Shown one piece after another: positions 1 through 43,784 of a DNA stretch of 43,784 nt; positions within the stretch are counted from its first letter, which is position 1, and every line of letters begins with the position of its first letter. The translations under genes were made by a program, and so were the position numbers. The notes under the pieces are model-generated. The model was not told where the DNA came from and did no database searches. It saw only the letters and a program-made list of their open reading frames with translations. Origin of the DNA: Firmicutes bacterium M10-2 (GTDB lineage Bacteria > Bacillota_I > Bacilli_A > Erysipelotrichales > Erysipelotrichaceae); NCBI GenBank assembly GCA_000403415.2, contig KE159684.1, positions 1 through 43,784 on the forward strand, given 5' to 3'.

Positions 1-2
1 AA

Positions 3-830
3 GAGATAGAAACAGCTTTACTCGCTTTGTATTCGGCTTTATCAAAAAAAGAAAAAGAAAAATTCGACTCGATCTTTCTTTCTTGCTTGAAGAAAGATCA
101 GGAGCCGGCCGTTCATTTCACCGATTTGTCGATATCCGTCAAACAGTTTTGTTCTCTTGCACTCAATGGAGAATATCAGCTTTCCGATTCGAAAAAGCTT
201 CGTGAAGTGAAACGATACTTGGAAGATTTATCAAAAATTCCGCTATCGGATACAAATTATGCAGACAGTATCGAAGTGTACTTTCAATTGATCATCACCT
301 TATCGTATGGGGTGCGTTACCCCTTGTTTGCCAGCGGAAATCCGTTTATTGCATTAAAAAAAGACCAGCTCGATCTTTTCGATCAAGGGATCGATCGCCT
401 GCTTTTTTTAGGTCCTATTCGGAAAAACTTAGCTCGTGTGCTGGATTGGTTCGAAGCCATCCCAATCCTTCCGTATGATCATGGTGTGTTTTCTTTTGCG
501 CAATGCATCGTCCAGCATTTAAGAACGATGCCCGCCAAAGAGCAAATGCTTATGCTCGTAAAAGAAAATATTAGAGCGGACAAAGACCAGGAACGTATTG
601 AAAGATTGGCTTTATTAGGGCTGCTGCTGCATGAAAGTTTACAGGAAATCGAAGAAGGGGTTGTCTTTTACATTTCACAAATATCTTCGCATGCTCAGAT
701 TCATAAAACGCTTCTTGAGCTGTATAAACACACAAAAAAAGCGACTTGGACCCTTTTGCTGGATCAAGCCGTCAAACAAGTCAATTACGAGCCGACAGAG
801 AGCGAACAAAACGCAAGGAATGATTCATAA
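3..830 (+). CDS. Unrecognised protein, 5' end missing (partial)
   Basis: The reading frame is open from the left edge of the window, so the true start lies outside it; the TTG at 27 is only an internal codon. About 275 residues are visible. The protein is soluble-looking, mostly helical and rich in Leu, Lys and Glu, with no signal peptide or membrane segment and no motif I can name. The C-terminal half (from about residue 130) has a regular helix-turn-helix-like spacing that could be a repeat or TPR-like fold, but this is a guess. Its stop overlaps the 3' end of the convergent acetyltransferase gene by 6 bases, and I see no terminator hairpin there. Function unknown. Confidence 0.6.
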   Translation, partial: EIETALLALYSALSKKEKEKFDSIFLSCLKKDQEPAVHFTDLSISVKQFCSLALNGEYQLSDSKKLREVKRYLEDLSKIPLSDTNYADSIEVYFQLIITLSYGVRYPLFASGNPFIALKKDQLDLFDQGIDRLLFLGPIRKNLARVLDWFEAIPILPYDHGVFSFAQCIVQHLRTMPAKEQMLMLVKENIRADKDQERIERLALLGLLLHESLQEIEEGVVFYISQISSHAQIHKTLLELYKHTKKATWTLLLDQAVKQVNYEPTESEQNARNDS

Positions 831-1259
831 TTTTTTAATAAAAATCGTTTCCTGCTTTTTTTCATCCCATGGAGCCGGATAACTTTCAAAAGGAACAAAG
901 CCGTATTTTTCATACAGACCGATATGATCGCTGATCAAATAGACGGTATCTCGGTCTATATGCATACACGCATAATCGATCAGCTGCTGACCGAGCCGGT
1001 GTCCTCGTTTGGTTTCATCGACAAACAAATAACGTAGAAACGGCGAATACGGAACATCCAGACAATCCGTCATCCCGATCATGATAAAGCCGTATACCTG
1101 ACTCTCTTCGATGGCTGCGAAAACCATTTCTCCTTCTTTCAATTGCCCATCCCGCATTTTTTGTCCAAGATGAGTTCCTGCCTTCCAAGGACAAGAAAGC
1201 GCATACTTTACCGTTTTTTGAAACAGCGGATGATTTGGTGTGATTTTTTCAATATTCAT
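825..1259 (-). CDS. GNAT family N-acetyltransferase
   Basis: This is a compact acetyltransferase of about 144 residues from the chosen start. The acetyl-CoA motif A is visible as RYLFVDETKRGHRLGQQL and motif B as GLYEKYGF near the C-terminus, the usual GNAT order; the substrate cannot be told. I chose the ATG at 1259 over the in-frame GTG at 1283. A consensus promoter (TTGACT, 17 bp, GATAAT) runs across the GTG and ends 6 bases before the ATG, and neither start has a Shine-Dalgarno site. The message is therefore probably leaderless. The gene is divergent from a TetR-type regulator, and the -35 lies inside a palindrome that is a likely operator, so it is probably that regulator's target. Confidence 0.85.
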   Translation of the reverse strand: MNIEKITPNHPLFQKTVKYALSCPWKAGTHLGQKMRDGQLKEGEMVFAAIEESQVYGFIMIGMTDCLDVPYSPFLRYLFVDETKRGHRLGQQLIDYACMHIDRDTVYLISDHIGLYEKYGFVPFESYPAPWDEKKQETIFIKKL

Positions 1260-1265
1260 AAGCAA

Positions 1266-1294
1266 ATTATCAATGGTTTGCACTTGTCAGTCAA
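1266..1294 (-). promoter_or_regulatory. Promoter of the GNAT gene, predicted leaderless
   Basis: On the minus strand TTGACT is followed by a 17-bp spacer and GATAAT. Six bases separate the -10 from the ATG at 1259, so transcription should begin at or next to the start codon. The -35 overlaps the palindrome at 1282-1296. Confidence 0.7.
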
Positions 1295-1296
1295 GT
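1282..1296. promoter_or_regulatory. Palindromic operator candidate between GNAT and TetR genes
   Basis: The 15-bp ACTTGTCAGTCAAGT has 5-bp perfect arms (ACTTG/CAAGT) around an imperfect centre. It covers the -35 elements of both divergent promoters, the position expected for a TetR-family repressor that controls itself and its neighbour. Confidence 0.55.
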
Positions 1297-1312
1297 AGAT
1301 TTTCGATAAAGT
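1284..1312 (+). promoter_or_regulatory. Promoter of the TetR-family gene
   Basis: TTGTCA, a 17-bp spacer and TAAAGT lie upstream of the regulator. The predicted leader is about 33 bases and contains an AAGGAGAG ribosome binding site. The -35 is inside the shared palindrome. Confidence 0.5.
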
Positions 1313-1351
1313 GATAGACGCAATGAAGAACAAATAAGGAGAGTTTACTTT

Positions 1352-1882
1352 ATGGATAAAAGAGCAATCAAATCCAAAAATTCGATCATTGCGACCTTTT
1401 TAGCTTTGATCAAAACAAAACCTATCGAACGTCTGACTGTAAAAGAGTTGTGCGAAAAAGCACAAATCAATAAATCGACTTTTTATGCCCATTATCACGA
1501 CCTTCATGATCTCAACGATCAATTGGAAACCGATCTTGTTAACGAGATTCTCGCTTCTTTTCCGAAAGAAGAAGCCTATTCATTAGATTGTCCGGAAATA
1601 TTCGTTGTCAATTTATATCGGGCATTCTTAAAATATGAACCGCAAATTCATTTGCTGTTTCCCAAAGGAAAAGAGGAGCAGCTTGGATCCAAGCTTGAGA
1701 AAGCCGTTAAAGAATATGTTTGGGAAAAATATCCCCATCTTCATCAAGATATTCGATCCGATATTTTGATTACTTATCAGATTCAGGGAGCTTACTATAC
1801 CTTTTTAAACACTAAAGAAAATGAAGAAATTGTATTAGAAGTGATCGCGCAAATCTCGCATGCTCTCCATGCCTTGTATTAA
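1352..1882 (+). CDS. TetR/AcrR family transcriptional regulator
   Basis: The 176-residue protein has an N-terminal helix-turn-helix at about residues 25-47 (core TVKELCEKAQINKSTFYAHY), the TetR hallmark ending in FYxHY. The C-terminal ligand and dimer domain is short and divergent, similar in size to DhaS-like TetR proteins, with no recognisable ligand signature. The ATG follows AAGGAGAG at good spacing. It is divergent from the acetyltransferase gene across a shared palindrome, so self-control plus control of that gene is the simplest reading. Ligand unknown. Confidence 0.85.
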   Translation: MDKRAIKSKNSIIATFLALIKTKPIERLTVKELCEKAQINKSTFYAHYHDLHDLNDQLETDLVNEILASFPKEEAYSLDCPEIFVVNLYRAFLKYEPQIHLLFPKGKEEQLGSKLEKAVKEYVWEKYPHLHQDIRSDILITYQIQGAYYTFLNTKENEEIVLEVIAQISHALHALY

Positions 1883-1957
1883 AAGATGAGCGCATCACTT
1901 CTTTTTTATTCTATGGAGATTGTATAATCCAATCATACTAGAAAAGAGGTTCATAGC

Positions 1958-2941
1958 ATGTGTACAGCAATTAACTATGTAAATGGACACCACTATATTG
2001 GTCGAAATTTAGATTGGGAAGCCGATTTCCCAAATGATGTTGTCATTACTCCACGAAATTTTGAATTTCATTGGCGCAATGGAAAGACCTTGAAATCTCA
2101 CAATGCGATTATAGGAATGGCAATTATTCAAAACAACTATCCCCTTTATTTCGAAGGAGCCAACGACAAAGGAATCGGTATGGTCGGAACTGCATTTGCC
2201 GGATTCGCAAAATATTTTCCGAAAAAAGAAGGCAAAGAAAATATCGCAAGCTTTGAATTGATTCCTTATATTCTCGGTCAGGCTGAAACTTTGCAGCAAG
2301 CGCGCGAACTTTTTGAAGGATTGAACGTTTGGAATGAAAACTTCAGTGCGCAGCAGCCTGCTTCTCCGCTCCACTGGTTGATTGGTTCAAAAGACGGAAG
2401 CTTTGTGGTTGAATGTACCGAAGAATACGGAATAAAAATTTACGATGACCCTTGGGGCGTTTTAACGAACGGTCCGACCTTTGAATGGATGACCTACAAT
2501 ATGGCAAACTATTCGATCTTAACTCCACAAACGCCTACAATAACATTCGCTCCCGATGTCAAAGGATTCAATTTGTATTCCAGAGGAATGGGCTCATTCG
2601 GATTACCGGGCGGTGTTGATTCTGTAAGTCGTTTTGTTCGTGCTGCCTTTACAAAATTGAATTCCGTTTGCGACAAAGACGATGCTCTCAAAAACGTTTT
2701 CGAATATTTCCATTGCCTGACAAATGTACAGCAAGTTAGCGGAGAAGCGGAAATCAAGCCAGGGCAATTCGAAATCACTCAATATTCCTGTTGCTGTGAC
2801 ACAGATACCGGTATCTTTTATTACACGACATACTATAACCAAAGTATCAACGCAGTCGATATGAATAAAGAAAATCTTGATGGAGATCAGCTTATTTCAT
2901 ATCCGGTCATCAAAACAGCAGAAATCATCACACAAAATTAA
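1958..2941 (+). CDS. Choloylglycine hydrolase / penicillin V acylase family protein
   Basis: This is an Ntn-hydrolase of 327 residues, the normal family length, which hydrolyses amide bonds such as those of conjugated bile salts or penicillin V. Cys2 becomes the catalytic nucleophile once Met1 is removed. Other expected residues align: Arg16 and Asp19 (GRNLDW), Asn171 (LTNGPTF) and Arg225 (SVSRFVRAA). The position that is Asn82 in bile salt hydrolases and Tyr82 in penicillin V acylases is Ala79 here (VGTAF), so the substrate is uncertain and a plain bile salt hydrolase label would be too strong. There is no signal peptide, so it acts in the cytoplasm. The start has AAGAGG upstream. It is a single gene, ending before a terminator repeat. 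Confidence 0.88.
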   Translation: MCTAINYVNGHHYIGRNLDWEADFPNDVVITPRNFEFHWRNGKTLKSHNAIIGMAIIQNNYPLYFEGANDKGIGMVGTAFAGFAKYFPKKEGKENIASFELIPYILGQAETLQQARELFEGLNVWNENFSAQQPASPLHWLIGSKDGSFVVECTEEYGIKIYDDPWGVLTNGPTFEWMTYNMANYSILTPQTPTITFAPDVKGFNLYSRGMGSFGLPGGVDSVSRFVRAAFTKLNSVCDKDDALKNVFEYFHCLTNVQQVSGEAEIKPGQFEITQYSCCCDTDTGIFYYTTYYNQSINAVDMNKENLDGDQLISYPVIKTAEIITQN

Positions 2942-2987
2942 AAATAGGAATCGAAACAATTCAGTTCCTATGAATATCGGATAAAAT

Positions 2988-3041
2988 GGGTATTGTTCTT
3001 GAATAAGAACACTGCCCGTTTTTTGTTTTAGAACGGCGATT
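2988..3041 (+). repeat. Terminator repeat, copy A (downstream of the choloylglycine hydrolase gene)
   Basis: This 54-bp unit contains a 13-position stem with one mismatch (GGGTATTGTTCTT paired with AAGAACACTGCCC), then GTTTTTTG and a conserved tail TTTTAGAACGGCGATT. Copy B at 6079-6133 is identical except for one extra A in the loop. The hairpin plus T-run should terminate plus-strand transcription. Conservation beyond the T-run shows this is a copied element rather than just two terminators. Confidence 0.85.
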
Positions 3042-3048
3042 GCTGTTT

Positions 3049-3120
3049 ATGCTTCTGTTTCTCAACGGTCTAAGTGTAGATTTTATCATCATGGGAATAA
3101 AACTCTGTTTTTCCAATTAA
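3049..3120 (+). CDS. Possible small hydrophobic peptide gene (23 codons)
   Basis: An ATG-to-TAA frame encodes MLLFLNGLSV then DFIIMGIKLCFSN, a short hydrophobic peptide. It lies just upstream of an RRNPP-like regulator, where such regulators often have their signal peptide gene. There is no convincing Shine-Dalgarno and no clear promoter, and it starts only 8 bases after a terminator repeat. A chance frame is quite possible. Confidence 0.2.
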   Translation: MLLFLNGLSVDFIIMGIKLCFSN

Positions 3121-3126
3121 TAGCCC

Positions 3127-3150
3127 TTTTAGCTAATGTTTATGCTAAAA
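3127..3150. promoter_or_regulatory. Inverted repeat at the promoter of the RRNPP-like regulator
   Basis: Seven-base arms TTTTAGC and GCTAAAA are separated by 10 bp. The right arm merges into a -10-like TAAAAT, 16 bases before an AAGGAGG site and the ATG at 3172. The position suits autoregulation. GCTAAAA appears once more at 4350-4356, upstream of the ABC transporter gene, and could be a half-site there. Confidence 0.4.
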
Positions 3151-3171
3151 TAATTAAATAAGGAGGTTATA

Positions 3172-4332
3172 ATGATTGATATTCCTCACAATGAAAAGGT
3201 TTCTATTGGAAAAGCAATTGAATTTTTGCGCAAGAAAAAATTCAAGAACGATCCCGCTTTTAAGGTCGAACGTTTTATAGAAGGAGTTTGTTCCAAAGCA
3301 ACTTATATGAAACTAAGAAAAGCTCCACTGAAAGAAAGCGAAATCTACGATTGTCTTTTGAAAAAAATAGGGCTTGTCTATCCTTATGATGGAAAACGAC
3401 AAAAAAGTTTTCTTGCAATGGAAAAGGAATGTGTTCTTTCCTTTGTCTATAGATATCCAAACGAAAAAAATCTTCTACATCATTTAATCAACGAATATAA
3501 AAGATCGAATACTATATATGAACATTTAAAATATCTTGCCTTAACCGATTTATCTCTTTCGGCAGTCGATCTATTGAATATTTATGAAATCATAGACTCC
3601 CCAATCAAAGAAATCCTCATGAATCATGTAATCGATGTGCTTGAGTGTTCAGATCCAAAAATAGCCGCCGAAATTCAGCATCGATTGTATTTTCAGACCA
3701 TACGTAATCAAATCGACTATTTATTTTTGATCATTCGCAATGAACAATATTACGAAGCGGTTGCCTTATGCGAAAGATTAATTCGCATTGCGACTTTTCC
3801 AAAAGATCAAGCCAAAGTCAGAATTGCTCAGCTTTCTCTGATTCATTCAATCGAACCGCAAAATTTTAACGAAAAAGCATCTGAACTTCAAAAAGATCCG
3901 CTCTTTTCTTGGATTGAGGATGACTGGATCCATATTTGTGCATTACACGCCTATTATTCAAACGAACGCCAAAAAGCAAAAGAGTTTTTCATGAAAGAAA
4001 TCTGCTGCGAAAAAACTTTTTTCCCAGCCATTTTATTTTTAGCGCATATGCATGATCCGCAAACAAAGTTTGATAATTCGGTTTTTTATCGTTTTGATGT
4101 AACTAATTTTCCAATCGAGTATCAGCACTTATATCATTATTTTGAGATGAAATTTACCAACGTTTCCTTTGAAACACTGGAAAATTATTTATGGACCGTT
4201 TGCCGTAAGGAAATCAAAGAATTTTATCCGAAAACAATAATTGCCCAATTGATTCATGACGAACTGCAATGGATCAGCGAACAAACCGGTAATCGAGCAA
4301 GGTTATACGCTTTTCATCAACAGTTTGAGTGA
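3172..4332 (+). CDS. RRNPP-like (Rgg/PlcR-type) transcriptional regulator with TPR-like C-terminus
   Basis: The 386-residue protein has an N-terminal helix-turn-helix-like segment (about 10-70, including FIEGVCSKATYMKLRK) resembling the degenerate HTH of Rgg/PlcR/Rap-type regulators. After it come about 300 residues of paired helices consistent with TPR-like repeats, the part that binds a signalling peptide in that family. The ATG is preceded by AAGGAGG. The gene is followed 106 bases later by an ABC exporter gene on the same strand, and both lie between the two copies of the terminator repeat. Regulation of that exporter in response to a peptide is plausible but inferred. The family call rests on HTH pattern, length and context; sequence similarity to a named member was not tested. 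Confidence 0.6.
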   Translation: MIDIPHNEKVSIGKAIEFLRKKKFKNDPAFKVERFIEGVCSKATYMKLRKAPLKESEIYDCLLKKIGLVYPYDGKRQKSFLAMEKECVLSFVYRYPNEKNLLHHLINEYKRSNTIYEHLKYLALTDLSLSAVDLLNIYEIIDSPIKEILMNHVIDVLECSDPKIAAEIQHRLYFQTIRNQIDYLFLIIRNEQYYEAVALCERLIRIATFPKDQAKVRIAQLSLIHSIEPQNFNEKASELQKDPLFSWIEDDWIHICALHAYYSNERQKAKEFFMKEICCEKTFFPAILFLAHMHDPQTKFDNSVFYRFDVTNFPIEYQHLYHYFEMKFTNVSFETLENYLWTVCRKEIKEFYPKTIIAQLIHDELQWISEQTGNRARLYAFHQQFE

Positions 4333-4438
4333 ACTTTTTTAATAAATCCGCTAAAATTTTATCTTTTTATTTTTTCGGTTCAATTTTTCGTCCTTTATGT
4401 TTTTCTCTTTATAATTGTCAATACAAGGAGGAAAAAAA

Positions 4439-6052
4439 ATGAAAACCTCTACTATCAAAACTCTCCAAATATTTACCGTATTTTTCTCTATTGCAGATAT
4501 AATGTGTTTATATGGATTTATCAATACGATTCAGTCATTAATAAATCAACTTTCAATCGGAACAATGTTAAATCATTCAGACTTTTTAATCTTTTTCGGC
4601 TTACTAAACGGAATGATCTTTTGCAGTCTATGCTCACAATATGGATTCAACAAACTTCCGATCTTAGGTAAAAAAGCTATTTTGGAAACTTACGAAACCC
4701 GATTGCTGAATGAAGATCATGCTTTTTTCGCAAAGAATTCAACTGCCTTTTTGATTTCGCTTTTTCAAAACGAAATCAGTCTACTCGGGCAACAAGAAGT
4801 CACTTTCCCTGTAGTCTTGATTGTTCAATGCTTTTCTTTAATTTCAGGAGCTGCTTTTTTGTTTTTCAATGAATGGAAACTCGCTTTGATCTTATTTTTT
4901 CTGATTGGCATATGTTTTGGCACTACTCGTATATTATCTCGGAAAATTGCCCAAAACGCCCAAAAAGTCTATGATGAAAAAAATACGCTTTTTCAGGTTC
5001 TTCACGAAAATATCGAAGCCCATCGACTGATTCGTTTTTTGAATAAAGAAAAATTCTTTTCTGAACGTTTCACTAATCAATTGGATAAAAGCTTAGTTCC
5101 TGTTGAAAAAAGACAAGGAAAAATCAATGCGTGCTACATCACAATCTATTCGATTCTTTCACGCGTCCTTCCTCTTTTGAGTGCCGGGATCGGCCTGGTT
5201 TTCGTAGCTTTAGGATCAATGACTATGGGAAAGGTCATTTCCGCTTACGCTCTTGTTTCGCTTGTTCAGGAGCCAATCATGCAGTTAGCCGAAATAAGAA
5301 CACAAAAACACACAATGAAAAAGCTTCGATCAACGATCAAGCAAGTATTTTCCGAACCAAAAGAATCAATGACCGTTTTTGAAGATCTTCTTTCGCCTCT
5401 TCAAAGAATTGATGTGCAAATAGATCAATTTTTCTATTCCGGTTCACCTTTGATCTTGCAAGACCTTGCTTTCTCAATCGAACCAGGGCAGAATACAAAA
5501 CTGTCCGGACCCAGTGGTACAGGAAAAAGTACATTAATGAATCTTATTATGAATGCTCTTGAAGGAAATGACTGCCATTTATTTTTCAACAGGAAAAACA
5601 TCACTTCTTTTTCGCAAGCATGGCGTGCCCACCATCTGCTGATGGTCGATCAAAAGTCAAAACTTTTCAAAATGTCGATTCTTGAAAATATTGTCCTTGA
5701 TGACTCTTTTTCCCAAGCTGAAATCGATGAGATTCTTTATACATGCGTGCTTGATGACGTCCTTGCCTATCATAAAAATTCGATTCTTGATGATAACAGC
5801 GGCTTAAGCCAAGGGCAAGCTCAAAGAGTATCGATCGCAAGGATGCTCATCCGTAAACCGGATTTCCTGATTCTTGATGAGCCCATCAGTGCGCTTGATG
5901 AACACACTGCCTCACTACTCATACAACGAATCCATCACTACACAAAACACCATCACATCACTTTGATCATTTCTTCTCACAACAAGGCAACGGACACTCT
6001 TTGCGTTCAAAATGTTTTCCTTCCTGTACCGCAAAAAGATAGGATTGCCTAA
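4439..6052 (+). CDS. ABC exporter, fused membrane and ATPase domains
   Basis: This is a half-transporter of 537 residues. The first ~300 residues contain several hydrophobic segments typical of a type-1 exporter domain. The ATPase domain follows, with Walker A LSGPSGTGKST (about residue 355), a Q-loop in LLMVDQKS, signature LSQGQ, Walker B FLILDEP and an H-loop His in ISSHN. All ATPase motifs are intact. The start is the ATG after CAAGGAGG, not the in-frame ATG at 4415. There is no N-terminal C39 peptidase, so it is not a bacteriocin processing exporter. It follows the RRNPP-like regulator. The cargo may be a peptide or toxic compound, but this is inferred only from context. Confidence 0.85.
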   Translation: MKTSTIKTLQIFTVFFSIADIMCLYGFINTIQSLINQLSIGTMLNHSDFLIFFGLLNGMIFCSLCSQYGFNKLPILGKKAILETYETRLLNEDHAFFAKNSTAFLISLFQNEISLLGQQEVTFPVVLIVQCFSLISGAAFLFFNEWKLALILFFLIGICFGTTRILSRKIAQNAQKVYDEKNTLFQVLHENIEAHRLIRFLNKEKFFSERFTNQLDKSLVPVEKRQGKINACYITIYSILSRVLPLLSAGIGLVFVALGSMTMGKVISAYALVSLVQEPIMQLAEIRTQKHTMKKLRSTIKQVFSEPKESMTVFEDLLSPLQRIDVQIDQFFYSGSPLILQDLAFSIEPGQNTKLSGPSGTGKSTLMNLIMNALEGNDCHLFFNRKNITSFSQAWRAHHLLMVDQKSKLFKMSILENIVLDDSFSQAEIDEILYTCVLDDVLAYHKNSILDDNSGLSQGQAQRVSIARMLIRKPDFLILDEPISALDEHTASLLIQRIHHYTKHHHITLIISSHNKATDTLCVQNVFLPVPQKDRIA

Positions 6053-6078
6053 TCACATCCCAAAGTGTTGCCAAACCC

Positions 6079-6133
6079 GGGTATTGTTCTTGAAATAAGA
6101 ACACTGCCCGTTTTTTGTTTTAGAACGGCGATT
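6079..6133 (+). repeat. Terminator repeat, copy B (downstream of the ABC exporter gene)
   Basis: This second copy of the element at 2988-3041 has the same stem, T-run and 16-base tail, with a single A insertion in the loop. It sits 26 bases after the exporter stop codon and should terminate it. Together the copies bracket the regulator and exporter as direct repeats. Confidence 0.85.
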
Positions 6134-6278
6134 CTTTTTATTCTTCTCAAATGTTTTTAATGCTTCTTTGAATGTGTGTATTTTTATTTTTCCCGTGTAA
6201 TGATTGTAATCGGTTAACAACCGGATTAAAAGAGAAAAACAGATTGGATAAAAAGGTATAGCATATATATTAGCAAAC

Positions 6279-6315
6279 AAAAAAAAGACTGCCAGATTCT
6301 ATTTCTCAACAGTCT
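6279..6315 (-). terminator. Terminator of the winged-helix gene
   Basis: On the minus strand AGACTG and CAGTCT form a 6-bp stem that includes the stop codon region of the gene, followed by eight T residues. Confidence 0.6.
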
Positions 6316-6613
6316 GAGGAACATAATATCCTTTTCCTTTTGCTGTACATATGATCGGAGTTCCTGTTTCTTTCTTTAGTTTTTGTCTTAACCGGGATAT
6401 GTGAGTCGTTAATGTTCCTGCTCCAATGTATTGCTCCGTTTGCCATAATGCGATCATAAGATCTTTTCGCAAAACGACATGGCCATCCGCCTTGACCAAA
6501 AGATCAAGGATCTTGGTCTGATAAGGCGTTAGTTCAATCGTCTTATGATCGCAAATTAGTTTTTTCTGTTCAGGATCATAAAAAATATGTTTATCAATCT
6601 CAACTGGATTCAT
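6299..6613 (-). CDS. Stand-alone OmpR/PhoB-type winged-helix DNA-binding protein
   Basis: The 104 residues correspond only to the C-terminal effector domain of an OmpR/PhoB response regulator. The recognisable order is a beta strand start (FYDPEQKKLI), TPYQTKILDLLV, LMIALW, the recognition-helix region LTTHISRLRQKLKK and the wing AKGKGYYVP. The receiver domain with its phospho-accepting Asp is absent, and no such frame exists upstream, where a MerR gene and its terminator lie. I chose ATG 6613 because a perfect TATAAT ends 6 bases before it; the longer ATG-initiated frame from 6643 begins inside the terminator. It could be a functional constitutive DNA-binding protein or a relic of a two-component gene. 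No histidine kinase is nearby. Confidence 0.75.
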   Translation of the reverse strand: MNPVEIDKHIFYDPEQKKLICDHKTIELTPYQTKILDLLVKADGHVVLRKDLMIALWQTEQYIGAGTLTTHISRLRQKLKKETGTPIICTAKGKGYYVPQTVEK

Positions 6614-6619
6614 ATGTTC

Positions 6620-6625
6620 ATTATA
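6620..6625 (-). promoter_or_regulatory. -10 element of the winged-helix gene, predicted leaderless
   Basis: TATAAT is followed by 6 bases and then the ATG at 6613, with no Shine-Dalgarno. No good -35 is visible (TAGAAT at 18 bp is the best), and the upstream region is the MerR terminator hairpin, so promoter strength is doubtful. Confidence 0.45.
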
Positions 6626-6666
6626 AAAAAGAAATCTTAACAAATTCTAACGAATTAGTAAGATTT
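6626..6666 (-). terminator. Terminator of the MerR-family gene
   Basis: On the minus strand AAATCTTA and TAAGATTT form an 8-bp outer stem, with an inner AATTC/GAATT pairing. It is followed by CTTTTTT and starts 3 bases after the MerR stop codon. Confidence 0.75.
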
Positions 6667-6669
6667 CTT

Positions 6670-7032
6670 CTAAAGTCGAGTTTCCATCTTTTTTCGAAAA
6701 TAATCGATCTTCCCCGAAATACGGGTAATCATCGCATCAAGTTGAGCTCTTTCGTTTTCCAAATTGCGTTTCTGGTCCATCAATAAGTTCAATCGTTCTT
6801 TTAAGGTTTCATCTCCTTGCATAGTCAATTGGACATATTCGGCAATGGCACTAACAGGCATACCGGCCCTGCGCATACATAATGCGTTTTCTACCCAACC
6901 AAGATCTTCTTTCGAATAATCTCTGATTCCGCTTTCTGTCCGATGGACCGGAGGAATCATTCCGATTTTTTCATAGTATCGCAATGTTTCTTCTTTCACA
7001 CCGTAAAGTTTACTCACTTCTTTAATATACAT
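6670..7032 (-). CDS. MerR family transcriptional regulator
   Basis: The 120-residue protein opens with the MerR winged HTH (MYIKEVSKLYGVKEETLRYYEKIGMIPP, listed here in parts: YIKEVSKLYGV then TLRYYEKIGMI). A C-terminal dimerisation coiled coil runs over about residues 80-115. There are no clustered Cys residues in the effector end, so it is not a metal sensor of the MerR/CueR kind; it is closer in shape to the AdhR/YfmP type. The start has AAGGAGAA upstream. Its own promoter has the 19-bp spacer typical of MerR control. Confidence 0.88.
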   Translation of the reverse strand: MYIKEVSKLYGVKEETLRYYEKIGMIPPVHRTESGIRDYSKEDLGWVENALCMRRAGMPVSAIAEYVQLTMQGDETLKERLNLLMDQKRNLENERAQLDAMITRISGKIDYFRKKMETRL

Positions 7033-7051
7033 GTTCTTTCTCCTTAGAAGG

Positions 7052-7082
7052 ATTATAGAACTTGAAGTCGGCTTTAAGTCAA
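7052..7082 (-). promoter_or_regulatory. MerR-type promoter with 19-bp spacer and embedded operator
   Basis: TTGACT and TATAAT are separated by 19 bp. An imperfect palindrome (ACTTAAAGCCGACTTCAAGT) overlaps the -35 and spacer. An over-long spacer with an internal palindrome is the hallmark of MerR-activated promoters and implies autoregulation. Confidence 0.8.
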
Positions 7083-7089
7083 CCTAAAA

Positions 7090-7136
7090 ATCACAATGGT
7101 TTGTATATCCTTTTTGACAACCTTACTCATTGTGAT
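7090..7136. promoter_or_regulatory. Inverted repeat in the MerR-oppA intergenic region
   Basis: Perfect 9-bp arms ATCACAATG and CATTGTGAT are 29 bp apart. They lie between the MerR promoter and the oppA-like promoter. There is no T-run, so it is not a terminator. It may be a pair of binding sites; the regulator is unknown. Confidence 0.3.
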
Positions 7137-7243
7137 GATCCAATCGCCAACCACATACGATTTTTACAAACCGAACGTTTTCGCGCCAATGCTTTCTTTT
7201 TCAAGATGTTATGAAAATTTGTTGCATTTTTGAAAATAATCAA

Positions 7244-7272
7244 TTGTAAGCGCTTATGAAATCGTTTATACT
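7244..7272 (+). promoter_or_regulatory. Promoter with overlapping cre-like site, oppA-like gene
   Basis: TTGTAA, a 17-bp spacer and TATACT form the promoter. TGTAAGCGCTTATG at 7245-7258 closely resembles the CcpA cre consensus and covers the -35, which predicts catabolite repression. Confidence 0.65.
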
Positions 7273-7298
7273 GAGATTCAGAAAAGAGGAATGAGATC

Positions 7299-8921
7299 AT
7301 GAAAACAAGTAAAATGATGCTTTGCGCAAGTGCGTTAGCCCTTGCTTTGAGTGGCTGCTCGTCCGGATCCAAGAATTCGACAGGCAGCACCCAAGTGCTT
7401 AACTTAGCCAAAGAAAACGATGTGATCACGATGGATTCGACATTAGCAACAGACGGAATGTCATTTGAAGTCATCAACATGATCATCGAAGGGCTGGAAA
7501 CAACCAACGAAGAAGGCGATATTGTTCCTGCGTTAGCAAAAAGCTATGAAGTATCCGATGACGGACTGACTTACACGTTCCATTTAAGAGATGCGAAGTG
7601 GTCTAACGGAGATCCTGTAACAGCAAGCGACTTCGAATACGCTTGGAAAGATGCAGCCAGTGATCCGACAAGCGATTACGCGTATATTTTCGGAACAGAT
7701 GGGGCATGTATCAAAGGAGCAAGCGAAGCAATGGGGAATCCCGAAAACAAGGATGCTCTTGCCGTAAAAGCCGAAGACGAAAAAACATTTGTCGTGGAAT
7801 TGGAACGAAAGACCCCTTATTTTGTTTCGCTTACGACATTCCCGCCTTTTTATCCTGTCAATGAAAAATTTGCCGAAGAACAAGGAGAACAATACGGACT
7901 TTCCCCGGAAAATCTTTTATTTTGCGGACCATTCAAATTAGAAGAATGGACAAAAGGAAATTCTCTGAAATTATCAAAGAATGAAAACTATTGGGATGCT
8001 GAGAATGTCGCATTGGAAGAAATTAACATTTCAATTGTTCCCGAGCCAAGCTCTGCCGCGCTGGCATTTGAAAACGGCACAACCGATTACGCGCGATTAA
8101 ATTCTTCGCTTGTCGATAAATACAAAGACAATGAAGCCTATCAATCCGTACTTGGAAGCTTCTTATGGTATTTGCAGTATAACTTGGAAAATTCCGATCT
8201 GCAAAATGAAAATTTGCGAAAAGCACTCGCTTATGCGGTCGATCGGGATAATTTGACCCAAAATGTATTAAAAGACGGTTCGATTGCCGCCGAAGGATTC
8301 GTGACCAAACAACTTGCCAACGGACCGGACGGAAAAGATTATCGCGAAACAACCGACGGCTATTTCCTTGAACGCGGTCAGGACAGCGAAAAACTGGCAC
8401 AGGAATATTTCGAGAAAGCGAAACAGGAGCTTGGAAAAGACGAAATTAATTTACGGTTCTTATTCGAGCCAAGCGATCCTTCCAAATCCGCCGCTGAATT
8501 TATGCAATCCGAATTTGCGAAATTAGACGGTTTAAACATCGCAATGATTTCTCAAGAAAAAAACGTACGTTTAAAGACTCAGCAAAATGGTGATTTCGAT
8601 CTTGTATTGACTCGCTGGGGACCTGACTATGCGGATCCAACGACCTATTTGAATGTAATCTTGCCGGATACATCATTCAACTACGGACACTATCGCAGCG
8701 AAGAATATAAAAAAGCTCTTGATGAAGCGGCCAATGCCAAAACAGACGAAGAACGCTGGGAACTGTTGAAAAAAGCAGAAAAGATTGCTATGGATGATGT
8801 GGCGATCGCTCCGATATTCCAAACCGGTGCCTCCGATCTGATCAATCCGAAAGTCAAGCATTTAGTTGATAATCCGGTTGGCGTACCATTTGTGTATAAG
8901 TACGTCACAATCGAAGAATGA
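7299..8921 (+). CDS. Oligopeptide-type ABC transporter substrate-binding lipoprotein
   Basis: The 540-residue protein starts with a lipoprotein signal peptide (MKTSKMMLCASALALALSGC), with Cys20 in the lipobox LSGC, so it should be tethered outside the membrane. The rest is a family 5 solute-binding protein: it includes EVSDDGLTYTFHLRDAKWSNGDPVTA, given here in part as LTYTFHLRDAKWSNGDPV, and later LRKALAYAVDR. It would capture peptides or related solutes. No permease or ATPase gene is adjacent, so it must work with a transporter encoded elsewhere or act as a sensor. The stop overlaps the start of the amidohydrolase gene by 4 bases (ATGA), and the promoter carries a cre-like site. Confidence 0.92.
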   Translation: MKTSKMMLCASALALALSGCSSGSKNSTGSTQVLNLAKENDVITMDSTLATDGMSFEVINMIIEGLETTNEEGDIVPALAKSYEVSDDGLTYTFHLRDAKWSNGDPVTASDFEYAWKDAASDPTSDYAYIFGTDGACIKGASEAMGNPENKDALAVKAEDEKTFVVELERKTPYFVSLTTFPPFYPVNEKFAEEQGEQYGLSPENLLFCGPFKLEEWTKGNSLKLSKNENYWDAENVALEEINISIVPEPSSAALAFENGTTDYARLNSSLVDKYKDNEAYQSVLGSFLWYLQYNLENSDLQNENLRKALAYAVDRDNLTQNVLKDGSIAAEGFVTKQLANGPDGKDYRETTDGYFLERGQDSEKLAQEYFEKAKQELGKDEINLRFLFEPSDPSKSAAEFMQSEFAKLDGLNIAMISQEKNVRLKTQQNGDFDLVLTRWGPDYADPTTYLNVILPDTSFNYGHYRSEEYKKALDEAANAKTDEERWELLKKAEKIAMDDVAIAPIFQTGASDLINPKVKHLVDNPVGVPFVYKYVTIEE

Positions 8922-10450
8922 GGACCGCACTGATCAACGGAAAGATCTTTTGCGAAAATCAGACTTTTTGCCAAGCTCTCCTAGTTGAAGATCATACTAT
9001 CCTTAAAACAGGAAGCAATGCAGAAATATTAAACGAAAAGAACGACACGATCCTTGATCTTAAAGGAAAGGTCGTTCTTCCTGCGTTTAATGATTCTCAT
9101 ATGCATATTTCCATGCTTGGTGAGATCCTGTGCGACATTGACTTATCTTCGTGTCGATCAATCAAAGAAATTCAGCAAACGATCCTTTCGTTTTACAACA
9201 CGCACCCCAATGTTTCCCTGCTCCACGGTATCGGATGGAATCAAGATATGTTGCTTGAAAAACGCATGCTCGAAAAGAAAGATCTCGATCAGATCCTGCC
9301 TCATATTCCTATGGTCATGGAACGGGTATGCACTCACATCTTAACTGTGAATCAAGCAATGATCGATCAAACTTTGCTTCCCGATTCTTTTGATCGTCGA
9401 TCCGGAATCGCCAAGGAAAACGAATGTGTTCCGTTCTTAAAAAAAGTTCATCGAAAATCAAAGGAAACAGTGTGCCATCACTTAGAATGTGTCACCACTC
9501 ATTGCTTGAGCAAAGGAATTACATCCCTTCAAACAGCCGATATGAAAGAAGATAATTTTGAAATGCTCTTTGAAGTATATGAAGAATTTTCAAAGCAGAA
9601 AAAAATCCGCTTATGCCATCAATTCAATATCGAAGATCCACAGAAAATCGATCAACTTTTGAAAATGAAGCCTGAAAATCCAGAGTTTCATCAAATCGGT
9701 CCGATCAAGCTGTTTATGGATGGCTCGCTTGGCGCCCGCACCGCTTTATTAAAAAAACCTTACGCCGATGATCCGGGGACAAACGGCATTCAAGTCATCA
9801 GTGATCAAAAATTTGAAGAAATTCTGCAATACGCCAAAGATCATCATCTTCAGGTCATTACTCATGCGATTGGAGATCAAGCCATTCAAAAAGTGCTCGA
9901 TCACTATAAAAAGTTTCAAGACACAGGCAACCCTCTTCGCTGGGGTATTGTGCATGTCCAAATTACCGACAAAGCATTGATCGATCAGTTCCGAAACCAG
10001 AACATTTTAGCTTTGATACAGCCGATCTTTCTGGAATACGACCTTCATATCGTAGAAGACCGAGTTGGAAAAGATCTTGCTTCGACATCTTATGCTTTCT
10101 ATTCGCTCCCTAATATTTCCTTAGGAACCGATGCACCTGTCGAGCAAATCGATCCGATGAACAACCTTCATTGTGCTCTTTTCCGTCAGGATTATGCTTA
10201 TTGGCCAAAAGACGGCTGGAACATTCAGGAAGCTCTTTCTTTGAAAGAAGCATTGACTGCCTATACTCAAGGTAGTGCATTTGTTCAATTCAAGGAAGAG
10301 CAGCTCGGTAAAATCGCACCCGGATATTTAGCAGATCTTGTCGTATTGGATCAAGATATTTTTTTGAATCCGACCCTTTTATTGAACACACAAGTTCTTG
10401 CGACAATGTGCAATGGAAAATGGGTATATAAAAAAGAAAACGGACTTTAA
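8918..10450 (+). CDS. Amidohydrolase family protein (YtcJ-like, amidohydrolase 3 type)
   Basis: The 510-residue metal-dependent hydrolase has the amidohydrolase landmarks. DSHMHI near residue 60 gives the two N-terminal metal-binding His, LFMDGSLGARTA lies mid-protein, ITHAIGDQAI follows, and LGTDAPVEQIDP gives the late metal-binding Asp. The C-terminal LGKIAPGYLADLVVLD is the usual small beta-domain signature. It is cytoplasmic. The substrate is unknown; this subfamily includes N-substituted formamide or amide hydrolases of poorly known specificity. The ATG overlaps the oppA-like stop, so the two are translationally coupled, suggesting that it processes the compound the lipoprotein captures. 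Confidence 0.88.
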   Translation: MRTALINGKIFCENQTFCQALLVEDHTILKTGSNAEILNEKNDTILDLKGKVVLPAFNDSHMHISMLGEILCDIDLSSCRSIKEIQQTILSFYNTHPNVSLLHGIGWNQDMLLEKRMLEKKDLDQILPHIPMVMERVCTHILTVNQAMIDQTLLPDSFDRRSGIAKENECVPFLKKVHRKSKETVCHHLECVTTHCLSKGITSLQTADMKEDNFEMLFEVYEEFSKQKKIRLCHQFNIEDPQKIDQLLKMKPENPEFHQIGPIKLFMDGSLGARTALLKKPYADDPGTNGIQVISDQKFEEILQYAKDHHLQVITHAIGDQAIQKVLDHYKKFQDTGNPLRWGIVHVQITDKALIDQFRNQNILALIQPIFLEYDLHIVEDRVGKDLASTSYAFYSLPNISLGTDAPVEQIDPMNNLHCALFRQDYAYWPKDGWNIQEALSLKEALTAYTQGSAFVQFKEEQLGKIAPGYLADLVVLDQDIFLNPTLLLNTQVLATMCNGKWVYKKENGL

Positions 10451-10462
10451 GTTCGTTTTTTT
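10437..10462. terminator. Bidirectional terminator between amidohydrolase and deoB
   Basis: AAACGGACTT and AAGTTCGTTT form a stem of about 10 bp with one G-T pair. A T-run follows on each strand, and the hairpin lies at the stop codons of two convergent genes. Confidence 0.8.
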
Positions 10463-11654
10463 ATATAAGCTGGTCCAGCAAAGACACTCCAATCATAGAC
10501 GAAGTTTTTTGAATATCAAAATTTTCTAAAATTGTCATTCCGATCACGCCAAAACTTTTTTGTTCTTCCAATGTTTTTGAATGATCCATTTGTTTATGAT
10601 AAGCAAGAAAAGGGACTTTTTCCCTTGTATGATCGGTTCCGCGATAACATGGATCGTTACCATGGTCGGCTGTAACGATCAGCAAATCCTTAGAATCGAT
10701 CTGTTCAAGCAATTCGCCAAGTTTTTTATCGAAAGTTTCCAATTCTTTTCCGTAACCGATCGGATCGCGCCGATGTCCCCATTTGGCATCGAAATCGACA
10801 AGATTGGTAAAAATCAAGCCATTATAATCCTTTTTCATTTCCCGAATTGTTTGTTCCATTCCCTGAACACTCGACTCGGAATGAATGGCTTTGGTGATTC
10901 CCTTCCCATTGAAAATATCGGATATTTTTCCGATCGCAACGACATCTTTTTTGTTCTCTTTCAATAAATCGAGTACCGTTGGTTCAAATGGATCGACTGA
11001 AAGATCTTTGCGATTGGATGTCCGTTCAAAATGGTCTTTATCCTTGCCAATATAAGGTCTTGCAATCACACGTCCTACTTTCCATTGCGGTTTCATTGTA
11101 ATTTTTCGTGCAATCCCGCATACACGATACAGTTCTTCCAATCCCATGCTTTGCTCGTGACCGCAAATCTGCAGAACCGAATCCGCCGAAGTATATACGA
11201 TCATTTTCTCGGAATGACTGGCAAGCTCTTCTTCTCCAAGTTCCTTCAAAATTTCTGTCCCGCTGGCCGATTTATTTCCAATCACTGTATGCCCGCTTTC
11301 TTTTTCCAACTGTTCGATCAGTTCCCGAGGAAACCCGGTATCTGTGAACGTGATAAACGGTGTTTTTGTATGCAGTCCCATCATTTCCCAATGACCGGTT
11401 GTTGTATCTTTTCCGACAGACTGTTCACAAAGCGCACATTGAACACCAATCGGTTGTACCGTAGGAGCATGTTTTGAAGCTTGCAGATTTCCAAGCCCCA
11501 ACTTCATCAAGTTAGGAATAAGAAAAGGATCCATGCACGCATCGATGTGCGCGAATGTGTTTGCTTCCTTATCTCCATATTCATCTGCATCATCCATAGC
11601 CCCGATTCCAAACGAGTCAACAACAATTAAGATGATCTTATTAAATTTCTTCAT
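10461..11654 (-). CDS. deoB: Phosphopentomutase
   Basis: This enzyme interconverts ribose-1- or deoxyribose-1-phosphate and the 5-phosphates in nucleoside salvage. The 397-residue length is typical. The alkaline-phosphatase-fold signatures are present: IVVDSFGIGAMDDADEYGD at the N-terminus (metal-binding Asp), KDTTTGHWEMMG (acceptor Thr region), and VTADHGNDP near residue 330 (metal-binding Asp and His). It starts after AAAGGAGAAAGG. It stands alone here, with no purine nucleoside phosphorylase or deoC next to it, unlike the common deo operon. Confidence 0.96.
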   Translation of the reverse strand: MKKFNKIILIVVDSFGIGAMDDADEYGDKEANTFAHIDACMDPFLIPNLMKLGLGNLQASKHAPTVQPIGVQCALCEQSVGKDTTTGHWEMMGLHTKTPFITFTDTGFPRELIEQLEKESGHTVIGNKSASGTEILKELGEEELASHSEKMIVYTSADSVLQICGHEQSMGLEELYRVCGIARKITMKPQWKVGRVIARPYIGKDKDHFERTSNRKDLSVDPFEPTVLDLLKENKKDVVAIGKISDIFNGKGITKAIHSESSVQGMEQTIREMKKDYNGLIFTNLVDFDAKWGHRRDPIGYGKELETFDKKLGELLEQIDSKDLLIVTADHGNDPCYRGTDHTREKVPFLAYHKQMDHSKTLEEQKSFGVIGMTILENFDIQKTSSMIGVSLLDQLI

Positions 11655-11675
11655 ATCCTTTCTCCTTTTGCATTT

Positions 11676-11705
11676 ATTATATTTAGATTTTATCTATGGG
11701 AACAA
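11676..11705 (-). promoter_or_regulatory. Probable deoB promoter
   Basis: TATAAT on the minus strand is preceded at 18 bp by TTGTTC. It lies about 20 bp upstream of the deoB start. Confidence 0.45.
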
Positions 11706-11855
11706 GCAGGAAAAAATAAATTGAACTCTTTTATGATTCAACACCCGTAATTTCAATCACAGGACGAATCCGCTGTAATCGTATCGGAAATCTTATCACT
11801 TGCTAGGATTGAATTTGTGGAAATACATATGTTAGGCTTATAGTGAACTTTTTAT

Positions 11856-11876
11856 ATGGCATCATGATCATGCCAT
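11856..11876. promoter_or_regulatory. Palindrome upstream of pcp
   Basis: Arms ATGGCAT and ATGCCAT flank a 7-bp centre. GATAAT follows directly and could be the -10 of pcp, so the palindrome would occupy the spacer between -35 and -10. It is a candidate operator; the -35 is weak. Confidence 0.4.
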
Positions 11877-11896
11877 GATAATTGGAGAACTTTTTT

Positions 11897-12541
11897 ATGA
11901 AATTGTTGATTACCGGCTTTGAACCGTTTGGAAACGAATCCATCAATCCTGCGTATGAAGCTGTCAAGCTTCTTTCGGATACAATCGGAAATGTACATCT
12001 TGTCAAGCTCGAAATTCCGACCGAATTCATGCGAGCAGGTATGGTACTGAAAGATGCAATCGATCAATTCCATCCGGATGTTGTTGTCTGTATTGGGCAA
12101 GCAGGCGGACGCAGCGCCATTACACCTGAAAAAGTTGCCATTAACTTAATGGATGCCCGGATTCCGGATAATGCAGGATATCAGCCTTTCGATAAACCGA
12201 TACGAGAAGATGGGGAAACAGCCTACTTTTCTTCTTTGCCGGTCAAAGCAATGGTCCAAGCAATCCGCGATGCAAAAATCCCTTCATTTTTATCGTACAG
12301 TGCCGGAACATATGTTTGCAATTGCTTGATGTATGAACTTCTTTATTTGATTGATCATTTTTATCCGACAATCAAAGGTGGTTTCATTCACGTTCCTTAT
12401 ATGACCGAACAAGCTGTCGATAAGCCAAACGGAATGCCGTTCATGGACCTTAAAACAATTGTGCACGGATTGGAAAAAGCAATCGAAGCCATTGCGGAAC
12501 ATGAAGAAGATATTCAAATTCATCTAGGTGAAACGCATTGA
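11897..12541 (+). CDS. pcp: Pyrrolidone-carboxylate (pyroglutamyl) peptidase
   Basis: This cysteine peptidase removes N-terminal pyroglutamate from peptides in the cytoplasm. The chosen start (ATG after TTGGAG) gives 214 residues, the normal family size; the frame could open earlier at 11882, but that would skip the ribosome site. The catalytic triad is visible: Glu78 in RSAITPEKVAIN, Cys141 in SAGTYVCN and His165 in GFIHVPYM. A palindrome lies at its promoter. It is a single gene, convergent with cutC across a shared hairpin. Confidence 0.96.
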   Translation: MKLLITGFEPFGNESINPAYEAVKLLSDTIGNVHLVKLEIPTEFMRAGMVLKDAIDQFHPDVVVCIGQAGGRSAITPEKVAINLMDARIPDNAGYQPFDKPIREDGETAYFSSLPVKAMVQAIRDAKIPSFLSYSAGTYVCNCLMYELLYLIDHFYPTIKGGFIHVPYMTEQAVDKPNGMPFMDLKTIVHGLEKAIEAIAEHEEDIQIHLGETH

Positions 12542-12542
12542 T

Positions 12543-12579
12543 AAAAAAACGCACGGATCATTTCGATCGTGCGCTTTTT
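12543..12579. terminator. Bidirectional terminator between pcp and cutC
   Basis: The stem CGCACGGATC / GATCGTGCG has one bulge. It is followed by CTTTTT on the plus strand and by GTTTTTTT on the minus strand. The cutC stop lies inside it. Confidence 0.8.
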
Positions 12580-13307
12580 ATGTTCGCAAGTTCTCTTACA
12601 AGTTTTTCACTTACAATGTCGTATTCCATTTCATGCGGTTTTCCAAGATAAGCATAAGAAACTTCTTTGCCTTTGGTTGTCGGATCCTCTCGATATGACT
12701 TGCATGAAGAATGAATTTGTTTAATCTTCGTCGTTTCCAGGATCTTTTCCGCATTGCTTGCATTGATTCCGCTTCCTGCCAAAATCTCGATTTTCTTTCC
12801 GTACTTGTCCTGTAAAGCTTTAATTACTTCCATTCCTTGTTCGGCTTTTTCATGCTGCCCCGAAGTCAGTACGCGATCCACATTGCATTCGATCAAATCA
12901 AGCATTGCCTGATCCAGATCGTTGACAACATCGATTGCTCGATGAAAGACGGCTTCCTTCCCGTAGGAATGAATCAAATCGACCATTCTTTTTGTGTTGG
13001 ACACATCCACATTTTTTTCATCGGTCAAAAATCCGAACGCAAGGCCATCTGCTTTGTTTTCCAACAGATCTTCTGCTTCCCCAAACATCACTTCGACCTC
13101 ATCTTCCTCATAGCAAAACCCGGCAGCTCGAGGACGAACCATACAAATAACAGGCAAAGTCGTCTTTTCTTTTACTCGTTTTAACGTTGCAATGCTTGGA
13201 GTCAATCCTCCCACCGCCAGAGCGCTGTTCAGTTCTACCCGATCTGCTCCACCTTGTTGGGCTGCAATACAATCAGCCAGCGACCCTGCACAAACTTCAA
13301 AGATCAT
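12558..13307 (-). CDS. cutC: CutC family protein
   Basis: The 249-residue TIM-barrel protein begins MIFEVCAGSLADCIAAQQGG, with the family pattern GADRVELNSALAVGGLTPS and later VDRVLTSGQ and EILAGSGIN. The family is named for copper homeostasis, but its biochemical role is unsettled. The start is the ATG preceded by GGAGGACAGCTT, overlapping the stop of the upstream peptidase as ATGA; the longer in-frame start is inside the peptidase gene. It is the last gene of a PTS/glycosylasparaginase run, so a sugar- or glycoside-linked role is as likely here as a copper one. Confidence 0.93.
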   Translation of the reverse strand: MIFEVCAGSLADCIAAQQGGADRVELNSALAVGGLTPSIATLKRVKEKTTLPVICMVRPRAAGFCYEEDEVEVMFGEAEDLLENKADGLAFGFLTDEKNVDVSNTKRMVDLIHSYGKEAVFHRAIDVVNDLDQAMLDLIECNVDRVLTSGQHEKAEQGMEVIKALQDKYGKKIEILAGSGINASNAEKILETTKIKQIHSSCKSYREDPTTKGKEVSYAYLGKPHEMEYDIVSEKLVRELANIKSARSK

Positions 13308-14410
13308 AAGCTGTCCTCCATTCCCAAACGGATCATAGATAATCCGTATATTTTTGTATTCATGATCAAATCCTGAATATCCATCCATTCATCCGGCAAA
13401 TGCCCGATTCCTTTTTGTCCCGGAAAACTAGGTCCGAAAGGAAGAATGTTCGGAACCCGTTTCGCATACGTTCCCCCTGTCGTAGTGGTTGGTGTTCCAT
13501 CCAATCCAGTTATATCTTCATAGGCCGAACGCAAAATTTTACATAATGTGCTGTCTTTATCGAAGAAAACAGGTTTCCAATCTGAGCACAAGATCAATTG
13601 CTCATTGTCTTTTAAAGTCTTTTTTAAGCAATCCTTTATTTGGTTTGTATCAATACAAGGTGGATAAGATACCGCAAAAGCAATCCCTTCTTCATCCAGT
13701 ACTGTGTTACGTATATCCAAGGTTCCGAATTCCGTATCTTTGACATCCAGTCCAAGCGCTTTTTCTTTTGGGATATTTGCCAACAAATAACGATTCAGCC
13801 AATCTCTTTCGTGTTCTCTATCGGAAAAAACAATTCGGAAAACAGCTCGGCCCCTTTCAGCATAAACGACCGGAAACTTATTATCCGGAGTCCATCCCGC
13901 AATAGGTGGCTTTTTATGTTTCAGGAACACCGGAATATCTTCCATTCCGGTTTCTTCATTCGTCCCAAAAACGATCCAGATCGGATGCTTAAGTTCGATC
14001 CCAAGATCCTTGATTGCCTTCAACGCATACAAATTTGCCAAGATCGGTCCTTTGTTGTCGAGAATCCCTCGCGCATACAAACGCCCGTTTCTTTCTGTTA
14101 ATGTATAAGGATCGCTTGTCCAGCCATCTTTTGCTTCGACCACATCCAAATGTCCGACAATCCCGATATACTCATCTCCTTGACCGTATTTAACAATCCC
14201 GATTTGATTTTCGATCATTTCCGTTTCGAATCCCATGCTGTCGGCCAATCGTAAAGTTTCGACTAAAGCTTGTTTCGGACCTTGTCCGTAAGGAGCCTCT
14301 TTTTCGGGAATCCCTCTTTCTGAACGAATCGAGATAATCCGGGAAATTCCGTCAATCATTTTCTGCGCATTCTTTTCGATATGCTGCAATACAATATCTT
14401 CTGAAATCAT
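13304..14410 (-). CDS. M20 family metallopeptidase (PepV/Sapep-like dipeptidase)
   Basis: The 368-residue zinc peptidase is a shorter version of the PepV/Sapep type (usually 450 or more residues). Expected metal ligands and catalytic residues are visible: His and Asp in GIVGHLDVV, Asp in RGILDNKGP, the Glu pair in GTNEETGM, Asp in WTPDNKFPV and the late His in GIGHLPDEW. About 90 residues of the lid region seem reduced rather than lost by frameshift, since the frame is continuous. It would cleave dipeptides or short peptides in the cytoplasm. One base separates it from the glycosylasparaginase gene upstream and it overlaps cutC by 4 bases. Confidence 0.88.
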   Translation of the reverse strand: MISEDIVLQHIEKNAQKMIDGISRIISIRSERGIPEKEAPYGQGPKQALVETLRLADSMGFETEMIENQIGIVKYGQGDEYIGIVGHLDVVEAKDGWTSDPYTLTERNGRLYARGILDNKGPILANLYALKAIKDLGIELKHPIWIVFGTNEETGMEDIPVFLKHKKPPIAGWTPDNKFPVVYAERGRAVFRIVFSDREHERDWLNRYLLANIPKEKALGLDVKDTEFGTLDIRNTVLDEEGIAFAVSYPPCIDTNQIKDCLKKTLKDNEQLILCSDWKPVFFDKDSTLCKILRSAYEDITGLDGTPTTTTGGTYAKRVPNILPFGPSFPGQKGIGHLPDEWMDIQDLIMNTKIYGLSMIRLGMEDSL

Positions 14411-14411
14411 A

Positions 14412-15371
14412 TTATTTTCGAACCAGCGGAGCCGTGCGCGTTCTCATATAGTTATCCATCCATTCTTTGGATGCGACTTCGAAGTACTGACTTCCGTCTT
14501 CCTTGAATTTCACAAGATAAACTGTCGGTTCTTCCTTTTCGGTTGCAACCGCAAAGCTGAATCCTTCGATATTTGTAGCGCAGCCCCATTCCCCTTTGTT
14601 GTTCATGGCAATCAAAGATAAATCTCCGGCTTTTCCGCGACGTTCTTTTAATTTTCGATCTAGCGAACGTACAGTTTTTTCACAAGCTTGCTGTGGTGTG
14701 AACCCTTCTTTCATCAAACGGACGATTTCATAGGAAACACATCCTTTCATCAAGTCTTCTCCTAACCCTGTCGCACTCGCTCCTCCAACTTCGGAATCCA
14801 CATAAAATCCCGAACCCGAAATCGGAGAATCACCGACACGTCCTGCTCTTTTCATGAACAATCCGGATGTCGATGTTGCTGCACACATATGCCCGAATTG
14901 ATCAAGATCCACCATTCCAACTGTATCATGTCCGGAATAAGGTTTTAATTCCAATTCTTCGACTTCTTTTTTTCGATTGTAATAATGGATTTTTGCTCTT
15001 TCTGTAAGCATATTCTTGCGTTCGAATCCGTTTTTATGAGCATACTTTTCCGCTCCCGCTCCGACAAGCATATTATTGACTGGTTCTGTGCTTAATTTCC
15101 GAGCAATAGAAACTGGATTTGCATAATCTTTGATCGCAGCCACAGCTCCAATCGACAACGTATCTCCATCCATCCATGCCGCATCTAGTTCCACTTCCAT
15201 TTCTTCATTCGGAAGTCCTCCGTACCCTACTGATTTATAATATTCAAAGTCTTCTACAGCTCGAATGGCAGTTTCTAATGCATCGTCTGCTGTTTGACCT
15301 TGATCAAGCATTTTGGCGCCTTCGCTAATTCCTTCAAGAGCCATACGCCATGTTGCGATAATTCCGTACAT
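14412..15371 (-). CDS. N4-(beta-N-acetylglucosaminyl)-L-asparaginase family (glycosylasparaginase)
   Basis: This Ntn-hydrolase of 319 residues cleaves the GlcNAc-Asn bond of glycoasparagines. It is made as a precursor that self-cleaves before Thr150 in the motif GHDTVGMV. Supporting motifs are MAAWMDG-like text (DAAWMDGDTLSIGAV), GRVGDSPISGSGFYVD and GGASATGLGEDLMK, all in family order. There is no signal peptide, so the substrate must be brought into the cell. It starts after AAGGAGGAAG. It lies between a GrdB-like gene and an M20 peptidase gene, downstream of PTS genes, which supports a glycosylated-amino-acid pathway. Isoaspartyl peptidase activity is the alternative. Confidence 0.9.
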   Translation of the reverse strand: MYGIIATWRMALEGISEGAKMLDQGQTADDALETAIRAVEDFEYYKSVGYGGLPNEEMEVELDAAWMDGDTLSIGAVAAIKDYANPVSIARKLSTEPVNNMLVGAGAEKYAHKNGFERKNMLTERAKIHYYNRKKEVEELELKPYSGHDTVGMVDLDQFGHMCAATSTSGLFMKRAGRVGDSPISGSGFYVDSEVGGASATGLGEDLMKGCVSYEIVRLMKEGFTPQQACEKTVRSLDRKLKERRGKAGDLSLIAMNNKGEWGCATNIEGFSFAVATEKEEPTVYLVKFKEDGSQYFEVASKEWMDNYMRTRTAPLVRK

Positions 15372-15391
15372 TTTTCTTCCTCCTTTTTAAA

Positions 15392-15410
15392 AAGAGAGCA
15401 GAGCTCTCTT
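15392..15410 (-). promoter_or_regulatory. Intercistronic hairpin between the GrdB-like and glycosylasparaginase genes
   Basis: AAGAGAGC and GCTCTCTT form a perfect 8-bp stem with a 3-base loop at the upstream stop codon. Only about five T residues follow before AAAAAGGAGG. It may be a weak terminator or an mRNA processing or stability site that lowers downstream expression. Confidence 0.5.
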
Positions 15411-15933
15411 AAAAACAAACTTCGTCTTTTAAATCGGAAATGTCTTTCTTCTGCGCAAGGTTACCGATGATCTTACACATATTTTCCAGCGCGTCGTTCA
15501 GTCCAACAGCTCCTTTTTTCGGACACTTCACGATTGGAATCACATTTTTAAACTCACTAATCGTCTTTTCGTTTTCTTCCGACATGCACGCAATCGCAGG
15601 GATATCGGTTTTTTCCTGAATACTTGCTGCTACATGAGCGGCCATATTCGCATAATCCGTATAATTGAAGCATGGTCCGCACAACACGCCATCTGGTTTT
15701 AATTTCAAAACAAGCGCAGTGATCTTGCGAACGATTTCTTCCGGATCCTGTAAATATGTTCCATTCCCGCAATATACGCAGGCAACTACTTTTTCATCAT
15801 TGCTTTTCAAGAACCGTTCCATCATTACGGCAGGTCCGATCACTTCTTTTGTTGCCTTTAAAGGAACAAGCTTATCATCTTTGGTTCCGGCTCCTGCTTG
15901 AATTTGATCATATACCATTATAATTTTTTTCAT
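15409..15933 (-). CDS. Small stand-alone protein resembling part of glycine/betaine reductase component B (GrdB-like)
   Basis: The 174-residue protein resembles a segment of GrdB-type reductase subunits. The core is VVACVYCGNGTYLQDPEEI, then LKPDGVLCGPCFNYTDYANMA and DIPAIACMSEEN, matching the GrdB order (VVAT.CGDN, DPD.FIAGPAFN.GRYG, GIP.VTGMYEEN). Full GrdB proteins are about 430 residues with a selenocysteine; here the chain is short, with Cys52, Cys55, Cys85 and Cys88 and no in-frame TGA. No other Grd genes are nearby. It lies between the PTS EIIC gene and the glycosylasparaginase gene, so it probably serves the same pathway, but its reaction is unknown. It starts after GGAAAGGAAACC. Confidence 0.65.
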   Translation of the reverse strand: MKKIIMVYDQIQAGAGTKDDKLVPLKATKEVIGPAVMMERFLKSNDEKVVACVYCGNGTYLQDPEEIVRKITALVLKLKPDGVLCGPCFNYTDYANMAAHVAASIQEKTDIPAIACMSEENEKTISEFKNVIPIVKCPKKGAVGLNDALENMCKIIGNLAQKKDISDLKDEVCF

Positions 15934-15963
15934 TTCGGTTTCCTTTCCAGATCGTTTTATATT

Positions 15964-17370
15964 TTAAAGATCATCCAATGAAAGATCATCAAGATCGATT
16001 TCGTCTTCTCCCGAATCAACAGCAGCTGCTTCATCTGCTAAATATTGTTTATCCATTGCTTTGATGAATGGCAGGTAAATAAAGACACCAAGCACCAATA
16101 GGAACGCTTGGAACAAAGCTCCCATCCAGTTTGTCGATAGGAATCCCGAAGCAATTACAGGCATCGTCCAAGGAATATTGATTCCGTTGCATGGAGGGAA
16201 CAATCCCATTGACATCGCAAAGTAGCTCAAAATAATATTCATTGTCGGAACAAGCACAAACGGAATCAAAATGACTGGGTTCAATACAACCGGCAAACCG
16301 AAAATGATTGGTTCGTTAATTCCGAAGATTCCAGGTACAGCCGATAATTTCGCAAGATCGCGAATACGTGCTGATTTGCAGAACAACAGCATTGCGATAA
16401 TGAGCGATAATGTCGATCCTGCTCCGCCAAATGTTGCGAACAGATCCTGAAATTGCTGGGAAATGATATGGGCTCCGTTTGCGACCGTATAGCCTTCCAC
16501 ACCAACTTCACGATACAGATCTAAGTTTTCCAACGCCAAAGTTTGAAGGATAGGATTGAATACCGCTCCTACGACAGAACCTCCGTTGATTCCGAAGAAC
16601 CAGAAGAAGTGAAGGAAGATATAAGCAACGATCATTGCTCCTAACGTATCACCTAATCCAAGTAATGGAGTTTGCAAAAACTTAAAGATAAATTCAAATG
16701 CGTTTGTTCCGCATGCGACAAAAAGAATATTCACTAAAAAGAATACTGTCATGACAATTGTTGCCGGAATCAATGCGGAAAATGATTGTACAACTGTCGG
16801 AGGTACTCCGGCCGGCATCTTGATGACCCAACCTTTGCGTTCTATCCAAGAATAAAGCTGTACTGAGAGGATTGCAGCCAAAATACCGACAAACAGTCCT
16901 TTCGATCCGAGCCATCCAAATTGAAGTCCGCTCACCATCGCATTCGCCCCTTGCGGAACATTAATTGCCACTCCTGTCGCATCCATAAGCGAAGAGATGT
17001 TCGTATTGAACTGGAACGGCATCAAAATAAACCAGCTCATTAAAGCTACAGCAGCCCCGAAAATAGGAGTTGAGCCTTCTTCGCGAGCCATCGTGTATCC
17101 GATTCCCATCGTGGCAAAGATTGCCATGATCGAGAAAGTCGCATCCGAGCATTTTGAGAGCAAATCTGCCAAAGACAAGCTGCCGATCATGCAGTTTGAC
17201 GCAAAATCAGTCCATGCAGTAATTGGAAAATTTGCCAGAAGCAAGAAGATTGATCCTGCAATTAATAGTGGTGTCGAAACTAGGAACCCATCACGAATCG
17301 CAATCAAATATTTGTTCCGACCAATTGCTGATGCCATAGGCATCAACAATTTTTCAAGTTTATCCATCAT
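15964..17370 (-). CDS. PTS sugar transporter EIIC, lactose/cellobiose family
   Basis: This is the membrane permease component of a phosphotransferase system. The 468 residues contain about ten hydrophobic segments. The N-terminus (MDKLEKLLMPMASAIGRNKYLIAIRDGF) is typical in its RNKYLIAIRDGF portion, and the conserved late motifs FGINEPIIFGLPVVLNP and PCNGINIPWTMP fit the CelB/LacE group. The tail is acidic (AAAVDSGEDEIDLDDLSLDDL, ending DLSLDDL). EIIA and EIIB are separate upstream genes. The substrate cannot be read from sequence: a disaccharide such as chitobiose or cellobiose is usual, but the adjacent glycosylasparaginase makes a GlcNAc-containing compound attractive. Confidence 0.94.
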   Translation of the reverse strand: MMDKLEKLLMPMASAIGRNKYLIAIRDGFLVSTPLLIAGSIFLLLANFPITAWTDFASNCMIGSLSLADLLSKCSDATFSIMAIFATMGIGYTMAREEGSTPIFGAAVALMSWFILMPFQFNTNISSLMDATGVAINVPQGANAMVSGLQFGWLGSKGLFVGILAAILSVQLYSWIERKGWVIKMPAGVPPTVVQSFSALIPATIVMTVFFLVNILFVACGTNAFEFIFKFLQTPLLGLGDTLGAMIVAYIFLHFFWFFGINGGSVVGAVFNPILQTLALENLDLYREVGVEGYTVANGAHIISQQFQDLFATFGGAGSTLSLIIAMLLFCKSARIRDLAKLSAVPGIFGINEPIIFGLPVVLNPVILIPFVLVPTMNIILSYFAMSMGLFPPCNGINIPWTMPVIASGFLSTNWMGALFQAFLLVLGVFIYLPFIKAMDKQYLADEAAAVDSGEDEIDLDDLSLDDL

Positions 17371-17398
17371 ATGATAATATTCCTTTCTTTAAATTTTT

Positions 17399-17725
17399 TT
17401 ATTTTTTCTTTGCTTTTTTCATAAGAACGATTGCGCTTTTCAGCACTTTTTCACCATTCATCATTCCGTAATCTCCGGCATCAATAACCGCAATAGGAAT
17501 ACCTTCGTTTCCGTACTTTTCTTCTGTTTCCTCAAGCATGTATTTTACTTGCGGCCCTAACAGAATACAGTCCGGACGATCCTCTGCAATAATCTCGCCT
17601 AACTTGTTGTGCGGAAACGCCTTGACAATCAACGGTAATTTATGATTATCGGCACTCGTTTGCATGGCACTGGCTAGCATGCTTGTCGACATACCAGCTG
17701 AACAAAACAAATAAATTTTCTTCAT
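17399..17725 (-). CDS. PTS EIIB component, lactose/cellobiose family
   Basis: The 108-residue phosphocarrier begins MKKIYLFCSAGMSTSMLA, with the phosphorylated Cys8 in the CSAGMSTS loop. The motif ILLGPQVKYML follows at about residue 55. It passes phosphate from EIIA to the sugar during uptake through EIIC. It is encoded between EIIA and EIIC on the same strand. Confidence 0.95.
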   Translation of the reverse strand: MKKIYLFCSAGMSTSMLASAMQTSADNHKLPLIVKAFPHNKLGEIIAEDRPDCILLGPQVKYMLEETEEKYGNEGIPIAVIDAGDYGMMNGEKVLKSAIVLMKKAKKK

Positions 17726-17793
17726 TTTTCTATTTCTCCTTATTCTATGTAAATTGTATTCTTTTTATTTCTTTTTGCGTTATAAGCCCTTTC

Positions 17794-18120
17794 CTAGCGC
17801 AAGGAAGAAAGCTCCTTTATTTTTTTGGCTTGGGCAATAATCGTATTGGCTAAAAGTTCTGTCATTTCTGCCGACATCAATTGATCTTCTGCATGAATAA
17901 GCAATAAGCTCGTTTCCGTTTTTTCTCCGGCCGCTTCTTTTTGGATTACTGAAGCATGAACTGTGTGTCCTTGAATCAAAAATTCTTTTCCTTCGCTCAT
18001 TTTTTGATTTGCCAACTCGAATTTCTCCTCTTCGGCCGCACGGATTGCTTCGACAAAAGCCGATTTGGCCATTCCGGCATTTGAAATCAATTGAAAACAA
18101 ATAAGTTCATTATTTTTCAT
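17794..18120 (-). CDS. PTS EIIA component, lactose/cellobiose family
   Basis: The 108-residue helical-bundle protein has the active His76 in SLLLIHAEDQLM, the family signature, and the N-terminal pattern ISNAGMAKSAFVEAIRAA. It receives phosphate from HPr and passes it to EIIB. It starts after GAAGGAGAA. The start is 14 bases from the RDD protein gene. Confidence 0.95.
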   Translation of the reverse strand: MKNNELICFQLISNAGMAKSAFVEAIRAAEEEKFELANQKMSEGKEFLIQGHTVHASVIQKEAAGEKTETSLLLIHAEDQLMSAEMTELLANTIIAQAKKIKELSSLR

Positions 18121-18134
18121 CGTGTATTCTCCTT

Positions 18135-18758
18135 CTAAATTTTTTGATCGATTCCTTCAATTGGTGCTGCCATGACTTTCGTATTCCCCAAATAATCATG
18201 CAGCATACGACGACTTGGAGCCAACATGCTCATAAGCACACTAATGCATGTAATCGTCAAACTTATGTAAAATAATATTCCTGTAAAATTAAGATGCGTG
18301 ACCAGCGTGATCATATCGTGAAGCAAAGAAGATCCATTGCACAAAACGCCTTCTAATAAAATGATCCCTATGCCCTGCCGAATAATCAAATCTTTCAAGA
18401 GTAGTTGCGAACCATCACTTTTTACCATCTTTAGACCCATTACTTTTTTTCCGAAGGTTTGTCCTGGTGTGACTTTATAAGGAAGCCAAATGTAATACCA
18501 AACACATGCCGCAAAAGCAATGATTCCGATCATAATCGCAAAGTTTGTTCCTTGGATATTTTGCAGACGAAATAAATTCACTTCCTGCATATGTTCGATA
18601 TCTTGAGTCTTAAACATCCAAGCAATACATAAGGGGAAACTTATGACTAAAGCGCCGACGAACCAATCGATTATATAAGCACAGACACGTTTTCCGGAAT
18701 CTGCATCACTTTTTGTTTGATCAAGAACAGTTGTAAGAAAATTTAATTTCATATTCAT
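18135..18758 (-). CDS. RDD family membrane protein
   Basis: The 207-residue protein has an RDD-type pattern. KRVCAYIIDWFVGALVI opens the first membrane segment with the conserved Arg and Asp, and KVTPGQTFGKKVMGLKMVKSDG lies before the third (seen in part as TPGQTFGKKVMGL). About four membrane segments are visible. The family role is unclear, with links to transport. Its ATG follows the regulator's stop codon directly (TAAATG) with GGAGGAT upstream, so it is cotranscribed with the PTS regulator and may assist uptake. Confidence 0.85.
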   Translation of the reverse strand: MNMKLNFLTTVLDQTKSDADSGKRVCAYIIDWFVGALVISFPLCIAWMFKTQDIEHMQEVNLFRLQNIQGTNFAIMIGIIAFAACVWYYIWLPYKVTPGQTFGKKVMGLKMVKSDGSQLLLKDLIIRQGIGIILLEGVLCNGSSLLHDMITLVTHLNFTGILFYISLTITCISVLMSMLAPSRRMLHDYLGNTKVMAAPIEGIDQKI

Positions 18759-20666
18759 TTATTCATCCTCCAATAATGCGCGCATAAAGCTTGGATACGT
18801 TCTTTTTTCCATCAACTTCAAATAGCGCATCCGATCGCTTACAATTTGAGTCCACCAATCGAAAAAAATTCTCAATAGATCTCTGTCTTCTTCCCGTATC
18901 GACAACAATAAAATAAAGAACACATCATAGTTTCCCCAACGTAATGGTTGTTCGAGCCATGCAACCGAAATAGCCGACTTGTATGCTTCTTGATTTAACG
19001 CATGCGGAAGCGCATAACCCATATAAAATGAAGTCGGAGCAAATGTTTCTCTTTCCAAAACAGCTTGTACATATTCTTCGGGCACATAATGATCGGCAAT
19101 AAGCGGTTTGCACATTTTTTCTATTGCTTCCTCTACGGTTTGGGCTTTGATCGTTGTATGAAAAAATTGAGGAACAATCAATTTTTTTATATCCCGTTCG
19201 AATATCTTTCGATTTCTTTCTTTATCCAGCTGATTCAAAGCCAAGAAAATATCTGTTTCGTTTTTTTGATCGTAAAAAATAGATAAAGAAATTGTCGGTA
19301 TAGGAATGTCATGATTGAGTGGCAAACTTGTCAAAATAAGGTCAGGAGCCCAATATTTCATTTTCTGGCTTTCAAATGTATTTGTGCAAGCCACGATTTC
19401 CATACGATCGTTAAATTGATGTTTGATCTTATCAATGACTAACTGCGACAAGGCTTGATCATTCGGAAAAATAATTACCGCACGGTATTTGGATGTATGA
19501 ATCGCCCGATTATATGCTGCCCCAAGATGAAGTGCAAAAAATCCGATCTCGTTTTCATCTAATTTGGTTTTCAACTCGTTGTAAACCACATCGGCTGCAA
19601 TAACTCCCATATCGAAAATCAACGGAAACCGCCATCGAATCTCGTTTAAATACACATTTTCTACTTGAGTTTGTGTATTCAATCGTTTGATCAAAGCTCT
19701 CAAATGAAGTGCCATGGCATCTTCCAATTCTTGATCACTTCGGATATCAACCCCGAAAACTTGCAATATTGTATAAAAAATTTCATCTACAAGTTTTGAA
19801 ATAAAGATCGGTTTGCCTTTATACTCTACTTGCTCATCCGTAAAATTTTGGCTTCGTCGTCCCATCAGCAATAATGCTAAATTATCGACTTCAGCTATCG
19901 ATACTTCAATAGGAAACATTGAAGCAATCCGATTCCAAAACTCTTTTGATGCATAATATTCGGCTGTTTGACTGATATTTCTTATTTTCACATCTTCGCT
20001 TTGATCAATTGTTTGAAATCTAAGTTGCCTTTGTAATGCAATCCCAATATGCATCAAAAGCATTGGCATCGCTGTTTCGCGAATTTGAAAATCTTGATTC
20101 TCTATTGCTTGTTCCAAAACATCACGGATGATATACAAATCAAATTCCGGATAAAGATCGTTCATTCGATCGATATTCATGAAATTATCATCGACTTCGG
20201 CACTCAACAATAATTTGTAATATCGTCTTTTATCGCTTTCATCGCCTTCCAGCGAGATCCAATTACGGTTTGTTACAATCCTTAAAGCTGTACTTTTATT
20301 CAATTCTTTTTTTATCGCTTTAAGGTCTGCATCGATCGTATATGAACTGGCATAAATTTGCTCCGGCAAATCCAAAATGTTGAGTTCTTTTTGTAAAAAC
20401 AATCTTTTCAAGATCCATGCTCGACGTTCATTAACTGTTTGAGGAATATCGGAAGATCCTATTCCTTCTTTTCCTACCATCGTTAAGTGATATCCTTTTT
20501 GAAAGGAGGATTCAATCATTCCGTTTCGCAAAGATGTATTTATTGTTTCGATATCGCTTCGAATCGTGCGCGCACTCACACCCATGATCAACGCGATATC
20601 CTTTCCTTTGATCCATCCTCCATCGGACTGCAAAAGATGAATGATCTTTTCTTGGCGTGAATTCAT
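18759..20666 (-). CDS. PRD-containing PTS transcriptional regulator (BglG/LicR/MtlR type)
   Basis: The 635-residue multidomain regulator starts at the ATG after AAAGGAGTGGCG. In order there are an N-terminal HTH_11 domain (about 1-60, SRQEKIIHLLQSDGGWIKGK in part), a second HTH region, two PRDs (about 170-390), a EIIB-like region (about 400-480, AVIIFPNDQALS) and a C-terminal EIIA-like domain (about 490-635) with a candidate phosphorylatable His in MGYALPHALN. Such proteins bind DNA and sense PTS flux through phosphorylation. It heads the PTS run, so it very likely activates this operon. A 20-bp palindrome at 20727-20746 is a candidate site. Confidence 0.92.
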   Translation of the reverse strand: MNSRQEKIIHLLQSDGGWIKGKDIALIMGVSARTIRSDIETINTSLRNGMIESSFQKGYHLTMVGKEGIGSSDIPQTVNERRAWILKRLFLQKELNILDLPEQIYASSYTIDADLKAIKKELNKSTALRIVTNRNWISLEGDESDKRRYYKLLLSAEVDDNFMNIDRMNDLYPEFDLYIIRDVLEQAIENQDFQIRETAMPMLLMHIGIALQRQLRFQTIDQSEDVKIRNISQTAEYYASKEFWNRIASMFPIEVSIAEVDNLALLLMGRRSQNFTDEQVEYKGKPIFISKLVDEIFYTILQVFGVDIRSDQELEDAMALHLRALIKRLNTQTQVENVYLNEIRWRFPLIFDMGVIAADVVYNELKTKLDENEIGFFALHLGAAYNRAIHTSKYRAVIIFPNDQALSQLVIDKIKHQFNDRMEIVACTNTFESQKMKYWAPDLILTSLPLNHDIPIPTISLSIFYDQKNETDIFLALNQLDKERNRKIFERDIKKLIVPQFFHTTIKAQTVEEAIEKMCKPLIADHYVPEEYVQAVLERETFAPTSFYMGYALPHALNQEAYKSAISVAWLEQPLRWGNYDVFFILLLSIREEDRDLLRIFFDWWTQIVSDRMRYLKLMEKRTYPSFMRALLEDE

Positions 20667-20726
20667 ATTCGCCACTCCTTTCTGTCTATGAGTATATAAT
20701 CTTTTCTTCTTAAAAATATTCATTGA

Positions 20727-20746
20727 ATTTCCTAGCGGTAGGAAAT
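20727..20746. promoter_or_regulatory. 20-bp palindrome between the PTS regulator and the YitT-family gene
   Basis: Perfect 8-bp arms ATTTCCTA and TAGGAAAT flank GCGG. It lies upstream of a minus-strand -10-like TATACT (near 20691) for the regulator operon and upstream of a plus-strand TATACT (20777-20782) for the YitT gene. The position suits an operator or activator site; the cognate protein is probably the PRD regulator. Confidence 0.5.
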
Positions 20747-20798
20747 CTCTTCATACGAAAGAAATTCCCGTTCTTGTATACTGGCTAAGGTGATAATT

Positions 20799-21686
20799 AT
20801 GGTAAATAAAGTATTTAATCCGGAACGGATCTCAAGTCCGCAACTCCGCCTTCTTACATCTGTTTTAACGATTGTATGCAGTTCCTTGCTGCAAACTTTC
20901 GTGATTCAAGTATTTATGGATCCTTGCAATTTATTATCAAGCGGATTTACTGGAGTTGCTCTCCTTATGAATAAGATTGCAACTTTAATCGGTATAGATT
21001 TATCGACATCGCTGGGGATCTTGATTCTAAATATTCCTGCTGCTTTAATTTGCGGCAAACATATTTCGAAGCGTTTTACTTTCTTATCCTGCATTCAATT
21101 TTGCCTTACTTCTTTGTTTTTAAAGATATTCGACTTCCAGCCGTTATTGGATGAAGTAATCTTGAATGTCGTGTTTGGTGGTTTTTTATATGGATTTGTT
21201 ACGGTGATTGCCTTAAAGACCGATGGGTCTACAGGAGGAACTGATTTTATCGCTCTCTATGTTTCCGAAAAATTTCATCAAAGCATTTGGAACTATGTAT
21301 TTCTTTTCAATACATTGGTCTTGCTTATTTTCGGATCAATGTTTGGTTGGGCGGCTGCAGGCTGGTCGATCCTGTTTCAGCTCATTTCCACTCGAACGAT
21401 TTCTACGTTTTATCATCGTTATTCGCAAATTTTAGTAGAAGTGACAACGCAAGACCCGGAAGAAGTTGCTAAGGCATACGCAAAGCAATTCCGACATGGT
21501 ATGACGGTGATCCCGGCTTACGGCGGATACAGTCAAAAAAATTTCTTTTTATGCCGCAGTATTATCAGTAGTTATGAAGAGCACGATGTTTTGTCTTTGA
21601 TCCATCAAATTGACCCTTCGGCAATTACTTATACTCAAAAAGTCGACCATTTCTACGGATCCTTTTATCGACGTCCGATCGAATAG
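20799..21686 (+). CDS. YitT family membrane protein (DUF161/DUF2179)
   Basis: The 295-residue protein has about five N-terminal hydrophobic segments including SGFTGVALLMNKI and KTDGSTGGTDFIALYVS, the conserved Gly-rich loops of YitT proteins. A soluble C-terminal domain (about 215-295) carries the GYS-type motif PAYGGYSQKNFFLCRSIIS. Molecular function is not established. The start has AAGGTG; the predicted leader is only about 10 bases. It is divergent from the PTS regulator and convergent with pta across a strong hairpin. Confidence 0.9.
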   Translation: MVNKVFNPERISSPQLRLLTSVLTIVCSSLLQTFVIQVFMDPCNLLSSGFTGVALLMNKIATLIGIDLSTSLGILILNIPAALICGKHISKRFTFLSCIQFCLTSLFLKIFDFQPLLDEVILNVVFGGFLYGFVTVIALKTDGSTGGTDFIALYVSEKFHQSIWNYVFLFNTLVLLIFGSMFGWAAAGWSILFQLISTRTISTFYHRYSQILVEVTTQDPEEVAKAYAKQFRHGMTVIPAYGGYSQKNFFLCRSIISSYEEHDVLSLIHQIDPSAITYTQKVDHFYGSFYRRPIE

Positions 21687-21703
21687 GATCCTTTTTTCGT
21701 ATA

Positions 21704-21740
21704 AAAAAAGGAAGGTATTTTCGAATACCTTCCCTTTCTC
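21704..21740. terminator. Bidirectional terminator between the YitT gene and pta
   Basis: GGAAGGTATT and AATACCTTCC form a 10-bp stem. It is flanked by T-rich runs on both strands (AAAAAAAGG on one side, CCTTTCTCTTTT on the other). Confidence 0.85.
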
Positions 21741-21766
21741 TTTTATTTTGATTTTTATAATATAAT

Positions 21767-22741
21767 TTAGATTCCTAATGATCTTTGTGCGGCAGTAACG
21801 ATTGCCATCTTATAGATTTCTTCCCATGTGCATCCGCGAGAAAGGTCATTGATTGGCGCATTCAATCCTTGAAGCACCGGTCCAATGGCTTCCCATCCAC
21901 CAAGACGAGCCGCAATCTTATATCCGATATTTCCCGAAGAAAGATTTGGGAAAATGAACGTATTCGCTTGTCCTGCAACTTTTGAATGAGGAGCTTTCAA
22001 TGCAGCAACTTCAGGACTTACCGCGCAATCAAACTGCATTTCACCGTCTACATCAAAATCGATTGGCATACGTTTCAAACGAACAGCTGCTTCTGCCATC
22101 TTGGCAACGCAATCTCCTTTTGCCGAACCCATAGTCGAATAAGAAAGAAGAGCCACTTTCGGTTCCAGACCGAATTGACGTGCCGTATTGGCTGTCTGCA
22201 TCGTGATCTCTACAAGATCATCCGCATTTGGATTGATGTTGATGGAGCAATCTCCCATCACATATTCGTCTTCTCCTTTAACCAAAAGGAATGCTGAAGA
22301 CACCAATGCATTTCCCGGAGCGGCTTTGACTAATTGAAGAGCCGGACGTACCGTGTCAGCTGTCGAATACGTCGCACCGCCTAGCAAGCCGTCTGCATAA
22401 CCCATTTGCACAAGCATTGTTCCGAAATAATTTGTGCTTTCCAGTGCTTTGCGGCAACGTTCCATATCCAATTTACCACGACGAAGTTCAACCATCTTGA
22501 TTGCCATTTTGTCAATGTCCGGAAATTCGGATGGTGCGATCGTTTCAATATTTGAAATATCGAATCCATGTTCATTTGCACAGCTTTCGATTTCATCTTT
22601 TTCCCCCAATAAAATCGGATGAACCACATCCTTTTTCGCCAACTCAATAGCGGCATGTTGTACTCGTGGATCCCAACCTTCGGTGAAAACGATTTTTGTT
22701 CCACGACCGCGGATCTTTTCTTCTAATTTATCAATGATCAT
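21767..22741 (-). CDS. pta: Phosphate acetyltransferase
   Basis: This enzyme converts acetyl-CoA and phosphate to acetyl phosphate for ATP formation with acetate kinase. The 324-residue short form covers the catalytic PTA_PTB domain. Visible landmarks are IVFTEGWDPRVQHAA, ADGLLGGATYSTADTVRPALQ (in part GLLGGATYSTADTVRPAL), SYSTMGSAKG and QANTFIFPNLSSGNIGYK. No regulatory N-terminal extension is present. ackA is not adjacent. It is a single gene. Confidence 0.96.
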   Translation of the reverse strand: MIIDKLEEKIRGRGTKIVFTEGWDPRVQHAAIELAKKDVVHPILLGEKDEIESCANEHGFDISNIETIAPSEFPDIDKMAIKMVELRRGKLDMERCRKALESTNYFGTMLVQMGYADGLLGGATYSTADTVRPALQLVKAAPGNALVSSAFLLVKGEDEYVMGDCSININPNADDLVEITMQTANTARQFGLEPKVALLSYSTMGSAKGDCVAKMAEAAVRLKRMPIDFDVDGEMQFDCAVSPEVAALKAPHSKVAGQANTFIFPNLSSGNIGYKIAARLGGWEAIGPVLQGLNAPINDLSRGCTWEEIYKMAIVTAAQRSLGI

Positions 22742-22867
22742 ATTTAATTTCCTCTTTTCAATTGTAGTATAAAACAGGAATGCTAATTTTTCTATACGAA
22801 AGATTGTGAAGTTTTTAGCATACCTAAAAGAAAGAAAGCGATTACGAAAATCTTAGGAAATTTCTCA

Positions 22868-22896
22868 TTTACAACTCTTTTTTTCATGTCTATACT
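22868..22896 (+). promoter_or_regulatory. folT promoter
   Basis: TTTACA, a 17-bp spacer and TATACT place the transcription start near 22903, exactly at the beginning of the THF riboswitch. Confidence 0.75.
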
Positions 22897-22902
22897 AGCC
22901 TT

Positions 22903-23009
22903 GTAGCAGAGTAAGGATGATAACGTTAAGTGTCCGAAGCACGGGGAGTTGGTTTCGGAACGAAAAGACATCTTGCGATTGTCATCTTGCATCCCGCTGT
23001 TGCCGAGAA
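22903..23009 (+). promoter_or_regulatory. THF (tetrahydrofolate) riboswitch
   Basis: The leader matches the THF riboswitch pattern. It has GGATGATAACGTTAAGTGT near the 5' side and TTGTCATCTTGCATCCCGCT near the 3' side, with P1 (AGCAG/CTGTT) and P2 (GGATGAT/GTCATC) pairings. It lies between a promoter and the folate transporter gene, the known setting for this class. Binding of reduced folates should turn expression off. Confidence 0.9.
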
Positions 23010-23022
23010 AAAATCAGAACTC

Positions 23023-23063
23023 AACCTCTTTTTTTCTTTGCGCAAAGGGAAAGGAGGTTTTTT
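23023..23063 (+). terminator. Riboswitch expression platform: terminator that also masks the folT ribosome site
   Basis: AACCTC pairs with GAGGTT around an inner CTTTG/CAAAG hairpin, followed by six T residues. The AAGGAGG ribosome site is within the 3' arm. The hairpin can therefore stop transcription or block translation. Confidence 0.7.
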
Positions 23064-23065
23064 AT

Positions 23066-23614
23066 ATGAATGAATACTTTGTTATGCTCAAAAACAATGT
23101 GCGCTCTTTAAAGAACACACATGTAATTGTCGGAGTTGCACTCTTTTGTGGTTTGCAAATCGTTTTGAACACGTTTAACGTTTACCTAGGACCGACCTTA
23201 AGGATTACTTTCGGATTTCTGGCCACTGCGGCAAGCTGTTATTTTTATGGGCCATATCCAAATATCCTGGCCGCCTTCTTTATGGATCTGATTGGTTACG
23301 CTATGCATCCGGATGGTCCTTATTTTCCCGGATACGCTCTGAATGCTATGCTCATGGCATTTATCTTCTCTTCTTTTTTTTACCAGCAGAAAATCAAACT
23401 TTGGAAAATTATCGCTGTAAGAGCACTGATCGTGATCATCAATTATATGATCTTGAATTCATTGTGGCTTTCGATGATGTACGGAGATAGTTTCATCGTC
23501 CTGTTCTCGGCACGAATTGTCAAAAATCTACTCATGTTCCCAATCGATGCAGCCATGTTGTATGCAATCCTGAAGATCTGCGAACGGTTAAAGCCTTATA
23601 TAAAGCTCAAGTAA
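23066..23614 (+). CDS. folT: Folate ECF transporter S component
   Basis: The 182-residue membrane protein has about six hydrophobic segments and the ECF S-component style pattern LGPTLRITFGFLATAASCYFYGP (core RITFGFLATA) and FFMDLIGYAMHPDGPYFPGY. It captures folate for the shared energising module (EcfA, EcfA', EcfT), which is not in this window. The start is the ATG after AAGGAGG; the longer frame from 22949 would run through the riboswitch. THF riboswitch control and the facing folC gene both support folate specificity. Confidence 0.93.
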   Translation: MNEYFVMLKNNVRSLKNTHVIVGVALFCGLQIVLNTFNVYLGPTLRITFGFLATAASCYFYGPYPNILAAFFMDLIGYAMHPDGPYFPGYALNAMLMAFIFSSFFYQQKIKLWKIIAVRALIVIINYMILNSLWLSMMYGDSFIVLFSARIVKNLLMFPIDAAMLYAILKICERLKPYIKLK

Positions 23615-23640
23615 AAAAGAAGCTCTCGCTTCTTTTTTAC
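23611..23640. terminator. Bidirectional terminator between folT and folC
   Basis: A perfect 13-bp stem (GTAAAAAAGAAGC / GCTTCTTTTTTAC) with a TCTC loop contains the T-runs in its own arms and the stop codons of both convergent genes. Confidence 0.85.
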
Positions 23641-24782
23641 TTTTCGCCTTTTTTCCAACCAATCACTTCTCCGATAAAATATAAGGAACCGCATATCAAT
23701 GCGTTTTTCTCTGTATTTTCCAATTGATTTTTCATTTCTTCAAAGGAAATGGTTTTTAAATGAAATCTCTTTGCCAGTTGTTCAAGATCGCAAAGTCGTT
23801 CGCTCTCAAATTCGACCAGAACTAGTTCCTGATCGAGCTGCAACAGCAATTCGATCATTGCCTGCGTTTCTTTTTCCTTCAAAGCAGAAAAATAAATAAC
23901 TCCGTGAAAATCTTTCAATGATCGGATCAGTGCCAGCATTCCCGGAACATTGTGAGCTCCGTCCACAATCAGCAACGGGTTTTCGCGCAGCACAGTAAAG
24001 CGTCCTTCCCAAGTAAAAGTATCGATCACATCCTGGACGACAGCCGGCTTTAATAAATGCAGTTCTTCCAACGCACTAAGTGCTAAGACCAAATTTTCGA
24101 TTTGATATTTCGGCAGTTTGGAAATATCATAACGACTCAAGTCATGATCTGCTGCCAACAAAGATGTTCCATGCTCAAAAGCAACTTGTTCCATAACCGA
24201 AAAATAAGTCGTATCATACACCAAAGCCAAAGTATCCTTTTTGAAAATTCCTGCTTTTTCTTTTGCGATTTCCGGTAAAGTAGAACCCAAATATTCCATA
24301 TGATCTTTTCCGATGTTCGTAATCAAAGTAGCTATATAATCAAGAGCTGTTGTCGCGTCCAGTCGTCCTCCCATTCCAACTTCGATAATTCCGATTTCAA
24401 TTTTCTGTTCCAGAAAATATGCTATAGCTATGAATAAATCCATTTCAAACATAGTCAAATGCTCTTGTTCAAAAAAAGAAAAATACTGATCAAATATGTG
24501 TTCCCAGTCTTTTTCGGATATATCGATTCCGTTGATACGGATTCGTTCGCTATGGGACACTAAATGCGGACTTGTGAAAAGGCCGACCTTATATCCTTCT
24601 TTTTCAAGGATTAAATTGAGCCATTGGCACGTACTTCCCTTTCCGTTTGTACCCCCAACCTGGATTAATTTTAACGTGTGATAGCTAGGCAGGTATCGGT
24701 CAAGCCAAACTTGAAATTGAGAAAGCGGATGATTCTTTCCCCGAATGCTTTCCATCCAATGAATTTTATCTTGAATTGTCAT
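23637..24782 (-). CDS. folC: Folylpolyglutamate synthase / dihydrofolate synthase
   Basis: This ligase adds glutamate to folates in the cytoplasm, which traps imported folate. The 381 residues are slightly short for the family (about 420). The ATP loop GGTNGKGST (43-51), the Mur-ligase-like TSPHLVSHSERIRING, GMGGRLDATTALD and IVDGAHNVPGM are present. It faces the folate transporter gene. No Shine-Dalgarno precedes the ATG; TAGAAT ends 6 bases upstream of it, with TTGGTT at 17 bp, so the mRNA should be leaderless. Confidence 0.95.
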   Translation of the reverse strand: MTIQDKIHWMESIRGKNHPLSQFQVWLDRYLPSYHTLKLIQVGGTNGKGSTCQWLNLILEKEGYKVGLFTSPHLVSHSERIRINGIDISEKDWEHIFDQYFSFFEQEHLTMFEMDLFIAIAYFLEQKIEIGIIEVGMGGRLDATTALDYIATLITNIGKDHMEYLGSTLPEIAKEKAGIFKKDTLALVYDTTYFSVMEQVAFEHGTSLLAADHDLSRYDISKLPKYQIENLVLALSALEELHLLKPAVVQDVIDTFTWEGRFTVLRENPLLIVDGAHNVPGMLALIRSLKDFHGVIYFSALKEKETQAMIELLLQLDQELVLVEFESERLCDLEQLAKRFHLKTISFEEMKNQLENTEKNALICGSLYFIGEVIGWKKGEK

Positions 24783-24800
24783 AGCTTCATTCTATACAAT
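24771..24800 (+). promoter_or_regulatory. ung promoter, overlapping the folC promoter
   Basis: TTGAAT, an 18-bp spacer and TACAAT read toward ung. The element overlaps the folC start codon and the folC -10, so the two divergent promoters would interfere. Confidence 0.5.
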
Positions 24801-24817
24801 AAAAAAAGAAAAACCAA
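24789..24817 (-). promoter_or_regulatory. folC promoter, predicted leaderless
   Basis: TTGGTT, a 17-bp spacer and TAGAAT on the minus strand, then 6 bases and the ATG at 24782. Confidence 0.6.
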
Positions 24818-24834
24818 CTGAAACGAGGAAGAAT

Positions 24835-25503
24835 ATGATCAACAATGAATGGAACGAACTTTTAGAGCGGGAAAGCCAAAAGCCTTATATGAAAGAGTTA
24901 AAGAAAATACTGGTTTCCGAATATAACACGCAAACTATTTATCCACCCAAATCACAAATTTTTTCTGCTTTGGAGTTGACTCCGCCAAGCCACGTCAAAG
25001 TAGTAATTTTAGGACAAGATCCATATCATGGTCCCGGGCAAGCCCATGGATTGGCTTTTTCGGTCAATCCGACCGTTCAAACTCCTCCTTCTTTGAAAAA
25101 TATATACAAAGAGCTGGAAGCAGAATATAATACCGTAATCGATCGATCGGGAGATCTTCGAGATTGGGCCAAACAAGGCGTATTGCTACTGAACCCGATC
25201 TTGACTGTTCGTGAGCACCAGCCCTTATCTCATCAAAAAATCGGCTGGCAGCTTTTTACAAATGAAATCTTAAGAACACTAAACGATCTTAAACAGCCAA
25301 TCGTATTTATTTTATGGGGAGCAAAAGCGCGGGAAGCCAAAAAATTTCTTACCAATCCAAACCATTTGATCCTTGAATCGGCTCATCCCTCTCCGCTTTC
25401 GGTATCTCGCGGTTTTTTTGGCAGCAACTGCTTCAAAAAAGCAAATGACTATTTAATTGCTCATCATGAAACACCCATTGAATGGACGTGTTCAAATAAA
25501 TAA
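24835..25503 (+). CDS. ung: Uracil-DNA glycosylase
   Basis: This family 1 enzyme removes uracil from DNA to start base excision repair. The length, 222 residues, is typical. The water-activating motif GQDPYHGPGQAHGLAFS holds Asp62, and the DNA-intercalating motif HPSPLS begins at His184. The start follows AACGAGGAAG. It is a single gene ending in a strong terminator. Confidence 0.97.
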   Translation: MINNEWNELLERESQKPYMKELKKILVSEYNTQTIYPPKSQIFSALELTPPSHVKVVILGQDPYHGPGQAHGLAFSVNPTVQTPPSLKNIYKELEAEYNTVIDRSGDLRDWAKQGVLLLNPILTVREHQPLSHQKIGWQLFTNEILRTLNDLKQPIVFILWGAKAREAKKFLTNPNHLILESAHPSPLSVSRGFFGSNCFKKANDYLIAHHETPIEWTCSNK

Positions 25504-25537
25504 AGCCGGTTAACGCAAACCGGCTTTTCTTTTTTTA
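25503..25537. terminator. Terminator between ung and uvrB
   Basis: AAGCCGGTT and AACCGGCTT form a 9-bp stem with a 6-base loop. TTTTCTTTTTTT follows on the plus strand. The minus-strand side is weaker (TTTATTTATT) but lies at the uvrB end. Confidence 0.85.
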
Positions 25538-27502
25538 TTAATCTTCAAGTTCCAAGATCATATCGCGAAGTTGAGCTGCTCGTTCAAAGTCAAGTTCTTT
25601 TGCAGCCTCTTTCATTTCTGCGGTCAGATCCGCAATCATTTTCTCCTTTTCTTTTTTTCCGATCTTTTTACGTTTCAAATATTTTTTCGTTGCTTCCTTT
25701 GTTTCTTTGGAACGAACAACATCATGAATCGGTTTAATGATCGTTTTCGGAACAATATGATGTTTTTCGTTGTAATCCATCTGGATTGCTCGACGTCTTG
25801 CGGTTTCCTGAATGGCTTCTTCCATACTTTGAGTCATCTTATCGGCATACATGATGACTTTTCCTTGTGCGTTTCGCGCAGCCCGTCCGATAATCTGGAT
25901 CAAAGAACGTTTTGAACGAAGAAACCCTTCTTTGTCTGCGTCCAATATTGCGATCAGCGAAACTTCCGGAATATCCAAACCTTCTCTTAACAAGTTAATT
26001 CCTACTAAAACATCGTATTTTCCTTCTCGCAGATCATGAATAATTTCTGTACGCTCGATTGTCGTGACTTCATGATGTAGCCACGCAACTTTCAAATCCA
26101 TATTTTTTAAATAGGAAGTCAGGTCTTCAGCCATACGTACTGTCAAAGTTGTCACAAGCGTACGTTCATTGCGTGCTACCCGTTCTTTGATTTCATCCAC
26201 CAGATCGTCGATCTGCCCTTCGATTGGACGGACTTCGACGATCGGATCCAACAACCCGGTCGGACGAATGATTTGTTCTACGACATGATTGTTCGTCCGT
26301 TCCAGCTCATAATCTCCCGGAGTTGCCGAAACAAAGATCGACTGAGGTACAATAGCTTCGAATTCATCAAACTTCAACGGGCGGTTATCCAATGCACTCG
26401 GTAAACGAAAACCGTAATCCACCAATGTCTGCTTTCTTGCACGATCTCCATTGAACATTCCGCGTATTTGCGGCAACGATACATGGCTTTCATCCACAAC
26501 GAGCATATATTCTTCAGGAAAATAATCGAACAAGGTATATGGACGTTCGCCTTCTTTTCGTCCGTCGATATGTCGCGAATAATTTTCAATGCCCGGGCAC
26601 ACGCCGAATTCGCGAAGGGCTTCGATATCATAGCGGCAACGCTGCTCAAGTCGCTCTCTTTCAAGCGGCTTCCCCATTGACTCGAAATACTCAAGGCGTT
26701 CTTCCAATTCTTGTTCGATTGTTCGTGCCGCTCTTTTCATAATATCCATACTTGTGGCATAACCATTCGCCGGATAAATGTTATACATTTGATAAGCGGC
26801 ATTGAGTTTTCCTGTCAATGGATCCACTTCACAAATACGCTCGATTTCATCTCCGAACATTTCAATGCGGATTAAGTATGCATCCGTATGTCCTGGTGTA
26901 ATTTCGATTGTATCTCCTCGTACTCGAAACGTCCCACGATCCGGATCGATATCATTCCGCTTGTACTGCTGGCCTACCAACTTCATCATTAGATCGTTTC
27001 GTTCGATCACATCCCCGACATGAATGGTTTCGATCATATCCTTATACTGGTTCGGATTGCTCGCACCGTAAATGGATGCAACGCTTGCAACAATAATCGT
27101 ATCTTTATGGTGAAGTGCGGCATTGACTGCTGCCATGCGTAGCATGTCCAGTTCTTCATTCGTCTTGGTGTTCTTATCGATATATGTATCTGTTTTAGGC
27201 ATATAAGCTTCCGGTTGGTAATAATCAAAATACGAAACGAAATATTCTACATGATTATGCGGAAAAAACTCTTTAAACTCCGAATACAACTGCGATGCCA
27301 AAGTTTTATTGTGAACAAAGACGAGAGTTGGTTTATTAACTTGCGCAATCACATTGGATATCGTAAAGGTCTTTCCTGTTCCGGTCGCTCCCAACAAAAC
27401 CTGCGCTTTTTTTCCTTCTTTGATTCCTTCGACCAATTCTTTAATGGCTTCTGGCTGATCGCCACTTGGTTTATATTCGGATACTAATTCAAAATGATCC
27501 AT
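25538..27502 (-). CDS. uvrB: Excinuclease ABC subunit B
   Basis: This damage-recognition helicase-like subunit of nucleotide excision repair has 654 residues. Walker [13 protein letters not shown] lies near residue 40, the beta-hairpin region [12 protein letters not shown] near 90-100, SATPGDYE and the helicase motif QIIGRAARN toward the C-terminal third, and the UVR domain for UvrC contact at the end ([12 protein letters not shown]). It starts after ATAGGAG. It is the last gene of the ftsX2-to-uvrB cluster, 10 bases after the anchored protein gene. uvrA is not adjacent. Confidence 0.98.
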
Positions 27503-27512
27503 ATTTAAACTC

Positions 27513-28184
27513 CTATATATTGTTTTCTACCAAGAATTCTCTTGCGCTGCGGTACGACTGGAAGGCAACAGGATAGTCTGTTTTCTGATTGATCGGCAAT
27601 GCGTCATATCCGTAAATTTTCAAGTTATTTTTTTCATCCATGATCAAAAGCCAAATGTCGCTTGTGTTGTTTCCTGTCTTTACAAATAAGATCGTATAAG
27701 TCGTACGAGTACTCGGATCATAGTTCCATACATCCGGCTTATAAGTCACTGTATCTGTTTTTGCAGTCCGAGTCTTGTTTTCCTGCTGATCTTTTTTATC
27801 TGTTTGATGTTCTGCAATCGACCAAGAACCGATTTTTCCTATTGTGTTTTCATCTTCCATCACAACATTTCCTATATCCAAGATCGATCCGCTTGAAATA
27901 TCAAAAACAATTTTGGTGTCGGGTAAACTAACCACTGTATCTTGCGAATCTTTTTTTGGGTAATTTTCATTGCCGGTTGCCGTCATTGTATAAACGCATG
28001 GTGCCTGCAAGTCCGACAAGTAATTGGAATGCTCTTCGATTTTGATTGTCATCATGTAAGTGATGACGCCAAATACCAAAGAAAACGCAGCAATAAAAAT
28101 CGAAATATACGTACTGTATGTATTCACAGAATACATAAGAGATCTTGTAAAAGTTTTCTTTTTTTTATCTTTCTTGTCAAGCAT
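27513..28184 (-). CDS. Membrane-anchored protein of unknown function
   Basis: From the ATG after GGGGAGG the protein is 223 residues. A very basic start ([15 protein letters not shown]) precedes a single hydrophobic segment at about residues 25-48 ([19 protein letters not shown]), so the remaining ~170 residues should face outside. I recognise no domain. The outer part has a Lys/Gln/Thr-rich stretch (about 130-150) and then a beta-rich end. It lies between ctpA and uvrB, 36 bases from the former, and is probably cotranscribed with the cell-wall genes. Confidence 0.75.
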
Positions 28185-28220
28185 GAACACACCTCCCCTT
28201 ATTTGGTTCATGTTTTCTTA

Positions 28221-29663
28221 TTATGAGATCAGTTCAATCGCTTTGATTCGTTGAGTATCATCGCTTGCCTCATTTTTATTCAGTTCCAACAATACATTTT
28301 CTTCTAAAGATTTCCAGGTGGCTTCATCACTGCGGCCTGTCACATTCAAATCGTGGTCTCTTTGAAATTGTTTCAGTGCTTCCGAGGAAGCCTGCGAAAA
28401 ATACGTATCTGTACGATCGACATCATACCCTAAATACTCTAAATACATTTGGAGCGGTTTTGCGTTGATTGCTACTTCGTCCGGGCCGAAATCAAGATCT
28501 TCATCCGCTGTCGAATAGTAGATTGTACGAATCTCCTGCTCTTCGACATCAACATCGGGAGCAAATCCTATATTGTTAATTGAGGTCCCTTCCGGTGTCA
28601 GCCATTCTGTTTCCGTATATTTTAAAGAGGTTCCGTCTTCAAACGGAATAAGCACTTGCTTTGTTCCTTTTCCATACGTTGACACTCCGACAGTTTGGAC
28701 TTTCTCTTTTAAATTATCTTTAAGTGCGCCGATGAGCACTTCGGAAGCGCTGGCTGTATTTCCGTTTTGCAGGATAATAATTGGATCAAAATCAGTCGGA
28801 TCATATTCTTGGGCTGTCAATGTTTCCTCAACCGTGCCATCTTTTTGTTTTTCTTTGAATACTACACTGTCCTTTGGAAGCAAAGAAGAGGCAATTGTTC
28901 TGGCGGCATCTAAATATCCTCCGGTATTATTTCTTAAATCAAGAATCAGCTTTTTAATTCCGGCTTTTTCAAGTCGCTGGACAGCTTCATTGAAATCTTT
29001 TCCGCTGTTTTCTGAAAAGCTCGATAAAATGATTTCTCCGTATCCATCAAAAATCCGACAGATTACAGTGGAATCATATTCTCCTGGTTTGATTGTTGTT
29101 GATTGAGATTGTCCATCTCTTTCATACTTGATATCGAGATTCTGATCCGCATGATTTTTGATTGTATTGATGATTTCGTCAGTCGTAGCTTGGGCACAAG
29201 ATAAACTTCCGACTTTCGTGATGATATCCCCTTCTCGAAGTCCGGCTTGATCCGCTGCCGAATTGATATATACGCTTCGCACAACCATATTTCCTGTTTC
29301 GTTGCGATAAAAGCCTACTCCGATCCCGACATTGGATCCGGATAAGACTTCCGAAAATTTTTTTGCCTGATCAAGTCCCATATACGTTGTATGAGGATCG
29401 ATCTCATTGGTTGTCATTCCTTCGATGGCTTGTTCGATCAACTGATCCTCTGCCGAGTCGAGCTGATCGGCATAAAACCATTTGTTTTTCATCAAATCAT
29501 AGACAGTTTCCAATTTAGTAAATTCCTGAGAATCAACGCCTTTTCCTCTTTGAATAAGCAATGGGACGCTTATTCCGGCTCCGAAACACACAATACAAAG
29601 TGTTACGATGAGTGTTTTTTCTTTTCTGGTCAGCTTTTCGCTTGGTTTCTTACTTTTTTTCAC
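28221..29663 (-). CDS. S41 family C-terminal processing peptidase (CtpA/CtpB-like)
   Basis: The 480-residue protease has an N-terminal membrane anchor (about 17-37). A PDZ domain follows (about 110-190, with NSAADQAGLREGDIITKVG). The S41 catalytic region has Ser305 in QNGNTASASE and Lys332 in STYGKGTKQ. The C-terminal peptidoglycan-binding-type domain (about 405-465) contains LQMYLEYLGYDV and ALKQFQRDHDLNVTG. It acts outside the membrane at the wall. The start is GTG with AAAGGG upstream. It follows ftsX1, separated by a strong hairpin, and may process the hydrolase or FtsX complex. Confidence 0.93.
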   Translation of the reverse strand: MKKSKKPSEKLTRKEKTLIVTLCIVCFGAGISVPLLIQRGKGVDSQEFTKLETVYDLMKNKWFYADQLDSAEDQLIEQAIEGMTTNEIDPHTTYMGLDQAKKFSEVLSGSNVGIGVGFYRNETGNMVVRSVYINSAADQAGLREGDIITKVGSLSCAQATTDEIINTIKNHADQNLDIKYERDGQSQSTTIKPGEYDSTVICRIFDGYGEIILSSFSENSGKDFNEAVQRLEKAGIKKLILDLRNNTGGYLDAARTIASSLLPKDSVVFKEKQKDGTVEETLTAQEYDPTDFDPIIILQNGNTASASEVLIGALKDNLKEKVQTVGVSTYGKGTKQVLIPFEDGTSLKYTETEWLTPEGTSINNIGFAPDVDVEEQEIRTIYYSTADEDLDFGPDEVAINAKPLQMYLEYLGYDVDRTDTYFSQASSEALKQFQRDHDLNVTGRSDEATWKSLEENVLLELNKNEASDDTQRIKAIELIS

Positions 29664-29687
29664 CGGGTTTCCCTTTCTTTATTGTGC

Positions 29688-29716
29688 AAAACGATAGGAA
29701 TCGTTCCTATCGTTTT
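29688..29716. promoter_or_regulatory. 13-bp-stem hairpin at the ftsX1 stop, before ctpA
   Basis: AAAACGATAGGAA and TTCCTATCGTTTT form a perfect 13-bp stem with a 3-base loop. It includes the ftsX1 stop codon. Only TTTTGC follows, so it is not a normal terminator. RNase processing, 3'-end protection or partial attenuation between ftsX1 and ctpA are possible roles. Confidence 0.6.
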
Positions 29717-30609
29717 ACTTTTAAATATTTTGTAACGGCGAGAAAGCTTGCCAGAATCCCTATGATGGCTGCTGTGCCGATCATAAGCCCAAAGCACCAT
29801 AACGCGATCGTATTCGGTTTGATCAGTTCAAAAACGCTCGCAAACAATCTTCCGTTCATTGTTTCATAAAATTTTGGATATATCCACCATATGAGCATAA
29901 AAGGCAAAAGCGCTCCGCATAGCGAAATCATAAGTCCTTCGATTTCGAATGGCCGTTTTACAAATGAATTTTCCGCACCTACCTGCCTCATGATGATAAT
30001 ATCATCGGAACGTGAATATATCGTAGTACGAATCGTATTATAAATCAAATAGAACGACAAAACGAGCAACAAGGCAATTCCGATTGCCGCAAATGTACGT
30101 ACTTTTTTCAGCATCTCTACGAGTTCGCGCACACTTATGCCTCCATAAGCTGTGGAACTGACTCCTTGGATCATATCGATTTGAGAATTGACTGCGCTCA
30201 AATCATCTCCATGAGCTACCGATACGAAAAAGGCATTTCCTAATGGATTCTGCTCGCCTTCATACATTGCGAAAGCCTCTCCTTTTTCTTTAATCATAAG
30301 CTGAAGTTCTTCTTCCTTGCTTGAGAAATCGACTTGGACCACATTCGGAATTTCTTGAATCTTCGTCCTTATGGAATCTAACTCGCTTTGATCGACAACG
30401 CTTGGATCAAGCACAACATGAATTAATAATTCATCTTCTACATTATTCGAAAAATGTTCGATATGCAATCCTGCAATCAAAAAAATACCTACAAGCAAAA
30501 GCGCAATCGCCACTGCTGACAAAGCGGAAAGCGAAAGCAGGAAATGACGTCGTATCCCGAGCCATGCGTATTTGATTTCATACCCTAACAAAATCAATTG
30601 GCGTTTCAT
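29707..30609 (-). CDS. ftsX: FtsX family permease-like protein, copy 1
   Basis: The 300-residue protein has the FtsX layout. A first membrane segment lies at about 22-48, an extracellular domain at about 50-165 (DELLIHVVLDP then VSSTAYGG), and three further segments with the coupling region RSDDIIIMRQVGAENSFVKRPFEIEG, abbreviated by its core IMRQVGAENSFV. With FtsE it transmits ATP-driven changes to a murein hydrolase. Its ATG overlaps the ftsE stop by 4 bases. A second, diverged FtsX is encoded upstream of the hydrolase gene. Confidence 0.92.
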   Translation of the reverse strand: MKRQLILLGYEIKYAWLGIRRHFLLSLSALSAVAIALLLVGIFLIAGLHIEHFSNNVEDELLIHVVLDPSVVDQSELDSIRTKIQEIPNVVQVDFSSKEEELQLMIKEKGEAFAMYEGEQNPLGNAFFVSVAHGDDLSAVNSQIDMIQGVSSTAYGGISVRELVEMLKKVRTFAAIGIALLLVLSFYLIYNTIRTTIYSRSDDIIIMRQVGAENSFVKRPFEIEGLMISLCGALLPFMLIWWIYPKFYETMNGRLFASVFELIKPNTIALWCFGLMIGTAAIIGILASFLAVTKYLKVKR

Positions 30610-31292
30610 AAACTTTTATACCCACCTATGTTCGAATCGTGAATGACATATCCTCCATCCAAAATAATGGTACGTTTTTTGAAACGATCGACCAATTCTT
30701 TATCATGGGTAACCATCACGATTGTTGTACCGAAATTGTGATTGATTTTTTCAAGAAGCCTGATAATTTCCAAGCTCTTTTCCGGATCGAGATTTCCTGT
30801 CGGCTCGTCTGCGATCAAAATCTTCGGACGATTGGCAATGGCCCGCCCAATAGTTACACGTTGTTGCTGTCCTCCGGAAAGCTCATCCGGATAACTTCGT
30901 GCTTTATCTCTTAGGTCAACCAGATCAAGAATTTCCCTGACTCGGTTTTTAATTGCTTTTTTCGACATTCCGATTACTTCCAAAGCAAACGCAATATTTT
31001 CCTGAACAGTAAGTTTCGGTAAAAGACGATAGTCTTGAAAAATGCAGCCGATATTTCTTCGATACGCGGGAACTTTTCTATGTTTTAAAGTCCCGACATT
31101 GACTCCGTTAACAATGACTGTTCCTTCATCTGCGACTTCTTCTCCGTTCAATAATTTAATAAGCGTGCTTTTCCCGGAACCGGTCGCTCCGATCACATAA
31201 ACAAATTCGCCGTCTTCGATTTTCAGATCGACATGATTTAGGGCGTGGACGCCATTGGGATAGGCTTTTGTAACATTGGTCAATTCGATCAT
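30606..31292 (-). CDS. ftsE: Cell division ATP-binding protein FtsE
   Basis: The 228-residue ATPase starts MIELTNVTKAYPNGVHALNH; the longer frame from 31445 runs back into the upstream gene and is rejected because AAAGGAAGC precedes this ATG. Walker A GATGSGKST, signature LSGGQQQR and Walker B ILIADEPTGNLD are intact. FtsE drives conformational change of FtsX rather than transport. It lies between the hydrolase gene and ftsX1, with a second ftsX upstream, and the single FtsE could serve both FtsX proteins. Confidence 0.96.
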   Translation of the reverse strand: MIELTNVTKAYPNGVHALNHVDLKIEDGEFVYVIGATGSGKSTLIKLLNGEEVADEGTVIVNGVNVGTLKHRKVPAYRRNIGCIFQDYRLLPKLTVQENIAFALEVIGMSKKAIKNRVREILDLVDLRDKARSYPDELSGGQQQRVTIGRAIANRPKILIADEPTGNLDPEKSLEIIRLLEKINHNFGTTIVMVTHDKELVDRFKKRTIILDGGYVIHDSNIGGYKSL

Positions 31293-31305
31293 TGTTGCTT
31301 CCTTT

Positions 31306-32685
31306 CTAGGAGAAAAACTTCTCCGGTCTTTCACGACAAGGAGTGCTTCCTCCGGTTGCTTCGCATGAGGTTGCTGTGGAATTCCATCCCGTACCCCATG
31401 CAAAATCAGCAGAAGATGCAAAACGCTGCACAGCTTGCTCAACACTCATATTTCCAAGATTGTAAACTTCAATATGGCAATGTGGGCCGGAAGAATTTCC
31501 CGAATTGCCTGTAGCCGCAATGACTTGGCCTTGACTAACGGTTTGTCCAGCACTTACAGTCATCCCTTCACGGGCCAAATGAGCAAAGGAAATCGCGTAA
31601 AGTGTGCCATTCACGTTGCAAAGCATCTCAACTGTATTTCCTCCGCCTGCCGGATATCCGGACCAGTTTCCTAAATAGCCGGAATTGCTGGCGACCGGAT
31701 TGGCCGCATAAAGAATAAGTCCATCCGCCGGAGCCATGACAGGAGTCCCGATCGGAACAGCCCAATCAAGGCCTAAATGAATACCTCCCGATGGATAGGC
31801 CCATGTTCCTGCTGATTTTCCTCCTCCGGAAATCGGCAAGGTAAAGCCCGGCATGCTTGCAATGATCGTTCCTGCAGCAGCTGTTGTAATCGTAAATTGA
31901 CGGATTGAATCCATATCGGCTTGTGCAGCTCGTTTTTGAGCCTGCAGTTCGGCTATTTGCTGCTCATATTGGGATACAAGCGCATTGTAGCTTTCTTCCA
32001 ATGCTTGGGCTTGCTGTTTTTGATTTTCGAGTTCTTGGCGCTGTGCTTCTTGTTCTTCCTTTAAGCGAACCACTTCGCTGCGCTGCACTTCGAATTCTGC
32101 TTTTAGACGATTGAGCTGTTCAATTTGATCTTGATCGTTTTCGGTAATACGTTGTATACCGCTGATTCGCCGCAGCATATCGTTTAGATCGTTGCTGCCC
32201 ATCACAAGATCAATCAGCATATTGGTTCCTAAAGAAGACTGTTCTTGGCGCATTCGATCTTTAATTTGATTGTCCCACATTTCAATTTCCTGCTGCTTAT
32301 TTTGAATGTCAAGTTCTAGCTGTTCGATATTGGCTTGCAATGTGGCGATAGCCGCTTCAATTTGTCCTATTTGAATACTAAGTTGCTCTTCGAGCGCTTT
32401 TTGTTCCTGTGCAAGGGCCGATACTCTTTCCACATCGTTTTCCAATGTAGAGATCGATTCATTAAAATTTTTGATACTTTGATTCAATTCGTTTCGCTTT
32501 TCGTTTTGATATTGTTGAAACCCTTCACAAGCTTTCACATCGCTTTGGCTTGTTTGCGGTTTGGTGCATTTATCATACCATGCTTCTGTATCCGAATAAT
32601 CTTCTGCATAAACAGGTAGAAGGCATGCTACGCTAATCGAGATTGCGGCTAAGCTACCTGCAATTTGTTTAAAATATTTTTTCAT
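31306..32685 (-). CDS. Murein hydrolase activator/endopeptidase with coiled coil and M23 domain (FtsEX partner)
   Basis: From the ATG that overlaps the ftsX2 stop (ATGA) the protein has 459 residues. It has a signal peptide (KKYFKQIAGSLAAISISVA, cleaving near PVYAED). Long coiled coils at about 60-145 and 185-260 are rich in Gln and Glu. An M23 peptidase domain follows with HLGLDWAVP (His303, Asp307) and PHCHIEV (His402, His404), so the zinc site looks complete. The coiled-coil plus hydrolase plan matches EnvC/PcsB-like FtsX partners; PcsB itself has a CHAP domain instead. It is secreted and held at the wall by FtsX. Confidence 0.9.
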   Translation of the reverse strand: MKKYFKQIAGSLAAISISVACLLPVYAEDYSDTEAWYDKCTKPQTSQSDVKACEGFQQYQNEKRNELNQSIKNFNESISTLENDVERVSALAQEQKALEEQLSIQIGQIEAAIATLQANIEQLELDIQNKQQEIEMWDNQIKDRMRQEQSSLGTNMLIDLVMGSNDLNDMLRRISGIQRITENDQDQIEQLNRLKAEFEVQRSEVVRLKEEQEAQRQELENQKQQAQALEESYNALVSQYEQQIAELQAQKRAAQADMDSIRQFTITTAAAGTIIASMPGFTLPISGGGKSAGTWAYPSGGIHLGLDWAVPIGTPVMAPADGLILYAANPVASNSGYLGNWSGYPAGGGNTVEMLCNVNGTLYAISFAHLAREGMTVSAGQTVSQGQVIAATGNSGNSSGPHCHIEVYNLGNMSVEQAVQRFASSADFAWGTGWNSTATSCEATGGSTPCRERPEKFFS

Positions 32686-33584
32686 CGTATCCACCGAATG
32701 TACTTTCTAACGGCTAAATAGGAACCGATCATTCCTATTCCTAATCCAAGAGCGAACAATCCTAATATAACCCAAAATAAAAAGGGAATAGGGGTGACAA
32801 GAGTAAAAAGATCTGAAATAAATACACCATGCAAATTTTGATAAAGAAGAGGATATCCGATTCCAACAAGCAAAGATGGGATCAAGGCGCCCCAGAATCC
32901 GATCATCATCCCTTCAATAACGAACGGAGTGCTGATATACCAGTTATAGGCACCGACTTGACGCATAATCGCAATTTCGTCTTTACGGACATGAATGGTC
33001 ATTTTGATCGTGTTGCGAATAAGGAAAACGGCTAAAAGGATCATCCCTACAATGAAGAGGCTTCCATATTGACGTAGACCTTGAAAGATGGATACAAGTT
33101 TCTGGATCGATCCTCCTCCGTAATTCACGGATTGAATTCCATCGAGTTCTTCGACTTGCTGAGAAACCTGATCGATTTGAGCCGGATCTGTCACTTCAAC
33201 AACATAAATATCGTATAGAGGATTTCTTCCTTCTTGGGCATATTGGGAGAAGATATCTCCGTTCTCTTGTATAAGCTGATCCAATTCATTTTCTTTGGAA
33301 GAATAACGAACGTTCTTGATATAGTCAAGAGATTGAATCTCGTGATATAAATTCGTTTTTGTTTGTTCATCGGCTGTCGGATTGATCGATGCTTGGATAA
33401 CCAATTCCTCTTCAATGGAATTAGTAAATTGATTGACGTTGGCAGCAACGACAATCAGAAGCATCGCAATCAATAAAGCGACCCCGATCGATAAAGCTGA
33501 GGAGAAAACCATGGGAAAATGGCGCCCCAAATCTTTTCGAGCGCTTCGATATAATCGCGGAATACTTTTAAGAAATAAGAGCAT
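32682..33584 (-). CDS. FtsX family protein, copy 2
   Basis: From the ATG after AGGAGGTGTGAA the protein has 300 residues, the same length and plan as copy 1. A first membrane segment lies near 25-50 (FSSALSIGVALLIAML), then an extracellular domain with EELVIQASINP and SVNYGGGSIQKLV, then three segments. KDEIAIMRQVGAYNWYISTPFVIEG aligns with the same coupling region in copy 1 (shared core IMRQVGA). The copies are clearly paralogous but diverged. It is the first gene of the cluster and overlaps the hydrolase gene by 4 bases, so this copy is probably the hydrolase's main partner. Confidence 0.92.
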   Translation of the reverse strand: MLLFLKSIPRLYRSARKDLGRHFPMVFSSALSIGVALLIAMLLIVVAANVNQFTNSIEEELVIQASINPTADEQTKTNLYHEIQSLDYIKNVRYSSKENELDQLIQENGDIFSQYAQEGRNPLYDIYVVEVTDPAQIDQVSQQVEELDGIQSVNYGGGSIQKLVSIFQGLRQYGSLFIVGMILLAVFLIRNTIKMTIHVRKDEIAIMRQVGAYNWYISTPFVIEGMMIGFWGALIPSLLVGIGYPLLYQNLHGVFISDLFTLVTPIPFLFWVILGLFALGLGIGMIGSYLAVRKYIRWIR

Positions 33585-33605
33585 TTCACACCTCCTGGCT
33601 TTTCC

Positions 33606-33614
33606 ATTATAACA
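33606..33614 (-). promoter_or_regulatory. Extended -10 promoter of the ftsX2-uvrB cluster
   Basis: TGTTATAAT on the minus strand is a perfect TATAAT with the extended TGn motif. It lies about 22 bases upstream of the ftsX2 start. No clear -35 is visible. Confidence 0.6.
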
Positions 33615-33802
33615 TATGCACGGTTTTCCCTTGATTTTCTTTTTATTTTCCATAATTTAATCAAAACTCACATCTTTTCACAAAAAACAATTATAGATTA
33701 AACACAAAAAAAAAGTATCTTATAGGTGTGTTAAGGGAGCACATAAAAAAATTCTCTTCTATAATCTCTCTCCTAAAAATAAATTACTTAAAACTCAAAA
33801 TG

Positions 33803-33827
33803 CAAAGGCAATCGCCTTTGTTTTTTG
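33803..33827 (+). terminator. Plus-strand terminator-like hairpin
   Basis: CAAAGGC and GCCTTTG form a perfect 7-bp stem with a 4-base loop, then TTTTTTG. No plus-strand gene lies upstream, so it may end antisense or small-RNA transcription. Confidence 0.5.
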
Positions 33828-33851
33828 TTTATATTCGTGAAAAAAATCAAT

Positions 33852-33881
33852 AAAAAAAAGCCGTAAACAAACGTTTACGAC
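33852..33881 (-). terminator. Terminator of the tRNA-Ile/tRNA-Ala transcript
   Basis: On the minus strand GTCGTAAAC and GTTTACGGC form a 9-bp stem with a G-T pair near the base and a 4-base loop, followed by eight T residues. It starts 14 bases after tRNA-Ala. Confidence 0.85.
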
Positions 33882-33894
33882 TGATATTTTATAA

Positions 33895-33970
33895 TGGTGG
33901 AGCGTAGGAGGATCGAACTCCTGACCCCCTGCGTGCAAAACAGGTGCTCTCCCAGCTGAGCTAACACCCC
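33895..33970 (-). tRNA. tRNA-Ala (UGC)
   Basis: The 76-base cloverleaf has acceptor GGGGTGT/ACGCTCC and anticodon stem CCTGT/GCAGG around TTTGCAC, giving anticodon TGC. The T-arm has GTTCGAT, and CCA is encoded. It is 19 bases after tRNA-Ile on the same transcript. Confidence 0.97.
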
Positions 33971-33989
33971 ACATCAATAATTCAGCAAA

Positions 33990-34066
<77 letters not shown>

Positions 34067-34085
34067 ATTCGCTGAATGCTCTACT

Positions 34086-34114
34086 ATAATACCGTGCAAA
34101 GATCAGTTTGTCAA
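34086..34114 (-). promoter_or_regulatory. Promoter of the tRNA-Ile/tRNA-Ala pair
   Basis: A perfect TTGACA, a 17-bp spacer and TATTAT lie about 20 bases upstream of tRNA-Ile. Confidence 0.9.
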
Positions 34115-34239
34115 CAAAAGTTTTAAATATATTTAATATAATTTGCGATTCGAAATCGATAAAGCTGAATCCTTTTCCGGAAATCTTTCAACGTCATAAT
34201 AGTTCTAGAAATATTTATAAGCACTTAATAAAGGCTTTA

Positions 34240-34276
34240 AAAAAATAAAAAACCTTTAGGTACTTTACCTAAAGGT
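34240..34276 (-). terminator. Terminator of tRNA-Glu
   Basis: CCTTTAGGTA and TACCTAAAGG form a perfect 10-bp stem with a 3-base loop, then TTTTTTATTTTTTT on the minus strand. Confidence 0.9.
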
Positions 34277-34288
34277 GAATTTATAAAA

Positions 34289-34364
34289 TGGTGACGCGTA
34301 CGGGATTCGAACCCGTGAATGCATGCGTGAAAGGCATGTGAGTTAACCGTTTCTCCAACGCGCC
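34289..34364 (-). tRNA. tRNA-Glu (UUC)
   Basis: The 76-base cloverleaf has acceptor GGCGCGT/ACGCGTC and anticodon stem CATGC/GCATG around CTTTCAC, giving anticodon TTC. The T-arm has GTTCGAA, and CCA is encoded. It has its own promoter and terminator. Confidence 0.95.
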
Positions 34365-34397
34365 ATTCTTATTTGCTGATTTCCTCAGCGCTTATTC

Positions 34398-34426
34398 ATA
34401 ATAACATAATCGATAATATCTTGCAA
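34398..34426 (-). promoter_or_regulatory. Promoter of tRNA-Glu
   Basis: TTGCAA, a 17-bp spacer and TATTAT on the minus strand lie about 33 bases upstream of the tRNA. Confidence 0.8.
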
Positions 34427-34618
34427 GAATTTTTTTCGTTTTTTTTAATTATGTTTTTGTTTGATGTTTCTCTCATCAAGCTTACTCATTATAGAATAAA
34501 ACTAAAAAAAAAGAAAGGCCTATACTCATAAAAGTTATTTTCACATATTTTTTGTTTAAAATACAAATAAAAGATAAAATCAATTTAAAATGTACTTTCT
34601 CTTTTCATAAAAAAAAGA

Positions 34619-34731
34619 TTTAGCAACGTCCTATTTTCGCAGGCGCAAAGCCAACTATCGTCAGCGCTGAAGAGCTTAACTTCTGAGTTCGGAATGGAAT
34701 CAGGTGAAACCTCTTCGCTATCATCACTAAA
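34619..34731 (-). rRNA. 5S ribosomal RNA, diverged second copy
   Basis: The 113-base gene is full length and aligns without gaps to the 5S at 39908-40020, with about 27 differences (roughly 76% identity). The conserved cores CATTCCGAACTCAG, GACGATAGTTGGC and TTGCGCCTGCGAAAATAG are intact. Differences in helix I (TTTAGTGATG with CGTTGCTAAA) and in the next helix (GAAGAG with CTCTTC) are paired, so the fold is kept. A run of eight T residues directly follows the gene and may end transcription with the helix I stem. It lies 30 bases after the helicase stop codon. Confidence 0.9.
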
Positions 34732-34743
34732 TCTATGTTTAAA

Positions 34744-34772
34744 TATATACTCGTAATTTTTCTAAAAATCAA
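34744..34772 (-). promoter_or_regulatory. Promoter of the diverged 5S gene, overlapping the helicase stop
   Basis: TTGATT, a 17-bp spacer and TATATA on the minus strand predict a start near 34737, a few bases before the 5S 5' end. The -35 is in the last codons of the helicase gene and the stop codon is in the spacer. Confidence 0.6.
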
Positions 34773-36864
34773 GAATTTTTTTTAAAAACTGCTTAGCACC
34801 TTCTATATCCAATAAATTTTCTATGATATATTCGATCCGAATCGTTTCAGGAAGCAATTCTCGATACTTTACTTTCTCCAAAAAAGCTTCCACCCTTTCT
34901 GGGTCTTTTTTCAAAAACTCCCGAATATGTGAAACATTCCAATCGATTTGTGCGCATTCGTCAATTTCTTTTCTTATATCATAATGAGAATTTGTAAAAG
35001 TTAAAGCTGAACTCCATTCACTGCATCGTACACTTTCCGTTTTCGCATGAATCATCAACATGATCATCAACGTATGATTGATTTTCGTTCCGCAAAATGT
35101 TTGAAGTTTTACATGACCTTCCTCATCTTCCACGAACAAATCGGTCGTTCGATCATAAATTACCTCTCGGAGCAAACGAACATCGGGGTATTCATACGGT
35201 CGTTCTATAATTTCTTTCATTTCTTTGCGAATTTCATCGGATACAACGACTCCGGGAATTCCCAACTTTAAGGACCGACCATCTTCTGCGGGAATCACAT
35301 CAATTCTTTTTTTCTTATTGTCCATACGCATAACTTCCCATGCACGAGATGCAACAAGGATCAAACTGCTCCTCTTTAACCATGGTGGCGGAACGACCTC
35401 CGCTAATTCTTCATTTCCGTAATAGATTTTGAAAGCTTCTTCTCCTTCAAATAAAGAAAAGAAAGAACCCCTCTTTAAAAGGCTTTCCATTTTACGTCCC
35501 GGAATCACTTGATTTCCGCAAATTTCGATCATTTCGATTTTTAATAAATAATTCAAAATCAATGACCTCTGATCATCTTCTATCCAATTCCATACCGCCA
35601 TTGAATGATTCAGATTACGGAATTGCTCAATCGGCATTTCATGATGCTGCAATAAAATCGACAACATTTGATGTGCAAAAACATTAAAAGGTTTTTTGAC
35701 CATAAGAAATGAATCAATCTTCCCTTTTTTCAATAATGAAAGAGCCGCATAAGCTTGAATAAAAAGCCAAGGCTCGCTTGAAATCATATAGAGTTGCGAA
35801 GGTTTCTTTCTTCTTCCGCTTCTGCCGACACGTTGTGCCAACGAAGAAACACTCATAGGGGCATCATATTGTATGACTTCGTCAACAGCACCAATATCGA
35901 TTCCGAGCTCAAGCGTACTCGTACAGCAAATCGTAAACGGTTTCCCTTCCTCTTTCGCAAACATTTCCGCATACCGTTTCAATTCTTTGCTCAAATTGGA
36001 ATAATGAGCAAAATAGTCAACCGAAATATGATCTCGAATCCCCCATTTCTTCAATCTTGTTGCGAAATCCTCGACCGTATGCCTAGAGTTTGCAAACAAA
36101 AGCTGAGAATGCGACTTTGAACGTTCATATACTTTTTCGCATACTCGCTCAAAGTCGTACTTATAATCTTGTGAAGGGATCACAAACTCCAAAGAATACT
36201 TCAAATCTTTTTTCGTTCGATCCATCAATACAAGTGTTTCACGTTCATTATGAAAATACGTTTTTACGGTTTCGACATCCTTTTGCCCTAATGTAGCGGA
36301 CATCGCAATATAACGTGGTCTTTTCTCCATTTGCGATTGGAGCCTTTCTAATAAAGAACAAAGCTGGTATCCTCGATCATTCCCGATAAAACTATGAATC
36401 TCATCAACCAATATCCATTCGGTTTTTCTAAACAATATCGGAAGATATTCCGGATGCATTGTTATAATGGCCTCAATAGATTCAGGCGTAATGAGCATGA
36501 TTCCTTTTGGATTGGACAATAGTTTCATTTTTCTCGCTTTTGAAACTTCCCCATGCCATTGAAAAGTATCAATATTCAAAAACTCGCATAATTCAGTCAG
36601 TCTTTTAAACTGATCATTAATCAAAGCAACCAGCGGAGAAATGTATATAATTTTTATTCCATCATCAAATCCGGTCACAGCATCAATTGCAGGCAAAAAA
36701 GCAGCCTCCGTTTTTCCCGAAGCAGTAGGCGCTGCCAAAACGAGATTGGCTGTTGTTGTTTTTGCGTACCGGATTGTCCCTTCCTGAATCTTCGTAAGCG
36801 AAGGCCATCCTTGTTCATAAATATACTCACGTAAATCTTTTGAAAGCAATTGATAGGCTGACAT
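34762..36864 (-). CDS. Lhr-like superfamily 2 helicase (BrxHI-type)
   Basis: The 700-residue helicase is of the Lhr type. Motif I is APTASGKT (45-52), motif II DEIH (154-157), motif III SAT (189-191) and motif VI QRVGRSGR (345-352). LGIDIGAVDEVIQYDAP is the typical motif V region. The ~350-residue C-terminal part holds winged-helix and Lhr-specific segments with PPPWLKRSSLILVASRAWEV. It should translocate on nucleic acid using ATP. Its ATG overlaps the BrxD-like stop by one base (TAATG), so the proteins are made together. BrxHI helicases adjoin brxD in type 2 BREX; no other BREX genes are visible here. Confidence 0.9.
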   Translation of the reverse strand: MSAYQLLSKDLREYIYEQGWPSLTKIQEGTIRYAKTTTANLVLAAPTASGKTEAAFLPAIDAVTGFDDGIKIIYISPLVALINDQFKRLTELCEFLNIDTFQWHGEVSKARKMKLLSNPKGIMLITPESIEAIITMHPEYLPILFRKTEWILVDEIHSFIGNDRGYQLCSLLERLQSQMEKRPRYIAMSATLGQKDVETVKTYFHNERETLVLMDRTKKDLKYSLEFVIPSQDYKYDFERVCEKVYERSKSHSQLLFANSRHTVEDFATRLKKWGIRDHISVDYFAHYSNLSKELKRYAEMFAKEEGKPFTICCTSTLELGIDIGAVDEVIQYDAPMSVSSLAQRVGRSGRRKKPSQLYMISSEPWLFIQAYAALSLLKKGKIDSFLMVKKPFNVFAHQMLSILLQHHEMPIEQFRNLNHSMAVWNWIEDDQRSLILNYLLKIEMIEICGNQVIPGRKMESLLKRGSFFSLFEGEEAFKIYYGNEELAEVVPPPWLKRSSLILVASRAWEVMRMDNKKKRIDVIPAEDGRSLKLGIPGVVVSDEIRKEMKEIIERPYEYPDVRLLREVIYDRTTDLFVEDEEGHVKLQTFCGTKINHTLMIMLMIHAKTESVRCSEWSSALTFTNSHYDIRKEIDECAQIDWNVSHIREFLKKDPERVEAFLEKVKYRELLPETIRIEYIIENLLDIEGAKQFLKKILDF

Positions 36865-38147
36865 TAAAACACCTCGATCAAATCATGATCATCTACGTCT
36901 TTATACACCCGCGTTCCCTGAAATTTGGACTCTATCAGGTTTTTAAAAGAGCATTGAGGGTTTTGGCGTTTTAAATCGAGCAACTCCAAAAAATCTTTGA
37001 TCACGGTCCTTGGGGTCAAAAATTCATCCGCTCCCGGACGGTTAAGTTGTTCTTCCATATAAAAACGGATATCCTCAAACGATATCGATAGATCGCAATG
37101 ATAGTTTTTATCGTAAATTTTCAGAAGATGTTCCAGCAAGGTATAAATCTCTTCTGGAGTTAACGGTTTTAAACCGAGCACCGTACGATTGGTATTGATC
37201 AATCCTTGATCTTTTTGTTCCGTTCCTAATCTTCCGGCTAAAGCTTTATAACTTAAAAGGCCTCGATAGGAATCATAGATTGTTTTTCTTGTTGCACCGA
37301 AATTCAAAAATAAATGAGAAATCATATTCGTTTTGCATTCATTGTACATATTCAAGATCATTTCATAATTATTCGCTCTGGTTTGAGATCGGGGAAGTTT
37401 ATAAAGATTCACAAGTTCATCGAAATTTACGACAAGTCCCGAATATCCAATTTCCACTACAAATTCATTGAAAGTCTTTAATGCATCAAACCAGTTCATA
37501 TCATTAATGATCACGGAAATACCTAGCAGTTTTTTCGATTCGGTTTTCGTATCGATTTCTCCTCGAAGCCAACGTAAGGCATTCATTTTTAATTCGCGGT
37601 TTTCCTGCAGCATTCCCTGAGCATACAATACGATTGCTTTCCCGAAATCATATGCCATCAGCGGAATCTTAAAACGATCGAATACTTGTTCGATTTTACT
37701 TTCCAAATTGATCATCAAAGGCTTATTTTCCTGCATGCATTGTTCTTGAAGCACTGTAATCCATTTTTGCAGAAGAATTTCCAAACACGAACGATCCTGA
37801 CAAGTTTTAATATGCAGTTGATTCATAATCTCCCGATACAAATTTCTCGCTTTTCCGTTCGAAGAGCAAAAAGAGCGAGTCGGACTCAAATCAATTGTCG
37901 ATACCACAAAATCTTTTTCCAACGCAAATGTATCAATTGTCTGAAGGATGAAACTTTTTCCACTTCCAAAATCTCCTACCCAAAATCGAATGTCGCTTTG
38001 CCCTTCTTTTACATGCTTTAATATAGAAATAATTTCTTCGACTTCCTGTCTGCGCCCGACTAATAAATGATGAATACCCCGTTTTGGTACAACTCCGCCT
38101 TCTAAAGACGTAATAATTTGATGTGCTTCTTTTGGATTAATGTTCAT
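36864..38147 (-). CDS. BrxD-type ATP-binding protein (DUF2791)
   Basis: The 427-residue P-loop ATPase has an N-terminal lead (IITSLEGGVVPKRGIHHLLVGR, core GVVPKRGIHHLLVGR) typical of BREX ATP-binding (DUF2791) proteins. Walker A is GDFGSGKS (58-65) and Walker B LVVNFDEL (238-245). The mid-C segment LFLNFGATRKTIYDSYRGLLSYKALAGRL, core YDSYRGLLSYKALAGRL, fits the same family. It overlaps the TerB-C-like gene by 11 bases and the helicase gene by one base, so all three are tightly coupled. It probably forms an ATP-driven complex with the other two. The exact role in phage defence is inferred from the BREX relationship. Confidence 0.88.
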   Translation of the reverse strand: MNINPKEAHQIITSLEGGVVPKRGIHHLLVGRRQEVEEIISILKHVKEGQSDIRFWVGDFGSGKSFILQTIDTFALEKDFVVSTIDLSPTRSFCSSNGKARNLYREIMNQLHIKTCQDRSCLEILLQKWITVLQEQCMQENKPLMINLESKIEQVFDRFKIPLMAYDFGKAIVLYAQGMLQENRELKMNALRWLRGEIDTKTESKKLLGISVIINDMNWFDALKTFNEFVVEIGYSGLVVNFDELVNLYKLPRSQTRANNYEMILNMYNECKTNMISHLFLNFGATRKTIYDSYRGLLSYKALAGRLGTEQKDQGLINTNRTVLGLKPLTPEEIYTLLEHLLKIYDKNYHCDLSISFEDIRFYMEEQLNRPGADEFLTPRTVIKDFLELLDLKRQNPQCSFKNLIESKFQGTRVYKDVDDHDLIEVF

Positions 38148-39810
38148 TGAGAGCCTCCTTTACTAAATCGATATAATAAGGATCGATCATTACTTGATCT
38201 TGATCTAAAATAACAATCGCATCATTAAGGATCGAAAAATACTGTTCGTTGATCTGATCGATCAATGATTGAGAAAATGTTTTATTGTTTACTGCTAATT
38301 GTTCGAATTTTCGAATAGTCATCGGCTGTTCCAAAAGTTGTTCAACAATTTTTCTGATCTCATCTTTTTGCTCTGGTATGCATAAGTCATTGTTGATTTC
38401 ATGATGTTCTTTTTGAATTTCTTCTTCGCGATGATCTTGAGGGAGAAAATCTTGGATGTGATCAAATGTTTTTTCAAAATCCGTTCGCGACTGCTCCACT
38501 TCTTGCAAAGAAAGCGAAATCGTTTTCCTTTTTAACTGATCAAGCTCTAAAAGAGCTTTGTATGTGAACAAATTCCATGGCTGCTCAAGTAACCATTCCC
38601 ATTCATTTTTCCGAGAAGGATGAATAGTACGATCAATTTCTTTTCTTAAAGAAGAAGTTACTTTTTTACCTTTGGCAAAAAAATACAAAGCAATAATTTT
38701 CAATGGATAAGATTGTTTTAACATCTCTTTTAATAATCGATCGAGATCATTTTTTTGTTCATAGAGCGTTTTCATGATTTGTACACGATCTTTCAGATCT
38801 TCACGAATCAATTTCTCCAAATAATAAGGCCATACCGTTTCATGAATTCTTTCCAAATAAACGATTAATTCATCGATATCTTTTTCCCGAACAATATTTT
38901 CTTGCTGTTTTAATAATTCATCAAAAAGTGTTTGTCCTCTTTTTAAAAACCTTTTTTTTACAGCTTCTAATTCTTTTTCTTCATCAAGGAGCTTTGTATT
39001 TTTTGTTGCCGGAAGTTGTCTGCGAATCATATTCTCGCTGATTTTCAATAAATAACGTAAAAAATTCTTAAATGCAGAACTCCTCTTTAAATAATGAATT
39101 TCTCCACACGCAAGAGCCGTTAATCTATTTTTAATCATGCTGCGTTTTGGAAAAATTTGATCCTGATCAAGCAATTCATGAATAAGGGTCAAATAAATTT
39201 TAATGATAAGTTTTGCGGTAGGTGGATATTTTAATAAATTGGAATTTCGGCAAGGCGTCATATCCAAAAGCATTGCTTCGTGAAAAGAAACGATTTCTTG
39301 TTTTCTTAATACTCCATCGCGATCCCACCAAGTCGGACAAAGACCTTCTCTTAATAATCCGTATTTTTCAATCGATAATTGGTCTGGTGCCGGAAGAGAA
39401 TGTTCTTTTTCCAATAAAAAATGATATATCTCAACTTGTTCCTTTTCTCCTAAAAGCCGCAAAATATGGCGATAAGAATATTCATCCAGAGAAATACGGT
39501 AATGACGATTTTCATATCGGTGAAGTGCATGATCAAAAGATAAAAGAGCCAGCTCAATAAATAAAGTGGTTGAAAAATCTTCAAGTTGAATGCGAGAAGA
39601 TAAAAATTCGCACACCTCGCAATATAAGATCCGAGCACCATCAACAATTTGAGGATTAGAATCCATCCAAAGGTAATCGGCATCGATCTTATTCAAATAG
39701 GGGCATTCATAAATATTTCGCTCTTTTATATTTCGTTCTTTTTTTTGTTCCTCGTTGAAAGAAGAGGAAGAATGGAACTGCTCAGGTTCTAAATCGGTAA
39801 TATCAATCAT
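38137..39810 (-). CDS. TerB-C domain-like protein, first gene of the BrxD/helicase module
   Basis: The 557-residue soluble protein opens with a polar Ser/Glu/Lys-rich tail (about 1-35). Next is a helical part with NPQIVDGARILYCEVCEFL and a Lys/Glu-rich stretch at about 275-320. The end (about 490-557) resembles a TerB-C domain: LLEQPMTIRKFEQLAV, SLIDQINEQYFSILNDAIVI and a final helix. I cannot confirm a TerB-N domain. No nuclease, protease or methylase motif is visible. No Shine-Dalgarno precedes the ATG, and the -10 ends 6 bases before it, so the mRNA is probably leaderless. It may be a scaffold or sensor for the ATPase and helicase. Confidence 0.75.
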   Translation of the reverse strand: MIDITDLEPEQFHSSSSFNEEQKKERNIKERNIYECPYLNKIDADYLWMDSNPQIVDGARILYCEVCEFLSSRIQLEDFSTTLFIELALLSFDHALHRYENRHYRISLDEYSYRHILRLLGEKEQVEIYHFLLEKEHSLPAPDQLSIEKYGLLREGLCPTWWDRDGVLRKQEIVSFHEAMLLDMTPCRNSNLLKYPPTAKLIIKIYLTLIHELLDQDQIFPKRSMIKNRLTALACGEIHYLKRSSAFKNFLRYLLKISENMIRRQLPATKNTKLLDEEKELEAVKKRFLKRGQTLFDELLKQQENIVREKDIDELIVYLERIHETVWPYYLEKLIREDLKDRVQIMKTLYEQKNDLDRLLKEMLKQSYPLKIIALYFFAKGKKVTSSLRKEIDRTIHPSRKNEWEWLLEQPWNLFTYKALLELDQLKRKTISLSLQEVEQSRTDFEKTFDHIQDFLPQDHREEEIQKEHHEINNDLCIPEQKDEIRKIVEQLLEQPMTIRKFEQLAVNNKTFSQSLIDQINEQYFSILNDAIVILDQDQVMIDPYYIDLVKEALNEH

Positions 39811-39816
39811 AAAAAT

Positions 39817-39825
39817 ATTGTACCA
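39817..39825 (-). promoter_or_regulatory. Extended -10 promoter of the three-gene module, predicted leaderless
   Basis: TGGTACAAT on the minus strand is an extended -10. Six bases then lead to the ATG at 39810. The -35 position reads TGAATA, a poor match. Confidence 0.55.
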
Positions 39826-39861
39826 CGATTAGGAAAGGATATTCATTTAACGCTTAAAAGC

Positions 39862-39888
39862 AAAAAAAGCACCTTTTCCAAAGGTGCC
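39862..39888 (-). terminator. Terminator of the rRNA operon after the main 5S
   Basis: On the minus strand GCACCTTT and AAAGGTGC form a perfect 8-bp stem with a 3-base loop, then seven T residues. It separates the rRNA operon from the three-gene module. A longer T-run also lies directly after the 5S. Confidence 0.9.
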
Positions 39889-39907
39889 ACATAAAAAAAA
39901 AAAAAGA

Positions 39908-40020
39908 CCCGGCAACGTGCTATTTTCGCAGGCGCAAGGCCAACTATCGTCGCCGCTGGGGTGCTTAACTGCTGAGTTCGGAATGTATTCAGGTGTCTCC
40001 ATCCCGCCTTCGTCACCGGA
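39908..40020 (-). rRNA. 5S ribosomal RNA, operon copy
   Basis: The 113-base gene has helix I TCCGGTGACG / CGTTGCCGGG and the standard CATTCCGAACTCAG loop. It is about 83 bases after the 23S end, in the normal 16S-23S-5S order. Confidence 0.95.
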
Positions 40021-40103
40021 TCTTCTTTTGCTCGATCCCTCAAAACCGACATCCACTCTTCTCTCTTACACTTCTTTCGTCTCTTTCGCAAGTCGCGGGC
40101 TCT

Positions 40104-43021
<2,918 letters not shown>

Positions 43022-43272
43022 AGTTGGTTCTCTTGTTTCTTGTGCTTTCTTCAAGATCTTTCTAAACTGTTCACTGTTTTTCTCTTTTTCTCAGTTTATC
43101 TTTTTTTCTCCACAACTTGCTTTCAAGACCTTTTCTCTTTATCTATTGTGTCTCTTCTTCAATTTGTGTCTGTCGGTTTTCAAAGATCGAGCTCCAGGGA
43201 CCATCCCTGAAAACTTGATAGAAATTCTCTCACGTCTCTTTACACCTTTTCTCGTTTCTTCGCTTTCTCCTT
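43022..43272 (-). other. 16S-23S internal spacer without tRNA genes
   Basis: About 250 bases. I see no cloverleaf. A boxA-like GATCTTTGAAAAC occurs near 43174-43188 on the minus strand, suiting rRNA antitermination. The rest is T/C-rich on the plus strand and shows no gene. Confidence 0.75.

Positions 43273-43784
<512 letters not shown>

What the first reader, a model, noticed from the sequence alone, without database searches (positions are those of the whole stretch)
34762..39810. Stand-alone three-gene module: TerB-C-like protein, BrxD-type ATPase and BrxHI/Lhr-type helicase
Three minus-strand genes overlap by 11 bases and by 1 base, so they are made as one unit. The last two resemble BrxD and BrxHI, known neighbours in type 2 BREX, while the first has a TerB-C-like end and no recognised catalytic motif. 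The BREX methylase (PglX), phosphatase (PglZ) and PglY/PglW are absent from both sides. The set may be a compact defence or DNA-surveillance system that keeps the ATP-driven motor and replaces the modification part with a TerB-C protein. The defence role is inference; the gene content and overlaps are seen directly.
Basis: partly seen in the sequence, partly recalled or inferred. Interest (0 to 1): 0.85.

Follow-up and report, generated by a model that had tools for sequence, protein, structure and literature searches.

The report
Shango defence operon beside ribosomal RNA genes
The three genes are a complete but divergent copy of Shango, an already described anti-phage defence system, not a new stripped-down BREX; the unusual part is that it sits behind a ribosomal RNA operon and is followed by its own diverged, still foldable copy of the 5S ribosomal RNA gene.

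Summary
The genes, coordinates and overlaps are correct. The trio is a complete Shango operon (SngA-SngB-SngC), a known anti-phage system, so the 'new compact BREX-like module' reading falls. PADLOC scores: helicase SngC 551 bits against BrxHI 362; ATPase SngB 457 against BrxD 135; first protein SngA 48 bits over its C-terminal half only. The same three-gene order recurs in 28 related loci. PglZ is absent from this genome. This copy is on a divergent Shango branch (with OPF54, an Aerococcaceae and G577; 100% support), and its SngA lacks the TerB_N domain of most others. Not noticed before: the operon lies between two 5S rRNA genes, behind 16S-23S-5S. The downstream 5S is the genome's only divergent one. 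The same layout occurs in a congener, OPF54, and in none of 27 other Shango loci. The two downstream 5S genes are sisters, apart from all normal 5S genes, and keep the 5S fold through paired changes. I found no published description of that linkage; it is seen in one genus only. Shango's mechanism is listed as unknown; mine is inference.

The parts
38137..39810 (-). sngA: 557-aa protein with TerB_C at its C-terminal end (about residues 422-550), variable N-terminal half, no TerB_N detected
   Evidence: ORF; Pfam TerB_C; PADLOC SngA 2.5e-13
36864..38147 (-). sngB: 427-aa BrxC/BrxD-family ATPase, Walker A GDFGSGKS at residue 58
   Evidence: PADLOC SngB 2.3e-137
34762..36864 (-). sngC: 700-aa SF2 helicase with DEIH (154), SAT (189) and QRVGRSGR (344)
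   Evidence: PADLOC SngC 1.5e-165
34618..34731 (-). 5S': divergent 5S rRNA gene not behind a 23S, 30 nt after the sngC stop
   Evidence: Rfam RF00001 79.7 bits; compensatory changes; tree
39907..40020 (-). canonical 5S rRNA of the rRNA operon upstream
40102..43021 (-). 23S rRNA
43275..43784 (-). 16S rRNA, cut by the end of the contig
39868..39888 (-). intrinsic terminator of the rRNA operon, between 5S and sngA
   Evidence: fold z -3.2
39811..39830 (-). putative extended -10 promoter element (TGGTACAAT) ending 5 nt before the sngA ATG
   Evidence: sequence, conserved in OPF54; inference
33895..34364 (-). tRNA-Glu, tRNA-Ile and tRNA-Ala downstream of 5S'

Best explanation
The trio is a complete Shango anti-phage operon, sngA-sngB-sngC, of a divergent branch, lying just downstream of an rRNA operon and separated from it by that operon's terminator. 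Shown: identity, gene order, recurrence, conserved location in two species, intact ATPase and helicase motifs. Inferred mechanism: SngB, an ATPase of the BrxC/BrxD family, acts as an ATP-driven loader or clamp; SngC, an SF2 helicase of the BrxHI/DruE/DpdJ group, is the motor that runs along invading DNA or its replication intermediates; SngA is the fast-changing sensor or adaptor that ties the motor to a phage feature through its variable N-terminal part, its TerB-C end docking on the conserved SngB-SngC pair. No nuclease domain was found, so the likeliest outcome is that phage DNA replication is stalled or remodelled, or the DNA is handed to a host nuclease. I put the Shango identity at about 0.95 and this mechanism at about 0.3. 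The downstream 5S' is most likely a diverged but structurally maintained 5S gene that ended up next to the operon, not a working part of it.
For: PADLOC models: SngC 551 vs BrxHI 362 bits, SngB 457 vs BrxD 135, SngA 2.5e-13. NCBIfam BREX_BrxD scores 135, far under its cut-off of 350. A-B-C order in all 27 other loci examined and in OPF54. SngB tree: this copy, OPF54, Aerococcaceae and G577 form one branch with 100% support. Published: SngC groups with BrxHI, DruE and DpdJ as a possibly distinct SF2 clade (PMC12278908); Shango lowers plating of several phages (PMC10250203). Identity between congeners: SngB 82%, SngC 70%, SngA 41% and 17-19% over residues 51-150, the pattern expected of a recognition subunit.
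Against: SngA matches the Shango model only over its C-terminal half and has no detectable TerB_N. Profile comparison joins it to other SngA proteins only over 65 columns at the C-terminal end (87% probability). The SngB branch to ordinary Shango is long. The structure model of SngA is poor (mean pLDDT 57) and gave no significant fold match (best E 0.59). Anti-phage activity was not tested for this copy, and the mechanism rests on family resemblance.
Confidence: 0.85

Rival explanations
1. A new module cut down from type 2 BREX, in which a TerB-C protein replaces the modification part.
For: BrxD-like and BrxHI-like proteins without PglX and PglZ.
Against: Shango models beat the BrxD and BrxHI models by hundreds of bits, and the set has been described and tested before.
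Confidence: 0.03
2. A sister system of Shango: same motor pair but a different first protein, distinct enough in target or effect to deserve its own name.
For: Long SngB branch; SngA without TerB_N and with profile similarity to other SngA only at the C-terminal end.
Against: SngA still hits the SngA model and TerB_C; operon order is the same; TerB_N is also not detected in G063, which sits in the ordinary branch.
Confidence: 0.1
3. A locus in which the divergent 5S' RNA is a functional part of the defence operon, for example a decoy or a special 5S for ribosomes during infection.
For: 5S' is kept beside the operon in two species with compensatory changes and may have its own promoter in both (reading).
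Against: None of 27 other Shango loci has a 5S nearby; G577 and the Aerococcaceae contig of the same branch are too short to judge fully; a diverging 5S gene needs no defence role.
Confidence: 0.05
4. A housekeeping DNA-repair or stress operon rather than defence.
For: Chromosomal, kept at the same site in two species; the neighbouring window genes are of housekeeping type; SngC is related to Lhr-type helicases.
Against: Patchy distribution (32 of 316 order genomes), fast-changing SngA, and phage protection shown for homologous operons.
Confidence: 0.07

Closest known systems
Shango (SngABC), E. coli and P. aeruginosa PA14 (PMC10250203; Millman 2022 as cited there)
   Same: TerB-like protein, BrxD-like ATPase and SF2 helicase; stand-alone; all three PADLOC models hit
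   Different: SngA has TerB_C but no detectable TerB_N, and its N-terminal half matches no other SngA outside its branch; SngB is on a separate, long branch; the operon lies in an rRNA context with a divergent 5S downstream
Type 2 BREX (BrxD, BrxHI)
   Same: Homologous ATPase and helicase
   Different: No PglZ in the genome and no PglX seen nearby; the scores favour Shango
Shango operon of Erysipelotrichaceae bacterium OPF54 (BQKD01000001.1)
   Same: Same gene order, same rRNA location, same 5S'
   Different: SngA only 41% identical; a further ORF and two tRNA-Ile/Ala pairs downstream instead of tRNA-Glu and one pair

Membership tests
Shango | SngC-type SF2 helicase | tested here: met
   PADLOC SngC 1.5e-165, full length (2-696 on 4-719 of 720), above BrxHI
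Shango | SngB-type ATPase with intact P-loop | tested here: met
   PADLOC SngB 2.3e-137; GDFGSGKS at residue 58
Shango | SngA with a TerB-family domain | tested here: met
   TerB_C above the Pfam cut-off; SngA model 2.5e-13, over the C-terminal half only
Shango | TerB_N together with TerB_C in SngA (common, but I do not treat it as defining) | tested here: not met
   No TerB_N in this copy, OPF54 or the Aerococcaceae; detected in four of five ordinary SngA proteins scanned, one of them just under Pfam's cut-off, and not in G063
Shango | Three adjacent genes in the order A-B-C | tested here: met
Shango | Protection against phages | not testable with these tools
   Published for E. coli and P. 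aeruginosa copies
BREX | PglZ phosphatase | tested here: not met
   No PF08665 match in the genome
BREX | PglX methylase | tested here: inconclusive
   None among the window proteins scanned; not searched genome-wide
BREX | BrxD equivalog score | tested here: not met
   135 bits against a cut-off of 350

The most novel reading that the evidence does not exclude
The divergent 5S' RNA is a working part of this Shango branch: a relative of a ribosomal RNA kept with a defence operon, which would link translation to anti-phage defence.
Probability: 0.05. Interest if true: 0.75.

Novelty: new member of a known kind. Interest (0 to 1): 0.3.

Why it matters
It removes a supposed new system from the list and adds a divergent branch to Shango whose sensor-like subunit lacks the usual TerB_N part, useful for mapping which subunit does what. 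The rRNA-operon location, with a diverged but fold-preserving 5S gene kept next to the operon in two species, is a small testable puzzle about how defence genes settle at rRNA loci and why the extra 5S is kept.

Tried and rejected
The new-module reading was rejected on PADLOC scores. A general link of Shango with 5S or rRNA was tested in 27 other loci and rejected, although several of those contigs are short. A foreign donor for 5S' was sought in 196 family and 392 phylum genomes; nothing was closer than the OPF54 5S'. An exact-pattern search for 5S' in 273 family genomes was badly designed (gap too long; it missed the known copy) and says nothing. The SngA structure prediction was poor (pLDDT 57), and the fold search gave only insignificant winged-helix matches. 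Misassembly at the rRNA operon is unlikely, because OPF54, in a 3.1-Mb contig, has the same layout. Contamination is unlikely, because the canonical 5S beside the operon has the same score as the other canonical copies of this genome. Paper searches for a 5S or rRNA link with defence islands gave nothing relevant.

Full report
Observation. Pfam finds TerB_C in the first, BrxC_BrxD in the second and DEAD/Helicase_C in the third.

Identity. PADLOC has models for exactly this trio: SngA, SngB and SngC of Shango. The helicase scores 551 bits to SngC against 362 to BrxHI. The ATPase scores 457 to SngB against 135 to BrxD. The first protein hits only SngA, 2.5e-13, over its C-terminal half. NCBIfam's BrxD equivalog is missed by a wide margin (135 against a cut-off of 350). 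Shango was reported in E. coli and P. aeruginosa as a TerB-like protein plus ATPase and helicase with modest protection against several phages (PMC10250203). A table in PMC10855318 lists its mechanism as unknown.

Recurrence. SngB at E<=1e-60 was found in 7 of 395 class genomes (an even draw) and 32 of 316 order genomes. In all 27 loci read, 26 from those genomes and one Aerococcaceae contig, sngA, sngB and sngC lie in that order (in G173 other ORFs lie between them). PglZ is absent from this genome. Of 29 Shango-bearing genomes, 8 have some PglZ match at E<=0.001, and the three strong ones are not next to Shango: in OPF54 it is about 0.9 Mb away, in G579 about 34 kb away, in G641 on another contig. 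The trio is therefore stand-alone.

A divergent branch. A SngB tree groups this copy with OPF54, with an Aerococcaceae contig (JACBXN010000042.1) and with genome G577, at 100% support and on a long branch from ordinary Shango. In the three members scanned, SngA has TerB_C but no detectable TerB_N. In four of five ordinary SngA proteins TerB_N is found, one of them just under Pfam's cut-off. Profile comparison joins the two SngA groups only over 65 columns at the C-terminal end. Between the two congeners SngB is 82% identical, SngC 70% and SngA 41%, with residues 51-150 of SngA at 17-19%.

The rRNA setting. Reading along the minus strand the order is 16S (cut by the contig end), 23S, 5S, terminator, sngA, sngB, sngC, a second 5S (5S'), tRNA-Glu, tRNA-Ile, tRNA-Ala, then a run of protein genes that by their sequences are ftsX-, envC- and ftsE-like. 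The other nine 5S genes of this genome all score 67.0 bits, while 5S' scores 79.7. In OPF54 the layout is the same, and there too 5S' (72.9 bits) stands apart from the other 5S genes (82-89 bits); of the copies whose surroundings were read, only 5S' lacks a 23S before it. 5S' is 76% identical to its own genome's 5S but 84% to the OPF54 5S'. In a tree the two 5S' are sisters at 100%, apart from all normal 5S genes. The fold is kept by paired changes: in helix I CG to UA and GC to AU, in helix II UA to AU, in helix IV GC to CG. A possible promoter (TTGATT-17-TATATA here, TTGCTT-17-TATCTT in OPF54) precedes 5S' in both; this is my reading of the sequences, not a measurement. No other Shango locus examined lies beside an rRNA gene. 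At the matching site in relative G003 the tRNA-Ile/Ala genes have neither Shango nor 5S' before them, as far as that contig reaches, about 0.5 kb.

Expression. The rRNA operon ends in a terminator before sngA. AATCGTGnTACAAT stands 5-6 nt before the sngA ATG in both species, which suggests an own promoter and perhaps a leaderless mRNA (inference).

Mechanism. Shown: intact Walker A in SngB, and DEIH, SAT and QRVGRSGR in SngC; no nuclease domain detected by Pfam in any of the three. Inferred: an ATP-driven loader and an SF2 motor act on invading DNA, with SngA as the variable sensor or adaptor. The last 75 or so residues of SngA are modelled with fair confidence as helices plus a strand pair, winged-helix-like, but fold matches are not significant.

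Verdict. A known system, a divergent member, ordinary in kind. The 5S' linkage is the only really unexpected part and is confined to one genus so far.

Noticed in passing
window 34618-34731 (-) and L015 11444-11558 (+): Divergent 5S rRNA gene behind the Shango operon, without a 23S of its own, fold kept by compensatory changes, shared by two congeners.
   Followed up: partly
window 39811-39840 (-) and L015 around 6425-6449: Extended -10 element TGnTACAAT 5-6 nt before the sngA ATG in both species, which suggests a leaderless mRNA.
   Followed up: partly
G002 contig C117 (L089): G002, listed as the same genus, has a single 5S unlike those of the other two congeners; that rRNA contig may be a contaminant.
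   Followed up: no
window 1958-2941 (+): Choloylglycine (bile salt) hydrolase family gene (Pfam CBAH 2.5e-79), which fits a gut bacterium.
   Followed up: no
G001 C1:1802392-1802913: OPF54 encodes a PglZ (867-aa frame) about 0.9 Mb from its Shango, perhaps a separate BREX locus.
   Followed up: no
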